Part shown: piece by piece, positions 1-64,000 of the stretch | Layout of the letters: every line of letters starts with the position of its first letter | Numbering within the stretch: the first letter of the stretch is position 1 | Assembly: GCF_009674725.1 (NCBI RefSeq) | Contig: NZ_WKKH01000006.1 | Coordinates: 62,001 to 126,000, forward strand | Source of the DNA: Pedobacter petrophilus | Lineage (GTDB): Bacteria > Bacteroidota > Bacteroidia > Sphingobacteriales > Sphingobacteriaceae | DNA length: 64,000 bases | Reading direction: 5' to 3' | Translations under genes and position numbers: made by a program | Notes under the pieces: generated by a model | What the model was told of the DNA's origin: nothing | What the model saw: the letters and a program-made list of their open reading frames with translations, nothing else | The model's database searches: none

Positions 1-263
1 AAGAAACTTTTGATCATTATGATACTAAAGTAACCATCCTCGGGCACTTGCAAAGAGGGGGAAGCCCGAGTAGTTTCGATCGTATTTTAGGTAGCAGACT
101 GGGCTTTGCAGCAGTAAATGCATTAATTGCTGGCGAAACGGAACAGATGGTTGGTTTACAGGGTAATGCGATTAAGCTTACCAGTATTACAGAGGCATTA
201 ACAGCACACAGCTTTAAACTCGAACCAGATTTAATGGAAATGACGGAAGTTTTATCTATATAA
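1..263 (+). CDS. pfkA: 6-phosphofructokinase, C-terminal fragment (cut by window edge)
   Basis: ATP-dependent phosphofructokinase converts fructose-6-phosphate to fructose-1,6-bisphosphate in glycolysis. Only the last 86 codons are inside the window, read from base 3 to the TAA at 261-263. The diagnostic segment [14 protein letters not shown] is the conserved substrate-binding motif of the family, followed by the usual C-terminal helices. The gene is 4 nt from the next start and 0.85 kb from gapA, so a glycolytic operon is likely. The N-terminal ATP-binding half is not visible, so ATP versus PPi specificity cannot be judged. The family assignment is firm. Confidence 0.9.
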
Positions 264-267
264 TTAT

Positions 268-2116
<1,849 letters not shown>

Positions 2117-2151
2117 TAGAAAAAAGCCATAAAGCTAAATAAAGTAGTTTA

Positions 2152-2190
2152 AAAGCGACAATGCCATTGGCATTTGTCGCTTTTCTTTTT
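2152..2190 (+). terminator. Intrinsic terminator of the pfkA-gapA unit
   Basis: A stem pairs AAAGCGACAATGCCA with TTGGCATTTGTCGCTTT (one bulge), followed by TCTTTTT. It lies 36 nt after the gapA stop codon. Confidence 0.85.
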
Positions 2191-2496
2191 AAAGATCTAT
2201 TTCACTAATAAAAATGTTTTTTATTTTATCACAAAAATCAAATAATACTTATACTTTTCATCATAAATAACCATTTACCTATATAAATCAATTAAAAAAG
2301 ACTCAAAAACTAAATAATTGACATCAAAAACCTTTTTTTACATAAAAAATGAACTTATGTAGGCATTTTTTATAAAAATTTAACATTTACTTAACATATT
2401 TTCACTGTATATTCGCTGCGTGGTAGTTTTAGTAATAGATTTCAGCATAAAACTTACTCCGGATAAAAAATGACAAAAAAAATATATAAAAATTTC

Positions 2497-2538
2497 ATAG
2501 TGTATTTTTTACACTATCATTTTTTTTTACTATATTTG
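2497..2538 (+). promoter_or_regulatory. Promoter -7 box with an upstream 8-bp palindrome
   Basis: TATATTTG at 2531-2538 fits the Bacteroidota -7 consensus TAnnTTTG. Just upstream, ATAGTGTA (2497-2504) and TACACTAT (2510-2517) form a perfect inverted repeat with a 5-nt T loop, covering the place where the -33 contact would fall. No TTG sits at the ideal 19-nt spacing. Inference: a regulated promoter driving the short transcript that ends at about 2700. Confidence 0.45.
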
Positions 2539-2544
2539 TAGAGT

Positions 2545-2700
2545 AATAAACGCAAAGATGTTTATTCAAATAAAAAAGATAAATCATTCTCCTGAAAAAT
2601 AGCATTTAGATGGAGGATTAAAGACAAAGCCTGGCTCATAACAGGTTTATATTTGGTTAGAAAAAAAGGAGACGCTTGGATGAGGTCTCCTTTTTCTTTT
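2545..2700 (+). ncRNA. Candidate small RNA of about 155 nt, no clear protein product
   Basis: The stretch lies between a -7 box (2531-2538) and a terminator hairpin (2666-2690, GGAGAC paired with GTCTCC, then T-rich). It contains only a 14-codon ORF (2558-2602, MFIQIKKINHSPEK) and an internal hairpin, CCTG-N7-CAGG around 2630-2645. The transcript ends are inferred, not shown. It could be a free small RNA, a leader-peptide remnant or the Bacteroidota 6S RNA. I could not recognise any known family. Confidence 0.4.
2661..2700 (+). terminator. Intrinsic terminator of the candidate small RNA
   Basis: AAAAAGGAGAC pairs with GTCTCCTTTTT across an 11-nt loop, followed by CTTTT. No gene ends just upstream on the plus strand. 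Confidence 0.7.
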
Positions 2701-2764
2701 TACGAATAGTTTTGAAATAATCATGCAGAAATATGATCTTTTGATTCCCTTAAAAATGATGAAA

Positions 2765-2881
2765 CAAAAAAAGCCTTTCTTACGAAAAGCTTTTTAGTTT
2801 TAATCTAAACCGTCCCAAGTTTCAATTCTAACTTGGGTTAAAGTTACAGCATTGACCTACTTTTACCAACGGGCCGGTTTA
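2765..2881. terminator. Terminator-like hairpin and nested inverted repeats
   Basis: At 2768-2796, AAAAAGCCTTTC pairs with GAAAAGCTTTTT (one bulge), which could stop minus-strand transcripts from the sigma-like gene at 2953. Next to it, CCCAAGTT/AACTTGGG (about 2814-2837) nests inside TAAACCG (2806-2812) and CGGTTTA (2875-2881). The nested pair has no T tract and could be a small palindromic repeat. Confidence 0.45.
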
Positions 2882-2952
2882 ACTTGTTCCTTATACGTAT
2901 AATTATGTGAAATATTGAGAAGGTGTTTTGACTGATTGACTGATCCGACTCA

Positions 2953-3279
2953 TTATGCATTCAAATAATAGCGGTTGATTTGATTAATTGCGATTTGATT
3001 TAACCAGGAGAAGATTTTCAGTTTCGTTTCATCAAAAAAAGTAATTGAAGTCCATACTTCAAGAAATATTTTCTCAAGAATAATTTCTGCTGTTGGTTCA
3101 TCTCCAACTTCCCTCAGTACCAAACCAAACAGTGCCGCGGCATACTTTTTATATAATAATCTAAATGCCTCCGGATCGTGCCCCCTTAAGCTTTCAAAAA
3201 AGATTTCCTGATCTGATAACCAAATACTTCGGCCCGAACCTCCTTCTTGTTGTTTTAACCCGTTAAATGAAAATTGCAT
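2953..3279 (-). CDS. Orphan sigma-70 region 2 protein (ECF-like, lacks region 4)
   Basis: The 108-residue protein matches ECF sigma factor region 2 over about residues 22-105. It has SDQEIFFESLRGHDPEAF, LYKKYAAALFGLVLREVG, the acidic helix AEIILEKIFLEVW and FSWLNQIAINQI. The usual AEDvvQevF core is altered to AEIILEKIF. ECF sigma factors need region 4 to read the -35 box and run to about 170-200 residues; this one stops right after region 2. It is the only gene on its strand here and diverges from the DUF6660/TonB pair. It may be a truncated sigma factor, or a region-2 protein that binds core polymerase or an anti-sigma factor. The fold call is good; the function is open. Confidence 0.7.
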   Translation of the reverse strand: MQFSFNGLKQQEGGSGRSIWLSDQEIFFESLRGHDPEAFRLLYKKYAAALFGLVLREVGDEPTAEIILEKIFLEVWTSITFFDETKLKIFSWLNQIAINQINRYYLNA

Positions 3280-3475
3280 TTCTGATCAGTATAAAGCCTT
3301 AACACCTAGAAAGTTGCATTTGTTCTTTCCTATAGCGATATATCGAACAACCAGCCGGAATACGAGATGATTTAAGAAGTAGACCCATTTAAATATATCC
3401 AAATGAACATCGATCAACCATTAATTCTCTACTTCCGCCACATTGATTGGCCGTAAAAGATTCGATCTTGTTTCG

Positions 3476-3483
3476 TACATTTG
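3476..3483 (+). promoter_or_regulatory. -7 box TACATTTG, 8 nt before the DUF6660 start
   Basis: A perfect TAnnTTTG box ends 8 nt before the ATG at 3492. Transcription would begin only a few bases before the start codon, giving a leaderless or nearly leaderless mRNA. No clear -33 TTG is seen at 19-nt spacing. Confidence 0.6.
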
Positions 3484-3491
3484 CCTTGAAC

Positions 3492-3830
3492 ATGAAAATT
3501 TTAGTCTACTTTTTGAGTTTTTCCATTTTACTATTGTCTTGCATTACTTGCGAAGATCGTTTGGATATTGCTCAGACTGAAGGTTTAAAGTTAGCGGTGG
3601 TTAAGGTTTCTAAAACTAAAGCTGCGCCAGATAATGATAACTGTTCTCCACTTTGCACCTGCAACTGTTGCGGGCAGCCTGTAGTCAGCATCAACAACAA
3701 CACGGCAAGCTCTTTTCTCAAACTAATTTCTTCTGATAACCTTAAATCTGGCTACCAAAGTAGAAACGTAACCGAATTTAGCCGAAACATCTGGCAACCG
3801 CCAAAATTGAATACCGGGAATATCGGGTAA
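3492..3830 (+). CDS. DUF6660-family small Cys-rich exported protein
   Basis: The start at 3492 begins a signal peptide (MKILVYFLSFSILLLSC); an upstream in-frame start at 3447 would bury it, and the -7 box at 3476 excludes it. Mature part: a Cys-rich core CSPLCTCNCCG near residue 55 and a C-terminal NIWQPPKL near 100, both of which I recognise as hallmarks of DUF6660 proteins of Bacteroidota. These are usually encoded directly before a TonB-dependent receptor, as here (55-nt gap to the receptor). The Cys cluster suggests metal handling (copper or zinc), but no function is established. It may be periplasmic or a lipoprotein (LLSC could be a lipobox). Confidence 0.75.
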   Translation: MKILVYFLSFSILLLSCITCEDRLDIAQTEGLKLAVVKVSKTKAAPDNDNCSPLCTCNCCGQPVVSINNNTASSFLKLISSDNLKSGYQSRNVTEFSRNIWQPPKLNTGNIG

Positions 3831-3885
3831 CCGAAATTAACAGTGACCAGGATTTTGGTCTATTTATTCAATTCATAACATTCAG

Positions 3886-6075
3886 ATGCAAAAAATAACA
3901 TTATTGCTATGCACTTTCTTGTGTGTAGCCACTACCTACGCACAAAACAGTTTAAAAATATTAGTTAAAAATCAGGCAGATCAAACGGTACTTAGTAATG
4001 TAACCATCATGATTAAAGGCTCAAACCTCATCACAAAGACAGCAGCAGATGGTACTGCAGGTTTTTCCAATGTTCCAAATGGTAACCAAACCATTATCAT
4101 CAGAAACGTAGGCTTTGAGGAACAACATTTAAATTTAACTTTTCCATTAACCCAGGATAAAATTTATGAGGTCATATTGACTCCAGCTTCAGATGAACTT
4201 GAGGAAGTGATCGTTTCATCTACCCGAACCAGCAGAACAATTCAAAATACCCCCACCAGAGTCGAAACCATCGAGCTGGAAGAGATTAATGAGAAAAGCA
4301 ACATGCGACCTGCAAATGTTTCCATGATTCTGCATGAGAGTACTGGTATTGCCGTTCAGCAGACTTCTGCAACAAGTGCCAATGCTAGTATCAGAATTCA
4401 AGGACTTGACGGACGATATACGCAACTGCTGAAAGACGGCTATGCAAGCTTTGGGAATTTCGCCAGCGGGCTGAGTATTCTTGAAATTCCTCCGCTAGAC
4501 CTCGCACAGGTAGAAATTATTAAAGGTCCGTCATCAACACTTTATGGTGCAGGCGCGATTGCCGGAGTGGTCAACTTCATTTCAAGAACGCCACGAGAAA
4601 AAGCTGATTTTAATTTCATCCTCAATCAATCAAACGTTGGGCAAACCAATATTGGTGCATTTAGCATGCAACGAAAGGGAAAATTGGGCTACAGTATTTT
4701 GGCACTAACCAATTTCCAAAAAGCTTACGACGTGGATAAGGATGATTTTACCGAACTTCCTAAAACGGATGATTTCACCCTCCATCCGAAGTTATTTTAC
4801 TATCCAAATGAAAAAACTACCTTGATTATCGGCAACGCTTTTACTAAAAGTAACCGGACAGGTGGAGATATATTTGTTGTAAATGATGAAGCAGATGGAA
4901 ATCACAGATACTTTGAAAGCAATAAGAGCATCCGTAATACGTCTACCTTAGATTTCGGTTATAAAGTAAATGAATCAGATTTACTGAAAGTTAAAACCAG
5001 TTTCAATTACTTTAAGCGGGATATCGCGATTCCGGATTACACTTTTAACGGGATTAATTATAATGCCTATACGGACATTAGCTACCTTAAAAACATTAGT
5101 AACCAAAGTTTAATTTTTGGGTTAAACATTGTTTACGATAAGTTTGCAGAGCAGAATCAAATACCTGGCCTGGCAAAGAACTTTACCACCAGAACTGCCG
5201 GCCTTTATGCGCAGCAAACCTGGGATATATCTGATCGTTTTAAATTAGAAAGTGGTATAAGGTTAGATCTGGTTAATTATTTCAATGCTTTCTACCGCAA
5301 GAATGAGGCCTTCGTGCTCCCAAGAATCTCTGCCCTTTATAAAATTAATGATCACTGGAGCTCTAGAATTGGTGGTGGTTTAGGTTATAAAACGCCTACA
5401 CTTTTTACCGAACAAACTGAAACCTTTCAATATCAAAACCTGCTGCCACTAAACAATGTAAAAGCAGAGCATAGTTATGGAGGTACTGCAGATATAAATT
5501 ATAAAACGGCCATCGGCGAAGATTGGTTAATCAGCTTTAATCAAATGTTCTTCTATACTAAAATAAACAATTCAACTATTCTGATTCAGGATCAATTGGG
5601 GACGTTTCATTTTGAAAACACCAAAGAGCCGGTAAGAAGTTTGGGTTTTGAAACAAATGCAAAAATTATTTTTAAAGAATATTTTAAGCTTTTTGCAGGT
5701 TATACTTTTACGGATGCGAAGGCGAATTATCTTCCTGTGATTCAAACCATCAGGCTTTTGCCCAAAAACAAAGTCAACCTCGCGTTGCTTTATGAAAAAG
5801 AAAGCAATTTTAAACTAGGTCTCGAGGGCTATTTTACCGATCGCCAATACCTCTATAACAATTTACAAACCAACTCTTTCTGGGAATTCGGTTTCATGGC
5901 AGAAAAGGTATTTGGCAAGATTTCTGTATTTATCAACGCAGAAAACTTTACGGATACCAGGCAAAGTCGTTATAAGAGTGTGGTAAATGGTTCGCATTTG
6001 AATCCAACATTTGATGATATTTGGACACATACAGAGGGCAGAACCTTTAATGGTGGAATTAAATTGAAGCTTTAA
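3886..6075 (+). CDS. TonB-dependent outer-membrane receptor, partner of DUF6660
   Basis: The 729-residue receptor has a signal peptide (about residues 1-19, cleavage after TYA), a CarboxypepD_reg-like beta-sandwich (about 20-105) and a plug domain (about 110-230). The plug contains ETIELEEINEK, IRIQGLDGRYTQLLKDG and EIIKGPSSTLYGAGAIAGVVN. A 22-strand barrel follows, with the terminal strand GRTFNGGIKLKL. The size fits CirA/BtuB-like siderophore, metal or cobalamin receptors, not the larger SusC group, and no SusD gene follows. It imports an unknown ligand through TonB-ExbBD energy. Co-transcription with the Cys-rich gene at 3492 suggests a metal or metal-chelate substrate; this is an inference. 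Confidence 0.88.
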   Translation: MQKITLLLCTFLCVATTYAQNSLKILVKNQADQTVLSNVTIMIKGSNLITKTAADGTAGFSNVPNGNQTIIIRNVGFEEQHLNLTFPLTQDKIYEVILTPASDELEEVIVSSTRTSRTIQNTPTRVETIELEEINEKSNMRPANVSMILHESTGIAVQQTSATSANASIRIQGLDGRYTQLLKDGYASFGNFASGLSILEIPPLDLAQVEIIKGPSSTLYGAGAIAGVVNFISRTPREKADFNFILNQSNVGQTNIGAFSMQRKGKLGYSILALTNFQKAYDVDKDDFTELPKTDDFTLHPKLFYYPNEKTTLIIGNAFTKSNRTGGDIFVVNDEADGNHRYFESNKSIRNTSTLDFGYKVNESDLLKVKTSFNYFKRDIAIPDYTFNGINYNAYTDISYLKNISNQSLIFGLNIVYDKFAEQNQIPGLAKNFTTRTAGLYAQQTWDISDRFKLESGIRLDLVNYFNAFYRKNEAFVLPRISALYKINDHWSSRIGGGLGYKTPTLFTEQTETFQYQNLLPLNNVKAEHSYGGTADINYKTAIGEDWLISFNQMFFYTKINNSTILIQDQLGTFHFENTKEPVRSLGFETNAKIIFKEYFKLFAGYTFTDAKANYLPVIQTIRLLPKNKVNLALLYEKESNFKLGLEGYFTDRQYLYNNLQTNSFWEFGFMAEKVFGKISVFINAENFTDTRQSRYKSVVNGSHLNPTFDDIWTHTEGRTFNGGIKLKL

Positions 6076-6107
6076 AAATATTACTGCTTATTTAAAAAAA
6101 ATAACTG

Positions 6108-6137
6108 TTGCACAAGAAAACTATTATTGTATCTTTG
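6108..6137 (+). promoter_or_regulatory. Complete Bacteroidota promoter, TTG-N19-TATCTTTG
   Basis: TTG at 6108-6110, exactly 19 nt, then TATCTTTG at 6130-6137. Both boxes and the spacing match the known Bacteroidota sigma-A consensus. It points into the 70-nt gap between the TonB gene and glgB, where there is no ORF. Confidence 0.75.
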
Positions 6138-6141
6138 CACC

Positions 6142-6205
6142 CTCTCTGGAAGCTTCCACTCCAGAGTTTAAGAAAGCCTTCCAGCAATGGAAGGCTTTTC
6201 TTATT
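6142..6205 (+). ncRNA. Candidate 60-nt small RNA of two hairpins
   Basis: Downstream of the promoter at 6108-6137 are only two hairpins. CTCTGGA (6144-6150) pairs with TCCAGAG (6160-6166) and contains the palindrome GGAAGCTTCC. AAGCCTTCCA (6174-6183) pairs with TGGAAGGCTT (6188-6197) across a GCAA tetraloop and is followed by TTCTTATTT. The second hairpin is an intrinsic terminator and also serves glgB on the other strand. There is no ORF. The transcript is inferred from promoter and terminator alone. Confidence 0.55.
6174..6205. terminator. Bidirectional terminator between small RNA/TonB gene and glgB
   Basis: A 10-bp perfect stem with a GCAA loop is flanked by A-rich and T-rich sides. It ends plus-strand transcripts and lies just past the glgB stop on the minus strand. 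Confidence 0.85.
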
Positions 6206-6210
6206 TAGAG

Positions 6211-8172
6211 TTATTTGCTTTTGAATATGACTACAGCCAATGGTGGCAATGTAATATCGATAGCATATTCCTGATTACCGTAACCTTCTTTATGAGTCAC
6301 AATTTCCCCTTTGTTGTTGATTCCACTTCCATAGTAAACAATATCATCGGTATTAAAAATTTCTTTCCATTTGGTTTTAAATGGCACACCAATGCGGTAA
6401 TGCTCCCGGACAACCGGGGTTAAGTTGATTGCAATTACCAAAGTATCTTTTGCTTTCGGGCCTTTCCTCATGAACACATAAACAGATTCATTTGCGTTAT
6501 CCGCGTCAAGCCACTCAAAACCTTCGTGACTAAAATTAAAATGATAAAGTGCCGGTTCTTTTCTATACAAAAAATTTAGTGCCTTTACAGTTTCCTGCAT
6601 CCCTTTATGACCAGGATACTGAAGCAAGTGCCAGTCTAATGACTGGGTAAAGTTCCACTCACTGGTATCGCCAAACTCATTGCCCATAAACAGTAGTTTA
6701 GCACCCGGGTGCGTAAACATATAACCGTAAAGTGCCCTTAGGTTGGCAAATTTCTGCCAGTCATCACCTGGCATTTTGTATAACATTGGCGATTTTCCAT
6801 GTACCACTTCATCATGAGAGAAAGGGAGCATAAAATTCTCGGTGAAAGCATATGTCATGCTAAAGCTTAACTGATGATGGTGGTGTTTCCTGGCAAGTGT
6901 ATCGATTTTAAAATACTTCAAAGTATCATTCATCCAACCCATCATCCATTTCATACCAAAGCCCAGGCCACCAGCATGTACGGGATGCGTAACGCCTGGA
7001 TAAGTACTGCTTTCTTCGGCAATGGTTTGCACACCGTCGAAATTACCATACACAGCTACATTTAGATCTTGCAGAAACTGAATGGCACCCAAATTTTCGC
7101 TGCCTCCATATTCATTTGTTGCAGCATCTCCGTCCGCTCTGGAGAAATTAAAGTACAACATTGAGGCTACGGCATCCACCCGCAATCCATCGGCATGGTA
7201 TTGATCCAGCCAGAAAAGTGCATTACTGATTAAAAATGAACGGACTTCGTTCCGATCGTAGTTGAAGATATACGATTTCCAATCCGGATGAAAGCCTTTC
7301 CGCATGTCTGCATGTTCATATAAGTGCGTTCCATCGAACTCATAAAGCCCATGTCTGTCGCCCGGAAAATGTGAAGGTACCCAGTCTAAAATCACCGCAA
7401 TATCGGCCTTATGCAGGGCATCAATCAGAAACATTAAATCCTGTGGTGATCCATAACGGGAGCTGGCACCAAAATATCCTGTAATCTGATAGCCCCAGCT
7501 TGGAAAGTAAGGAAATTCCATTACCGGCATTAATTCTACATGAGTAAAACCCATTTCCTTTACATAAGGCACTAATCTTTCGGCCACTTCGCGTGCATTT
7601 AGTACGCGTTCAGGATTTTCCGGATCACGCTCCCATGAGCCCAAATGCAGTTCGTAAACAGAAATCGGCTGGTTAAGGGCATTAATTTTTGCTCTTTTTG
7701 CTAGCCAGGATTTATCTGTCCAGTTATAGTTTGTATCCCAAACCACACTGGCTGTTTGAGGTGGATGTTCCCATTTCCTGGCATAAGGATCGCCTTTTAA
7801 ATGTTCCGAATCATCGTAGCCCTTAACAAAATATTTATATACTTCTCCTTTAGCAATTTCGGGTATAAATCCTTCCCAGATTCCAGACTTGTCTTCCCTT
7901 TTATAAAGTGGATGAGTGGCAGTATTCCAATCATTGAAATTACCTACTACGCCAACTTTTTGCGCATTTGGCGCCCATACCGAAAAATATGTTCCATCCG
8001 TATTATTAATAGCAAGGAGGTGGGAACCCATTTTTTCATATAACCTAAAATGCTTTCCAACGGAGAAAAGATCTATATCATAATCTGTAAAAAGGCTGTA
8101 TACCCAAACTGGCTTACTGGTATCTATTGGAGGCACGGCTATATTTTTTTTCGAAACTCTTTTTGCTGGCAT
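6211..8172 (-). CDS. glgB: 1,4-alpha-glucan branching enzyme (GH13)
   Basis: The enzyme introduces alpha-1,6 branches in glycogen-like glucan in the cytoplasm. A CBM48-type N-terminal domain covers about residues 40-130 (FSVWAPNAQKVGVVGNFNDW) and is followed by the GH13 barrel. The nucleophile Asp is in GLRVDAVASMLYF, the acid/base Glu in TIAEESSTYPGV, and the third Asp in PFSHDEVVHGK. The C-terminal beta domain ends in LAVVIFKSK. I chose the ATG at 8172 (MPAKRVSKK) over a GTG at 8205 because the extra residues look unrelated. It lies 58 nt downstream of the GH31 gene on the same strand, suggesting a joint alpha-glucan storage and breakdown unit. No glgA or glgC is in the window. Confidence 0.95.
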   Translation of the reverse strand: MPAKRVSKKNIAVPPIDTSKPVWVYSLFTDYDIDLFSVGKHFRLYEKMGSHLLAINNTDGTYFSVWAPNAQKVGVVGNFNDWNTATHPLYKREDKSGIWEGFIPEIAKGEVYKYFVKGYDDSEHLKGDPYARKWEHPPQTASVVWDTNYNWTDKSWLAKRAKINALNQPISVYELHLGSWERDPENPERVLNAREVAERLVPYVKEMGFTHVELMPVMEFPYFPSWGYQITGYFGASSRYGSPQDLMFLIDALHKADIAVILDWVPSHFPGDRHGLYEFDGTHLYEHADMRKGFHPDWKSYIFNYDRNEVRSFLISNALFWLDQYHADGLRVDAVASMLYFNFSRADGDAATNEYGGSENLGAIQFLQDLNVAVYGNFDGVQTIAEESSTYPGVTHPVHAGGLGFGMKWMMGWMNDTLKYFKIDTLARKHHHHQLSFSMTYAFTENFMLPFSHDEVVHGKSPMLYKMPGDDWQKFANLRALYGYMFTHPGAKLLFMGNEFGDTSEWNFTQSLDWHLLQYPGHKGMQETVKALNFLYRKEPALYHFNFSHEGFEWLDADNANESVYVFMRKGPKAKDTLVIAINLTPVVREHYRIGVPFKTKWKEIFNTDDIVYYGSGINNKGEIVTHKEGYGNQEYAIDITLPPLAVVIFKSK

Positions 8173-8230
8173 AGTAATTAGACTAGATATATTAGCCCCA
8201 AACACTAAACAGCATTCGGAGCTAAAAGAT

Positions 8231-10693
8231 TTACAGACTTAAAATCTGTATATCGCTGAAGTTTTTAAGGCATTTAAAATGAAGCACGTTTTTATCATCT
8301 AACAGATAATCGGTTATTTCCTTATCATTTACAATAATCTTTTTCACCTGAGATTTTAATCCCATTACCTGGCAGGCATAAAACTCATAATTCGGTGTAT
8401 AAAGTCCTTCTATTCGTTGATGTACCTTTAACCCGAGCGCATCTGTTTTTACCGTAAATTTTTTCTCCAGGTAAATGTCCTGCTCAAATGCAAAGGTATC
8501 GCCATGATCTTCATACATGTACGAATTTACTTCGTAATCGCTACTGTAAATATTAAGTGCAACCTCGGTAATTGCTTTTTCATCAACATATTGCATTACC
8601 GGATATTCCGGAATAACGGAGCCTGCTCTCACAAAAATTGGCATACTATCAATTTTTGCTTCTATTTCATATTCATTTCCACCTTCTAATACCTCATTTG
8701 TCCAGAAGTTATACCAGGTTCCTTTCGGAAGATAAACTTTTCTTGAAATTGCCCCCTGCTCAAGAACAGGGCAGATTAGCAATTTATCGCCATAGCAGAA
8801 TTCATCCTGACGGAAACTGTTGCTGATATTTTCCTGCTCGAGCATGACCAACGGCCTTAAGATCGGGAAACCGTAACGGTGGTGTTCCCAGAAAACGGAA
8901 TACAGATAAGGCATCAGGCGATATCTTAATTCAATAAATTTGCGGTTAATATCTTCAAAAAATTCTCCAAAACTCCAGGGTTCACGCTCGGCAGTATCAC
9001 CGGCGGAGTGTGCACGCATAAAAGGAGAGAAAGTGCCCAGCTGAATCCAGCGGGTGAATAATTCACCATCTGGTTCGCCACTAAATCCGCCAATATCTGT
9101 TCCGCAGAAAGGCACGCCAGAAACAGACAAACGTTGGCACTGAATGTTTCCTATTTTAAGGTGTTCCCAGGTGGCGATATTATCACCAGTCCAAACGCTC
9201 GCATAACGCTGCATTCCAGAATAACCGGCTCTGGTAATGGTGAAGGGGCGTTTATTGCGCATCAGTTTTTTTAACCCCTCGTAAGTTGAGCGAACCATTT
9301 GCATGCCGTAAACATTGTGTGCTTTACGGTGAGACCCACGGTAACCGTCATAATTATGGCGAACATCATTCGGGAAAGTGCCCGAACCAAAAACAGCTGG
9401 TTCGTTCATGTCGTTCCAGAAGCCTGCAACGCCCATATCTACCAGTTCTTCATATAATTTACCCCACCACTTTCTTACTTTTGGATTCGTGAAATCCGGG
9501 AACTGGCATCTGCCCGGCCACACATGGCCTTCCATAAAGTAATCATCACTTCTTCTACAGAAGTATTTATTGTCTTTTCCTTCTTTAAATACCCAATAAT
9601 CATCGTCCACTTTAATTCCCGGGTCGATCATTACCACGGTTTTAAAACCGTCAGCAGCAAGCTCTTTGATCATTCTGCGTGGATCCGGGAAATATTTTTT
9701 ATTCCAGGTAAAGCAACGGTAACCATCCATGTAATCGATATCGAGATAGATGGCATCACAAGGTATTTTACGATCTCTGAATTGCTTCGCAATTTCTTTT
9801 ACTTTGCTTTCCGGATAATAACTCCAGCGGCATTGCTGATAACCCAGCGTCCACTTTGGGGGCATAGGGTGTGTTCCTGTAAGGCTCGCATATCGTTTTA
9901 CCACATCCATAATGTGCGGACCATGGATATAATAATATTGTAGTTCGCCACCATCTGCCCAGAAACTGGTTTTATTTACATCTTCGCCACCGAAATCGAA
10001 ATAAGATTTAAAGGTATTATCAAAGAAAATACCGTAGGCAGCCTGATTGTGTAATCCGATATAAAACGGAATAGTTCTATAAAGGGGGTCCTGATTCCAG
10101 CCAAAAGAATAAGCATCGGTATTCCAGTTTTCGAAACGACGACCACGAAGGTTGAAGTTTCCGGATTTATCGCCTAACCCAAAGAAATTTTCTTCCGGAT
10201 GGCATTTTTTTGTTGCATAAATATAGTAGCCACCAAAATCTACATTCTCTTCCCAATGCATAGAATTGGCTTCATCTACCATTACTAAATTGGTAATGTT
10301 ATCAGAAAAGGATATATGAAAGTTTTCTTTTTCAATTTTACAGGTAACTGAATGTGTGGATATAGTATAGTGATCTTCATGCTCCTGCATTTTAAAAACA
10401 GAAACCTTTTGATCTACCTCCGGTACAGCATAAGAAAAGTCATCCAGAAAAACGCCATGTGGTGCAAGCCGAACCCTGATAATATCATCGCTCACTACCC
10501 TGACTTCTACCCGCGCATCTCCGTCTGAGAAATAAAAACGGTTTCCTTCTTTTTTTACCTTCTTTACGGCACCCAGATATTGCTTAACAATTGGCTTAAC
10601 CGATATATCTACTGGATTATTTAAATGCTGTATTTCCTGCTCCTTATCGATCAGGTCATTTACCTCATTTGGCGTATCGTTTTGCTCTTCCAT
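8231..10693 (-). CDS. GH31 family alpha-glucosidase
   Basis: An 820-residue retaining alpha-glucosidase-type hydrolase. The N-terminal beta-sandwich (about residues 45-230) is followed by the catalytic barrel with the family signature GFWNDMNEPAVF (nucleophile Asp near residue 415) and an acid/base region FTITRAGYSGMQRYASVWTGDN. A DUF5110-like C-terminal domain follows (FVRAGSVIPEYPVMQYV, SYMYEDHGDTF). There is no signal peptide, and the N-terminus is hydrophilic and acidic, so the enzyme is probably cytoplasmic. It is the first gene of a two-gene unit with glgB, consistent with intracellular glucan or maltodextrin turnover. Alpha-xylosidase or other GH31 activity cannot be excluded. Confidence 0.92.
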   Translation of the reverse strand: MEEQNDTPNEVNDLIDKEQEIQHLNNPVDISVKPIVKQYLGAVKKVKKEGNRFYFSDGDARVEVRVVSDDIIRVRLAPHGVFLDDFSYAVPEVDQKVSVFKMQEHEDHYTISTHSVTCKIEKENFHISFSDNITNLVMVDEANSMHWEENVDFGGYYIYATKKCHPEENFFGLGDKSGNFNLRGRRFENWNTDAYSFGWNQDPLYRTIPFYIGLHNQAAYGIFFDNTFKSYFDFGGEDVNKTSFWADGGELQYYYIHGPHIMDVVKRYASLTGTHPMPPKWTLGYQQCRWSYYPESKVKEIAKQFRDRKIPCDAIYLDIDYMDGYRCFTWNKKYFPDPRRMIKELAADGFKTVVMIDPGIKVDDDYWVFKEGKDNKYFCRRSDDYFMEGHVWPGRCQFPDFTNPKVRKWWGKLYEELVDMGVAGFWNDMNEPAVFGSGTFPNDVRHNYDGYRGSHRKAHNVYGMQMVRSTYEGLKKLMRNKRPFTITRAGYSGMQRYASVWTGDNIATWEHLKIGNIQCQRLSVSGVPFCGTDIGGFSGEPDGELFTRWIQLGTFSPFMRAHSAGDTAEREPWSFGEFFEDINRKFIELRYRLMPYLYSVFWEHHRYGFPILRPLVMLEQENISNSFRQDEFCYGDKLLICPVLEQGAISRKVYLPKGTWYNFWTNEVLEGGNEYEIEAKIDSMPIFVRAGSVIPEYPVMQYVDEKAITEVALNIYSSDYEVNSYMYEDHGDTFAFEQDIYLEKKFTVKTDALGLKVHQRIEGLYTPNYEFYACQVMGLKSQVKKIIVNDKEITDYLLDDKNVLHFKCLKNFSDIQILSL

Positions 10694-11017
10694 CCTTTAC
10701 TTATTCAAAATTTATTTGTTTTTACTCTTAAACTTGGGATGTGCTTAAGAAAGTACTATTATACAAATATTTTAGAGAAGGCCCGTAGTAAATCATAAAA
10801 AAGGTAAGCACCTTTTTTTACACATAAAGATGCTTTATTGTTTAAAAGCGCAAGCATGGCTGATGAAAATAACCGGTCCAGAAGCAATTTCTGAATACAA
10901 ATTCATGTTTTTTAGTTCGAAAAATTCTGCTCATAAAAAAGCGTGCCTATTTGGATTAGACACGCTTAATTTATTCTTCGCAAGGCAGGCAATCAACCTA
11001 TTAAAAAGTTTGTTTAA
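10694..11017. other. 324-nt intergenic region with two terminator-like hairpins
   Basis: It contains AAAAAAGGT-AAGC-ACCTTTTTT (about 10799-10818) and the hairpin AAGCGTG/CACGCTT (10939-10967). A plus-strand reading frame crosses it from 10830 but runs antisense into the lipoprotein gene and has no family features. No clear TAnnTTTG box for the GH31-glgB unit was found. Confidence 0.6.
10935..10970 (-). terminator. Terminator of the lipoprotein gene at 11018
   Basis: On the minus strand AAGCGTG pairs with CACGCTT across a 15-nt loop and is followed by a run of T (A run at 10935-10940 on the plus strand). It lies about 50 nt past the stop codon. Confidence 0.7.
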
Positions 11018-11644
11018 CTATTTAAGCTCCATTATATATACCTTTCCTTCTGCTGAGTTTGATTGCACATTAATTACATATTTTTTGCCCTCGTTTTTAA
11101 AGGCATATACGGCAAAAGGCTCATCATCACCTAAACCATAAGTTCTTTTTTTGCCATTATAAAGGTTTTCCTTTAATTTATTTTTGTCGCCCTCATTTGA
11201 TGGGAAAGGACCTTCATAAATCAGTAATGCACCCAATTTTTCAACCCAACCATCAAAAGTATCATCAAATAAAAGCTTATTAAACGGCTTACCATTTTGC
11301 TCCTGAAAAGACAGTAGCCCAAGTTTACCTTTTGTAGTGTAAATCCCGGTTCCGGTGTAATTATTGAGTTTTGCATAGTCAATTAACTCTGAAACTCCAT
11401 CTTTTGCATCAATAGCGGCTAATTCACCTGTTGGCACAAAAAACGGAAACGCACCTATATTTTTAAGTTCCGGCACCTTTGCCCACACAATCGTATCTGC
11501 CGCTACTGCAGGATTGTGTTCTACAGATCGTTCGCCAGAAGCCATACTGGTATCTTGCTCACTTTCAGCGTTATCATTTTTCTGCTTACTATTACATGCG
11601 GCCAATGCCAAACAGATGGCTAAAACGGTCAATACTTTTTTCAT
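11018..11644 (-). CDS. Putative lipoprotein of unknown function
   Basis: 208 residues with a type II signal peptide; the lipobox LAAC places the lipidated Cys at residue 17. A low-complexity Asp/Glu/Ser-rich linker follows (about 18-50). The globular part has KNIGAFPFFVPTGELAA, then two beta-rich segments (GTGIYTTKGKLGLLSF and KKYVINVQSNSAEGKVYIMELK). I do not recognise the domain; it may be related to an OmpA-associated N-terminal type. It is probably anchored in the outer membrane facing the periplasm. It is a single-gene unit with its own near-perfect promoter and terminator. Confidence 0.75.
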   Translation of the reverse strand: MKKVLTVLAICLALAACNSKQKNDNAESEQDTSMASGERSVEHNPAVAADTIVWAKVPELKNIGAFPFFVPTGELAAIDAKDGVSELIDYAKLNNYTGTGIYTTKGKLGLLSFQEQNGKPFNKLLFDDTFDGWVEKLGALLIYEGPFPSNEGDKNKLKENLYNGKKRTYGLGDDEPFAVYAFKNEGKKYVINVQSNSAEGKVYIMELK

Positions 11645-11693
11645 TTTGCTTAGTTACCGGTTAATTGAGTTGGATAGAATTACAAACTACAGT

Positions 11694-11724
11694 CAAAAAT
11701 AATGCTTTGATTTCAAAATCCAAA
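11694..11724 (-). promoter_or_regulatory. Promoter of the 11018 lipoprotein gene, TTTG-N19-TATTTTTG
   Basis: On the minus strand TTTG (11724-11721) is followed after 19 nt by TATTTTTG (11701-11694), a full consensus match. The expected start of transcription is about 45 nt before the ATG at 11644. Confidence 0.75.
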
Positions 11725-11730
11725 GGACAT

Positions 11731-11767
11731 AAAAAACCCTCAATGCTTTTCAAAGGCAGTGAGGGTT
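11731..11767 (-). terminator. Terminator of the large TonB receptor gene
   Basis: CCCTCA (11737-11742) pairs with TGAGGG (11760-11765); on the minus strand it is followed by TTTTTT. It lies 21 nt past the stop codon at 11788. Confidence 0.8.
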
Positions 11768-11787
11768 ATCACAACCGAATAGGTGTA

Positions 11788-14721
11788 CTATGGGTTGAAA
11801 GAATACGCGATATAATAAATTGCGCCGGCAGCCGGATTACCATACGAGGTAATGTAATATTTGTTCATCACATTGGATCCGCCTAGTTTAATAGATGATT
11901 TTACAGAAGGGATTTGCAGGCTCACCTGCGCATCTAATGAACTGTATGCCGGAACATCTCCAGAGGCAAATGACGAGTTCCAATAGAATTTATCCTGCCA
12001 GCGATAGTTTACATTGAAGCCAAAATTTTTAATAATTTCCCTGTTGCCCAAACCCAAATTAAATCGAATTTTTGGCGTATTGAAGTCATTAATATAATTT
12101 ACAGGCAAATCGCCGATCTGATTGTAAGAAAGATTTCCGCTCATGGTCCATTTATTTATCAAATAATCAAGTCCTAAAGCTGCGCCATAAGAAGTTACTT
12201 CTCCTGTTGCATTAACCGGAATACCAAATTTAACAAAAGTTGGACTGGCAGGCGTACCTACATTCTGATAAACATCAACGGCGGTGATAAAATCTTTATA
12301 AATATTGTAATAACCATAAGCATCAATCAATAGGTTAGGCATGATCAAACCTTTATATCCCAATTCATAAGACTGAACACTTTCCGGGCGAACACCTCTG
12401 CTATCTAAGGTGTATTGTTGTAATAATGCAGGATTTGGTGTGCCGGTAGCTGCTGATGCGAGGAAGGCACGATAACTTACATCGGTGAATGGCCTGTTGG
12501 TATCTAGTTTATATTTGCCAAAAATGATTTCAGGCAAACCACCAATTAAACGTTGAGATCCGCCGCCAACGGAAAGATCTATATATTGATTTTGAGTAGT
12601 TGGATTACGATAACCTGTTTGGTAAGATGCCCTGATATTATTGTTCTTCGCCACCGTAAAAACTCCGGTAATCCTTGGTGTAAAACGCCCCTCAAAGTTC
12701 TGGCTTTTATCATATCTCCCTGCAAAAGTAATTTTAACTTTATCGTTAAACAGTTTCTTGCCTATTTGGGCGAATGCACCATACTCATCAATATCAATCG
12801 ATTCATATAAATCATTAAAGATTGTTCCGGCAGAATTAAGATCATATAAACGATAGGAGGCACCCACCTGAAACTCTACCACATTATTAAAGGCATTGGT
12901 AAAATTGTACATTCCTTCGTAGTGATAAAGGTTAGATTTATCGTCAAATTTCGCCCCATAAACACTTTTTGTCGGATCCTGTGCATTGATAGCTGTCGAA
13001 CTAATGGTGTTATTTAAAATTGCATTTTTGGCGTTCTCAAATTGAGGTGTACCTGGAATTAAACGGCCCTGATTGGCTACGCCCCTCGCCAGTACATGTG
13101 CTGCGGCATCCGTTTGTCCAGCTGCCCTTGCTCCTACATAATTACCAATATACTGCGGAAACCAGGTGGTTGATGGCTTTGAAACTTCATTAATATAACT
13201 TCCCAGGATGGACGAAATATAGGAATCACCAGAACGCTCCTGCGTGGTATAGCCTTTTAAGTAAAAATCCTGACCTTTTAATTCTACCTTGTATTGGCCG
13301 ATGTTAAAGTTCCGCAGCGAATAGCGATCCGATCCCGTATAAACTGAAGTACCTGTTCCCCAATTGGCTTGTGCTACAGCCTGAATGGTGTTGGTAAAAT
13401 TATAATAAACTGCTCCTGATGCTTTGAGTGATTTAGTATTGTAATCTACCAGGCTTTCTTCGTTGTAGCCCGTTCTGGATACATTTTGGTCTGGGATCAG
13501 GTTTGCTTTTAAACCTACATAAAAAGGAAGATAATTTTGCACAGCGGGCCGCAATGCAGCAGGCAATCCGGCTAAAAATCCAGCTTGTTGTACAGTATTT
13601 GGAATTGCGGCTCCAAAAGCACCATCCATTAAGGCCTTAATATTCGGAATGGCACCACCTGAGCCTGCATTTATACCTGCAATAGTTGCATTTTGAACAC
13701 TCAGGGCCACGTTGCGCATATTCTGACTAACCTCATCGCCATAAGAATTGATGCCATCATAATTAGTGTCACTGTTTCGATCGCCACTTTTTGCCGTTCT
13801 GGAGTTACGATCGAAATTAGAAAAATTGTTTCCTATCCAGTCTTTGGCCTGTAAAAAGGAGAATGCTGCTTTTACCCCAAATTTATTATTCCATGATTTA
13901 GCTACCCGAACATCGAGCTGATTAAACTGCTGCACACTGCTATTATCATCGTTAACATGATTAATACCAGTTTTAAATTGAAAACTCGGACCCTGATATT
14001 TAAAAGGGTCTTTGGAGGTCATTAATAATGTTCCGTTAATACCACCGGCGCCGTATAATGCAGAAGATGCACCAGGTAAAAGCTCAACATTATCTATATC
14101 CAATTCTGTGATGCCTACAATGTTACCTACAGAAAAGTTCAGCCCTGGTGCCTGATTATCCATACCATCGATATATTGATTAAAGCGGGTGTTTCCGTTG
14201 GAGTTGAAACCGCGTGTATTGATCGATTTGAAAGTTAAACTTTGCATGCTGCTTTCCACCCCTTTCATATTGTTTAACGCATCGTAAAAAGACGGTGCGG
14301 CAATATCTCTGATGGATGCGGCACTCATTCGCTCAATGGAAACCGGAGATTCCAAAATACGTTCTGGCGTTCTGGATGCAGAAACTACCACATCACCCCC
14401 TAAAACGACCACCGTTTCGAGTTCCAGAATTATCCCGGAGGTATTAGATGTAATTTGTTGTTCTACCGAACCATAGCCCACATAAGATGCAACTAATGTG
14501 AAGGGTAGCTTTGCGGTAGTAGAAAAACTAAATGAACCATTAGCGGCAGAGGCAGTTCCGCCTGATTGTCCTTTAATGATAAGGCTTACTCCAGCCAGTC
14601 CCTCTTTTGATTGCCTGTCTTTAACGGTTCCACTTACCGTAATGCTTTGTGCCTGTACCGCTGAATGAATGGCGCATACAAATAATAACACATAGAAGAC
14701 CTGTGTATAAATTCTGCTCAT
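11788..14721 (-). CDS. Large TonB-dependent receptor with carboxypeptidase-regulatory-like domain
   Basis: 977 residues, outer membrane. The signal peptide (about 1-24, ending VQAQ) is followed by a CarboxypepD_reg-like domain (about 27-105, SGTVKDRQSKEGLAGVSLIIKG). The plug domain (about 110-240) has ASRTPERILESPVSIE, INTRGFNSNGNTRFNQYIDGMD and VELLPGASSALYGAGGINGTLLM. A long barrel ends in IYYIAYSFNP. Its size is SusC-like, but the plug lacks the classical SusC box and no SusD-like lipoprotein gene lies next to it, so a solo receptor is more likely. The ligand is unknown. It stands alone, divergent from the penicillin acylase gene. A weak -7-like box (TAAGTTTA, about 14757-14768 on the minus strand) may be its promoter. 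Confidence 0.88.
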   Translation of the reverse strand: MSRIYTQVFYVLLFVCAIHSAVQAQSITVSGTVKDRQSKEGLAGVSLIIKGQSGGTASAANGSFSFSTTAKLPFTLVASYVGYGSVEQQITSNTSGIILELETVVVLGGDVVVSASRTPERILESPVSIERMSAASIRDIAAPSFYDALNNMKGVESSMQSLTFKSINTRGFNSNGNTRFNQYIDGMDNQAPGLNFSVGNIVGITELDIDNVELLPGASSALYGAGGINGTLLMTSKDPFKYQGPSFQFKTGINHVNDDNSSVQQFNQLDVRVAKSWNNKFGVKAAFSFLQAKDWIGNNFSNFDRNSRTAKSGDRNSDTNYDGINSYGDEVSQNMRNVALSVQNATIAGINAGSGGAIPNIKALMDGAFGAAIPNTVQQAGFLAGLPAALRPAVQNYLPFYVGLKANLIPDQNVSRTGYNEESLVDYNTKSLKASGAVYYNFTNTIQAVAQANWGTGTSVYTGSDRYSLRNFNIGQYKVELKGQDFYLKGYTTQERSGDSYISSILGSYINEVSKPSTTWFPQYIGNYVGARAAGQTDAAAHVLARGVANQGRLIPGTPQFENAKNAILNNTISSTAINAQDPTKSVYGAKFDDKSNLYHYEGMYNFTNAFNNVVEFQVGASYRLYDLNSAGTIFNDLYESIDIDEYGAFAQIGKKLFNDKVKITFAGRYDKSQNFEGRFTPRITGVFTVAKNNNIRASYQTGYRNPTTQNQYIDLSVGGGSQRLIGGLPEIIFGKYKLDTNRPFTDVSYRAFLASAATGTPNPALLQQYTLDSRGVRPESVQSYELGYKGLIMPNLLIDAYGYYNIYKDFITAVDVYQNVGTPASPTFVKFGIPVNATGEVTSYGAALGLDYLINKWTMSGNLSYNQIGDLPVNYINDFNTPKIRFNLGLGNREIIKNFGFNVNYRWQDKFYWNSSFASGDVPAYSSLDAQVSLQIPSVKSSIKLGGSNVMNKYYITSYGNPAAGAIYYIAYSFNP

Positions 14722-14916
14722 AAACGATTATTAATTTGGTTGTTTGTATTATTAGTTACCTAAACTTAAACTCTTTTTTCGAATAAAACAAATTATGTAT
14801 GCATAATAATTCAGTATTGGATTTATAATTTTGATTGACATTCAGTTTGTTGTATTTTGCAATCATTATAAATCATCAGTTACTTTAACAGCGTAATTCT
14901 GAGATTTCTGCTAACC

Positions 14917-17352
14917 ATGATGAACAAATTAAAAGCGCTATTCTGCATTATTATACCGATAGGCCTGGCTTTCCTTTTCAATACTAAAATTGGAAGTGCT
15001 CCGCCGGTTCTTAAATTTTTAAATCCATTTATAGGTTTTTGGCAAAATGCCGAAAATAACCACTTCATGTTTAACCATAAAGTGAAAATTAAGGGAGCAA
15101 TTGATAATATTGAAATTGTTTTCGACGACCGGATGATCCCCCATATTTTTGCTCAGAATGATCACGATCTTTATTTGGCACAAGGCTATGTCACTGCCAT
15201 GCATCGCCTTTGGCAAATGGATTTTCAAACACGTTTTGCAGCGGGTAGAATCAGCGAAGTAGTGGTTTCAGAACCTGCACGGGAAAGTGATCGCTATCAG
15301 CGGAGAATGGGCATGGTTTACGGCGCAGAAAAATCGTTGAAAGGCATGATGATCGATCCGAAATCAAAAGAAATGATTCTGGCTTATACCGAAGGTATTA
15401 ATGCCTATATTAAAACATTATCCCATTCCAACTATCCCATTGAATACAAAATACTGGATTTTAAGCCAGAAAACTGGACACCGTTAAAATGCGCTTTGTT
15501 ATTGAAACAAATGTCGGCTGTTTTGGCCATGGGTTCTGACGAATTTTACATGACCAACATCTTAAAAAAGTTTGGCCCTGAAATTACCAAAGATTTGTTT
15601 CCAGATTATCCATATAGAGAAGATCCGATTATCCCGGTTGGAACCAAATGGAATTTCTCACCACTGCCAGTTCCAAAAACGCCGGAAAGCTTTACCGCAT
15701 CTCAAACCGGAGCCGTTCGGACAAAAGAAAAAGTAGAAGGTATAGGGAGCAATAACTGGGCATTATCAGGAAGCAAAACAGCATCTGGATTTCCGATTCT
15801 GGCCAACGATCCTCATTTAGAGTTAAGCCTGCCATCCATCTGGTATCAGATTCAGCTCCATGCGCCAGGCGTAAATACCTATGGAGTTTCCCTTCCTGGC
15901 GCACCGGGAATTATTATTGGCTTTAACCAAAAAATTGCCTGGGGCGTAACCAATGTTGCTGCCGATGTACTTGATTTTTACCAGGTGAAATTTAAGGATA
16001 GTTCGCACAATGAATACTGGTATAACAATAAATGGAATAAAACCACTAAACGCATTGAGGTTATTAAAATCCGCGGAAGTAAAGACTTGATCGATACCGT
16101 ATATTACACACACCAGGGCCCGGTTGTTTATCTGCAAAAGCCCAACTTTGCAAAAGCCGGGAATGTGCCCGTAGGCGATGCACTCCGTTGGATTGCCCAC
16201 GATGAATCCAATGAACTCATGACCTTTTACTACCTGAATCGTGGCAAAAACTATGATGACTATAGAAAAGCATTAACTCATTACACAGCTCCCGCCCAAA
16301 ATTTTGTGTTTGCGAGTGTAGATAATGATATCGCAATTACCCCAAATGGCAAGTTTCCACTGAAATGGAAAAACCAGGGAAAATTTATTTTAGATGGAAC
16401 AGACCCCGCATACGACTGGCAAGGCTGGATTCCGGCGGCTCAAAATCCTACGGTAAAGAATCCACCAAGAGGTTTTGTAAGTTCTGCAAACCAATCTTCC
16501 ACTGATCAAACTTACCCTTATTACCTGAATTGGGAGTTTACGTCCTACGAAAGAGGGAAGAGAATCAATGATCGCCTCGGCGCCATGAATAAGGCAACGA
16601 TGGATAGCATCAGACTCATGCAGACTGACAATTATAGCATTCTGGCTCAGAATCTGCTTCCGGCTGTCATTCCGATGCTGAATGCTGATCATTTAAATGC
16701 TACCCAAAAAGAAGCTTTGAGTTATTTAAGTAAATGGAACAAACGTTATGATGCCCAGGAAATCGGAGCAAGTGTTTTTGAAATCTGGACGAAGCGCCTG
16801 GCTTTTGATATCTGGGATGATGAGTTTATGGTAAAAGGCGTTCCGATGCGCTACCCATCGAGAGATCGTACGGTTGAAATGATTTTGAAAGAACCAACAG
16901 CAAAATGGTATGACAATATCAATACCAGCCAGAAAGAGACACTTTCAGATTTAGTTAATGAAGCTTTTAAATATAGCTGCGACAGTTTGGAACGTAGATT
17001 CGGACCCATTAACAAAGATTGGCGGTGGTCTAACGTGAAACAAACCAATGTTCCGCATTTGGCGAAAATACCTGGTTTTGGCTCGAAGGTATTGCAGATT
17101 GGAGGTGCAAAAAGTACCATCAATGCGATTAGTGAAACGAACGGACCTTCGTGGCGAATGGTGATTGAACTCGGCAAAAACCCAAAAGGCCATGGGGTTT
17201 ATCCTGGTGGCCAATCCGGAAACCCTGGAAGTAAATTTTATGATAACATGATCGATACCTGGGCGAGTGGCCAGCTTTACGACTTGTTTTATATGCAAAC
17301 GCCAGATGATGAATCTGGTAAAATTATCTCTCGTTTAAAAATTTCTAAATAA
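14917..17352 (+). CDS. Penicillin acylase family Ntn-hydrolase
   Basis: 811 residues, the usual length of the precursor. An N-terminal hydrophobic segment (about 7-25) acts as signal or anchor for export. The alpha-chain region contains VFDDRMIPHIFAQNDHDLYLAQGYV. The self-cleavage site and nucleophile Ser lie in GIGSNNWALSGSKT near residue 275, and the beta chain begins there. Conserved LANDPHL, PGIIIGFNQKIAWGVTN and the C-terminal SGNPGSKFYDNMIDTWA follow. Relatives hydrolyse amide bonds of penicillins or acyl-homoserine lactones; the substrate here is unknown. It is followed after 5 nt by a small membrane protein and then by a LuxE-like acyltransferase. Confidence 0.92.
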   Translation: MMNKLKALFCIIIPIGLAFLFNTKIGSAPPVLKFLNPFIGFWQNAENNHFMFNHKVKIKGAIDNIEIVFDDRMIPHIFAQNDHDLYLAQGYVTAMHRLWQMDFQTRFAAGRISEVVVSEPARESDRYQRRMGMVYGAEKSLKGMMIDPKSKEMILAYTEGINAYIKTLSHSNYPIEYKILDFKPENWTPLKCALLLKQMSAVLAMGSDEFYMTNILKKFGPEITKDLFPDYPYREDPIIPVGTKWNFSPLPVPKTPESFTASQTGAVRTKEKVEGIGSNNWALSGSKTASGFPILANDPHLELSLPSIWYQIQLHAPGVNTYGVSLPGAPGIIIGFNQKIAWGVTNVAADVLDFYQVKFKDSSHNEYWYNNKWNKTTKRIEVIKIRGSKDLIDTVYYTHQGPVVYLQKPNFAKAGNVPVGDALRWIAHDESNELMTFYYLNRGKNYDDYRKALTHYTAPAQNFVFASVDNDIAITPNGKFPLKWKNQGKFILDGTDPAYDWQGWIPAAQNPTVKNPPRGFVSSANQSSTDQTYPYYLNWEFTSYERGKRINDRLGAMNKATMDSIRLMQTDNYSILAQNLLPAVIPMLNADHLNATQKEALSYLSKWNKRYDAQEIGASVFEIWTKRLAFDIWDDEFMVKGVPMRYPSRDRTVEMILKEPTAKWYDNINTSQKETLSDLVNEAFKYSCDSLERRFGPINKDWRWSNVKQTNVPHLAKIPGFGSKVLQIGGAKSTINAISETNGPSWRMVIELGKNPKGHGVYPGGQSGNPGSKFYDNMIDTWASGQLYDLFYMQTPDDESGKIISRLKISK

Positions 17353-17357
17353 TTAAA

Positions 17358-17717
17358 ATGGTTTTCATCGTCATCGCTATAATCTGTTTCTTCCTTCAAA
17401 TGATTGCGCCCTGGTGGGTAATCATTGTAGTAGCTTTTGCTACCTGCGGCATTATTGGCAAAACAGGTAAAATTGCCTTCTGGCAATCTTTCTTTGCAAT
17501 CTTCTTATTGTGGATTGGCTACTCCTTATTTAAAAGTTTACCAAATGATAACCTGCTCGCTGGTCGCGTTGCGGTAATGACGGGCGTAAAACTCTGGTGG
17601 ATTTTATTGCTGGTTACCGGATTAATCAGTGGCCTGGTTGCCGGAATTAGTGGCTATTGCGGTTACCAGTTTAGAATGGCAATGCTTGCGAAAAAAACTG
17701 ACGATAAAATAGCATAA
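17358..17717 (+). CDS. Small multi-pass membrane protein, unknown function
   Basis: 119 residues with about four hydrophobic helices (residues 1-14, 18-33, 40-58 and 77-105) and a short basic tail (AKKTDDKIA). There are no signature residues beyond Gly-rich helices (ISGLVAGISGYCGY). The start is 5 nt after the penicillin acylase stop, so it is translationally linked to that gene. It may be an accessory of the acylase, or an independent passenger; sequence alone does not decide. Confidence 0.65.
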   Translation: MVFIVIAIICFFLQMIAPWWVIIVVAFATCGIIGKTGKIAFWQSFFAIFLLWIGYSLFKSLPNDNLLAGRVAVMTGVKLWWILLLVTGLISGLVAGISGYCGYQFRMAMLAKKTDDKIA

Positions 17718-17724
17718 GGCTTCG

Positions 17725-17732
17725 TACTTTTG
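17725..17732 (+). promoter_or_regulatory. -7 box TACTTTTG, 4 nt before a GTG start
   Basis: A consensus TAnnTTTG box ends 4 nt before the GTG at 17737. Transcription from it would start at or almost at the start codon, producing a leaderless mRNA separate from the upstream gene. No -33 TTG is seen at the ideal distance. Confidence 0.55.
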
Positions 17733-17736
17733 GGGC

Positions 17737-18720
17737 GTGAATTTAATATCAAAAAATATCTTTTCAATCGCTGATGAAAAGGCATTTCAGGCGCAGGCTT
17801 TAGCTACTTTTAAACATCAGGCAGCGCACTGCCAGGTTTATAAGGAATATATCCATCATTTGAAAATCGATGTAAACCAGGTATTTAATATTCAACAGAT
17901 TCCTTTCCTTCCTATTGGTTTTTTTAAAACCCATTCGGTATTAAGTAGCCAGGAGCCAATTGAAATCACTTTTAGCAGTTCCGGTACAACAGGAATGGTT
18001 CAAAGCAGTCATCATGTAACTGATGTTGGCCTGTACGAACAGAGTTATCTGCGTGCTTTCGAACAGTTTTATGGTCGGGTATCAGATTACTGTTTTCTTG
18101 CTTTACTTCCCTCCTACCAACAGCGGTCTGGCTCTTCTTTAATTTATATGGTTAACGATTTGATTGAGAAAAGTGGCCATCCGCAAAGCGGATATTTTTT
18201 GTATAACCATAATGATCTTTTACAAACCTTAACCGACCTTAAAAAGAGGCAACAGCCAACCGTTTTAATCGGCGTTACTTATGCCTTGCTCGATTTTATC
18301 GAAAACTTCGATCTCAATTTTCCAGGGCTTATTGTAATGGAAACAGGCGGAATGAAAGGAAAGCGGAAGGAAATGGTTCGCGAAGAGCTTCATGAACAAC
18401 TTACCAGGGGGTTTGGAGTGCCAGCTATCCACAGCGAATACGGCATGACAGAGTTGCTTTCTCAGGCTTATTCTTTGGGAGAAGGGATTTTCAAATGCCC
18501 GGGCTGGATGAAGATATTGATTCGCGATACCAATGATCCGTTAACACTGATCCCTCAAGGGAAAACCGGAGGAATTAACGTAATAGACCTTGCGAACATC
18601 AACTCGTGTGCGTTCATTGCTACTCAGGATCTTGGCAGGATAAATACGGAGGGTAATTTCGAGGTCTTGGGAAGGTTTGACAACGCAGATATCAGGGGAT
18701 GTAATTTGCTTGTGCAATAA
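17737..18720 (+). CDS. LuxE/PaaK-like acyltransferase (acyl-protein synthetase-type)
   Basis: 327 residues, starting at GTG; the opening NLISKNIFSIADEKAF fits this subfamily. The adenylate-forming-like motif FSSSGTTGMVQSSHH is near residue 80, then CFLALLPSYQQRSGSSLIYMV, MKGKRKEMVREELHEQL, HSEYGMTELLSQAYS and a C-terminal GRINTEGNFEVLGRFDNADIRG. These are the marks of the LuxE acyl-protein synthetase family. Biochemical role here: likely activation or transfer of an acyl group; the acceptor is unknown. There are no lux reductase or luciferase genes nearby, so bioluminescence is excluded as context. It may be linked to the acylase cluster upstream. Confidence 0.82.
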   Translation: MNLISKNIFSIADEKAFQAQALATFKHQAAHCQVYKEYIHHLKIDVNQVFNIQQIPFLPIGFFKTHSVLSSQEPIEITFSSSGTTGMVQSSHHVTDVGLYEQSYLRAFEQFYGRVSDYCFLALLPSYQQRSGSSLIYMVNDLIEKSGHPQSGYFLYNHNDLLQTLTDLKKRQQPTVLIGVTYALLDFIENFDLNFPGLIVMETGGMKGKRKEMVREELHEQLTRGFGVPAIHSEYGMTELLSQAYSLGEGIFKCPGWMKILIRDTNDPLTLIPQGKTGGINVIDLANINSCAFIATQDLGRINTEGNFEVLGRFDNADIRGCNLLVQ

Positions 18721-18879
18721 ATACCATTAAAAGATCACAAAAATTATTGGGCATTTAAGCTTTTCAGGCAGGAAATAATTAAGTATTTAAGGCCGGTTAT
18801 TCTTTCCAGTCAAGCACCAAATAAAATTTACCAAAACAATTCTCTGCTAAAAACGATTATTTAAGACAAAACTTAAACT

Positions 18880-19083
18880 ATGAAAAATTTCTTTTTAGCA
18901 GCATTAACGGTTACCGGTTTATTTGTAGCCTCATGCAACGGAAAACAGGCAGATCAGGAAAATGCAGATAGCACTTATAAATATTCAGATACCAATAAAA
19001 TAGATTCGGCATCACTAGACACCACAAAATCAAAACTTTATGCAGATTCAACTACTAATGCTCCGGCTGATGCCAAACATTAG
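18880..19083 (+). CDS. Small lipoprotein, 67 residues
   Basis: A type II signal peptide (MKNFFLAALTVTGLFVASC) with the lipidated Cys at residue 19, then a disordered tail rich in Asp, Ser, Thr, Lys and Ala. It resembles the many short Bacteroidota lipoproteins with no known function. It stands alone, with a terminator 42 nt downstream. The 159-nt gap before it shows no clear TAnnTTTG box. Confidence 0.7.
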   Translation: MKNFFLAALTVTGLFVASCNGKQADQENADSTYKYSDTNKIDSASLDTTKSKLYADSTTNAPADAKH

Positions 19084-19124
19084 AAAATCACAGTAAAGAA
19101 GCCATTAGTTGATTATTATGATTA

Positions 19125-19165
19125 AAAATAAAAGGCCAAATAGTAATTGAGCCTTTTATTTTTTA
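19125..19165. terminator. Bidirectional terminator between small lipoprotein and tyrS
   Basis: AAAATAAAAGGC (19125-19136) pairs with GCCTTTTATTTT (19151-19162). T tracts occur on both strands; it is shared by the convergent genes. Confidence 0.8.
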
Positions 19166-19172
19166 ATATGAT

Positions 19173-20459
19173 CTATTCTGCAATTAACAGGAAGTAGTTT
19201 TTCTTTCCTTTTTGTACCACGATGAACTTATCGTTTATTAAATGATCGCTGTTGAAAATTTGGCTCATATCTGCTACTTTTTCTTTATTTACAGATACAC
19301 CCCCACCCTGAATGGTTTTCTTTGCTTCTCCTTTTGATGGAAAAATAGCCGACTTTTCTGCCAGCAGGCTTGCAGCATCAATGCCGGCATTTAACTCTGC
19401 TGCAGCGATCTGATACTGTGGAATTCCTTCAAAAATATCCAAAACCTGATCTGCTGTCAAACCACTTAAAAATGCCAATGATCCGTTTCCGAATAAAAAT
19501 TCAGATGTTTTAATAGCCGTTTCCAAGGCCTCTGCAGCGTGTGTTTTAATGGTAATATCTTCAGCTAAAGCTTTTTGCAAAATGCGCAAGTGAGGTGCAG
19601 CGTTGTGCTCTGCTTCTAATGCTTCAATTTCCTGCTGCGTTTTTAGCGTAAAAATACGGATCCATTTTTTCACATCATCATCTGATGCATTTAACCAAAA
19701 CTGGTAGAATTTAAATGGCGATGTTTTCGCCGGATCTAACCACACCGCTCCACTTTCTGTTTTACCGAATTTGGTTCCGTCTGCTTTTTTAATTAACTGT
19801 GTAGTAATCGCATAAGCAGTTCCGGCATCTTTTCTTCTGATGAGTTCGGTACCAGTTACAATATTCCCCCATTGATCTGATCCACCCATTTGAACCAGGC
19901 AGTTTTCATTTTTCCATAAATGATAAAAATCGTATCCCTGAATTAACTGGTAGCAAAACTCAGTAAATGACAAGCCAGAATCACCTTCCAAACGTCTTTT
20001 TACGCTATCTTTTGCCATCATGTAGTTGACTGTGATGTGTTTCCCAACATCTCTGATGAAAGTGAAAAGATTCATATCTTTAAACCAATCAGCATTATTC
20101 ACCATCACCGCACCATTCCCACCCTCTTCAAATTTCAGGAATTTGGAAAGTTGCGCTTTCATCCCTTTCAGGTTATGCTCAATCATTTCAGGCGTTTGGA
20201 GGTTCCGTTCATCTGATTTACCAGAAGGATCACCAACCATACCAGTAGCACCGCCTACCAGGGCAAAAGGTTTATGCCCTGCATTTTGGAAATGAATTAA
20301 TGTCATGATTTGTGTGAGGTGACCAACATGAAGTGAATCAGCCGTAGGATCAAAACCGATATAACCGGAAGTCATGCCTTCATTTAACTTTTCTTCAGTA
20401 TTCGGCATAATATCATGCAGCATGCCGCGCCACCTTAACTCTTCAACAAAATTCGTCAT
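19173..20459 (-). CDS. tyrS: Tyrosyl-tRNA synthetase
   Basis: The enzyme charges tRNA-Tyr in the cytoplasm. 428 residues, as usual for bacterial TyrRS. The class I HIGH motif appears as HVGHL near residue 42, with GGATGMVGDPSGK after it. The tyrosine pocket is YQLIQGYDFYHLW, then QMGGSDQWGNIVTG, and the KMSKS loop is KFGKTESG near residue 230. A C-terminal S4-type RNA-binding domain (about 355-425) contains KKTIQGGGVSVN. The promoter TATCTTTG is 28 nt upstream. Confidence 0.97.
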   Translation of the reverse strand: MTNFVEELRWRGMLHDIMPNTEEKLNEGMTSGYIGFDPTADSLHVGHLTQIMTLIHFQNAGHKPFALVGGATGMVGDPSGKSDERNLQTPEMIEHNLKGMKAQLSKFLKFEEGGNGAVMVNNADWFKDMNLFTFIRDVGKHITVNYMMAKDSVKRRLEGDSGLSFTEFCYQLIQGYDFYHLWKNENCLVQMGGSDQWGNIVTGTELIRRKDAGTAYAITTQLIKKADGTKFGKTESGAVWLDPAKTSPFKFYQFWLNASDDDVKKWIRIFTLKTQQEIEALEAEHNAAPHLRILQKALAEDITIKTHAAEALETAIKTSEFLFGNGSLAFLSGLTADQVLDIFEGIPQYQIAAAELNAGIDAASLLAEKSAIFPSKGEAKKTIQGGGVSVNKEKVADMSQIFNSDHLINDKFIVVQKGKKNYFLLIAE

Positions 20460-20487
20460 TGTATAAGCAATTTAATTCTCGTGCGTG

Positions 20488-20520
20488 CAAAGATAAAATT
20501 TTCACTTACTTTAATGCAAA
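20488..20520 (-). promoter_or_regulatory. tyrS promoter, TTTG-N21-TATCTTTG
   Basis: On the minus strand TATCTTTG occupies 20495-20488 with TTTG at 20520-20517. The spacing is 21 nt. It overlaps the last codons of the upstream patatin-like gene, so tyrS has its own promoter. Confidence 0.7.
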
Positions 20521-21812
20521 TTAGTTGGTGCGGCAAACCAGCTTTTGAAATCAGTTTTCGCAGCATTAAAATCCGCATGGCCAATCAGGCAGTTCAATGC
20601 CGCATCGCTTCGAATCGACTGATTTGGTATCCCTGAATTATTTAACCAGTTATCACACATTTTTTTCAGGAGTGATAGCTCCTCCTCTTCAACCGCATCC
20701 ATGTCTATGGCGTTTAAAGCAGCATATTCTTCCTTAGTAATTCCCGCAGGTAAATCCCAGTGTTTACCGCTTGGCCCATTCACTAATATTGGCCGGAGAA
20801 CAGGATTCATTCTGATAAAATCTATTGGTTTCGCTGGCATGGCAGGGTTCAAAATCATATAAGCCACAAAAGCAGCTGTATCTGGCGGATCGTTCAAAAT
20901 GCTGGTACTCATTTTTTGAATATCCCTGATCAGCCCTGGCTCTTCATACTTTGCTTTAAGTTCGGTGTATTTAACCGGACTATCTTCATCATATTGCAGT
21001 TGTGAAACCGAACCTGTACCAATGGATAAAACCTGAATCGGCCCAATGTGATACTGATCGCGATTGCAAAGCACTTCGGTAACTGCAGCAAGCACCGGAT
21101 TATTGTTCCCGGTTACGCCGCCATCCCAGTAGTATTTCATTTTATTATTCACCTTAAACATGGCGGGCTCATTAAAATAATTTACGGGTGCAGTACTTGA
21201 TGCATGAATGGCATCAACCAGAGTAAGCTTCTCTCCGGCTTCTCCCGCTTTCGCATTCGAACCATTCAGTTTCTGCGCTATGCCAGCAGTAGATGCAAGA
21301 CTGTTAACATCCGACCGGAACATCTCCGCCCGATTTCTGTAATAGTCATAACCAATGATCAGGAATTGAGTTTTCACTTTGCCATTAACTGCAACATGCG
21401 ATGGCACTTTTGTTAAATCTATTGCAGCGATGCCAGGCAAAATTTCTTTTAATGCGGCATGCTTTCTTTTAGTGGCATATTTTGCACCAATTTTAAAAAT
21501 TCTGGCGATGCTGGAAAGTAAACTTTTTTCCCAGAAACCCAGTTTCGAAAATACTTTGCTTCTTATTTTCTCATCATCAAAAATCTTTTCTATTTCAGAT
21601 AAACGAAGATTTTCAGCCAGCGCAGCAGCAACTAAACTGCCTCCGCTATTGGCCGCAACCAAATCAAAGTAACTTAACACCTCATGCCCGGAAGCATCGG
21701 GATTGTTAAAGGTTTCGGCGAAGAGTTTTCGCAGACACTTTACTTGCGTAAGGGCCCAGGTACCGCCGCCATCTAATGCGAGGATTCGATAAGGTTTAAG
21801 AGTTTGCATCAT
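20511..21812 (-). CDS. Patatin-like phospholipase
   Basis: A predicted lipid acyl hydrolase with a Ser-Asp dyad. The oxyanion loop DGGGTWALTQ is near residue 14 of the chosen start. The nucleophile-elbow region is AANSGGSLVAAALAE (Ser in NSGGS, replacing the common GTSTG). The catalytic Asp is probably in YWDGGVTGNNNP. A 433-residue product starts at ATG 21812; a TTG nine codons upstream is possible but less likely. It has no signal peptide. The C-terminal 150 residues are not recognised. The gene is divergent from the AcpH-like gene and ends 51 nt before tyrS, which has its own promoter. Confidence 0.85.
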   Translation of the reverse strand: MMQTLKPYRILALDGGGTWALTQVKCLRKLFAETFNNPDASGHEVLSYFDLVAANSGGSLVAAALAENLRLSEIEKIFDDEKIRSKVFSKLGFWEKSLLSSIARIFKIGAKYATKRKHAALKEILPGIAAIDLTKVPSHVAVNGKVKTQFLIIGYDYYRNRAEMFRSDVNSLASTAGIAQKLNGSNAKAGEAGEKLTLVDAIHASSTAPVNYFNEPAMFKVNNKMKYYWDGGVTGNNNPVLAAVTEVLCNRDQYHIGPIQVLSIGTGSVSQLQYDEDSPVKYTELKAKYEEPGLIRDIQKMSTSILNDPPDTAAFVAYMILNPAMPAKPIDFIRMNPVLRPILVNGPSGKHWDLPAGITKEEYAALNAIDMDAVEEEELSLLKKMCDNWLNNSGIPNQSIRSDAALNCLIGHADFNAAKTDFKSWFAAPTNLH

Positions 21813-21917
21813 CTTTATGGTAATTCTGTAGTACAACAAATTACAAAATAATAAGATTTTAATGATACCTTTTCTGCCAGATATTTTGCATAACTGAAGA
21901 AAACATTACCTTGCAAC

Positions 21918-22592
21918 ATGAACTTTCTATCCCATTATTATTTTGATAAATTAACACAGGATGCCAATGTGGTAATGGGAACTGTTTTGCCCGATCTGAT
22001 TAAAAATGCATCTAAAGAAGCTAATCTATATCCTCAGAAAAATGAATTTCTTTTTAAAGGCAATCCTGATGAGGAAAATTTGCTTAAAGGCTGGAAAAGA
22101 CACCTGGCAGTTGACTTATATTTCCATTCTTCAGTTTTCTTTTTAGAGAAAACGGCGGTATTAAAGGAGCTGATTAAACCAGTAGTTATTAATACACCGG
22201 TTCGGCCGTCATTTTTGGCGCATATTGGCTTAGAATTGTTATTAGATCATTTGCTGATTGAACATAACCTGATTCAGGTTAATCATTTTTATGATAAGTT
22301 AATTGCGGTAGACCGCAATTCATTAGCTGATTTTCTGGAGCATTGCGGCCTTAAAAACCAGGCTGTTTTTAACAAATTCCTTGAAAGTTTTATCAGTAGC
22401 AAATATTTACTGAGCTACCAAAAACTGGAAAACATCAGTTATGCTTTAAACAGAATCTGCATGCGCCTTTGGCCCGAAACTTTAAATGAGCTGCAGTTAC
22501 AAGAACTAACCTTTCAATTGGGAATTTTTAAACCGATTTTGGAAGAAGACTTTATGAAGATTTTTGATGAAATTGAAATCAAGCTCATTTAA
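21918..22592 (+). CDS. Acyl carrier protein phosphodiesterase-like protein (AcpH family)
   Basis: 224 residues. The opening MNFLSHYYFD resembles the AcpH/DUF479 family (MNFLAH..). VVMGTVLPDLIKN, GWKRHLAVDLYFHSS and HIGLELLLDHLLIEHN carry the conserved His and Asp residues expected for the metal-dependent hydrolase that removes phosphopantetheine from ACP. The C-terminal half is more divergent. It is predicted cytoplasmic. A partial -7-like box (TACCTTG, 21906-21912) lies just 5 nt before the ATG. It could instead be a related HD-like hydrolase; catalytic function is inferred only from family resemblance. Confidence 0.65.
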   Translation: MNFLSHYYFDKLTQDANVVMGTVLPDLIKNASKEANLYPQKNEFLFKGNPDEENLLKGWKRHLAVDLYFHSSVFFLEKTAVLKELIKPVVINTPVRPSFLAHIGLELLLDHLLIEHNLIQVNHFYDKLIAVDRNSLADFLEHCGLKNQAVFNKFLESFISSKYLLSYQKLENISYALNRICMRLWPETLNELQLQELTFQLGIFKPILEEDFMKIFDEIEIKLI

Positions 22593-22614
22593 ATAATTAT
22601 ATATTTTCTTTACC

Positions 22615-22655
22615 AACCTTGTAATTTGAAAGTTTAACTTTCAAATTACAAGGTT
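22615..22655. repeat. 41-nt near-perfect palindrome upstream of the AAA/DUF4143 gene
   Basis: The left arm AACCTTGTAATTTGAAAGTT and its exact reverse complement are separated by a single T. It is a 20-bp stem in an otherwise plain A+T-rich spacer and could act as a terminator-like hairpin or as a protein-binding site. A second, related palindrome follows at 22673-22699. Confidence 0.8.
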
Positions 22656-22672
22656 TAATAGTATATTTATTG

Positions 22673-22699
22673 CAATTTGAAAGCAAAGGTTTCAAATTG
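22673..22699 (+). promoter_or_regulatory. Second palindrome, directly before the AAA/DUF4143 start codon
   Basis: CAATTTGAAA (22673-22682) and TTTCAAATTG (22690-22699) are exact reverse complements with a 7-nt loop. They end 7 nt before the ATG at 22707. The arm shares the core AATTTGAAAG with the first palindrome, so the pair looks like two sites for one factor, or RNA hairpins that mask the start. Confidence 0.6.
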
Positions 22700-22706
22700 A
22701 AAGGTT

Positions 22707-23912
22707 ATGATTGAAAGGTTAATAAAGCAAAAAATAATTAAAGGTTTAAAAAGTGTTCCTATTGTTGCGCTTTTAGGGCCAAGGCAAGTGGGCAAAACAA
22801 CACTCGCATTTCAAATCTCTGGTGAATTTTCAGACAAGAAAACAAGCTATTTAGATCTGGAATTGGATACTGATATCAATAAACTTCAGGATTCTGAAAG
22901 CTATCTTAAAAGATTTGAAAATGTAATTCTGATTATTGATGAAGTTCAGCGGAAGCCAGATCTATTCCCCAACTTACGGGGAATTGTAGACCTTAGGAGG
23001 CGGGCAGGTGAGCAAGCTGGTCATTTTCTCCTTTTAGGTTCAGCATCGAGAGACCTGCTGCAACTTTCATCTGAAACATTAGCCGGAAGAATCAGGTATA
23101 TTGAACTTACACCTTTTAATGCACTGGAAATCTACAATGATGATCCGCTGAGCTTTAGTGTAGAAAAACTCTGGTTCAGGGGTGGGTTTCCCGGAAGTTT
23201 TCTCGCCATAGATGCCGAGGAAAGCTGGGAATGGCTAAACGACTTTATCTCAACATATGTGGAACGCGATATTCCGTTAATGGGACCAAACATCCCGGCC
23301 AACCGGTTAAAAAGATTTTGGTCTATGTTGGCGCATTTTAACGGACAGCAGGTAATTTATACCGATTTAGCCAAAAGCCTGGAAGTAAGCCACCCAACGG
23401 TTAAACTATACCTGGATGTATTAACCGACTTTTACATGGTGAGGCAATTGCAGCCATGGGCAGGGAATACAAAAAAAAGATTAGTTAAATCTCCAAAAAT
23501 CTATATTCGAGATACCGGTATTCTTCATAAGTTACTCAACATCTCTAGTCTGGACGATTTATTAGGGCACCCTGCATTAGGATCGAGTTGGGAAGGCTTT
23601 GTGGTAGAAAACATCATCAGCCAATTATCAAGTAAATGGCAGTACAGCTATTATAGATCGGCTACACAAACCGAGATCGATCTTGTTTTGGAAGGTCCAA
23701 ATCATAAAATCTGGGCAATTGAGGTGAAAAGATCTGCCTCACCGAAAATTACAAAAGGCTTTCATATTGCCTGTGCAGATATTGGTGCAACAGAAAAATT
23801 TGTTGTTTATTCCGGCACGGAAAGATACCCGCTTCCAAACCATACGGAAGCCATTGGCCTGATTGAGTTTCTCCAGCTATTAAGCAAAAACACCGAGCAG
23901 GACCCGGCTTAG
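22707..23912 (+). CDS. AAA ATPase with DUF4143 domain
   Basis: 401 residues. The N-terminal P-loop domain (AAA_14 type, about 1-150) has Walker A GPRQVGKTT near residue 24 and Walker B ILIIDEVQ near 75, with the sensor-like LLLGSASRD. The middle has a winged-helix-like part (SLEVSHPTVKLYLDVL). The C-terminal DUF4143 (about 200-380) contains TEIDLVLEG and IWAIEVKRS, a PD-(D/E)xK-like arrangement with Asp, Glu and Lys. Such proteins are abundant, often present in many copies per genome, and have no proven function. The palindromes before the start may be its own control sites. It is not in an obvious operon. Confidence 0.85.
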   Translation: MIERLIKQKIIKGLKSVPIVALLGPRQVGKTTLAFQISGEFSDKKTSYLDLELDTDINKLQDSESYLKRFENVILIIDEVQRKPDLFPNLRGIVDLRRRAGEQAGHFLLLGSASRDLLQLSSETLAGRIRYIELTPFNALEIYNDDPLSFSVEKLWFRGGFPGSFLAIDAEESWEWLNDFISTYVERDIPLMGPNIPANRLKRFWSMLAHFNGQQVIYTDLAKSLEVSHPTVKLYLDVLTDFYMVRQLQPWAGNTKKRLVKSPKIYIRDTGILHKLLNISSLDDLLGHPALGSSWEGFVVENIISQLSSKWQYSYYRSATQTEIDLVLEGPNHKIWAIEVKRSASPKITKGFHIACADIGATEKFVVYSGTERYPLPNHTEAIGLIEFLQLLSKNTEQDPA

Positions 23913-23981
23913 CTGTGTAACTAACTTATTGTATCAATAACCAGTATAGCAACCGCTGCCCGAATCTATACCTGTAGATAA

Positions 23982-26066
<2,085 letters not shown>

Positions 26067-26074
26067 AATGAATG

Positions 26075-26135
26075 AGTGTTTGAATGAGTGAATGATAGAA
26101 TGTAGGCTACATTCTATCATTCACTCATGCAAAAT
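26075..26135. repeat. GAATGA-type palindromic intergenic repeat, copy 1
   Basis: GAGTGAATGATAGAATGTA pairs with TACATTCTATCATTCACTC around a 3-nt loop (19-bp perfect stem), preceded by TGAATGAGTG units. Related words recur at about 36720-36795, 37280-37315 and 42720-42795. It fills the ligA-dapA spacer and could also end the ligA transcript. Confidence 0.75.
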
Positions 26136-26153
26136 TCAATAATTACATATATA

Positions 26154-27041
26154 ATGAACAAATTTCAGGGTACTGGTGTAGCATTGGTTACACCTTTTAA
26201 TGCAGATGGATCTGTTGATTATAACGGTTTAAAAAACCTGATTAATCATTTGATCGACGGAGGGATAGACTACCTCGTTTCTTTAGGTACAACAGGCGAA
26301 ACCGCTACAATGACCAAGGAAGAGAAGAAGAAGGTGTGGGCTTATACTGCTGAAATTAACAACAATAGATTACCTTTAGTTGCCGGAATTGGTGGCAATA
26401 ATACGCTTGCCGTTGCAGAAGACATTAAAGCTTTTGATGCGACGGGCTATAGTGCTATTTTATCTGTAAGTCCTTATTATAACAAACCTACACAAGAGGG
26501 CATTTATCAGCATTACAAGTATCTGGCAGAAGTTTCTCCCCTAGACCTTATCCTTTATAATGTGCCGGGACGTACCATGAGCAACATGACCCCGGAAACA
26601 ACTTGCAGACTGGCAAATGATTTTAAAAACATCATTGCTACCAAAGAAGCTTCAGGAAGTTTTGATCAGTTTAACCAGATTATGAGAGATAAACCAGAAG
26701 ACTTTTTATTAATTTCTGGTGATGATCCAATTACCTTACCAATGATTGCTTTAGGCGCATCTGGAATTATATCCGTTGTTGCCAATGCTTTACCAAAACA
26801 ATTCTCTGATATGGTAAGACAATGTTTAGCCAACGATTTCAAAGGTGCTGTTCCTGCTCACCTGAGCCTGGTTGAGTTTACGCGTTTGGCTTTTGCCGAA
26901 GGAAATCCGGCTGGTATTAAAGCAGCATTAAAACATTTAGGTGTTTGTGGTGATACCGTTAGGTTACCATTAATTAAAGCTTCTTCTGCATTAGAACATT
27001 CTATCATTAATGAAATTGAAAAGCTGGTGCAAGTGGCATAA
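26154..27041 (+). CDS. dapA: 4-hydroxy-tetrahydrodipicolinate synthase
   Basis: It condenses pyruvate with aspartate semialdehyde in the lysine/meso-diaminopimelate pathway and so feeds the wall synthesis encoded at 30-46 kb. 295 residues from ATG 26154 (MNKFQGTGVALVTPF); an upstream ATG at 26127 lies inside the repeat and adds residues homologues lack. A TIM barrel with SLGTTGETATM near residue 45, the Tyr in NVPGRTMSN, and the Schiff-base Lys in IATKEASGSFDQ (near 161). It ends with the usual GIKAALKHLG and helices. Confidence 0.96.
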   Translation: MNKFQGTGVALVTPFNADGSVDYNGLKNLINHLIDGGIDYLVSLGTTGETATMTKEEKKKVWAYTAEINNNRLPLVAGIGGNNTLAVAEDIKAFDATGYSAILSVSPYYNKPTQEGIYQHYKYLAEVSPLDLILYNVPGRTMSNMTPETTCRLANDFKNIIATKEASGSFDQFNQIMRDKPEDFLLISGDDPITLPMIALGASGIISVVANALPKQFSDMVRQCLANDFKGAVPAHLSLVEFTRLAFAEGNPAGIKAALKHLGVCGDTVRLPLIKASSALEHSIINEIEKLVQVA

Positions 27042-27085
27042 TCAATAATATACACATGTTTTAAACAGCGCATGTATTAAATAAG

Positions 27086-27137
27086 AAACAGGTTATTTCT
27101 TTTGCATTATTAAGCAATAGAGTTAACCTGTTTTTTT
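27086..27137 (+). terminator. dapA terminator
   Basis: AAACAGGTTA (27086-27095) pairs with TAACCTGTTT (27124-27133), followed by a T run. It lies 45 nt after the dapA stop codon. Confidence 0.8.
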
Positions 27138-27242
27138 ATGCGTATTTAAAATATTACAAGTCCTATTTTACTGCAAATTAATCACTTATACAGCCATTCT
27201 TTTATAAACGATCCTTTATAGAAATATTCCCATTAAGAATAC

Positions 27243-27275
27243 TATGCAGGCATAGAATTTGATCGTGCCTGCATA
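27243..27275 (+). promoter_or_regulatory. 10-bp inverted repeat before the 27296 lipoprotein gene
   Basis: TATGCAGGCA (27243-27252) and TGCCTGCATA (27266-27275) are exact reverse complements with a 13-nt spacer. They end 20 nt before the ATG. It may be an operator or a leader hairpin. Confidence 0.5.
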
Positions 27276-27295
27276 CACACAAATTAAACACACAC

Positions 27296-27616
27296 ATGAA
27301 AAAATTACTATCAATTGCCCTTCTGGCGGTATGTGCCAGTGGCTGCGCCGTATTTTCTCCAAACAGACATCAGGTGCCAGATCCTGTAGTAGGAATGAAC
27401 ATCGAAGATTTTAAATTAGCCTATCCCCGTGCCAGCTTAGTTTACCTGGCGCGCGACACAAGCAGTTATGAAGTGTCTAAAGCTGCAAATGATGTATTTA
27501 CTGATTCTGATTTCTATCATTTTGCAGGAAACAAGCTTTTTAAGTTTGAAAAGAAAACTCATTACTTTAATAAGTCTACAGTTACCATTGAGACACCGAA
27601 AGAGCAAAAAAATTAA
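27296..27616 (+). CDS. Small lipoprotein, unknown function
   Basis: 106 residues with a type II signal peptide whose lipobox is ASGC (Cys at 17). The mature part contains VVGMNIEDFKLAYPRASLVYLARDTSSYEV and FYHFAGNKLFKFEKK, a short alpha-beta fold that resembles SmpA/BamE-like "G-M-x-x-x-x-F" proteins in its first motif. That resemblance is weak and no family is claimed. It is a single gene between terminators. Confidence 0.7.
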   Translation: MKKLLSIALLAVCASGCAVFSPNRHQVPDPVVGMNIEDFKLAYPRASLVYLARDTSSYEVSKAANDVFTDSDFYHFAGNKLFKFEKKTHYFNKSTVTIETPKEQKN

Positions 27617-27664
27617 CATCTAATAATTTTACTTATTAAAGTGCCTATTATTTATCAGGTAAAT

Positions 27665-27704
27665 AAAAAGGGCCACTTCAAAATGAATTGAAGGGGCCCT
27701 TTTA
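27665..27704. terminator. Bidirectional terminator, lipoprotein / histone-like gene
   Basis: AAAAGGGCC-a-CTTCAA pairs with ATTGAAG-g-GGCCCTTTT, with A and T tracts on both sides. It is shared by convergent genes. Confidence 0.85.
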
Positions 27705-27722
27705 CAAATATTTAAACGTAGT

Positions 27723-27899
27723 CTAATCTTTATTCTTTGCTTCCTGTACTTCCAAACGGATGGCCTGGGCTAAGTTTTTTAAATCCTGCATGCCTTTACG
27801 CACACGGGTTCCGGCAGCGCTGTTGCCTTTTGTATAAAACTTATCCGCGTCAGCTTCTAAAGCTGCAACTAAATTTTTCACTTCTTCAAATTTTTTCAT
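27723..27899 (-). CDS. Histone H1-like protein (Hc1-type), 58 residues
   Basis: This short minus-strand gene begins at the ATG at 27899 and ends with TAG at 27723-27725. The product begins MKKFEEVKNLVAALEADADK, continues FYTKGNSAAGTRVRKGMQDL and ends KNLAQAIRLEVQEAKNKD. I recognise it as the small histone H1-like family common in Bacteroidota, a basic, mostly helical protein thought to bind DNA. It has a consensus promoter 75 nt upstream and a shared terminator just downstream. Its exact nucleoid role is not known. Confidence 0.85.
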   Translation of the reverse strand: MKKFEEVKNLVAALEADADKFYTKGNSAAGTRVRKGMQDLKNLAQAIRLEVQEAKNKD

Positions 27900-28310
27900 T
27901 TCTTAGTACTCCTATAATTTTAAAGGTTTGATTTTTAATTACCTAACTCTAATTTAAACGGTTTAGTGCACAAACAAAAATATAAATTAAGAAAAATCGC
28001 AACAAAATGCTGCATCTATCTGCCTCAAGGTACTTTTTACATGTGAATTTAAAAAAACATGCCATTGGGTGTTCAAAAATGCAACATCCCGCCTTATGTA
28101 ACCTTTTTGTGGAGGATTAGATCAGGGCATTTTTTCCTTAAAAAATACTATACCCAAGATATTAAAAAGCCCTGACTAATGTAAAAGAAATCGATTTAGC
28201 TTACGGGATATTACTTATGAATAAGCGTTTCTGCAGACTTTAACACGCTCCATAAATAGAATGATAATACGATAGTGCTTGTTTCTTATTGAACCACGAA
28301 ATGTTAAATC
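27900..28310. other. 410-nt A+T-rich spacer upstream of the histone-like gene
   Basis: It contains the promoter at 27975-28007 and a long-range inverted repeat (ATCAGGGC near 28122 with GCCCTGA near 28171). No ORF with family character is seen on either strand. Confidence 0.5.
27975..28007 (-). promoter_or_regulatory. Promoter of the histone-like gene
   Basis: On the minus strand TATTTTTG (27982-27975) matches TAnnTTTG; TTTTG lies 20 nt upstream (28007-28003). The leader would be about 70 nt. Confidence 0.6.
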
Positions 28311-28345
28311 AAAAAAAAGCCAATCATGAAAATGATTGGCCTTAA
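28311..28345 (-). terminator. Terminator of the alpha-oxoamine synthase gene
   Basis: On the minus strand GCCAATCAT pairs with ATGATTGGC around a 4-nt loop (TTTC), followed by a run of eight T. It lies 18 nt past the stop at 28363. Confidence 0.85.
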
Positions 28346-28362
28346 TTATTTGAATTTGCTAT

Positions 28363-29604
28363 CTATGCGATAGCAAACTGATTCTCTTTGTAATAACCGT
28401 TTTGCAGCTTTTCATAAACCTCACTAAAGGCATCTAATGTACGTTGAACATCTTCCAGCGTATGTACTGCTGTCGGAATTAAACGCAATTCAATCATTCC
28501 TTTTGGAATTACCGGATAAACCACAATTGAACAGAAAATACTATAGTTTTGACGTAAATCGAAAGTGATTGCGGTTGCATCAGTTAGCTCTCCTTTTAAG
28601 AAAACTGGTGTTACAACAGAATTGGTTACACCTAAATCAAAACCTCTTTCACGTAAGCCTTTTTGTAAAGTAGTTGCAATTTCCCACAATTTATCCTTTA
28701 ACTCTGGTTGATTTTTTAATAATTCTAAACGTTTAATCAAACCTTTCACCATTGGCATTGGCAATGCTTTAGCAAAAGTCTGCGAACGCATGTTGTATCT
28801 TAAGAAATTGGTAATCTCTTCTGTAGAAGCTACGAATGCACCGATACCAGCCATTGATTTTGCAAAAGTTCCGAAGTAAACATCGATACCTTCAATACAA
28901 TCTTGCGCTTCGTGAGTGCCTGCACCAGTTTTACCCATAGTTCCAAAACCATGAGCATCATCAACCAGGATACGGAATTCAAAGTCGTTCTTAAGATCAA
29001 CAATTTCCTTTAATTTCCCTTGTGCCCCACTCATTCCGAAAACACCTTCCGTAATTAAAAGGATACCACCTCCAGATTCTTTAGTCAGCTTGGTCGCACG
29101 CTCCAGTTGTTTACGGGCACTATCGATATCATTGTGTTGATACACAAATCTTTTACCCATATGCAAGCGCAAACCATCGATAATACAAGCGTGTGATTCT
29201 GCATCATAAACAATTACATCGTTTCTATCAACTAAAGTATCAATAATCGATACCATCCCCTGATAGCCATAATTTAATAAAAATGCATCCGGTTTTCCTA
29301 CAAACTCAGCAAGTTCCTGCTCCAATTGTTCGTGATACTTAGAGTTGCCACTCATCATTCTGGCGCCCATTGGGTAAGCCATACCGAATTCTGCTGCTGC
29401 TTCTGCATCTGCCTTTCTAACTTCTGGATGATTTGCTAAACCTAAATAGTTATTTAAGCTCCAAACCAAATGCTCTTTTCCTTTAAATTGCATGTGCGGT
29501 GCAATTTCTCCCTCTAATTTTGGAAATGAGAAATACCCATGAGACCATTTCTGGTGTTGACCAAGTGGCCCCATGTGCTTTGCTATTTTATCAAATATAT
29601 CCAA
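28363..29604 (-). CDS. PLP-dependent alpha-oxoamine synthase family enzyme
   Basis: 413 residues with the fold of serine palmitoyltransferase, 8-amino-7-oxononanoate synthase and 2-amino-3-ketobutyrate CoA ligase. Visible: SLNNYLGLANHPEV near residue 50, AYPMGARMMSGNSKYHEQLE, VDDAHGFGTMGKTG near 215, and the PLP Lys in TFAKSMAGIGAF near 248. Such enzymes join an amino acid to an acyl-CoA with loss of CO2. In Bacteroidota this subtype may serve sphingolipid or sulfonolipid (capnine) base synthesis; I cannot tell which amino acid is used. No bio genes are nearby. It stands alone with its own terminator. Confidence 0.8.
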   Translation of the reverse strand: MDIFDKIAKHMGPLGQHQKWSHGYFSFPKLEGEIAPHMQFKGKEHLVWSLNNYLGLANHPEVRKADAEAAAEFGMAYPMGARMMSGNSKYHEQLEQELAEFVGKPDAFLLNYGYQGMVSIIDTLVDRNDVIVYDAESHACIIDGLRLHMGKRFVYQHNDIDSARKQLERATKLTKESGGGILLITEGVFGMSGAQGKLKEIVDLKNDFEFRILVDDAHGFGTMGKTGAGTHEAQDCIEGIDVYFGTFAKSMAGIGAFVASTEEITNFLRYNMRSQTFAKALPMPMVKGLIKRLELLKNQPELKDKLWEIATTLQKGLRERGFDLGVTNSVVTPVFLKGELTDATAITFDLRQNYSIFCSIVVYPVIPKGMIELRLIPTAVHTLEDVQRTLDAFSEVYEKLQNGYYKENQFAIA

Positions 29605-29764
29605 TGTATTGTGTTTTTTATTATACTGAAATTGTTGCGAATTTACGATTTATTCGGCTTAAAATCAACAGTATTAGTCCTTTGCTTGTCAATTAACTTT
29701 ATTTAATCAGCCAGGAAGTAAGATTTATAAAGGTGCAATACTTTTAACGGGTAGCCATGATGTT
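29605..29764. other. Spacer with weak -7-like box for the oxoamine synthase gene
   Basis: On the minus strand TAAATTCG (about 29646-29639) is one base off TAnnTTTG and would give a 30-nt leader. Nothing else is recognised. Confidence 0.35.
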
Positions 29765-29796
29765 AAAAAAGCCCCCGATTTTAAAATCGGGGGCTC
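29765..29796 (-). terminator. Terminator of the dcw cluster after ftsZ
   Basis: A perfect 26-bp palindrome (29770-29795), AGCCCCCGATTTT and its complement, is followed on the minus strand by a T run. It lies 22 nt past the ftsZ stop. Confidence 0.9.
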
Positions 29797-29817
29797 TAAA
29801 ACTATATTTGGTTTGAC

Positions 29818-31431
29818 TTAGTCAACGTTATCATGTAAAAAAGAATTGTTCGGTCTGATCTCCGTACCACCATCCTGATCGTTACTTAATGTAAAACGAC
29901 TTACCTGTGATTCTGAAGAGTGCTGAACTTGTTGTAACTGCATCTGTTTACGTTTATAAGCAGGCTCATTTTCTAATTCCTGAAGGCCATTGGTTGTACG
30001 CAGTTTCATACTCAAATCTTTCAGGCGTAAAATACGCTCCTTAGATTTTTTCAACTGCTCTTCCATAGACTCATCGCTTTTGTCGTCATCCAAACCTACC
30101 ACCGGGGTTTCTGGTTCTGGAATTGCTTCCGCAACAGGTGTTTCGAAAACGTAATTTGGTTCAGCTAACTTCACCTCAAATTCAAATCCGGTTTCTTTCG
30201 GTTCTTCTACCTGAGGTTCTTCCTCAATTAGTGTATGGCGAACGATATGAGTTTCTGGCTCCTGAAGGCGTTGATGCTCTGGTTTATTGAACATCCCGCC
30301 GAAAAGATCTGCCTGAGAAACCTCTTCTTTAGCTTTTAAAACCGGCTCATAAGACGGATCAACTTTAGGCTGAATAAAAGAGTTTACCGGCTCAATCGCA
30401 CGAACCAATGGTGCCTCTTCCGGCGTCAATAGTGAGATTTTCTTTTTATTTTTTTCTTCATGAACACGTTCTTCAGAAGTCTGGAAACCTGTAGCAATAA
30501 TAGTTACCGATAGTTTATCTTCCAAAGATTCGTCTGTACAGTTACCCCAGATTAAATCTGCAGATAAACCTGCTTTATCCTGAATGTAATCCGTAATGAT
30601 AGAAACCTCATCCATGGTTACTTCACGAAGACCAGAGCTGATGTTTAATAAAATATAACGGGCTCCTTCAATTTCATTGTCTTTTAATAACGGAGAGGCT
30701 AAAGCACCCTCAACAGCTTCCAATGCACGATCTTCCCCATCAGCGGAATGACTCCCCATGATGGCTACACCGCTATCTTTCATTACCGTACGCACATCTT
30801 TAAAATCCACGTTGATATATCCCGGAACGGTAATAATCTCTGCGATACCTTTTGCAGCGGTGGTTAAGATATCATCGGCCTGACCAAATGCAGAACCTAA
30901 TGTTAAGTTTCCGAAGATCTCACGTAACCTGTCATTTGAGATCACCAGGTAAGAATCTACATATTTCTTAAGTTCTTCCATTCCCTCATCAGCCTGCAGG
31001 CGACGCCTTTTACCTTCAAAAGAAAATGGAGTGGTGATAATGGCAACGGTTAAGATATCGAGTTCTTTTGCAGCTTTAGCGATAATAGGAGACGCACCTG
31101 TACCAGTACCACCACCCATTCCTGCTGTAATGAAAAGCATTTTGGTTGTGCTACCTAACATAGCCTTAATATCATCTATATTTTCTATCGCCGAGTTTTT
31201 ACCAACCTCAGGAATAGAACCAGCTCCCATTCCTTCGGTTAAACTAGCGCCTAATTGTACCTTGTTAGGTATAGGACTAGATTCCAAAGCCTGGGCATCT
31301 GTATTACAAATAATAAAATCCACACCAGTAATACCCGACAGGTACATATGGTTTACTGCGTTGCCGCCACCGCCTCCAACACCAATTACCTTGATAATTG
31401 AAGACTTATCTTTTAACATTTCGAACTGCAT
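29818..31431 (-). CDS. ftsZ: Cell division protein FtsZ
   Basis: Tubulin-like GTPase that forms the Z ring. 537 residues, longer than the usual 380-400 owing to a C-terminal linker. The GTPase core is about 1-330, with GVGGGGGNAVNHM near residue 17, the tubulin signature GMGGGTGTGASP near 104, and the T7 loop region with NVDFKDVRTVM. The linker is acidic and Pro/Glu-rich (about 340-480). A conserved ENEPAYKRKQMQL segment, probably the FtsA-binding peptide, lies near residue 495 and is followed by about 40 more residues. It is the last gene of the dcw cluster, 128 nt after ftsA, with a strong terminator beyond. Confidence 0.97.
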   Translation of the reverse strand: MQFEMLKDKSSIIKVIGVGGGGGNAVNHMYLSGITGVDFIICNTDAQALESSPIPNKVQLGASLTEGMGAGSIPEVGKNSAIENIDDIKAMLGSTTKMLFITAGMGGGTGTGASPIIAKAAKELDILTVAIITTPFSFEGKRRRLQADEGMEELKKYVDSYLVISNDRLREIFGNLTLGSAFGQADDILTTAAKGIAEIITVPGYINVDFKDVRTVMKDSGVAIMGSHSADGEDRALEAVEGALASPLLKDNEIEGARYILLNISSGLREVTMDEVSIITDYIQDKAGLSADLIWGNCTDESLEDKLSVTIIATGFQTSEERVHEEKNKKKISLLTPEEAPLVRAIEPVNSFIQPKVDPSYEPVLKAKEEVSQADLFGGMFNKPEHQRLQEPETHIVRHTLIEEEPQVEEPKETGFEFEVKLAEPNYVFETPVAEAIPEPETPVVGLDDDKSDESMEEQLKKSKERILRLKDLSMKLRTTNGLQELENEPAYKRKQMQLQQVQHSSESQVSRFTLSNDQDGGTEIRPNNSFLHDNVD

Positions 31432-31559
31432 ATCTTTATGAATCAGTTGTTTAAAAATTTTTAAATCTGTTCATTACTCAATGTAATATTAACACTTTTT
31501 CAACATACGTTTTCCACAATTGTTAAGAATGTGGAAAACTCTCTTTTTGTTGAAAAGTT

Positions 31560-32918
31560 TTAGCTTTTCAAGTAATCTTCATCGCTCACATTCATATCAT
31601 CCTGAATGAAAGTCTTTGTTTTTGCTAATAATTTATCAAACAAACCTGGTCCGCGTTTCTCTTTCTCTTTGATGGTTTTTGGTTTTTCTACAAAGACACC
31701 TGGTTGTTTCATTTCTTCAATCAGCTCTTCTGCCTTTTGAATTCCTTTTATTAACAAGCCAACACTGGTTGCATACATGGGGCTTTTAAGATCATCATAA
31801 ATGGTTTTAGGCATATCTTCATATTTAGATAAATGCTCATTCGGATAACCAATTCTGCAATCCAAACCAGTTACATATTCTACTGCCTGAGATAAGTGCT
31901 TAAGCAAAGCACCACCACCGGTTATAACGATACCACCGATTAATTTTTTCTCGTAGCCCGAAGATTTGATTTCATAGTAAACGTGCTCGATTATTTCTTC
32001 CATCCTGGCCTGAATAACGTAAGCAAGGTTTTTAACAGAAATTTCTTTCGGTTCGCGACCACGTAAACCTGGTACGCAAATGATTTCGTTTTCTTTGTTC
32101 TCCTCAGCAAGTGCAGAACCGAAACGTGTTTTCAATAACTCAGCTTGATTACGCATAACAGAGCAGCCCTCTCTGATATCTTCAGTAACACTATTTCCAC
32201 CAAATGGAATTACAGCCGTATGGCGGATAATGCCTTCATGGAAAATTGCAATATCAGTTGTACCACCACCAATATCTACCAATGCAATACCCGCTTCTTT
32301 CTCTTCCTCGCTCAACACCGATTCTGAAGACGCCAATGGCTCAAGAATCAGATCCTGAGTTTGTAACCCTGCATTGTTTACACATTTAATAATATTTTTC
32401 ACTGCCGTAACCTGACCAGAAATGATGTGGAAGTTGGCTTCAAGGCGCACACCAGCCATACCAATCGGATCTTTAATTCCCGGCTCGTTATCAATGGTAA
32501 ATTCTTGTGGCAATACATGGATAATTTCTTCTCCTGGAGGCATTACCAGTTTAAACATATCATCTATCAGCTTATCGATATCTTTTTTACCAATTTCGTT
32601 GTTTAATTCTCTTCTGGTTAAAATTCCTCTATGTTGCAAGCTCTTAATATGCTGACCTGCAATTCCCACATTTACCACCTGTATTTCTACATTGGATTGT
32701 CCGCTGGCAACCTCAACTGCCTGCACAATGCCCTGCACCGTTTTTTGAATGTTAGAAACTACGCCACGTGTCACCCCCGCCGATTCTGCCTTGCCTATTC
32801 CTAAGATTTCTATCTTACCGTGCTGTGTCCTGCGACCAACGATAACACATATTTTTGTAGTACCGATATCCAATCCTACTACAATGGGCGACTGACTGGT
32901 AAATTTTGCCTTGTCCAT
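31560..32918 (-). CDS. ftsA: Cell division protein FtsA
   Basis: Actin-like ATPase that tethers FtsZ to the membrane. 452 residues. Phosphate-1 loop VGLDIGTTKICVIVG near residue 15, a 1C subdomain typical of FtsA, LVDIGGGTTDIAIF near 210 and GIVITGGGALL near 335. The C-terminus has GLFDKLLAKTKTFIQDD, which looks like the amphipathic membrane-targeting helix, followed by a short acidic end. It starts 5 nt after the ftsQ stop codon. Confidence 0.96.
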   Translation of the reverse strand: MDKAKFTSQSPIVVGLDIGTTKICVIVGRRTQHGKIEILGIGKAESAGVTRGVVSNIQKTVQGIVQAVEVASGQSNVEIQVVNVGIAGQHIKSLQHRGILTRRELNNEIGKKDIDKLIDDMFKLVMPPGEEIIHVLPQEFTIDNEPGIKDPIGMAGVRLEANFHIISGQVTAVKNIIKCVNNAGLQTQDLILEPLASSESVLSEEEKEAGIALVDIGGGTTDIAIFHEGIIRHTAVIPFGGNSVTEDIREGCSVMRNQAELLKTRFGSALAEENKENEIICVPGLRGREPKEISVKNLAYVIQARMEEIIEHVYYEIKSSGYEKKLIGGIVITGGGALLKHLSQAVEYVTGLDCRIGYPNEHLSKYEDMPKTIYDDLKSPMYATSVGLLIKGIQKAEELIEEMKQPGVFVEKPKTIKEKEKRGPGLFDKLLAKTKTFIQDDMNVSDEDYLKS

Positions 32919-32923
32919 ATTTG

Positions 32924-34144
32924 TTAATTTTGCTGAGTTTTATATTGTTTTTCTAGGGCTCTGATTTCCTTATCTCTTGCTTCTTTTTGTTTTTTAAGTG
33001 CCGCTGCACTTAACGCTGGTTTCGCCTTTGCTGTCACTTTTGGCTTATCCTTCTTCTCTTCTGTTTTCGTTTCTTTTGGTTTCACGGCTGTTGTTACTGC
33101 CTTTTTTGGTTCAACCTTTTTTTCTACTTTTTTAACCTCAGTTTTTTTTACCTCTGGTTTTTTGGTCTCTACCTTTTTCGTTTCAGTTTTTTTAACCTCC
33201 ACTTTTTTTTGCTCTACCTTTTGAGGCAGTGCTACTACCATCCTCTCCACTGGTTTTTCTTTAATTGCTGCCGCGATGACATTGGTGATTAATGAATCTG
33301 ATACCTTTTGATGAACGCGAATACTGTCCATTTTTGATAGCCGTTTCAGGTTTCTTGCAATCTCAGTAGAATCGCGTCTCTCGCAAACAATCTGATTGGT
33401 ATACTTTACATTAATTGTTTTATAGGCTTCCCATCCTACCTGAGGCATTGCTTTTTTATAGAAAATTAACAGGTTATTCATCTTCTTTTCGAGCGAATCT
33501 GCATTTCCCAAAATAATCCGTTGATTGCCAACCCTTGGAATAAGTTCCATATCGTTCTGCTCATCAACCACGATCTGTTCAATTTGAGCATCCCAAAGGG
33601 TATCCTTTTTAATGTATTGAGCGGTTTGATAAAGGTCGCGGGCCAACTTGGTATGGAGTGTATCTACACGACTGCCGAAAACCTCAGAAATATGACCGGT
33701 AGCCACCAGCACATTTGCGGTGAAATTAGAAGAGATCGGCATTTTTAATCCATCGTTGTCAATATAAAAGTCTTGTCCGGTTTCGTTTAATATACGCACA
33801 ATGGGCTGTCTTTGTTTTACCTCAATGTGTAAAACACCATCCATATCTACATAAACTTTCGCAAATGCGATGTACGGGTTGGATTGCAACTTTTTTTCTA
33901 TCTGATGAATGTTAATTTTTTCTAGATTCCGACCTAAAAGCACGCCCTGATCTTCTTTCAGGATCGCATCAATTTCTTCTCTTTCAATGAAATTATCAGC
34001 ACCCGGAATCAGGATTTTTACATCTGTACATTTTACTGTTTGCTTTTTCACGTTGATGAAACTTAAAAGCACCACCACACCCGCCAGGCTAATCAGCCAG
34101 GCAAAGCCAGTAAAAATTGCGCCCCAGTCAAATCGTTTAAGCAT
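32924..34144 (-). CDS. ftsQ: Cell division protein FtsQ with long Lys/Glu-rich C-terminal tail
   Basis: A single-pass membrane protein of the divisome. The N-terminal transmembrane helix covers about residues 9-28, followed by a POTRA-like domain (LIPGADNFIEREEIDAIL, NPYIAFAKVYVDMDGVLHIEVKQRQP) and the FtsQ beta domain to about 300. The last 100 residues are a low-complexity tail built on (V-K-K-T/V-E) units: KKVEVKKTETKKVETKK, then VKPKETKTEEKKD. The POTRA-plus-beta core is about 300 residues, so the tail is an addition exposed to the periplasm. It overlaps murC by 8 nt. Confidence 0.92.
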   Translation of the reverse strand: MLKRFDWGAIFTGFAWLISLAGVVVLLSFINVKKQTVKCTDVKILIPGADNFIEREEIDAILKEDQGVLLGRNLEKINIHQIEKKLQSNPYIAFAKVYVDMDGVLHIEVKQRQPIVRILNETGQDFYIDNDGLKMPISSNFTANVLVATGHISEVFGSRVDTLHTKLARDLYQTAQYIKKDTLWDAQIEQIVVDEQNDMELIPRVGNQRIILGNADSLEKKMNNLLIFYKKAMPQVGWEAYKTINVKYTNQIVCERRDSTEIARNLKRLSKMDSIRVHQKVSDSLITNVIAAAIKEKPVERMVVALPQKVEQKKVEVKKTETKKVETKKPEVKKTEVKKVEKKVEPKKAVTTAVKPKETKTEEKKDKPKVTAKAKPALSAAALKKQKEARDKEIRALEKQYKTQQN

Positions 34145-35492
34145 TGGTTAATATATTTTTAAGTGGTTCGATAATCGTATCAATATCTCCGGCACCTACT
34201 GTTAAAATCAATTCAGGTTTTTCATCTTTTACGTATTGAATAACCGCATCTTTTGTCAGGATACGCTTATTCGAAAGGGTAATCTTATTTAAGAGAAACG
34301 GTGCATCTATTCCTTCCAGTGGCAATTCCCTGGCGGGATAAATATCGAGCAGTAACAGGTCATCTGCAGTACCTAACACACTGGCAAATTCATCTGCAAA
34401 ATCACGTGTTCGCGTAAACAGATGCGGTTGAAAAATCACTGTAAGTTTTTTATCCGGATATAACTGACGTACGGCATTAAAACAAGCTTTCAATTCTTCC
34501 GGATGATGCGCATAATCATCAATATATATCTGCGATCCGTTATTTACAATATACTCAAAGCGACGTTTAACCCCTTTAAAATTAGCTACCGCCTGTTTAA
34601 CTTTCTCCGGATCGATTCCCAATTGCAATGCAATGGCAATGGCCACCGTTGTGTTTTCCACATTGTGCTTTCCAGGCAGCATCAGGCTAATGTCGTTTAT
34701 CTTCTGATTATCGTCTTCATAATCAAAAACAAATTTAGCACCTTCTACCCTTAGGTTTAAGGCTTTGGCATTAGCTGTGGCACTTGCTGCGTAAGTTGTA
34801 CTGTTTTCTAAAGACAAACCTTCATGCACATATAGTTTACCATTAGGTTTCAACTGACTGGCATATAGCCTGAACGACTCTTCCAGTTGACTTTTATCAC
34901 CATAGATATCCAGGTGATCTGCATCCATGGAGGTAATTACCGCCACATCAGGATGTAAAGTCAAAAACGAGCGGTCATATTCATCGGCTTCTACCACCAC
35001 TACATTGTTGTTTCCGTAAAGCACATTACTGTTATAATTGCTGGCGATGCCACCTAAAAAGGCAGTACAGCCATAACCTGTATCGGTAAGAATATGCGCA
35101 ACAATAGAGGATGTGGTTGTTTTACCATGCGTACCAGCAATGCCGATACAATACATTCCTTTACTGATGATGCCTAATACTTCAGACCTTTTTTTCAATG
35201 TGAAACCCAGATCTCTGAAATGGTTTAACAATTCAGCATCTTTCGGAATAGCAGGTGTGTAAACCACCAATGTATCCTCCCGAGGGCTTAAAAATGCTTC
35301 GGGCAATGACGAAACCTCATCTATGTAAGTGATTAAGATTCCTTCGTTTTCTAATGTTTCAGTAAGCCTGGTCCTGGTTTTATCATAGCCACAAACCAGC
35401 TGCCCCCGTTTAGCAAAATAACGGGCAAGTGCACTCATGCCGATACCACCGACACCAACGAAAAATACCCTGTTTATTTTACTTAATTCCAT
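34137..35492 (-). CDS. murC: UDP-N-acetylmuramate--L-alanine ligase
   Basis: Adds L-Ala to UDP-MurNAc in the cytoplasm. 451 residues. The N-terminal Rossmann motif GVGGIGMSALARYF near residue 12, the ATP loop GIAGTHGKTTTSSIVAHIL near 118, VVEADEYDRSFL near 170, IDDYAHHPEELKA near 332 and the C-terminal domain with FQPHLFTRTRDF identify MurC. It overlaps ftsQ at its 3' end, which indicates translational coupling. Confidence 0.97.
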   Translation of the reverse strand: MELSKINRVFFVGVGGIGMSALARYFAKRGQLVCGYDKTRTRLTETLENEGILITYIDEVSSLPEAFLSPREDTLVVYTPAIPKDAELLNHFRDLGFTLKKRSEVLGIISKGMYCIGIAGTHGKTTTSSIVAHILTDTGYGCTAFLGGIASNYNSNVLYGNNNVVVVEADEYDRSFLTLHPDVAVITSMDADHLDIYGDKSQLEESFRLYASQLKPNGKLYVHEGLSLENSTTYAASATANAKALNLRVEGAKFVFDYEDDNQKINDISLMLPGKHNVENTTVAIAIALQLGIDPEKVKQAVANFKGVKRRFEYIVNNGSQIYIDDYAHHPEELKACFNAVRQLYPDKKLTVIFQPHLFTRTRDFADEFASVLGTADDLLLLDIYPARELPLEGIDAPFLLNKITLSNKRILTKDAVIQYVKDEKPELILTVGAGDIDTIIEPLKNILTNA

Positions 35493-35520
35493 TTTTAATT
35501 AGTTAAAAGCAGAAAGATTT

Positions 35521-35567
35521 AAGCTTAAAGCTGCCTTTCTACTGTGTAAGGTCCAAAGCTTAAAGCT
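35521..35567. repeat. 12-bp direct repeat in the murC-murG spacer
   Basis: AAGCTTAAAGCT occurs at 35521-35532 and 35556-35567, each internally palindromic, followed by a C/T-rich tract to 35600. Confidence 0.6.
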
Positions 35568-35601
35568 TTTTCTCTTTTCCTATTTTCCCTCTTCCTATTC
35601 C

Positions 35602-36705
35602 CTATCTAATCAATTCCAATACTTCCCTTGCAATAATTTCATCTGCGGCCGGAAGGGCCATTTTCCCAATATTTTCAGCCAGCTTCTGACATTGCCCCTG
35701 GTTTACTAATAATTCCAATGCCGCCTTCACTAATGTGTCTTCTGCAGCGCGATCATTAATTAATAATGCTGCGCCATTCTTAACCAGTGCCATCGCATTT
35801 TTCGTTTGATGGTCTTCGGCAACGTTTGGCGAAGGGACCAGAATCACCGGCTTCTTAATCAGGCAAAGTTCTGCAATGGTACCTGCTCCTGCTCTTGAGA
35901 TAATTACATCTGCAGCAGCATAGGCCAAATCCATCTTATTTAGGAATTCCAGAATACGCACATTAGGATGATATTCTAAGCCTAATCGTTCTATAATTCC
36001 TTTGTAGTAAAACTTCCCGGTTTGCCATACCACCTGAACATCCTGCGCCAGTATTTCCGGTAAATGTTTTTCAATGGCTTTATTCAATGTTCCGGCCCCT
36101 AAGCTCCCACCAGTAACCATGATTGTTTTTTTTAATGGATCGAGTTTCAGCAATTCAGCACCCGCATAGTGTTTACCTTTAATATCCACTACCTCTTTCC
36201 TAACGGGATTACCAGTTTTTAATATTTTACCAGCAGGGAAAAATTGTTCCATTTCATCAAAAGCGACACAAATTTTAGATGCTTTTTTACCCAACCATTT
36301 GTTTGTAACCCCGGCATATGAATTTTGCTCCTGAATTAAATAGGGTATCCCTTTTAACGAAGCGGCGTATAATATCGGTCCGGAGGCGTAACCTCCAACC
36401 CCCACGACTACATCTGGCTTAAAATCTTTAATGATTTCCAAAGCCCGCCTTACGCTTCCAATCACTTTAAATGGCAAGGCAAGATTTTTTAAAATCGAAC
36501 CCCTTTGCATGCCACTAATATTTAAGCCAATAATTTTATAGCCGGCAGCAGGAACTTTTTCCATTTCCATGCGTCCGTTTGCGCCCACAAATAAAATCTC
36601 ACAAGAAGGCACCAAGCGTTTTAGCGCATTGGCTATGGCTACGGCAGGAAATATATGCCCGCCGGTGCCACCACCTGATATGATAATTTTTGGGGAATTA
36701 TTCAT
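35602..36705 (-). CDS. murG: UDP-GlcNAc:undecaprenyl-PP-MurNAc-pentapeptide GlcNAc transferase
   Basis: Makes lipid II from lipid I on the inner face of the inner membrane. 367 residues; GT28 family. The G-loop 1 ISGGGTGGHIFPAVAIA is near residue 9, a second glycine loop VTGGSLGAGTLNKAIE near 195, and the UDP-GlcNAc site SRAGAGTIAELCLIKKPVILVP near 268. It lies 109 nt from murC and 95 nt from the four-helix-bundle gene, both gaps holding repeats. Confidence 0.97.
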   Translation of the reverse strand: MNNSPKIIISGGGTGGHIFPAVAIANALKRLVPSCEILFVGANGRMEMEKVPAAGYKIIGLNISGMQRGSILKNLALPFKVIGSVRRALEIIKDFKPDVVVGVGGYASGPILYAASLKGIPYLIQEQNSYAGVTNKWLGKKASKICVAFDEMEQFFPAGKILKTGNPVRKEVVDIKGKHYAGAELLKLDPLKKTIMVTGGSLGAGTLNKAIEKHLPEILAQDVQVVWQTGKFYYKGIIERLGLEYHPNVRILEFLNKMDLAYAAADVIISRAGAGTIAELCLIKKPVILVPSPNVAEDHQTKNAMALVKNGAALLINDRAAEDTLVKAALELLVNQGQCQKLAENIGKMALPAADEIIAREVLELIR

Positions 36706-36714
36706 GTTTATTTA

Positions 36715-36795
36715 ATTATTGAATGAATGAATTTTGAATGACCAAATGTTTACTTGCAACTATTACATTCCATAATTCAATCATTCTCTCATTTA
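36715..36795. repeat. GAATGA-type repeat, copy 2 (downstream of the four-helix-bundle gene)
   Basis: It contains TTGAATGAATGAATTTTGAA and, in the opposite sense, TAATTCAATCATTCTCTCAT. It is imperfectly palindromic and related to the copies at 26075 and 42718. Confidence 0.6.
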
Positions 36796-36800
36796 ATCCT

Positions 36801-37175
36801 TTATTTATTATTACTTACTGTTTTTCTTGCTTTTGCTACGATTGCTAAAATTTCATTTACCTCTTTCAATAATGGCTGAGCTTCTATTGAATTTGTAATT
36901 TTTGATTCGGTCAGTATCTCAATCCAAAAGGCAGTTTCATCAGCCTCTTCAACAACAATACTAAGCTTAGCAAAAAATTCTGCTCTAGATCGACTTCTAC
37001 ATGCGGCCCTGTAATTTGCGCCGACTGACGATGCTGATCGTATAAATTGCCTACCTATTATTTTTCCTTCTTCAGATTTAGGTAAAGTCTGATAGAATTT
37101 TATTGAATCCAAAACAAACTGCTTTGTTCGTGCCTTTATGGCTGTCACAAAATCAACTTTAGTTACATTTTCCAT
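36801..37175 (-). CDS. Four-helix bundle protein (23S rRNA IVS-type)
   Basis: 124 residues. Helical throughout, with KFYQTLPKSEEGKIIGRQFIRSASSVGANYRAA, matching the four-helix bundle family first described as the product of 23S rRNA intervening sequences (S23 protein). Its function is unknown. The gene sits between ftsW and murG inside a cluster that is otherwise all division and wall genes, with repeat-bearing spacers on both sides (145 and 95 nt). Inference: a recent insertion, not a dcw component. It is in the same orientation, so it is transcribed with the cluster. It is intact. Confidence 0.88.
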   Translation of the reverse strand: MENVTKVDFVTAIKARTKQFVLDSIKFYQTLPKSEEGKIIGRQFIRSASSVGANYRAACRSRSRAEFFAKLSIVVEEADETAFWIEILTESKITNSIEAQPLLKEVNEILAIVAKARKTVSNNK

Positions 37176-37195
37176 TATTTATTAATTCATAATTA

Positions 37196-37320
37196 TTAAA
37201 CTTTGGGATGTTGACTATTGAATAGATCAGACTTTACTTCATTATTTATTCGTGTGCTATATTATTTCCATTTTACCATTCACAATTCTCTCATTCAAAA
37301 TTCTCTCACTCAAAATTTTC
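37196..37320. repeat. GAATGA-type repeat, copy 3 (upstream of the four-helix-bundle gene)
   Basis: It includes the 17-mer CATTCAAAATTCTCTCA at 37292-37308, found again at 42778-42794, plus CAATTCTCTCATTCAAAA units. No gene. Confidence 0.65.
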
Positions 37321-38514
37321 TTAGGCCATCGCCGGAATCTCTCCAACAATAACTTTATTTTTTACCTTTTCTTTATCTTCTTTAGCTAGTGCGCCTGCGT
37401 TTTCTTCTATATCTCTGCTTACACTAAGGATGATTCCAAAAGCCACACTAGTGAAAATCATTGAGGTTCCACCCATACTTACCAGTGGCAAAGGCACCCC
37501 GGTTACCGGACCTAAACCGACTGCAACTGCCATGTTTGCGAAAGCCTGAATAGTTAGACTAAAGCTTAACCCTGCCGCCAATAGCGCCCCGAATGCCTTC
37601 GGGGCCTTGGTAACTATCTTTATACACCGGTATAAAAGCACCAGGTAAAGCACCATAATGACAACTCCTCCCAATGTTCCCCATTCTTCAATAATAATGG
37701 CGAAAATAAAATCGGAATACGGGTGTGGCAGGAAGTTGCGCTGCGTACTATTACCTGGTCCTTTACCAAAAACACCACCAGTTGCCAAGGCAATTTTTGC
37801 CTGATCTGCCTGGAAAGTTTTATCAGAATGCTGCATCTCCGGATGCAGGAACGTGTTAATCCTCGACATGTAGGTTTTGCGCCTGGGCCCGAGGAAAAAC
37901 ACAAATAACAACAGTACGAAACCGCCGGCACAAACAATGGCAATTTGCTTGATACTAATCCGCCCGATAATCAACAGCAAAATACTTACACCAAAAAGCA
38001 TAAGTGCCGTAGATAAATTGGCTAGTGCAATTAATACAAATACCACACAAACAGAGCCCATAATCGGTAAAAAAGATTCTTTTACATCTTTAATATTTTC
38101 CTGCTTCTTCGTCAGCATTCGGGCTAAAAAGGTAATTAAAGCCAGTTTTGCTAAATCGGAAGTTTGAAAGGTTAATCCAATTACCGGAATTTTTACCCAA
38201 CGGGATGCATCATTTAAATTCGTTCCGAATATTAAGGTATAAACCAGCAACGGAACGGTCACAATCATTAGAATCTTTGAGATTCCGGCATAATAGCGGT
38301 AATCAAGCAAATGTGCAATATAGATCATGCCAATCCCCATTAACACGAATATGAGGTGTTTGGTTAAAAGCAATTTCTCTACAGTCTCGCCCTTTTTGTA
38401 AGCCAAAGTTCCGGTTGCACTGTAAACTGCCATAACAGATATAAGCGAAAGCAGGATGATGATCAACCAGATCCATCTATCGCCTTTTGTTTTATCAAGT
38501 AATGCTTGGAACAT
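37321..38514 (-). CDS. ftsW: FtsW/RodA/SpoVE family peptidoglycan glycosyltransferase
   Basis: SEDS-family membrane enzyme that polymerises lipid II at the septum with FtsI. 397 residues with about ten transmembrane helices. WVKIPVIGLTFQTSDLAKLALI (near residue 85-105) contains the family's PxSDxxK-like region; GPGNSTQRNFLPHPYSDFIFAIIIEEWG holds the conserved catalytic-side loop; GVPLPLVSMGGTSMIFT is near 340. The C-terminus is a short charged tail. It lies 17 nt after murD. Confidence 0.95.
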   Translation of the reverse strand: MFQALLDKTKGDRWIWLIIILLSLISVMAVYSATGTLAYKKGETVEKLLLTKHLIFVLMGIGMIYIAHLLDYRYYAGISKILMIVTVPLLVYTLIFGTNLNDASRWVKIPVIGLTFQTSDLAKLALITFLARMLTKKQENIKDVKESFLPIMGSVCVVFVLIALANLSTALMLFGVSILLLIIGRISIKQIAIVCAGGFVLLLFVFFLGPRRKTYMSRINTFLHPEMQHSDKTFQADQAKIALATGGVFGKGPGNSTQRNFLPHPYSDFIFAIIIEEWGTLGGVVIMVLYLVLLYRCIKIVTKAPKAFGALLAAGLSFSLTIQAFANMAVAVGLGPVTGVPLPLVSMGGTSMIFTSVAFGIILSVSRDIEENAGALAKEDKEKVKNKVIVGEIPAMA

Positions 38515-38531
38515 CTATTTAAACCTCCTAT

Positions 38532-39926
38532 TTATAATTCTCTAACTGCCGCCTTAAACTGATTACCGCGGTCTTCATAACTTTTAAATAAATCGAAACT
38601 GGCGCATGCAGGTGAAAGTAAAACGGCATCGCCACGTTTAGCCAAATGAAAAGCAATTTGCGTTGCTTCATCAGCAGAAAACGTGTTTACAATAATCTCT
38701 ACATCATCTTCAAAGGCATCGTGAATGCGTTTATTATCCTTTCCTAAACAAACGATGGCTTTCACTTTGCTTTTAACCAAATCTTTAAGCATGTTGTAAT
38801 CGTTGCCTTTATCAACGCCGCCCATAATCAAAACTACATCGGCAGTCATGCTTTCCAAAGCATACCAGGTAGAGTTTACGTTTGTTGCTTTACTATCGTT
38901 AATGAAATCGATTCCAGAAATTTTTGCCACATGTTCTAACCTGTGCTCAATATTTTTGAAATTACCCATACTCTCGCGAATGGTCTCATTTCTCAACTCT
39001 AAAACCTTCGCAACAATGCCCGAAGCCATAGAGTTGTAAATGTTGTGCTTGCCTTGTAAGGCTAAATCTGAAAGAATAGACATGGTTAGTTCTTTATTTG
39101 GTTCCAAAAGGATCGTTATCGTTTGTGCTTCTAAATAAGCACCTGGTTCAATTTTTCTTGTAATGGAGAACGGAAATGTTTTGGCTACCGGCTGAAAAGC
39201 GGCTACGGCTTTAATGCTTTCTTCATCATCTGCGCAATAGATAAAAACATCATCTGCCGTTTGATTTTGAACAATGCGCATTTTTGATGCAACATAGTTT
39301 TCCATTTTGTAATCGTAGCGATCTAAATGATCTGGCGTGATATTCAACAGCACGGCGATGTCTGCTTTGAATTCAAACATATCATCAAGCATAAAGCTGG
39401 AAATTTCCAACACATAATAATCATAGTTTTCTTCAGCAACCTGGGCCGCAAAACTATGGCCGATATTACCCGCAAGACCAACATTCAAACCTGCATTTTT
39501 AAGGATATGGTAGGTAAGCAGACTAGTAGTCGATTTACCGTTTGAACCTGTAATGCAAATTGTTTTTGCTGTGGTATATCTTTTTGCAAATTCAATCTCT
39601 GAAATTACAGGTGTACCCTGTGCCACTAATTTTTTAACGATTGGTGCAGTAGATGGGATACCCGGACTTTTAATTACCTCTGTTGCATTTAAAATCAGCG
39701 CTTCGGTATGTTGCGCTGATTCGAAAGGCACATTTAGCTTCTCTAAAGCTGATTTATATTTATCGGCAATTATACCGAAGTCGGAAACAAAAACATCGAA
39801 ACCTTTCGCCTGTGCAAGCTTTGCTGCACCAACACCACTTTCGCCTGCGCCCAAAATAACGACACGGCCCTGCCCTGCCATTGCTGACTGAGGATTACCT
39901 GATCTATTATTTTGATTTGTGTTCAT
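38532..39926 (-). CDS. murD: UDP-N-acetylmuramoylalanine--D-glutamate ligase
   Basis: Adds D-Glu in the cytoplasm. 464 residues. N-terminal VVILGAGESGVGAAKLA near residue 22, the ATP loop ITGSNGKSTTSLLTYHIL near 125, ISSFMLDDM and LNITPDHLDRYDY in the central domain, and FINDSKATNVNSTWYAL near 312. The first 17 residues (MNTNQNNRSGNPQSAMA) are unstructured, so an inner ATG at 39881 (Met16) is a possible alternative start. Confidence 0.97.
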   Translation of the reverse strand: MNTNQNNRSGNPQSAMAGQGRVVILGAGESGVGAAKLAQAKGFDVFVSDFGIIADKYKSALEKLNVPFESAQHTEALILNATEVIKSPGIPSTAPIVKKLVAQGTPVISEIEFAKRYTTAKTICITGSNGKSTTSLLTYHILKNAGLNVGLAGNIGHSFAAQVAEENYDYYVLEISSFMLDDMFEFKADIAVLLNITPDHLDRYDYKMENYVASKMRIVQNQTADDVFIYCADDEESIKAVAAFQPVAKTFPFSITRKIEPGAYLEAQTITILLEPNKELTMSILSDLALQGKHNIYNSMASGIVAKVLELRNETIRESMGNFKNIEHRLEHVAKISGIDFINDSKATNVNSTWYALESMTADVVLIMGGVDKGNDYNMLKDLVKSKVKAIVCLGKDNKRIHDAFEDDVEIIVNTFSADEATQIAFHLAKRGDAVLLSPACASFDLFKSYEDRGNQFKAAVREL

Positions 39927-39933
39927 TATTTAA

Positions 39934-39990
39934 TCGTCTTTCGTGGTTCGTCTTTCGTAGTTCGTTACTCGTTTTTCGTGTTTACTCGCT
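39934..39990. repeat. 14-bp tandem repeat in the murD-mraY spacer
   Basis: TCGTCTTTCGTGGT (39934-39947) is followed directly by TCGTCTTTCGTAGT (39948-39961) and then degenerate TCGTT units to about 39990. Confidence 0.7.
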
Positions 39991-40007
39991 TTGAACGAAT
40001 AACCTAT

Positions 40008-41255
40008 CTATCTCAATTTCAATGTTACTATTGTAATAATCGCCAACATGATTCCGATAATCCAGAAGCGTGTTACAATCTTCGCTTCGTGATATCCCTT
40101 TTTCTGATAATGGTGATGTAAAGGAGACATCAGGAAGATTCTTCGGCCTTCGCCAAAGCGTTTCTTGCTATATTTGAAGTAAGAAACCTGCATAATTACG
40201 GATACCAGCTCCACCAGAAAAACCCCACACAGAATTGGAATCAACAGTTCCTTGCGGATCATCAAGGCGAATGAAGCAATGATCCCGCCGATGGCTAAGC
40301 TTCCGGTATCACCCATAAATATCTGTGCCGGATATGAATTATACCAAAGGAAGCCTACACAAGATCCTACAAACGCTCCGGCAAAAATCATCAGCTCTGC
40401 TGAGTTTGGAATGTACATGATGTTGAGGTAATCGGCCATGACCGTGTTACCGGAAACATAAGCTAAAATTCCCAGCGTTATTCCAATTACGGCCGAGGTT
40501 CCTGTTGCTAAACCATCTATCCCATCTGTTATATTTGCACCGTTTGATACTGCCGTGATGATGAAAACAGTAATGAGCAAAAAGATGATGAAGGCAAACT
40601 TCTGGTAATCGCCACCCAAAAACTTTAAAACCTTTGCATAATCGAACTCATTATTTTTATAGAAAGGCATGTTCGTTTTAGTCGACTTTACATCTTGCGT
40701 ATAGTAAAAAGTTTCGCCTTTCTGACGTAAAACCATTGGTGCAGGAGAGGTGTTTTTAACATCATCCTGAACGGTTTCCCTCACCACAATATTCGGGTGA
40801 AAATACATCGTCGTTCCTACAATCAAACCTAAACCTACTTGCCCGACAACCTTGAACTTGCCCGCTAAACCTTCTTTATTCTTTTTAAAAACTTTAATAT
40901 AATCATCCAGAAAACCAACTGCACCCATCCAAACGGTGGTAATGATCATCAGAATTACATAGATATTTGAAATGTTGGCAAACAACAATGTTGGAATCAG
41001 GATACCGAGCAAAATAATAATTCCACCCATGGTAGGTGTACCTTGCTTCTGCATCTGCCCTTCCAGGCCAAGATTTCTTACAATTTCGCCAACCTGTTTT
41101 TTATGGAGATAATCTATTAACCTGCGGCCATATACAGTCGTAATTACCAATGATAAAATAATGGAAATAGACGCACGGAAAGTGATGTACTGAAACAACC
41201 TTAAACCAGGAATGTCATAATGCTTATGCAAGTATTCGAATAATAAATATAACAT
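40008..41255 (-). CDS. mraY: Phospho-N-acetylmuramoyl-pentapeptide transferase
   Basis: Makes lipid I by moving phospho-MurNAc-pentapeptide to undecaprenyl phosphate. 415 residues, about ten transmembrane helices. [13 protein letters not shown] near residue 70, [13 protein letters not shown] near 115, [12 protein letters not shown] near 245 and [13 protein letters not shown] near 310 are catalytic family motifs; the HHHYQKKGY loop is near 380. It exceeds E. coli MraY by about 55 residues because of an extra loop (about 165-225). The stop shares one base with the murE start region. Confidence 0.97.
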
Positions 41256-42712
41256 TAGCTGTTCGGGTTTAATTGTTCTAGTAAAATTTCTTTGTCGTCG
41301 AAATGGTTTCTTACGCCATTTATTTCCTGGTATTTTTCATGTCCTTTCCCTGCAATTAAAATAATGTCTCCATGTTGAGCCAGGTGGCAAGCCGTTTTAA
41401 TGGCTTCTCTCCTATCCAAAATGGATAATGTTTTGCGTTTGTTCGTTGGCGAAACGCCTGCTTCCATGTCTGTAATAATGGTTTGCGGATCTTCTGTTCT
41501 AGGATTATCAGAAGTTAAAATTACTTTATCACTCCAATCACAAGCCACCTGCGCCATAATCGGCCGTTTGGTTTTATCCCGATCGCCACCACAACCCAGT
41601 ACAGTAATTACCTGTTCTGTTCCCTTACGGATATCTGCAATCGTTCCCAAAACATTCTGAACAGCATCTGGCGTATGTGCGTAATCAACAATCCCAATTA
41701 CTTTGTTTTCCGAAACGATATAATCAAAACGTCCTTCAGCACCAGTTAAGCGACTCAAAGAAGTCAATACTTTTAGTCTATCCTGCTCCAAAAGAATAGC
41801 TGTTCCGTACACAGCCAATAGATTATAGGCATTAAATGAACCGATCAGCTTGAAGTAAACATCTTCATTATCAATATCCAGATGCAGGCCACTAAAACCG
41901 TTTTCAATAATCTTCGCTTTAAAATCTGCCAGTTGTTTCAGCGCATAAGTTTTTTTATGTGCCTTCGTATTTTGCAACATTACATTCCCATTCTTATCAT
42001 CGATGTTGGTTAATGCAAATGCTGTTTTAGGAAGCATATCAAAAAAGGCCTTCTTCGCTTTTAAATAGCTATCGAAGGTTTTGTGAAAATCTAAGTGATC
42101 ATGCGTAAGGTTTGAAAAAACACCACCAGAGAAAGTTAGTCCTTCAATTCTGTGCTGCGAAACGGCATGCGAACTCACTTCCATGAAACAGTAATCGCAA
42201 CCCGCATCTACCATATCTTTCAACAACTGGTTTAATGCAATTGGATTTGGCGTGGTATGTGTCGCGGCAATTACGGTATCATGAATATAATTCTCAACGG
42301 TAGAAATTAAACCCGTTTTATATCCTAAATCTTTAAATAACTTAAATAATAAGGTTGCAATGGTTGTTTTACCATTGGTACCGGTGATGCCAATTAACTT
42401 CAAATCTACAGAGGGATTACCAAAATAGTGCCCTGCCATGATCCCTAAAGCCGCCGCTGTATTATCTACCTTAATATAGGTGATGGTAAAATCATGTACT
42501 TCCGGCAGGTTTTCACAAATGATAACCGTTGCGCCTTGCGCGATAGTCTGCTCAATAAACTGGTGGCCATCTGTAACGGTTCCGGAAATAGCAAAGAATA
42601 CATCATCTTTACCAACCTTGCGTGAATCAAAGTTAAGCGCATTGATTTCCCTATCGGTTTTTCCAACCAATTCTTTAATCGTTACGCCATAAAGTAAATC
42701 TTGTAATTGCAT
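41255..42712 (-). CDS. murE: UDP-MurNAc-tripeptide synthetase (meso-DAP-adding)
   Basis: Adds the third residue to the wall peptide. 485 residues. ATP loop [19 protein letters not shown] near residue 108, [13 protein letters not shown] near 180, and [14 protein letters not shown] near 400. The DNPR motif is the known marker for meso-diaminopimelate over lysine, so the wall should be of the DAP type, which fits dapA at 26 kb. Its carbamylated Lys region precedes [10 protein letters not shown]. The stop overlaps mraY by 1 nt. Confidence 0.97.
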
Positions 42713-42717
42713 CCTAT

Positions 42718-42800
42718 TAATTATTGAATGATTGAATCAGAGAATGTAGAATGTGGCTATAGCCTGTAACATTCACTCATTCAAAATTCTCTCATTTTAT
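42718..42800. repeat. GAATGA-type palindromic repeat, copy 4 (murE-ftsI spacer)
   Basis: TTGAATGATTGAATCAGAGAATGTAGAATGT pattern on one side and ACATTCACTCATTCAAAATTCTCTCAT on the other flank GGCTATAGCC (42754-42763). The 17-mer CATTCAAAATTCTCTCA is identical to copy 3. Confidence 0.7.
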
Positions 42801-42808
42801 CATTTATT

Positions 42809-44911
42809 TTAATTCAACTCTATTTGTACGCCTAATCCTTTTCCAACTTTGGTTCCAGCTGCTATGGATTGCGCAATCACTTTACCCGATCCATACACCT
42901 TCGTTTTTAATCCTGCATTGCCTAAAAGGTAAAGCGCATCTTTTAATCCCATTCCGGCTACGTTTGGCATTACACCTCTTCGCTCATTATTTTCCTGAAA
43001 AACAGTACCGGCACTCGTGTCGACGATATTGTAATATTCAGATTTTGAAGCAAACAGTGGCTTAAAACCAAATGCCTTATATACTTTTTGGGTAGCTTTA
43101 CTTTGGCCTGCCTTTGTTGGCGGATTGCCTGTATTACCTACCAATTTAGTCGGCATATCATTGTACATTTGCATATCGCTGGCATATATCCGATCTGCAA
43201 TTTCCCTGAACACAGGTCCGGAAACTGTGGCGCCATAATAAGCTCCTTTCGGATCGTTAATCACCACGATTAATGAATATTTAGGCTTATCTGCAGGAAA
43301 ATACCCTACAAAAGATGCCTGATATTGCTTGTTCGCCTTATACCCTTTATTGGCATCAGCCACCTGCGCAGTACCGGTTTTACCTGCAATTTTATAAAGT
43401 GGATTGTAAACGATTTTTTTTCCACTTCCCTCTGTTACAACGCCTTCAAGCATTGCCTTAATTTTACTCAGTGTTACGTCAGAGCAAATCTTATCATTAA
43501 TAACCCTGGCTTTAAACTGCTCAACCGGGTTGCCTAGTCTTCTAATTTCCTTTACAAAAATCGGTGCTACATATTTTCCATCGTTTGCAACTGCATTGTA
43601 AAACGATAACATTTTAAGTGGCGTTAACTGCATTTCATAACCATAAGCCATTTGAGGCAACGTCATATTCCTATTCCAGCTTTTATTTGTTTTTGGATTT
43701 TTAACCACTGGCATTGCTTCACCGGGAATCTGCAAACCCATTTTCTCATTTAGGTGCCAATCGTACAAATGATCGGTAAATTTGATCGGGTCATTACCAT
43801 AATGGGTATTAATCAATTTTGCAATTGCCGCATTGGATGATTCTTCAAAGGCCTTTTTTACGGTAACGGTTTCAATTTTCGGGTGTGAATCTGTAATTAA
43901 TTTCCCCGGAATCTGATAATACCCCGTTCCGATCATGGTATTGGTATCGACCAGTTTATCTTCAAGCAAAGCTATGTATGAAGCCAGCTTGAACGTCGAG
44001 CCTGGATCCTGATTACCTGCAATGGCATAATTGAATTTTTCCTTATAAACGCCTTCCTCTATTTTAGAAAAATTTGCCACTGCCCTTACTTCACCTGTTG
44101 CCACTTCCATTAAAATAGCCGTTCCGTGATCTGCGTCCATCAGCTTCAATTGCTTTTCGAGTGCATTCTGCGTTAAATCCTGCATATTGATATCTATCGT
44201 TGAGATGATATCAGCACCATCTTTCGGCGCAACCTCGGCTTCTTCATTAACAGGAATATAAACACCTCCTGCAATGCGCTGCATTAGTCTTTTCCCGGTT
44301 TCACCGTTAATATATTCGTTATAAGCCCCTTCTAAACCAACGCCATTCTTTACATTTTCATTTTTATAACCAATGGTACGGGCAGCAAGCGCCTGAAACG
44401 GAAGAATTCGCTTGTTCTGCTGAACAGCGATTAACCCACCACTAAATTTACCAATGTTATAGAGCGGAAAAGTCCGGATGGTTTTCAAATCTGCATAACC
44501 TACTTTCCGGTGAATGAGTAAGTACCGGGCACTATCCTGCCGCCCTTTGCGCAACATCCTGGCATACTCTTTTGCTGTTTTATCCTGAAAAATCTGCGCC
44601 AGTTTAATACCCAGTGAGTCTACCTTTTCATAAAAGACTTTCTGTTCTGCAATGCCACCGGCAAACATATCCATCCGCAACTCATATTCAGGCACTGAAG
44701 TGGCCAGCAAACTGCCATCGTTAGAATAGATATTTCCACGGGTAGCTTCTACATTTACATAACGTGTTGACAGGCTATCTGCCATCGCTTTCCACTTTTT
44801 GCCCTGCACAAACTGCACCTGACCGAGGCGCATAAACACTGCGAAAGCAAAAAGCACAATTAAGCCAAATGCCAGATATACACGAAGCAAGATGTTTGCT
44901 CTAATATTCAT
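42809..44911 (-). CDS. ftsI: Penicillin-binding protein 2/FtsI-type transpeptidase with PASTA domain
   Basis: Septal DD-transpeptidase, 700 residues. One transmembrane helix (about 5-27), a PBP dimerisation domain (RGNIYSNDGSLLATSVPEYELR), then the transpeptidase with the SxxK Ser in DPGSTFKLASY (near 310), SxN in EESSNAAIAK and KTG in AGKTGTAQVAD. The C-terminal PASTA domain (about 640-700) begins VMPNVAGMGLKDALYLL. The start is ATG 44911 (MNIRANILL); a TTG four codons earlier is unlikely. It overlaps the ftsL-like gene by 11 nt. Confidence 0.96.
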   Translation of the reverse strand: MNIRANILLRVYLAFGLIVLFAFAVFMRLGQVQFVQGKKWKAMADSLSTRYVNVEATRGNIYSNDGSLLATSVPEYELRMDMFAGGIAEQKVFYEKVDSLGIKLAQIFQDKTAKEYARMLRKGRQDSARYLLIHRKVGYADLKTIRTFPLYNIGKFSGGLIAVQQNKRILPFQALAARTIGYKNENVKNGVGLEGAYNEYINGETGKRLMQRIAGGVYIPVNEEAEVAPKDGADIISTIDINMQDLTQNALEKQLKLMDADHGTAILMEVATGEVRAVANFSKIEEGVYKEKFNYAIAGNQDPGSTFKLASYIALLEDKLVDTNTMIGTGYYQIPGKLITDSHPKIETVTVKKAFEESSNAAIAKLINTHYGNDPIKFTDHLYDWHLNEKMGLQIPGEAMPVVKNPKTNKSWNRNMTLPQMAYGYEMQLTPLKMLSFYNAVANDGKYVAPIFVKEIRRLGNPVEQFKARVINDKICSDVTLSKIKAMLEGVVTEGSGKKIVYNPLYKIAGKTGTAQVADANKGYKANKQYQASFVGYFPADKPKYSLIVVINDPKGAYYGATVSGPVFREIADRIYASDMQMYNDMPTKLVGNTGNPPTKAGQSKATQKVYKAFGFKPLFASKSEYYNIVDTSAGTVFQENNERRGVMPNVAGMGLKDALYLLGNAGLKTKVYGSGKVIAQSIAAGTKVGKGLGVQIELN

Positions 44912-45323
44912 CGCTTTTAACAATTATTTTTTTTGGTGGTTCAATCAATTCTTTTATTCCAAGGGTATCTACTGTTTTGGCTACTTCTGTCAGTTTGCTC
45001 TTAAACATTAAGTCAGCTTTTAACGATTTATACTCCCATCTTAATTCTTTTACTTCTTTATTTAATTTATCAATCCGGCGAACATTGTTTACCGCAAAGT
45101 GGCTGTTAGCGATATATACCATCCCTAAAAGGGCTAAAAAACACAAATAAGGCAAAGCTTCTGTTGCCGCCTCTTTGGATACCAATCCATCATTAAAAAG
45201 CTTACTGATAAATGAATTACTATCCATTTTCTCTTCAGCAGTTTTTGGTTTTTTAGGCACGGCCTTTAACTCTGGTTCAGGACCAATTTCCTCCTCTTCT
45301 ATATCCTCCCTGAACTTATTCAT
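44901..45323 (-). CDS. ftsL: FtsL-like division protein
   Basis: 140 residues: an acidic then basic cytoplasmic part (about 1-60), one transmembrane helix (LPYLCFLALLGMVYIAN, about 58-75) and a periplasmic coiled coil (VRRIDKLNKEVKELRWEYKSLKADL). This bitopic coiled-coil layout and the position between rsmH and ftsI identify it as the FtsL-type protein (Bacteroidota forms are often called FtsL-like). The cytoplasmic part is longer than in E. coli. It overlaps rsmH by 4 nt and ftsI by 11 nt. Confidence 0.88.
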   Translation of the reverse strand: MNKFREDIEEEEIGPEPELKAVPKKPKTAEEKMDSNSFISKLFNDGLVSKEAATEALPYLCFLALLGMVYIANSHFAVNNVRRIDKLNKEVKELRWEYKSLKADLMFKSKLTEVAKTVDTLGIKELIEPPKKIIVKSDEY

Positions 45324-46228
45324 ATCTTCTCTGCAATTCTTAATTTCGCACTGCGGGCACGATTGTTTTGTGCAATTTCTTCTTCGGTAGCTACCACAGC
45401 TTTCCTTGTAATTACATGGAAAGGCTTCTGCTGATTTCCAAAGAAATCTTTTTCTACCTCACCCTGGAACTTTCCTTTTGCCATGAAATTTTTAACAGGC
45501 CGATCTTCCAATGAATGATAAGACATCACCACCAGGCGACCTCCGGGTTTCAATACATCAGCTGCCTGCAGTAAAAAATCTTCCAGCACCTGTATCTCCG
45601 CATTTACCTCAATACGCAGGGCTTGAAAAACCTGCGCCAGGTATTTATTTTCTTTTGCTTTCGGGATGTAAGATGCGATAGCGGCTTTCAAACTATCAAT
45701 ATCCGTGAATGGCAATTCCAAACGCGAAGTAACAATGGCACGCGCAAGTGATTTCGCATTTTTCACTTCGCCATAAATACCAAAAAGCTTATGTAATTTA
45801 TCTTCAGAATAGGTGTTAAGCACTTCTGCAGCCGTTAAATTGCGGTGCTGATCCATGCGCATATCTAAATCTGCATTATGACGGATCGAAAAACCCCGTT
45901 GCGGAACATCAAATTGATGGGAGGAAACACCTAAATCAGCCAGAATACCATCAACCTGCCTTACCCCATTTAAACGAAGGTTATTTTTCAGAAAACCAAA
46001 ATTTTGATCGATGAACACCAATCGGTCATCATTGGGAATATTTTGTTGCGCATCAGGATCCTGATCAAAAGCAATTAATTTCCCTTTCGCACTTAGGTAT
46101 TTTAAGATCTCTCTTGAATGGCCTCCACCACCAAAGGTTACATCAACATAAACCCCATCAGGATTGATATTAAGTCCGTCTATACAAGGCTGCAACATTA
46201 CCGGAACGTGATAATTATTCTCCATCAA
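45320..46228 (-). CDS. rsmH: 16S rRNA (cytosine1402-N4)-methyltransferase
   Basis: Methylates 16S rRNA C1402. 302 residues. The SAM site DVTFGGGGHSREILKYL near residue 30, GILADLGVSSHQFD near 100, and VMSYHSLEDRPVKNFM near 232 are family signatures. It overlaps mraZ by 14 nt and the ftsL-like gene by 4 nt, so the first genes of the dcw cluster form a tight coupled unit. Confidence 0.97.
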   Translation of the reverse strand: MMENNYHVPVMLQPCIDGLNINPDGVYVDVTFGGGGHSREILKYLSAKGKLIAFDQDPDAQQNIPNDDRLVFIDQNFGFLKNNLRLNGVRQVDGILADLGVSSHQFDVPQRGFSIRHNADLDMRMDQHRNLTAAEVLNTYSEDKLHKLFGIYGEVKNAKSLARAIVTSRLELPFTDIDSLKAAIASYIPKAKENKYLAQVFQALRIEVNAEIQVLEDFLLQAADVLKPGGRLVVMSYHSLEDRPVKNFMAKGKFQGEVEKDFFGNQQKPFHVITRKAVVATEEEIAQNNRARSAKLRIAEKI

Positions 46229-46682
46229 CGCCTCCTTTCTTATTACCCATTACTTTTTGAGCCAGATCTGCGAAGTTCGCAGGCACATCATCAAAAATAT
46301 CTTCATAAGATTTTTTATCCCAAACCTCAATACGATCTAACTGACAAGCTAAAACAAGGTCGCTTCCAATCCCTGCATACTCAACCAAAGATTTTGGCAG
46401 CAATACGCGACCAGCAGCATCAAGCGAAAGCTCAGTTGCGCCACGGGTGAAAGCCCTTACAAAAGCACGATTTTCCTGATCATAAATATTCAGCTTAGCG
46501 AGATCTGCTACTACTGCATCCCAAACATTTTTAGGATAGATGACCAGATTTTTTTCGAAACCACGGTTAATGATGAGTCCGTCATTTTCGGAATTAGGCA
46601 ATTGTTTCTTAAGCGCAGCAGGTACCATAAGGCGTCCCTTTGCGTCAAGTTTACAATCGAATTCTCCTAAAAGTTGGGTCAT
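46215..46682 (-). CDS. mraZ: Transcriptional regulator MraZ
   Basis: 155 residues with two SpoVT-AbrB-like repeats: LGEFDCKLDAKGRLMVPAAL (about 4-45) and ATELSLDAAGRVLLPKSL (about 80-125). The DxK/AGR motifs of both halves are intact. MraZ is a DNA-binding regulator of its own dcw promoter in other bacteria. Three 10-bp-spaced TACCAC repeats lie 45-70 nt upstream of its start and are its likely binding site. It heads the whole 17-kb cluster. Confidence 0.97.
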   Translation of the reverse strand: MTQLLGEFDCKLDAKGRLMVPAALKKQLPNSENDGLIINRGFEKNLVIYPKNVWDAVVADLAKLNIYDQENRAFVRAFTRGATELSLDAAGRVLLPKSLVEYAGIGSDLVLACQLDRIEVWDKKSYEDIFDDVPANFADLAQKVMGNKKGGVDGE

Positions 46683-46709
46683 AGTGGTATCTACACTTTT
46701 TATCTAGTG

Positions 46710-46751
46710 TAAAAGTAAATAGTTCTACCACTTTTTACCACTTTTTACCAC
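46710..46751 (-). promoter_or_regulatory. dcw promoter with triple MraZ-box array
   Basis: On the minus strand GTGGTA occurs three times (46751-46746, 46741-46736 and 46731-46726) at exact 10-bp steps, with AAAA between, followed by TACTTTTA (46717-46710), one base off the -7 consensus. Known MraZ sites in other phyla are also GTGG-type direct repeats in tandem. The array covers the -33 region, so binding should block or redirect polymerase. Confidence 0.75.
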
Positions 46752-46784
46752 AAAAAAGTTTTCAACATCTTTTTTGTTACAATA

Positions 46785-46838
46785 AAATGGTCTTAGCGCA
46801 TCAAATCGCAACTTAACTCATCAATGCTAAGACCATTT
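46785..46838. repeat. 13-bp inverted repeat with a 28-nt loop
   Basis: AAATGGTCTTAGC (46785-46797) and GCTAAGACCATTT (46826-46838) are exact reverse complements. They lie between the mraZ promoter and the RAYT gene. No T tract follows on either side beyond A+T richness. It may be a REP-like element. Confidence 0.6.
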
Positions 46839-47085
46839 ATTATTAACAATCAATGACTTATATCTTTAAATTTGAAAAAGTGGGAAACTCGCCCAACTTT
46901 TTAAGCACATACAAATCTAAACCAATTAATAGCTAAATGCATGAATAAAGCCACAAAGTAGCTTGGCTAGTCTGATTACCATCGACGGGTTACAGAGATT
47001 TTTTTAAAACGGCATTGCCGGCAGGCACCTCTATGTATTTATAATGCTAACTAAATGATGTGTAGCAAAATTATTATATTTAATA
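46839..47085. other. Spacer upstream of the RAYT gene
   Basis: It holds a terminator-like hairpin (AAAAAGT-GGG paired with CCC-a-ACTTTTT, about 46874-46903). No ORF or clear promoter. Confidence 0.4.
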
Positions 47086-47657
47086 ATGAAATTCGAGACC
47101 GATACCGCTTATCATATTTATAACAGAGGAAATAATAGTCAGAAATATTTTTCACAGAAGCTAATTATTTCTTTTTTTTAAAAAAAATCAGGAAGGAATT
47201 GATTTCCCATGCTGATATTCTTTGTTATTGCTTAATGCCTAACCATTTTCATTTTATGGTACTTACCCGTGCAGATTTTAAGGCCAATGATTTAAATAAC
47301 GCTATGGGAGTTCTACTCAGGTCTTATACCCGGGCCATTAATCTTCAGGAAAAACGAACCGGCTCGCTATTTCAGCAGAAGACAAAAGCAAAAGAATTAA
47401 TAGATATGAACGATAACAATGCTGTGAGCTATCTGGCAATTTGCGCTCATTACATCCATCAAAATCCAGTCAGGGCTGGTTTGACAAAGAGTTTAAATCA
47501 ATGGCAATTTTCATCATACCTGGTTTTGCTGGGTTTAAGAAATGGAACGCTGTGTAATCAGGAGTTATTTTTTGCACTTAGCGGAATCAGCAAAGATGAC
47601 TTTATTGAAGAGAGTGAAGCTATGTTAAATTTTAAACGGAATGAATGGAAACCTTAA
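47086..47657 (+). pseudogene. REP-associated tyrosine transposase (RAYT), frameshifted
   Basis: The family N-terminus FETDTAYHIYNRGNNSQK reads from ATG 47086 in one frame and meets a stop at 47179-47181. The continuing part (IFFTEANYFFFLKKIRKELIS) is in the next frame from about 47145, then CYCLMPNHFHFMV with the HUH motif and the catalytic Tyr region YIHQNPVRAG. A loss of one A in the run at 47143-47145 (CAGAAAT) explains the shift. Everything else is intact for the roughly 190-residue Y1 transposase. Two matching REP palindromes follow the gene directly. It could still be expressed by frameshifting, but a dead gene is the simpler reading. Confidence 0.85.
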
Positions 47658-47662
47658 AAAAT

Positions 47663-47776
47663 AGTCATCGGATGAATATCGACATGGTGCATATTATTCA
47701 TCCGATCACTAAATCGATAAATATGAATAGTCATCGGATGAATATCGACACGGTACACGTTATTCATCCGATGACT
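47663..47776. repeat. Pair of REP palindromes next to the RAYT gene
   Basis: Unit 1: AGTCATCGGATGAAT (47663-47677) with ATTCATCCGATCACT (47696-47710), one mismatch. Unit 2: AGTCATCGGATGAAT (47729-47743) with ATTCATCCGATGACT (47762-47776), perfect. The units repeat at 66 bp in the same orientation and fill the gap between the RAYT stop and the end of pgk. Confidence 0.9.
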
Positions 47777-47782
47777 GAAATA

Positions 47783-48976
47783 CTATTCGTTAATCGCTTT
47801 AACGCCTGGCAATTCTTTACCTTCCATATATTCTAATAAAGCACCACCACCAGTAGATACGTAGCTTACTTTATCTTCCATACCGAATTTTGCAATTGCA
47901 GCAGCAGAATCTCCGCCACCAATTAATGAAAAGGCACCGTTCTCGGTAGTTGCCGCCACAACAGCATCAGCCACTGCTTTAGTTCCTGCCTGGAAGTTTT
48001 CCATTTCAAAAACACCCATCGGACCATTCCACAATAAGGTTTTAGAATTTTTAATCACCTCCTGAAATAAAGCAACAGATTTTGGACCGATATCTAATCC
48101 CATCCAGTCAGCTGGAATCTGACCTGAATCTACATCTTTCTTATCTGCATCATTTGCAAATTTATCTGCAATTACCGTATCAACAGGCAAAATTAAATTC
48201 ACTCCTTTTGCTTTCGCTTTCTCAATTAATTCTAATGAAAGTTCTTGTTTATCTGCTTCCAAAAGCGAGGTACCGATTTCGCCACCTTGTGCTTTTGCAA
48301 AAGTATAAGCCATACCGCCGCCAATAATCAAATTATCAACTTTATCCAATAACTTTTCGATCAATAAGATTTTATCAGAAACTTTCGCACCACCCATAAT
48401 GGCAGTAAAAGGACGCTCTGCATGGTTCAGGATTTTCTCTGCATTTTCTACTTCAGAAGCCATTAAATAACCGAAATATTTTGCATCAGGAAAAAATTGT
48501 GCAATAACTGAAGTAGATGCATGTGCACGGTGAGCTGTACCAAAAGCATCATTTACATAAACATTACCCAGTTTAGATAATTTTTCGGCGAAGGCTACAT
48601 CACCTTTTTCTTCTTCTTTATAAAAACGTAGGTTTTCCAATAATAAAACTTCACCTGGGAAAAGATTTTTCGCCTGGTCAGCAGCATCTTCACCAATACA
48701 ATCATCAGCGAATTTTACTTCAAGATCAAGCATACGGGATAAATCGCCTAGAATATGTTTTAGCGAATATTTATCAGTCGGACCATCCTTTGGTCTACCC
48801 AAATGGGACATTAAGACTACAGAACCGCCATCATTTAAAATTTTAGTAATGGTTGGAAGCGCAGCACGCATTCTTTTATCATCGGTAATTTTAAATTCAT
48901 TATCCAAAGGCACGTTAAAATCTACTCTGATAAGCGCTTTTTTATCTTTAAAATTTAACTGATCAATTGTTTTCAT
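47783..48976 (-). CDS. pgk: Phosphoglycerate kinase
   Basis: Makes ATP and 3-phosphoglycerate from 1,3-bisphosphoglycerate. 397 residues, standard. [25 protein letters not shown] near residue 12, [11 protein letters not shown] near 54, [11 protein letters not shown] near 145, [14 protein letters not shown] near 215 and [16 protein letters not shown] near 355 with the C-terminal [19 protein letters not shown]. It is preceded after 9 nt by a GNAT gene, so the two probably share a transcript started at about 49480. Confidence 0.97.
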
Positions 48977-48985
48977 GTTTATATA

Positions 48986-49417
48986 TTATTTTAGTTTTAG
49001 TCGCATTTCATAGTGAAAACCAATACCAGGAATATCAAACTCCGGAGATTCATTGATAAACCCTATCTTTTTATAAAATGGTGCCGCCGCAGACCGGGCA
49101 TTACACCAGAGGTAATCTGTATTGTATTCTTTGAGGTAGGCTATAGCGAAGGTGATTAATGCCGCTCCATAACCCCTGCCGCCGAAATCCGGATGGGTTG
49201 CCATTCCGCGAAGTTGATAACCTTCTCCGTCTTCCGGAAAAAAATCGTTACGCATAAAGGTGGCTACAGATCTGATAGCACCATCTTCCAGGTAACCGAG
49301 ATGAAAGGTATCATAGGCTTCATCTCCGTCAAAAATACATTCTTGCAACGGCCTACCATTTCTCAGCATCAAGCTTCTGAGTGGAAGAACTTCTTCGTGA
49401 AGAATGAATTTAACCAT
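48986..49417 (-). CDS. GNAT family N-acetyltransferase
   Basis: 143 residues. The acetyl-CoA motif A QLRGMATHPDFGGRGYGAALITF spans about residues 70-95 (R/Q-x-x-G-x-G/A), and motif B is near ARSAAAPFYKKIGF (about 110-125). This is a full-length GNAT domain and nothing else. It probably acetylates a small molecule or protein; the substrate is unknown. It is the first gene of a unit with pgk. Confidence 0.85.
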   Translation of the reverse strand: MVKFILHEEVLPLRSLMLRNGRPLQECIFDGDEAYDTFHLGYLEDGAIRSVATFMRNDFFPEDGEGYQLRGMATHPDFGGRGYGAALITFAIAYLKEYNTDYLWCNARSAAAPFYKKIGFINESPEFDIPGIGFHYEMRLKLK

Positions 49418-49481
49418 ATTAACTTAATCAAAGGTTGATAATAGCAACAAGATAGGCACCGTGTTGTTTTCAGTGCGTTCG

Positions 49482-49489
49482 CAAAGTTA
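49482..49489 (-). promoter_or_regulatory. -7 box TAACTTTG upstream of GNAT-pgk
   Basis: A perfect TAnnTTTG on the minus strand, giving a leader of about 60 nt to the GNAT start at 49417. No -33 TTG at the ideal distance. Confidence 0.5.
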
Positions 49490-49591
49490 ACAAAGCATTT
49501 GAAACCTGATTAAAATTGATTAAGAATTTTGGTGACCGATTGGTAATGGGCGATTTATCACATAGAATAAAAAGTCTAAATAGATCAAAAA

Positions 49592-49609
49592 TGCACTTTA
49601 TTTTGTGCA
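49592..49609 (+). promoter_or_regulatory. HipB-type operator O1
   Basis: TGCAC-N8-GTGCA, perfect 5-bp half-sites with the 8-bp spacer of E. coli HipB operators (TATCC-N8-GGATA). Confidence 0.8.
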
Positions 49610-49622
49610 TAAATGAATAAAA

Positions 49623-49640
49623 CGCACAAAATAAGGTGCA
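49623..49640 (+). promoter_or_regulatory. HipB-type operator O2
   Basis: CGCAC-N8-GTGCA, one half-site base different from O1. It begins 31 bp after O1. Confidence 0.8.
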
Positions 49641-49655
49641 TAATTAATATATGAG

Positions 49656-49687
49656 TTTTGGTATGCACTATATTTTGCGCATCTTTG
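49656..49687 (+). promoter_or_regulatory. hipBA promoter with operator O3 in its spacer
   Basis: TTTTG (49656-49660), 19 nt, then CATCTTTG (49680-49687), one base off the -7 consensus. O3, TGCAC-N8-GCGCA, occupies 49664-49681, inside the spacer and touching the -7 box, 41 bp after O2. A repressor bound here would directly exclude polymerase. Confidence 0.75.
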
Positions 49688-49707
49688 TGATCATAAAACA
49701 ATAAGTG

Positions 49708-50001
49708 ATGAAGATTAAGAGGCCAATACTGTTTCCAAAGCATAAAAAAATATTAGAAGCATTTGGAGAGAATATTAAATTAGCCAGGAAGCGGCGGGCT
49801 TTAACTATTCTTCAAGTAGCTGAACGGGCAGGATTAAGCAGAAATACAATTACCGGTATCGAAAAAGGTAGCCCAAATATTTCTATAGGGGCTTATTTTA
49901 ATGTGCTTCGGACGTTGAACTTACAAGACGATTTCCTTAAAATTGCAGCAGATGATGAATTTGGCCGAAAGCTTCAGGATTTAGACCTATTAACTAAATA
50001 A
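49708..50001 (+). CDS. hipB: HipB-type antitoxin / XRE-family repressor
   Basis: 97 residues. The XRE helix-turn-helix covers about 18-75 (ARKRRALTILQVAERAGLSRNTITGIEKGSPNISI). It is expected to neutralise the HipA kinase and repress the operon. I start at ATG 49708 instead of the adjacent GTG. The stop is 1 nt before hipA. Three TGCAC-N8-GTGCA sites upstream fit an autoregulating HipB dimer. Confidence 0.88.
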   Translation: MKIKRPILFPKHKKILEAFGENIKLARKRRALTILQVAERAGLSRNTITGIEKGSPNISIGAYFNVLRTLNLQDDFLKIAADDEFGRKLQDLDLLTK

Positions 50002-50002
50002 A

Positions 50003-51250
50003 ATGACTGGAAAGACGGAGATTTACATCTATGCAGACTGGAAAGGAATTGATGGCCCAATAGAGATTGGGATATTATCTGCTTCTCAGGGAAAAGGAAA
50101 AAAAACATTTAACTTTGAATACAATAAAGCCTGGATTAAACATCCCAATTTCTTTTTACTGGATCCGGACCTGGAGCGCTTTAGTGGCCCTCAATACCCA
50201 AGAGGAAAAGAAAACTTTGGCATATTTATGGACTCCATGCCCGATACATGGGGTAGAACACTATTAAAAAGGCAGGCTACAGATCATGCAAAAAGACAAG
50301 GAACGCTTGTGCCAACGCTCTATGATATAGACTTTTTGCTTGGTGTGAATGATGAAAGCAGAATGGGGGCTTTACGGTTTAAATTGGATAGGAATGGCCC
50401 ATTTCTAAACAATGATCAAAATCACCCCACCCCACCATGGGCACACCTTATTGATTTGCAAAATAGTGCTGACAAGTTTGAGAAAAATGAGGATAGCAAT
50501 GACATTCGCGAGGATATAAAAATGCTAATGGCACCAGGATCTTCTTTGGGCGGCGCAAGGCCAAAAGCAAATATAATAGATGAAAAAATGCAGCTATGGA
50601 TTGCAAAATTTCCTTCAAAAAATGATACAATAGATAAAGCTGCATGGGAGTACCTGGCTTATAAATTAGCATTAAAAGCTGGAGTAGAAATGTCTGATTC
50701 TATTTTGAAACATATTTCAGGAGAATACAGCACTTTTTTAACTAAACGTTTCGATAGAGATAAAAGCCATCGGATACATTTTTCTTCTGCGATGACTATG
50801 ACAGGGAATGTAGATGGCAATGTGGATGAAGAAACAGGATATCTGGACATTGCCGAATTTATTCAATCGAATGGTGCCTTTGTAGATCGCGACCTGCATC
50901 AGTTATGGCGCCGGATTATTTTTAATATAGCGATTTCTAACACAGATGATCACCTTAGAAACCACGGATTTCTCCTCACAGATAAAGGCTGGCGGCTTTC
51001 ACCTGCATACGACTTGAATCCATCTATTGATAAAGATGCATTGGCAATCACAATTGATAGCAATACCGGAGAGCTGAATTTTGAGATCGCTTTTAGCGTT
51101 GGCGAATATTTCAGACTGAACAAAAAAGAAATGGAAGAAATACTTTCTCAGGTAAAAGATGCTGTGCAATCATGGAGAGCAATAGCAAATTCCATTAAAA
51201 TTAAACGGAGTGAAATAGAACTGATGGCTAAAGCATTTAAGTTTGGCTAA
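50003..51250 (+). CDS. hipA: HipA-type serine/threonine protein kinase toxin
   Basis: 415 residues. A type II toxin-antitoxin kinase; the E. coli relative phosphorylates GltX and halts translation. N-terminal couple-HipA part (about 5-100), then the P-loop-like MAPGSSLGGARPKANI near residue 175, FPSKNDTIDKAAWEY, STFLTKRFDRD, the catalytic-loop NIAISNTDDHLRNHGF with the Asp near residue 313, and LSPAYDLNPS (metal-binding DxNP) near 333. No truncation is seen and all motifs are intact, so the pair should be active. It is directly downstream of hipB. Confidence 0.93.
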   Translation: MTGKTEIYIYADWKGIDGPIEIGILSASQGKGKKTFNFEYNKAWIKHPNFFLLDPDLERFSGPQYPRGKENFGIFMDSMPDTWGRTLLKRQATDHAKRQGTLVPTLYDIDFLLGVNDESRMGALRFKLDRNGPFLNNDQNHPTPPWAHLIDLQNSADKFEKNEDSNDIREDIKMLMAPGSSLGGARPKANIIDEKMQLWIAKFPSKNDTIDKAAWEYLAYKLALKAGVEMSDSILKHISGEYSTFLTKRFDRDKSHRIHFSSAMTMTGNVDGNVDEETGYLDIAEFIQSNGAFVDRDLHQLWRRIIFNIAISNTDDHLRNHGFLLTDKGWRLSPAYDLNPSIDKDALAITIDSNTGELNFEIAFSVGEYFRLNKKEMEEILSQVKDAVQSWRAIANSIKIKRSEIELMAKAFKFG

Positions 51251-51333
51251 AGCCTGATGATATTAATATTGATTTAAGAAAGTAACAGACTAACCTCACC
51301 CCTTGAGCAGAAAGAAAACCCTTTTATAATCTC

Positions 51334-51380
51334 AAAAAAAGGCAGCCATAAAATCACCGTCAATGCGATTTTATGGCTGC
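51334..51380 (-). terminator. Terminator of the GH3 gene
   Basis: GCAGCCATAAAATC (51342-51355) pairs perfectly with GATTTTATGGCTGC (51367-51380). On the minus strand it is followed by a run of seven T. It lies 9 nt past the stop at 51390 and also separates hipA. Confidence 0.88.
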
Positions 51381-51389
51381 TTAAATAAA

Positions 51390-53843
51390 TTACTTGCTTT
51401 TAAGTTCGTTAACCGGAGCCGTTAACGCAAAAGACTTGTGAACTTTTTCTACTTCCAATTCTTTGGTTAAAGAAAATGCTGTAGATTGTTTAATATCTAA
51501 AGATGAAGCACCAATAGCTACCTTATAATTTCCGGCTTCGGCAACCCAGGCACTTCTGCTTTCCATAAATGAAGCCAGGTCTTTCGGCAATAAGGTAAGT
51601 TGTAGCGTTTCTGATTGTCCGGGCTTCAACAATTTAGTTTTTGCAAAAGCTTTTAATTCTGATACAGGTTTATCTATATTTTGATGCGGTGCAGAAAGAT
51701 AGAGTTGTACAATCTCTTTCCCTGCCACTTTACCAGTATTTTTAACAGTAACAGAAGCGGTTAACTTCCCATCGAAGGTTTTACTGCTCAGTTTAAGATC
51801 GGCGTATTCGAAATTGGTATAAGATAATCCGTAGCCAAATTCAAAAGATGGTTTAACTTTAAAAGTATTAAAATAGCGGTAGCCCACATAAATTCCTTCT
51901 TCATAAGTTACGTTTTCGGGATTCGAGGCAGGCGTTCCTAACCAGTTTTTCGCTGATGGCGTATCTTCATATTTCACCGGGAAAGTCATGGTTAATTTGC
52001 CCGAAGGAGTAACTTTTCCACTGAAAAGATCTGCTACAGAATTACCACCTTCCTGACCTGGCTGCCATGAGAGTAGAATTGCATCTACTTTATTTTTCCA
52101 GCTTGCCGTTTCAATTACTCCCCCAATATTTAAAATTACTACTACCTTTTTACCTTTTGCATGGAAGGCTTCGGTTACATTATTAATTAAGCTGACTTCA
52201 TCGGCTGCCAAATTAAAATCATTATTCACGGTTCTGTCGCCACCTTCACCAGAATTTCTTCCGATGGTGATTACTGCCAATTCTGTTGTTGATGCCTTTT
52301 TTGCAATCAGGTCTTTACTTAAATCAAGTTCTGGTAATCTTTCCGGAAGCGCAAGAATTCCACGCTTTTTACGACTTTCCAGTTCTGCAGCTTTTTCTTT
52401 TGCAGCAAATGGTGTGTACAGTGTTTTAAGTTCTGTATCTAATTTATAGCCACCTTTTTCTAATCCCTCAATTAATGAAACTGTATAAGCTTCATTTACA
52501 TCACCGCTCCCGGTTCCGCCTGCAATAAAATCGTAAGAGGTTACGCCAAAAGCAGAAATCAGTTTTTCTTTAGCCTGGTAGGGCAATAAATCACCATTAT
52601 TCTTTAGCAAAATCATTCCCTCAGCAGCTGCATTGCGTGTAACTTCGGCATTTCCCTTTAAATTTGGCTTGTCGGTGTATTTGTATTTCGCCATAGTTGG
52701 CGATTTAAAAACCAGTTCCAAAATTCTTTTAATGTTGGTATTTACAACAGCTTTTGAAAGTTTACCATTTTTCATGTTTTCTAAAATTGCCGTTTTCTGA
52801 GCAGGAAGCCCGGGCATGAGCAAATCATTTCCAGCCTCTAGCTGCGCCACCACATTGCTGGTGCCTGCCTGCAACGAACTGAAGCCTGCATAACCACCAA
52901 ACCAATCAGTCATTACAATTCCTTTAAACCCCCACTCCTCACGAAGAATATTGGTTAGTAAATCTTTTCTTGCCGAAGTATAAGTTCCGTTGATCAAGTT
53001 ATAAGACGACATAACCGTCCATGGGTTAGATTCTTTTACGGTAATTTCAAAGCCTTTCAGGTAAAGCTCGCGCATGGTTCTTTCGGTAATGTGTTCATTA
53101 ATCGAAAGGCGATTGGTTTCCTGGTTATTGGCGGCAAAGTGTTTAACAGATGTGCCCACACCATTAGATTGAATACCGTTCACCATGGCCGCAGCAATTT
53201 TACCGGATACCAGAGGATCTTCAGAATAGTATTCAAAATTGCGACCGTTTAAAGGGTTTCTATGGATATTCAGTGCAGGAGCTAAAAGCACATCCACGCC
53301 ATATTCTTTCACTTCATTGCCCATCGCCTTACCAACACTTTGAATAAGCTCCGGATTCCAGGTAGAAGCTAAAGCCGTTCCTACTGGAAAAGCGGTACAG
53401 TAATAGGTGTTTTTATTGTTCTCGCGGATGGGTTTAATGCGTAATCCGGCAGGACCATCGGCTACGATAATTTCCGGAATTCCTAAACGCTCAATTTTAT
53501 AAGTACCGCCTGCAGCGCCCGGAACGCGGCCCTCAATTGCTCCAATAACTGGCGTTAACCCATCGAATCCCGGCATTCCGGTACCCATAAGCATAGCAGC
53601 CTTTTCTTCATCTGTCATTTTACTGATCAGGTCATCAATCCGATCGCCCATAGGCAGCCTGTAATCTTCGTATTTATCCAATTTACCGTTTCTGTTTAAA
53701 TCTTCGAAAGTGAAACCATTAATGGTAATTTTCGGTGATTTTTCAAGGCTTTTTGCTGTTGCATTTTCCCAGGAAACACTGGAGAAAACCAATGCGCCCA
53801 TCAGCGAAAGCTTCAATGCCTGATTTACATGATACTTTTTCAT
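51390..53843 (-). CDS. GH3 family beta-glucosidase, exported
   Basis: 817 residues. A signal peptide (about 1-30), then an EF-hand-like Ca-binding loop DLNRNGKLDKYEDYR (about 49-63). The GH3 N-terminal domain has VKHFAANNQETNR near residue 230 and the nucleophile Asp in IVMTDWFGG (near 308). The C-terminal GH3 domain follows, with the acid/base probably in TIGRNSGEGGDRT (near 530), and a fibronectin III-like domain (about 700-780). It cleaves beta-linked glucosides in the periplasm or at the surface; exact linkage unknown. It is divergent from a Nudix-type regulator that may control it. Confidence 0.93.
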   Translation of the reverse strand: MKKYHVNQALKLSLMGALVFSSVSWENATAKSLEKSPKITINGFTFEDLNRNGKLDKYEDYRLPMGDRIDDLISKMTDEEKAAMLMGTGMPGFDGLTPVIGAIEGRVPGAAGGTYKIERLGIPEIIVADGPAGLRIKPIRENNKNTYYCTAFPVGTALASTWNPELIQSVGKAMGNEVKEYGVDVLLAPALNIHRNPLNGRNFEYYSEDPLVSGKIAAAMVNGIQSNGVGTSVKHFAANNQETNRLSINEHITERTMRELYLKGFEITVKESNPWTVMSSYNLINGTYTSARKDLLTNILREEWGFKGIVMTDWFGGYAGFSSLQAGTSNVVAQLEAGNDLLMPGLPAQKTAILENMKNGKLSKAVVNTNIKRILELVFKSPTMAKYKYTDKPNLKGNAEVTRNAAAEGMILLKNNGDLLPYQAKEKLISAFGVTSYDFIAGGTGSGDVNEAYTVSLIEGLEKGGYKLDTELKTLYTPFAAKEKAAELESRKKRGILALPERLPELDLSKDLIAKKASTTELAVITIGRNSGEGGDRTVNNDFNLAADEVSLINNVTEAFHAKGKKVVVILNIGGVIETASWKNKVDAILLSWQPGQEGGNSVADLFSGKVTPSGKLTMTFPVKYEDTPSAKNWLGTPASNPENVTYEEGIYVGYRYFNTFKVKPSFEFGYGLSYTNFEYADLKLSSKTFDGKLTASVTVKNTGKVAGKEIVQLYLSAPHQNIDKPVSELKAFAKTKLLKPGQSETLQLTLLPKDLASFMESRSAWVAEAGNYKVAIGASSLDIKQSTAFSLTKELEVEKVHKSFALTAPVNELKSK

Positions 53844-53990
53844 ATTATTATTATTTACCTGGTTAGCTCACTGAATATTAACGCTTTAATCCGATTAAAA
53901 ATCTGGAAGCATTTTTTAACTGATTCTTTACCGATCATTTAGCGCTTCAATAATTAAAAGAGCTGACAGTCGAAATCAATTCTTTTTCTC

Positions 53991-54011
53991 ATTGCTTCAT
54001 TATGAAGCAAT
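53991..54011. promoter_or_regulatory. 21-bp palindrome between the GH3 and Nudix-regulator genes
   Basis: ATTGCTTCA-TTA-TGAAGCAAT, a perfect 9-bp inverted repeat in the divergent spacer. A likely binding site for the adjacent regulator. Confidence 0.65.
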
Positions 54012-54043
54012 ATTAATGTGTTTAATTAAGAAAAACAAATTAT

Positions 54044-54051
54044 TATTTTTG
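54044..54051 (+). promoter_or_regulatory. -7 box TATTTTTG of the Nudix-regulator gene
   Basis: It matches TAnnTTTG and lies 28 nt before the ATG at 54080. The palindrome at 53991 ends 32 nt upstream of it. No ideal -33 TTG. Confidence 0.5.
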
Positions 54052-54079
54052 GAGGCTGGAAATAAACTAACTTCAACCG

Positions 54080-54814
54080 ATGATTATTCAGGAACTTAAA
54101 GATGCAAGTGCAGCACATTGGCGCAACTCAATCCCCCATATTTCTATTGACAGCGTTGTATTTGGCTTTCTGAACAACCAATTAAATGTGTTATTATTAA
54201 AAATTAAGAAGGATGATAATTGGATTTTACCTGGCGGATATTTACAAAAGGATGAGGCAGTTGATGATGCGGCAAAAAGAATATTATATGAAAGAAGTGG
54301 TGCCGATAAGATATTCCTGAATAATTTCGGTGTTTTCGGAAACCTGAATCGTTCTGAAGAATATTTTAAGGATTACCCGGATGATTTATGGCATAAGCAA
54401 CGCTTTATTACCATTGGTTATTACGCCCTGGTAGATCATACGCAGGTAAATCCACAGCCGGATATCTTCTCAGATCGTTGTGAATGGGTACCTGTTGATC
54501 CTATCCCTGAAATGGTGATGGATCATGAAATTATCCTTAAAAAAGCACTTGATACTTTAAGGGAGCACATCAGCCATAAGCCAATTGGTTATAGTTTACT
54601 GCCAGAAACTTTTACGCTTCCTGAATTGCAGGCCTTGTATGAAGCTATCCTGGGAGAGAAATTAAACCGGGGAAATTTTTATCGAAAAATAATGCGCTAC
54701 GACATCCTCATTAAACTTGATGAACAGCGAAAAGGCGGCGCCTATAAATCGCCAAACCTTTATAAATTTGATGAAGAAAAGTATAAGATTGCGTTAAGTG
54801 GATTAAACTGGTAG
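54080..54814 (+). CDS. NrtR-type transcriptional regulator with degenerate Nudix domain
   Basis: 244 residues. An N-terminal Nudix fold (about 20-150) and a C-terminal winged helix (about 155-240, FTLPELQALYEAILGEKLNRGNFYRKI). The Nudix box region GGYLQKDEAVDDAAKRILYERSGA lacks the REuxEE catalytic Glu residues (RILYER instead), which suggests sensing over hydrolysis. Bacteroidota use such NrtR-family proteins as sugar regulators (for example AraR-like). The gene faces the GH3 gene across a 21-bp palindrome, so it may control glucoside utilisation. This is an inference. Confidence 0.82.
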   Translation: MIIQELKDASAAHWRNSIPHISIDSVVFGFLNNQLNVLLLKIKKDDNWILPGGYLQKDEAVDDAAKRILYERSGADKIFLNNFGVFGNLNRSEEYFKDYPDDLWHKQRFITIGYYALVDHTQVNPQPDIFSDRCEWVPVDPIPEMVMDHEIILKKALDTLREHISHKPIGYSLLPETFTLPELQALYEAILGEKLNRGNFYRKIMRYDILIKLDEQRKGGAYKSPNLYKFDEEKYKIALSGLNW

Positions 54815-54823
54815 TGAGATAAA

Positions 54824-55831
54824 CTATTTTGTTTGCTCTGGTTCCTTGTCAGCCGCTATCTTTTTCACAATATCAATCAGGCGGGAGCTATATCCGAATT
54901 CATTATCGTACCAGCCAACAACCTTCACCATATCGCAAACAATGGAGGTAAGCAGGGAATCAAAAATGCAGGAATGTGGGTTATCAATAATATCTACTGA
55001 TACGATCGGATCTTCGGTGTATTCAATAATGCCGGCAAGATCAGTTGCGGCAGCCATTTTAAATGCGGCATTAATCTCCTCTATAGTTGTTTTCTTTTTT
55101 AGCAGACAAGTGAAATCGGTAAGTGATCCATTCAAAACCGGAACCCTGATTCCTGCACCACCTAAACAGCCATCCAACTCCGGAAAAATATGCGTAATGG
55201 CTTTTGCAGCACCTGTAGTTGTAGGAATAATTGATGATGATGCAGCTCTCGCCCTGCGCAGGTCTTTGTGGTTTGAATCGTGCAGATTCTGATCACCTGT
55301 CATCGAGTGGATCGTGGTGATATAGCCTTCTTCTACCCCCCAGTTATCATTGAGGATCTTGATCATCGGTGCAATATTATTTGTAGTGCAACTTGCGTTG
55401 GAGAGAATTTCACTCTTTAAATCTATGCGGTCATCATTCACGCCCAACACAACCATCGGAATATCGTCAGCAGCAGGCGCCGAAATTAAAACCTGTTTTG
55501 CCCCGGCAGTAATGTGTTTTCCGGCAGTATCAAGAGTTAGGTTTTTGCCGGTACAGTCTATTACCAAATCAACCCTCAAAGCAGACCAAGGCAATTCATC
55601 AGCTTCTTTAATAGAAAAAACAGGGATAGAAAGCTTTCCAATTACAAGAGAATCCGGTTTGGCAGCAACTTCGCCTTTAAAAACTCCGTGTACAGAATCA
55701 TATTTAAAAAGATGAGCCATGGCCCTGGCATCTGCCAGATCATTAATTGCAACCACTTCGAAGCCCTCAGCCAATGCCAACCGCAAAAAAGTCCTGCCTA
55801 TTCTACCGAAACCATTAATCGCCAGCCTCAT
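54824..55831 (-). CDS. Second glyceraldehyde-3-phosphate dehydrogenase, divergent
   Basis: 335 residues from ATG 55831 ([13 protein letters not shown]); an upstream in-frame start at 55852 overlaps the -7 box at 55850-55857 and is rejected. [18 protein letters not shown] and the terminal GWYDNEFGYSSRLI identify a GAPDH. It differs from gapA at 1 kb by TTNN for the usual TTNC. Its role may be anabolic (gluconeogenesis), or erythrose-4-phosphate oxidation; coenzyme preference is not decided. It is a single gene, convergent with the Nudix regulator (9-nt gap). Confidence 0.9.
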   Translation of the reverse strand: MRLAINGFGRIGRTFLRLALAEGFEVVAINDLADARAMAHLFKYDSVHGVFKGEVAAKPDSLVIGKLSIPVFSIKEADELPWSALRVDLVIDCTGKNLTLDTAGKHITAGAKQVLISAPAADDIPMVVLGVNDDRIDLKSEILSNASCTTNNIAPMIKILNDNWGVEEGYITTIHSMTGDQNLHDSNHKDLRRARAASSSIIPTTTGAAKAITHIFPELDGCLGGAGIRVPVLNGSLTDFTCLLKKKTTIEEINAAFKMAAATDLAGIIEYTEDPIVSVDIIDNPHSCIFDSLLTSIVCDMVKVVGWYDNEFGYSSRLIDIVKKIAADKEPEQTK

Positions 55832-55849
55832 TTTATTAAAATTAGAGCG

Positions 55850-55857
55850 CAAAATTA
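55850..55857 (-). promoter_or_regulatory. -7 box TAATTTTG of the second gap gene
   Basis: A perfect TAnnTTTG, 18 nt upstream of the ATG at 55831. It fixes the start codon. Confidence 0.6.
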
Positions 55858-55914
55858 ACGTTTATTTCCAGATTATAGCTTTATCGCAAATTTCTGTCTG
55901 CATTTATTTACATA

Positions 55915-56994
55915 TTATTTAACAGATTGTTTAGAAAGTCGCCAGGAGATTAGCACATTGAAAACCATACAAATGCCGATTAATAAAAAGATCAGGAGGA
56001 AATTACCAAATGTTTGCAGGATTATTGTAGCGAGGATGATGACGAAATTTAAAATAACCGTCATGAATACAATTTTATCGGGCTTATATCCGAGGGCTTC
56101 TAATCTATGGTGAATGTGATTTCTATCGCCCAAAAACGGGGATCTTCTGGTTAAAATCCTTACTGTAAATATTCGAAGCGAATCAAAAATAGGAACAATC
56201 AAAATAGACACCGCAATGGCAGGTGCGGAATAAAAAGCAGGTCTGTTCATTCCGGTAAATTTATTCAGTTCGATAAACTTAATGGCAAGGGCGGCGGTGG
56301 TTATACCGATAATTAATGCCCCAGTATCTCCCATAAAAATCTTTGCCGGGAACCAGTTGTATTTTAAAAAGCCGGCAATAGCACCCGCAAGGGCAAAAGC
56401 GATAAAGGCATAAGGCACCTGCCCCATCATGGCAAAACATATTCCAAAACACAGACTTACCAGGATGCCGATTGTACCCGCCAGACCGTCAATTCCATCA
56501 ATTAAATTAAAGGCATTGTTTAAAAAAATGATTAAAATGATGGAGAAAATGCCGCCACCGATGTAATTTATGTCATTAATGCCGAGCACCCCATAAAGAC
56601 TGGTAAGCCGAAAGTCACCAAAAAACACAAGAATAGCAGCTACAATCAGTTGCAATAGAAATTTGGTACTGGTATTTGTACCATAAACATCATCTTTTAA
56701 ACCCAGGCCGGCGAGAATAATGCAGGAAACGATCAGGAAATTAGCTTCTTCGAAACTAATAATTGCGGAAAATAGTAAAGTACAAATGGTAAAACTTACC
56801 ACAATTGATAAACCACCTAAACGGGATATATTCGCCGCGTGATTTTTTCTGTGCAAATCGCTAATATCAAAAAGCTTGTATTTTAAGGAAGCATGAATTA
56901 CGGAAGGAATACTAAAGATTACAAGCGACAGTGACAATATAAATATTGCCCCATAGAATACTTCTGGAGTAGCTGTTAACAGATTTTTGAACAA
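55915..56994 (-). CDS. WecA/TagO-type undecaprenyl-phosphate sugar-1-phosphate transferase
   Basis: 359 residues with about eleven transmembrane helices. GLKDDVYGTNTSTK near residue 97, NAFNLIDGIDGLAG near 160, FMGDTGALIIG near 218 and GDRNHIHHRLEALGY near 287 are the MraY/WecA catalytic motifs. It begins the synthesis of a lipid-linked glycan (O-antigen, capsule or teichoic-like polymer) at the inner membrane; the sugar is unknown. It is a single gene with its own promoter, followed upstream by a GT2 gene on the same strand. Confidence 0.9.
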   Translation of the reverse strand: MFKNLLTATPEVFYGAIFILSLSLVIFSIPSVIHASLKYKLFDISDLHRKNHAANISRLGGLSIVVSFTICTLLFSAIISFEEANFLIVSCIILAGLGLKDDVYGTNTSTKFLLQLIVAAILVFFGDFRLTSLYGVLGINDINYIGGGIFSIILIIFLNNAFNLIDGIDGLAGTIGILVSLCFGICFAMMGQVPYAFIAFALAGAIAGFLKYNWFPAKIFMGDTGALIIGITTAALAIKFIELNKFTGMNRPAFYSAPAIAVSILIVPIFDSLRIFTVRILTRRSPFLGDRNHIHHRLEALGYKPDKIVFMTVILNFVIILATIILQTFGNFLLIFLLIGICMVFNVLISWRLSKQSVK

Positions 56995-57012
56995 AATGGG
57001 GAACTATTTAAA

Positions 57013-57020
57013 CAAAGATA
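57013..57020 (-). promoter_or_regulatory. -7 box TATCTTTG of the WecA-type gene
   Basis: Perfect TAnnTTTG on the minus strand, 18 nt upstream of the ATG at 56994, leaving a leader of about a dozen nt. Confidence 0.6.
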
Positions 57021-57206
57021 ACGATTGATGATAGGTTTCTGCTGTTCTTTTTTTTCTTTAATGTGACAAATATCAATCTGGTATTCCTTTCTGATGCATG
57101 AATACGGCTAGCTATATTTGGAGAAATAAAGATAACTTCCTATAGCTATACAGCTTAAAAATAAAATTTAGAACTGTGCATTTAAGCACCACTTAAACAG
57201 CATTAT

Positions 57207-57953
57207 CTACTGCCAATACTGTTTTATTTTTGATAGCTTTTTTCTCAGTAATACAGAAAAGGCGTAAGGGATATTATTCATTTTTAGAGCTTTGTAATCA
57301 TTTTGGAAAGCCCGCATCAAACTCGAAAAGTTCTTATTACTTACACCGCCCATTCTCATGTTCACCATTAAAAAGGGTATATAATATGCCTTCAACTGAT
57401 GCTGGTAAAAGTACCTTAAAATAAGATCGTAATCTGCAGCAGTACCTAAATTGAGTGCGTAATTACCATATTTGCCAAATAACTGTTTCCTGATGTAGAG
57501 TGTTGGATGCGCCGGCATCCATCCTCGGGCTATTTCTTTTTTACCTGCCTGCTTTGATTTCCATGCTCTTAAAATTTTATGGTTTATGGGGTGAATATAA
57601 TTTAAGTCACCATAAACAGCATCAATCGAAGAATCCTGAACAAAGCTTTTTGCAATCTGTTCAATCACATTTTGATCGGCCAGCATATCATCGGCATTTA
57701 AAATACCCACTATCTCGCCAGACGCCATGGCAATACCTTTATTAATGGCATCATACAAACCCTGATCGGGTTCTGAAATTAGCTGGTGAACGTGCGTTTG
57801 ATATTCTTCAATGATGGAAAGTGTACCATCTGTAGAATCACCATCAACAATAATGTACTCCATATTTTGATACGATTGATTAATAACCGATTCGATACAT
57901 TCTTTCAGATAGGCCTCGCCATTATAAACTACCGTGATGATGGATATTTTCAT
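57207..57953 (-). CDS. Family 2 glycosyltransferase
   Basis: 248 residues with the GT-A fold. SIITVVYNGEAYLKECIESVINQSY near residue 3, IIVDGDSTDGT near 33, the DxD-like LNADDMLADQ near 84, and DYLILRYFYQHQL-type helices later. It transfers a sugar from a nucleotide donor, likely in surface polysaccharide synthesis. Its start overlaps the preceding small exported-protein gene by 32 nt, so they are translationally linked. No signal or TM segment. Confidence 0.88.
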   Translation of the reverse strand: MKISIITVVYNGEAYLKECIESVINQSYQNMEYIIVDGDSTDGTLSIIEEYQTHVHQLISEPDQGLYDAINKGIAMASGEIVGILNADDMLADQNVIEQIAKSFVQDSSIDAVYGDLNYIHPINHKILRAWKSKQAGKKEIARGWMPAHPTLYIRKQLFGKYGNYALNLGTAADYDLILRYFYQHQLKAYYIPFLMVNMRMGGVSNKNFSSLMRAFQNDYKALKMNNIPYAFSVLLRKKLSKIKQYWQ

Positions 57954-58296
57954 TTTTTAATCGCAGTGGCTTTCTATAAAATGTTAAAAAAGCTGCCCCC
58001 GTAGTAAAGATAAATAATAGCGGGATAAAATCATCAACAGGGCATTCTTGATAGCAGGTTCCTTTTATACCCGCCCTACCATGGCCAACACAGCCAGACA
58101 TGGGTAACATGACATTTAATTTCCAAAAGCAGCCGGCGGCGGGATAAATATTGCCTGGTGTGTTTGAAAAAATTCCACCTGGTGAATTCGTTTGGTAAGT
58201 AAGTAATTCCGGATAGCCAGGAACCAGGCAACCATACTCTGCAAAAACGAAAATTGGGATAAGACAGATAGGGATGATTAAGCATAACTTTTTCAT
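57922..58296 (-). CDS. Small exported Cys-rich protein with C-terminal PVDDF sorting-like signal
   Basis: 124 residues. Signal peptide (about 1-19, FVFAEYGC). Cys-rich mature part with GCFWKLN, SGCVGHGRAGIKGTCYQEC. The C-terminal tripartite end is CPVDDF-IPLL, a hydrophobic helix FIFTTGAAFLTFY and a basic tail RKPLRLKNE. This architecture resembles the PID-CTERM and exosortase-type signals of Bacteroidota but I cannot place it in a named family. A relative at 62058 shares GHGR and P-x-D-D-Y/F. It is overlapped by a GT2 gene. The 58355 tandem repeat lies 59 nt upstream. Confidence 0.65.
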   Translation of the reverse strand: MKKLCLIIPICLIPIFVFAEYGCLVPGYPELLTYQTNSPGGIFSNTPGNIYPAAGCFWKLNVMLPMSGCVGHGRAGIKGTCYQECPVDDFIPLLFIFTTGAAFLTFYRKPLRLKNENIHHHGSL

Positions 58297-58354
58297 AAGC
58301 TAGTGGATTAATCATACCCTAATGTAGCGTTTTTTTTTATTAAATAGAAATATT

Positions 58355-58401
58355 TTAGGAGTTAGGAGTTAGGAGTTAGGAGTTAGGAGTTAGGAGTTAG
58401 G
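58355..58401. repeat. Heptanucleotide tandem repeat (TTAGGAG)6
   Basis: Six exact copies of TTAGGAG (58355-58396) followed by TTAGG. It lies about 60 nt upstream of the small exported-protein gene at 58296, and next to a GAAACAAT/ATTGTTTC hairpin (58402-58426). A typical slippage substrate. Confidence 0.9.
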
Positions 58402-58489
58402 GAAACAATCCTCGCACATATTGTTTCATCATCTTGATAAAGAATTAAACTAACCTAAAGCTAGCTATATTATATTTAAAACCTGACTA

Positions 58490-58899
58490 TTATTGGCCAG
58501 GTATAGCGATACTTCGGCCGGCATCTTTAATATAGCGGATGGCACTTTTTATTTCACAATCACTTAAAGTGTCCATTTTTGCGTCTTTAAATGTTCCGGT
58601 TTTACCATACCAACCTTTATGCTTTTTGGTAAATGCATAGCTAACCAGTTTTACACTATCCATTGCAGCGAGTTCCTCAAAGGTTGATATGTCATATAGC
58701 CTATTACCAGCCAAATATGACAATTATAACAACCAAGATTAGAGATAATATTTTTGGCATCATATGCATAATATCTACAGGTATCAGTAGTTGTTTTTTT
58801 GACCACTACATCAGGTTTGTTTTTTGTTTCATTTACACAAGAAACAATTGAAAAAAGCAGAAAACTACCAAAAGTTATTTTTATTGCATTGGAAACCAT
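58490..58899 (-). pseudogene. CxxCH lipoprotein, frameshifted tandem copy
   Basis: The N-terminal part reads MVSNAIKITFGSFLLFSIVSC, then TDTCRYYAYDAKNIISNLGCYNCHI in one frame. The rest, FEELAAMDSVKLVSYAFTKKHKGWYGK to RSIAIPGQ, is in another frame from about 58723. The neighbour at 58905 encodes both parts in a single frame (CKFCH then LARMDSLKIVDYTFTKKHKGW). The break falls just after the heme motif, with about 4 fewer residues in the linker. It is therefore a duplicate that has lost its frame. Function, if any, would require frameshifting. Confidence 0.75.
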
Positions 58900-58904
58900 T
58901 ATCG

Positions 58905-59330
58905 TTATTGGCCGGGCAATGGAATATTTCTATCAGAATCTTTGATATAACGGATGACATTTCTTATCTCGCAATCACTTAACGTATCCATTCTAGCTGT
59001 TTTATAAGGCCCATTTTCACTAAACCATCCTTTGTGTTTTTTGGTAAAAGTATAGTCAACTATTTTTAAGCTATCCATCCTGGCTAAACCACGAAATGTC
59101 GCCCAACCCCTATCATCCTTTTCTGCAACATCAGGAGATAAGTGACAAAATTTGCAACTCAGATTAGAAATAATTTGTCCAGCATCATATGCATAATATC
59201 TGCATGTATCGATTACTTTTTTCTCTTTTTTTTCAATAATAGGTTTAACGTATTTAGGCTTGCCTTTACAACTATAAATTGAAAGAATAAATAAACTACC
59301 TAAACTTAGCTTGATTAAATTTGAAACCAT
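58905..59330 (-). CDS. Cytochrome c-like lipoprotein (CxxCH)
   Basis: 141 residues. Lipobox SIYSC gives a lipidated Cys at 21, then a Lys-rich linker (about 22-40). The heme-binding motif is CKFCH near residue 58, inside DAGQIISNLSCKFCHLSPDVAE. A conserved helix-like end is LSDCEIRNVIRYIKDSDRNIPLPGQ, which may contain the distal ligand region. The size suits a single-heme c-type cytochrome anchored to a membrane. The second copy downstream is broken. It overlaps the metalloprotease by 35 nt. Heme binding is inferred from the motif alone. Confidence 0.72.
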   Translation of the reverse strand: MVSNLIKLSLGSLFILSIYSCKGKPKYVKPIIEKKEKKVIDTCRYYAYDAGQIISNLSCKFCHLSPDVAEKDDRGWATFRGLARMDSLKIVDYTFTKKHKGWFSENGPYKTARMDTLSDCEIRNVIRYIKDSDRNIPLPGQ

Positions 59331-60123
59331 TTGTTGGGCTATTTAAAAAATTTCCTAATAATTTTACTGTATTATTATTTAGATTCGTGTATGTACTTTT
59401 TGTCATGTCCTTTATATTTCTCATGATAAACTGCATCATATCTCCTCTCTCTGCATCAGAGATGGAATGCCCTGTATTATTGCCCAAGTGATACATTAGG
59501 CGATTTTTTTTACTATTATCTTCAATATCAACTAAACCTAATGTATGAAAAAACTCATGTACCCCTATGTATTTGTACCGTTTCCATACGTCATAGCTTA
59601 TTACCGCCGGGCCACCCATTCCATTTGTAAGGCCACCTGAATAATGTCGTTTTCCTTGCTGATCTGTAAATTGATAACCAATGCTATCTACTACAGCCAA
59701 TACAAAATCGTTCCCTTTTAATTCGTTCAACATCTTAATCTGTATCACATTTACACTAAAGTTAAAACTATATCGAATAGAGTAAGTTTGATTTTTGTTC
59801 AAATCGAATGCTTTTTTAGATGAATCATATTTAAAATATGATATCCCACCTTTATATCCACCGCCCCTTAGTTTCGAAGTAATTACCTGCTGGGTAAAAG
59901 TCATTAGGCTATTTAAGCTGGGTGCACCATCTGTGGTAAGATCAAGCACCTTTAAGGTGATGTTAAAATCGCCATAAAGCGTAAGTTCGCCACTGCCGTT
60001 ATCGCTGATGCGCAGGTTTTTTGCCACAATACCACCCGATAGCGGCTGATTTTGTAGCATAGAAATATTAGTTTTGAATACGTCGATTAAATTAGCATAC
60101 ATGATAATTAAATTAACTATCAT
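59296..60123 (-). CDS. Metzincin-like zinc metalloprotease (HExxHxxGxxD)
   Basis: 275 residues. The zinc site HEFFHTLGLVD near residue 200 has the HExxHxxGxxD form of snapalysin-type metzincins (third ligand Asp), and NRLMYH follows as a possible Met-turn. The N-terminal 150 residues are beta-rich, with SYSIRYSFNFSVNVI, and are not recognised. No classical signal peptide is visible from either possible start (60123 or Met8 at 60102), so export is unclear. It is the first gene of a minus-strand run with two CxxCH genes. Confidence 0.75.
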   Translation of the reverse strand: MIVNLIIMYANLIDVFKTNISMLQNQPLSGGIVAKNLRISDNGSGELTLYGDFNITLKVLDLTTDGAPSLNSLMTFTQQVITSKLRGGGYKGGISYFKYDSSKKAFDLNKNQTYSIRYSFNFSVNVIQIKMLNELKGNDFVLAVVDSIGYQFTDQQGKRHYSGGLTNGMGGPAVISYDVWKRYKYIGVHEFFHTLGLVDIEDNSKKNRLMYHLGNNTGHSISDAERGDMMQFIMRNIKDMTKSTYTNLNNNTVKLLGNFLNSPTNGFKFNQAKFR

Positions 60124-60178
60124 AAATATCGCAATTAATCATACAAATTAAAACGTACTTACAGCTTAACCATTTGAT

Positions 60179-60826
60179 TTAAATCAAATTCCTGGTAATT
60201 TTACCTTTAATAATATATAAAGATGTAATACTGGTTTTATCAATAATGGTATCGCCTTTAAAATTCGGGTTAGATGAGCGTAGAATCAGTTTACTTTTAT
60301 CGGCATGTTCAAAAATCATTTTGATGCTCCGCATGTGGTTTGCTTTTTCATCAGTCATGACAACATAAGCTTCACCCCACTGCAAAACTTCATAATTTGT
60401 TACTTCACGAACGGCAATGATTTCGCCGGAGGCATATCGCGGATACATGCTATCGCCATAAACCGGAAGATAGGCCGTGCAATCATTAAAGGGCTTATAA
60501 TTCACAAAATACTCAGCCTTCTCTTCCATCAAATACAAAGTATCTGCATCAGATAGGCTGATATCAAAATAGGGCACGCCTTCTTTACTTTCAGAGATAA
60601 AAGGTCCTTTGTTGAGTAAAGGTTCGCCTACTCCGGTTTCCAGCCATTCTATATTTACATCGAACTTAAAGCTAAGCCTATCTTTGAAGCCATTGGAAAT
60701 CCCAACCCTTCCCCGTAAAATATCTGAAAGTGAACCATCTTTGATATTCAATGCAGCTGCAAAATCCCGCTGAGTTCTAAAACTCAATATATTCATTACC
60801 GATTTTAAACGATCTATTTCAGTCAT
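60179..60826 (-). CDS. XRE-family repressor with S24 (LexA/CI-type) peptidase domain
   Basis: 215 residues. N-terminal HTH (about 8-65, TQRDFAAALNIKDGSLSDILRG), a linker, then an S24 domain (about 105-215) with the nucleophile Ser in VYGDSMYPRYASGE (near 123) and the Lys in HMRSIKMIF (near 165). This is the layout of phage CI repressors and stress-released regulators. No phage structural genes are nearby. A palindrome at 60835-60851, just before the ATG, is a likely operator for it. Confidence 0.88.
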   Translation of the reverse strand: MTEIDRLKSVMNILSFRTQRDFAAALNIKDGSLSDILRGRVGISNGFKDRLSFKFDVNIEWLETGVGEPLLNKGPFISESKEGVPYFDISLSDADTLYLMEEKAEYFVNYKPFNDCTAYLPVYGDSMYPRYASGEIIAVREVTNYEVLQWGEAYVVMTDEKANHMRSIKMIFEHADKSKLILRSSNPNFKGDTIIDKTSITSLYIIKGKITRNLI

Positions 60827-60834
60827 GTATAATG

Positions 60835-60851
60835 TTAGTAAGTTTGCTAAT
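60835..60851. promoter_or_regulatory. Palindrome TTAGTAA-N3-TTGCTAA between repressor and HEPN genes
   Basis: 7-bp half-sites with one mismatch, 8 nt upstream of the repressor start and 30 nt upstream of the HEPN -7 box. Confidence 0.6.
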
Positions 60852-60880
60852 TTAATTTAGTTTTCCGTATTATTTAATTT

Positions 60881-60888
60881 AAATTTGT
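60881..60888 (+). promoter_or_regulatory. -7 box TAAATTTG of the HEPN gene
   Basis: Perfect TAnnTTTG, with a leader of about 100 nt to the ATG at 60993. The leader contains GATGTA/TACATC (about 60898-60934). Confidence 0.5.
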
Positions 60889-60992
60889 TATGTAACGATG
60901 TAAGGTAATCAATTGCCTTAGAATAACTACATCGGCCCAATTTTTTTAACATCCCATAACCAGTAAGTATAAAGACATTAAATTTTAAAGTT

Positions 60993-61814
60993 ATGAACCA
61001 CATCTTTGCCAATCAAGTATCCTCAAATTTAACGGAAAATATAAACCACATTTCCAGCCTTCCTGATCAAAAACTAAATCACCTGCTGGAACTTCTTACC
61101 AATATTATTCCGATAGCTTATATCTTCAGGTGTACGCCGAATGCTGCCCGCATTAGCCTCATTCTGGTTTTAGATCAACACCGCTATCAGGCTACAGAAG
61201 AAACTAAAGATATTCTGAAATTTCTGGCTTTAAGCCAAATTAATGTAGAACTGATTTACTATTCTTACGGGACAATCAATGATCTTCTTCAACGTGGCGA
61301 TTTATTCTTTGCCACCTACTGCAGGCGTGTTAACTGTATTTATCAACACACTGCTAATTACGATTTTATCGAATCATCAGATATTACCCTGGCTGCAATG
61401 AAATCATCTTCGATGGCAATTTTAAACAATGGTTTGGAAAAAGCCAACAATTTTTTTGAAGGTGCAACGGCATATCTTGCTATGGGCAGGTTACACCTTG
61501 CAGCTTTTATGCTCCATCAAACCTGCGAGCAGGTATTAAAGCTCATTATAAAGTTGTATAATGGAAAAGATTTTAAGAGCCATCAACTGGCTTTGCTTCA
61601 GAAAAATGCAGGTTTCTATTTTCCGGAAATCAATAATATTTTCGATACAAAGGCCAGCAAAGAACTGAAGTGGCTGGAATTATTACAACAAGCTTATGTG
61701 GGTGCCCGTTATGATGATGATTATAAAATTGAACCAAAGCATTTGAGTTTTCTGCAAGAAAGAACCCTACAAATGCTCAACAAAATACGTAAACATGGCT
61801 TAATATTAGATTAG
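60993..61814 (+). CDS. HEPN-domain protein with degenerate nucleotidyltransferase-like N-terminus
   Basis: 273 residues. The C-terminal HEPN part (about 145-270) has ANNFFEGATAYLAMGRLHLAAFMLHQTCEQVLKLII and VGARYDDDYKI, a HEPN hallmark. The N-terminal 110 residues (ISLILVLDQHRY, YYSYGTINDLLQRGDLFFATYCRRVNCIYQ) resemble a nucleotidyltransferase-type partner with the GS catalytic motif lost. Such fusions are considered toxin-antitoxin or defence related; no RxxxxH nuclease motif is seen, so RNase activity is doubtful. It faces the S24 repressor across the palindrome. Confidence 0.75.
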   Translation: MNHIFANQVSSNLTENINHISSLPDQKLNHLLELLTNIIPIAYIFRCTPNAARISLILVLDQHRYQATEETKDILKFLALSQINVELIYYSYGTINDLLQRGDLFFATYCRRVNCIYQHTANYDFIESSDITLAAMKSSSMAILNNGLEKANNFFEGATAYLAMGRLHLAAFMLHQTCEQVLKLIIKLYNGKDFKSHQLALLQKNAGFYFPEINNIFDTKASKELKWLELLQQAYVGARYDDDYKIEPKHLSFLQERTLQMLNKIRKHGLILD

Positions 61815-61818
61815 AATT

Positions 61819-62056
61819 TTAGACGTTTTTTTGCCTCCTGAATGCCAATAACCCCAAAGCAACAGCTACAGCCGCTAATGGTAACATATAATCATCAAGG
61901 TCGCATTGAACAGGCGGATCAAATCTATCCGTAATTACCTAAAGTAACTACCGGCAAAGACCCGTACAAAACGCATAAGTCAATAAGTCCGGCAGCCAGA
62001 CTCACATCACCTGCTCTTGGCACTACATCAAATAGAATAATGCAATAAACTGACAT
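61819..62056 (-). pseudogene. Decayed copy of the P-x-D-D-Y exported-protein family
   Basis: A 43-codon frame opens with an ATG 1 nt after the 62058 gene stop and ends LPVVTLGNYG. The next frame (61938-61819) continues TDRFDPPVQCDLDDYMLPLAAVAVALGLLAFRRQKNV in pattern: Cys, D-L-D-D-Y, a hydrophobic helix and RRQK. I read this as a frameshifted third family member. The short N-terminal part has lost its signal peptide. It could alternatively be just a 3' fragment. Confidence 0.6.
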
Positions 62057-62057
62057 T

Positions 62058-62603
62058 CTAGACTAGAGAAACAACTGGATTTAAAGGATCGCGGATGAGA
62101 AAGAATCCAACCATCCCCAGCGCGATGACTAAAGCAGGCAGGTAGTCGTCTAAAGGGGCATTATTCGGCCGTGCACCACTACAATAAGTAGAATTATTAT
62201 AGGTAAAATCATAAATCCTTCCGTGCCCGGCCTCGCCTGACGGAGTATTTTTTGACGCAGCTACCTCGCAGTTAACAGCCGGAAATCTTTCCGTCAGCTC
62301 TTTTTGTGACGGACCATAGCTACTCCAGAATTCGTTAATATAACCACACATATAGTTATAATGGTTTCCATTATCTTTATAGCCCATAGTATTTCTAGGA
62401 ACGAAACTCCCCGGAGCAGTCGAACTAGAATAAACAGGCCGCATGTCAGTAGAGCCGTAATAAGGTGCAGTTCCCAGATAAGTGATATAAATGCCTCTCC
62501 CATCTAAATTGCATCCTGAACCAGATGTTTGAGCATGACTTGAAGTGATTGCGACTAGAATAATAAGGATAGAAGAAATTAAAAACTTTGAGGGGAAATT
62601 CAT
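62058..62603 (-). CDS. Exported protein with C-terminal PLDDY membrane sorting-like signal
   Basis: 181 residues. Signal peptide (about 1-24, ITSSHAQ). The mature part is rich in Tyr, Asn, Ser, Gly and Cys with SGCNLDGRGIYITYLG, PAVNCEVAASKN and EAGHGRIYDFTYNNSTYC. The C-terminal end is APLDDY-LPAL, then VIALGMVGFFLI and RDPLNP. It shares GHGR and the P-x-D-D end with the 57922 gene. The pattern (exported, Cys pairs, P-x-D-D then TM helix then a charged end) is like Bacteroidota C-terminal sorting signals, but no sortase or exosortase gene is in this window. It has a full consensus promoter. Confidence 0.65.
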   Translation of the reverse strand: MNFPSKFLISSILIILVAITSSHAQTSGSGCNLDGRGIYITYLGTAPYYGSTDMRPVYSSSTAPGSFVPRNTMGYKDNGNHYNYMCGYINEFWSSYGPSQKELTERFPAVNCEVAASKNTPSGEAGHGRIYDFTYNNSTYCSGARPNNAPLDDYLPALVIALGMVGFFLIRDPLNPVVSLV

Positions 62604-63492
62604 TTGGAATAAATGGGTATATATATGACTATTTTTTTCGTATTACTTACACTACAAAATTATTCAAAATTGTAATATGAACAAAATGAATGAATGGTCA
62701 TCACGATTAGAAATCGATAAAACTATACGCTTGAAAAATAGAATAATTTTCAAAAACTGCCTTTAGAAGCCCAAAAGTAAGTTTTATAAGGGGATTTATA
62801 TTGAGACATAGCATTTAATGCCATGACATTAATCAATAACAATATTTTTACAAACAATTTTAATGCTATACTTTATTCATTCTGTTCACAACCTAAATTA
62901 GTATTGTTTTTGAGTGTTTTTTATGAAAATAGCCAGTAGAATTACCGCTAAAACGCTTTAGTTTAAGGCTTAGTTTGAAGTAAAAATGAAAGGAGTTTTT
63001 AAATGCTATCTTTATTCAAATTCGGAGTTTCAAACCCCTAAATCCATTAAAATCATGTGGAGTTGTAATCTAACAGGATGATGTAAATAACAAGAACAGT
63101 GGATCGAGACATGTTCGATGTTATGCTAATCCAAAAGAAATATAATTTCGCAAAAAGGTAGCTTGCAATTTCATGCAGTTAGATAGGTGGCTAATCGGCT
63201 CTAGCTGGATAACCTGCCCGATCTGCAGTACAGAAGAAAGCCTGGTAAAAATTTAGAAACAATAAATTAAAACTTACTTATCTGGTTCAATCAGGATAGA
63301 CGAAAGCATGATATATCTTAGTCCATTGAACTCAGAAATTGCCCTGAATATTCCAAAAACAATTCGTTTATCTACAATAAGTTTTATTAGGGTTGATTAC
63401 AAACCAATCATAACGAATCTGATATGATCTTCTTGCTATTTATTACAACTTACGCCTGAATAATTATTAAAAAAATAATTCAAAGCATTTAA
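62604..63492. other. 890-nt A+T-rich region without a recognisable gene
   Basis: No reading frame above about 60 codons and no family features. A 29-codon frame opens at 62677 (MNKMNEWSSRLEIDKTIR) but lies opposite a consensus promoter and is not supported. I found no RNA-gene signature. Confidence 0.5.
62655..62684 (-). promoter_or_regulatory. Promoter of the PLDDY gene, TTG-N19-TAATTTTG
   Basis: On the minus strand TTG (62684-62682) is followed at exactly 19 nt by TAATTTTG (62662-62655). The expected leader is about 47 nt. Confidence 0.75.
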
Positions 63493-63835
63493 AGCCTGTT
63501 TAAATTGAATAAAAAAGAATGTTAAGCCATGCATTAGGAAGTTTTTCTTTTGAGGCTTTTTCTCTTTTAATTAAATGCTATTAGCCTTTGATTTGAGGTT
63601 GTTTTCTTCTGTCTTGAGGTTATTATCTTGTAATTTGAAGTTATTTAGTTTGATTTTGAAGTTATTTTCTTCGAGACTGTTTAAATTTTCTTTTACTATA
63701 TATTTATGCTGTTTTTATGTTATACTGAGTTTGCAGATAAATTAGGACTAATCTTCGAAGTATTTCCAAATAAATAGGGTCTTCAACAGGCTCAGACTGA
63801 CTTACAAATATTTTTCATTCAAATTTAAACAGGCT
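63493..63835. mobile_element. 343-bp element bounded by inverted repeats (MITE-like or IS remnant)
   Basis: AGCCTGTTTAAATT (63493-63506) and its exact reverse complement (63822-63835) are each followed inward by GAAT, with one extra T on the right. TTAA precedes the left end and follows the right end after one C, as a target duplication might. The interior holds the 21-bp coiled-coil repeat and an intergenic-type sequence. No complete transposase frame is left. Confidence 0.5.
63590..63720 (-). pseudogene. Fragment of a coiled-coil protein with 21-nt tandem heptad repeats
   Basis: On the minus strand the frame reads KYIVKENLNSLEENNF, then KIKLNNFKLQDNNLK and TEENNLKSKANSI before a stop. Units of 21 nt encode seven residues with N-N-L/F-K at fixed spacing, a leucine-zipper heptad. 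A stop codon lies upstream and no ATG follows it, so this is a 3' fragment and not a complete gene. Confidence 0.6.
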
Positions 63836-64000
63836 CTTAATCTCGTTAAAGTCGCAAAGCGCCAATATATAACCCTTAAGAATTATCATGTGAATTTTGC
63901 GTTTTTGATAAATGTCATACGCATTCGTCTTTTATTTTAAATCCGAATATTAACAAGCTAACATAATCAATACTAGTTTATAGCATAAAGTATAGCATTT

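Follow-up and report, generated by a model that had tools for sequence, protein, structure and literature searches.

The window analysed here, a 64,000-nucleotide stretch of Pedobacter petrophilus DNA, carries the gene pair hipB–hipA and, upstream of it, three palindromes with two 5-nt half-sites around an 8-nt core. The locus raises the question of whether these palindromes are operators of the antitoxin HipB and what sets the distances between them. hipBA operators as a kind are already known, notably from E. coli; for the 31-bp rule and the residue–base relation described below, no report was found in the open-access literature, most subscription journals lying outside the search.

Probable operator sites upstream of hipB

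The features of the locus, in the coordinates of the window, are the following:

49592..49609, minus strand: operator O1, TGCACTTTATTTTGTGCA, 0 mismatches; left member of the upstream 31-bp inverted pair; 5/5 half-site letters paired
49623..49640, plus strand: operator O2, CGCACAAAATAAGGTGCA, 1 half-site mismatch; right member of the upstream 31-bp inverted pair; 4/5 half-site letters paired
49656..49660, plus strand: -33 promoter element TTTTG, assigned by consensus (regular-expression match)
49664..49681, minus strand: operator O3, TGCACTATATTTTGCGCA, 1 half-site mismatch; within the promoter spacer
49680..49687, plus strand: -7 promoter element CATCTTTG, assigned by consensus (regular-expression match)
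49691..49708, plus strand: possible decayed right partner of O3, from a by-eye alignment with the right operator of the related locus L112; not recognisable as a site
49708..50001, plus strand: hipB, 97-aa HTH antitoxin; an alternative GTG start at 49705 is possible
50003..51250, plus strand: hipA, 415-aa HipA_C protein, putative kinase toxin; starts one base past the hipB stop

The original prediction had placed TGCAC-N8-GTGCA at 49592, 49623, and 49664. The three positions hold, but only O1 carries the exact pattern, with O2 and O3 each missing one outer half-site letter. The steps of 31 and 41 bp are likewise as predicted, whereas the placement of all sites on one face of the helix holds only roughly: at 10.5 bp per turn, the steps correspond to 2.95 and 3.90 turns and O1–O3 to 6.86 turns, so that the helical phase is approximate. 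Half-sites alone are no proof of an operator, since the bare pattern with up to two mismatches occurs 20 times in the whole window against 19.2 expected—a chance level. However, none of 2000 dinucleotide shuffles of the intergenic stretch produced a family of three similar 5-8-5 palindromes, and 39 of them produced a family of two. The significance of the array thus stems from the clustering and the common core rather than from the half-site letters, and the three palindromes are confirmed as a genuine site family. Reading O1 and O3 from the minus strand brings out the likeness of the cores (O1 TGCACAAAATAAAGTGCA; O2 CGCACAAAATAAGGTGCA; O3 TGCGCAAAATATAGTGCA). They are of an asymmetric AAAATA type, which makes the sites directional: O1 and O3 point along the minus strand and O2 along the plus strand. 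The three-site consensus, which fits its own sites by construction, matches the 5.47-Mb genome exactly at three places, all in the array; with one mismatch, there is a single site outside the array, inside a coding frame, and with two mismatches there are ten. At up to three mismatches, 85 matches are found vs 30 for the reversed pattern, an excess that may reflect composition or additional weak sites; a wider HipB regulon beyond the array is possible but unsupported.

HipB features an HTH_3/XRE domain (PF01381, 37.1 bits, cut-off 23) with the recognition-helix residues S44, N46, T49, and G50. Its scores lie under the curated NCBIfam cut-offs for HipB (TIGR03070, 42.4 vs 71.65 bits; NF007271, 22.5 vs 79), which makes it a relative outside the curated families. 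The closest solved relative is HipB of Pseudomonas fluorescens 2P24 (9u9g, E 2.1e-21)—at 153 aa, longer than the 97-aa protein of the window—which also leads the fold search; Legionella and E. coli HipB structures were matched by the profile search too. E. coli HipB is described as dimerising via a two-stranded C-terminal β-lid (PMC3376134). The monomer model of the window's HipB has a C-terminal helix at residues 84–95, with a pLDDT there of only 52–57. HipA features a HipA_C domain (PF07804, 168.1 bits, cut-off 30.5), and its model (mean pLDDT 83.9) matches the full-length HipA fold including the N-terminal part: the top 18 structure matches, with TM values of 0.63–0.69, are all full-length HipA chains from Shewanella or E. 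coli. As judged by sequence only, the conserved loops SSLGGARPK and NTDDHLRN mark it as a putative kinase.

The 31-bp spacing in related loci

A first scan kept the best 80 of 102 HipB relatives, nearly all from Bacteroidota, and a genus search gave a HipB match in 25 of 145 genomes, the own genome counted in. The genus-search rows of the window itself (L089) and of two partial matches (L113 and L114) were unused; removal of the duplicates L062, L091, and L092 left 101 of 104 upstream regions. Conservation of the half-sites had been proposed as a check of the original prediction. The letters are not conserved, as TGCAC-N8-GTGCA with up to two mismatches occurs in 10 of the 80 loci kept by the first scan; the two-operator architecture is. 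The reading of this low count as a lack of conservation was rejected on the basis of a motif fit, seeded with the window site or with palindromes taken from the upstream regions (the first 25 of 65 such seeds), which shows changed letters in a retained architecture: TGTTG-type palindromes lie at about -51 and -20 of hipB and are mutually inverted.

With spacings of 20–45 bp scored and TG/CA ends rewarded, 31 bp is the best spacing of the inverted pair in 95 of the 101 distinct hipB upstream regions. Repeat scoring with ties shared yields 95.5/101, and 71.2/101 without the TG/CA reward. Strict palindromes form a pair at 31 bp in 46/101 regions and at every other spacing in at most 2, while 100 shuffles yield 0.04 pairs at 31 bp on average and 2 at maximum. 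A second phylum set of 25 loci was drawn later (L125, L127, L137, and L145 unused; L120 a duplicate). All 10 loci of the window's HipB type in this set have 31 bp, two of them (L122 and L123) sharing their sites; the remaining 15, most of which have a sister type of HipB, show 32 bp as best or tied in 11, 31 bp in 2, and 29 bp in 1, with one lacking a clear best. The sister type (ARLRRKLS-like) has the same inverted pair at 32 bp (L129–L135, L138, L139, L141, L143, and L168). In a HipB tree of a selection, the 32-bp loci stand apart from the window's clade, and L136 and L144, with 31 bp, fall among the 32-bp loci. In 20 more distant Bacteroidota loci, 31 bp is top in none, and 32 bp is top or tied in five at low scores (18–20), which is only suggestive, as is the result for 12 plasmid loci: 31 bp is top in four (L167, L169, L173, and L175) and 32 bp in one (L168). 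The 31-bp step is thus conserved among the relatives and the 41-bp step is not; the latter and the count of three sites are peculiar to the window's locus among the loci examined. The probable working unit is the 31-bp inverted pair and not the three-site array.

Predicted promoter of hipB and position of the pairs

The Bacteroidota promoter consensus is given as TTTG / TANNTTTG in PMC6847099. The hipB transcript is predicted to start at 49692, with the G of TTTG at -5 in the register of the same source. The predicted 19-nt spacer is present (49661–49679); O3, however, is not confined to it, as it extends to 49681, two bases into the -7 octamer. In most relatives, the operator pair covers both promoter elements. 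In the 92 of the 101 loci used for the promoter-overlap count, the first TG of the right operator is the end of an exact TAnnTTTG in 78, with at least 5/6 letters matched in 87, and positions 3–5 of the left operator often read TTG (T 0.66, T 0.66, G 0.51). The five exceptions are L037 and four near relatives of the window: L001, L002, L090, and L112. In these four, TnTTTG directly follows the left operator, and TCTTTG likewise follows O3. Hence, the best reading of O3 is as the orthologue of their left operator, belonging to the usual pair next to the promoter as its left half; the right half of that pair looks decayed in the window. The presence of a fourth intact operator at the promoter was rejected, as the best consensus match downstream of O3 reaches only 10/18.

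O1 and O2 form a complete 31-bp inverted pair at -116/-85 of hipB without a promoter element. Six of the 101 loci, every one from the genus, have a second upstream pair with a score of at least 25: the window (32), L102 (31), L094 (30), L103 (29), L097 (26), and L098 (26). The largest score in 606 shuffled regions is 27, so L097 and L098 are both weak. Out of the six letters of the -7 octamer, these upstream pairs carry one in the window, four in L094 and L102, three in L103 and L098, and five in L097. Keeping 31 bp without a full octamer argues for a distance set by proteins and not by RNA polymerase, unless the upstream pairs are young copies; the window is a useful exception because its 31-bp pair is no longer on the promoter. 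The locus L094 (-127 to -20 of hipB) mirrors the window: the upstream pair and the proximal right operator are intact, and the proximal left one is decayed.

Half-sites and the HipB recognition helix

The half-sites are TGCAC in the window and TGTTG, TGTCG, TGATT, TGTAC, TGGAT, TGCTT, and others in the relatives. In the 97 of the 101 loci whose pair scores 24 or more, association with operator positions 3–5 is strongest for HipB columns 44, 46, and 50, followed by 6 and 16, which lie outside the helix, and then by 49; R45 and T47 are invariant in a 52-sequence HipB alignment. Counted per half-site, position 5 follows residue 44: T for V44 (51/52) and E44 (47/52), G for D44 (73/84) and H44 (65/80), and C for S44 (16/20), with N44 being mixed (G 33 and T 18 of 56). 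Position 3 follows residue 49: C for T49 (16/16), G for R49 (47/60), and T for Y49 (209/280). The S44–N46 combination of the window recurs in L006, L007, L010, and L065, and TGTAC and TGCAC predominate among the half-sites there. All these covariation counts are inflated by kinship of the loci. On a HipA tree of the 82 loci with a full-length hipA, residue 44 and operator position 5 co-change on 9.0 branches vs 1.8 expected, and residue 50 ranks first and 44 second in excess co-change over positions 3–5. Column 3 comes near residue 44 at position 5 (8.8 vs 2.2 expected), columns 8, 6, 69, and 35 are also raised, and column 46, high in the 97-locus association, lies outside the top 15. The half-sites track recognition-helix residues, chiefly 44, 49, and 50. 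Letters that shift with the recognition helix are a stronger argument for HipB binding than plain conservation would be—good but indirect evidence that HipB binds the neighbouring sites.

These roughly hundred natural loci, with a constant spacing and with half-sites and helix changing together, constitute a ready data set, which bears on how the distance from one DNA-bound HipB or HipBA complex to the next is fixed and on which few residues set operator specificity in the HipB antitoxin family. The genomes G353 and G526 have two full-length HipB-profile matches each; genomes of this kind may bear on the insulation of paralogous HipBs by distinct half-sites.

Comparison with known systems

E. 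coli HipB had been predicted to use the same 5-8-5 geometry with different half-sites, and this is borne out: TATCC-N8-GGATA is read from the K-12 sequence and described in PMC3376134. The E. coli K-12 hipBA operon likewise has several such palindromes upstream. They lie at -134, -106, -67, and -39 with spacings of 28/39/28 bp, so that a longer step separates two close pairs, and the right operator of the proximal pair adjoins a -10-like TATAAT. Cooperative binding of E. coli HipB to four operator sites is reported in PMC3376134. The window differs in its half-sites, which are TGCAC and not TATCC, in its spacings of 31/41 bp with a decayed fourth site, and in its core, as that of E. coli is not of the AAAATA type. 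From the sequence, the arrangement of the window looks like the E. coli plan with longer steps. Shewanella oneidensis HipAB bound to operator DNA (PDB 4pu3 and 4pu4) shares with the window an HTH antitoxin and a full-length HipA kinase, and 4pu4_B is the best structural match of the HipA model (TM 0.66). According to a review, a HipA mutation likely compromising dimerisation prevents the HipA:HipB:operator complex (PMC7180214). The Legionella hipBST system resembles the window by three operators upstream of the antitoxin gene, one of them over the predicted promoter, and by a conserved sequence between the half-sites; it differs by six-base half-sites, even 53-bp gaps, and a split three-gene system (all as described in PMC10653801).

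Proposed mechanism and alternatives

The array probably represents the autoregulatory operators of a Bacteroidota hipBA toxin–antitoxin operon, with a predicted paired-site cooperative autorepression by HipB or HipBA. From the sites, their orientation, the conserved spacing, the residue-to-base covariation, and the overlap with the promoter consensus, we infer binding, cooperativity, protein contact, and repression as follows. A HipB dimer would read each 18-bp site via its recognition helix. The two inverted sites of the working unit would hold one HipB dimer each, either free or carrying HipA, on the same side of the helix and separated by some three turns; these dimers may touch across the dyad for cooperative binding. 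In the relatives, RNA polymerase would be kept out by a pair lying on both the -33 and the -7 element; the window would have O3 in the place over the promoter, and O1/O2 would be a second, promoter-free pair, probably raising the local occupancy by HipB or HipBA.

That the operators are real HipB sites but owe their 31 bp to the promoter is rather unlikely, though still the strongest competing explanation: one operator would have evolved on each of the -33 and -7 elements, which stand at a set distance from each other, dimers would bind without contact, and the spacing would be a by-product of promoter geometry. The start of the right operator on the last TG of an exact TAnnTTTG in 78/92 loci and the frequent TTG at positions 3–5 of the left operator fit such an origin. 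It is opposed by the upstream pairs in the window (O1/O2), L094, L102, and L103, all at 31 bp although no -7 octamer matches there (a point that holds unless these pairs are copies of recent origin), by the four near relatives that shift the -7 register yet keep 31 bp, and by the preference of the sister HipB type for 32 bp. Whether O1/O2 serves hipB at all may also be asked, given its placement between two divergent genes. The pair could act on the divergently oriented GNAT gene, which starts at 49417, or on some other transcript, leaving hipB under the control of O3 only, and a minus-strand CATTTTTG (49593–49586) adjoining O1 is a possible divergent -7 element. This is improbable: O1 lies ~175 bp from the GNAT start, a second minus-strand TAACTTTG (49489–49482) is nearer to that gene, and other loci have the same paired architecture at hipB. 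Least probable by far is that a different regulator binds the palindromes or that they are chance AT-rich repeats. The chance-level count of the bare pattern with two mismatches in the window and the 85 vs 30 genome-wide consensus matches at up to three mismatches would suit this reading; the absence of a three-member family from all 2000 shuffles, the covariation of the letters with HipB's own recognition helix, and the paired sites upstream of hipB in 95/101 loci speak against it.

Within the preferred reading of paired-site autorepression, a more specific version is put forward tentatively, at somewhat less than even confidence. The Bacteroidota hipBA operator would be a rigid 49-bp two-site template for one HipB–HipA assembly, with a contact-dictated spacing that each lineage holds constant (the window's clade at 31 bp, the sister clade at 32 bp, E. 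coli at 28 bp) and with a specificity that changes through a small code relating residues of the HipB recognition helix to bases. The window would then feature the template uncoupled from the promoter, the spare upstream pair acting as a remote cooperativity or toxin-parking module.

As to the part played by HipA, hipB and the 31-bp pair are kept in L003, L010, L016, and L037, where a hipA match is absent from the ~2.5 kb downstream. A pair without hipA points to a contact made by HipB itself, with no HipA bridge required in those four loci, or to a recent loss of hipA. In L003, a 357-aa ORF, which we take to carry a Fic-like motif, starts ~95 bp past hipB. Elsewhere, hipA is apparently broken while hipB and the operators are kept: by an internal deletion in L004, by a division into two reading frames in L008 and L069, and by a reduction to a 50-residue inverted remnant in L001, an assembly error being possible in these cases. 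On a Thiothrix plasmid (L166:1771-2582), what follows a HipB-like gene is not hipA but an annotated RelB/DinJ antitoxin together with a small ORF.
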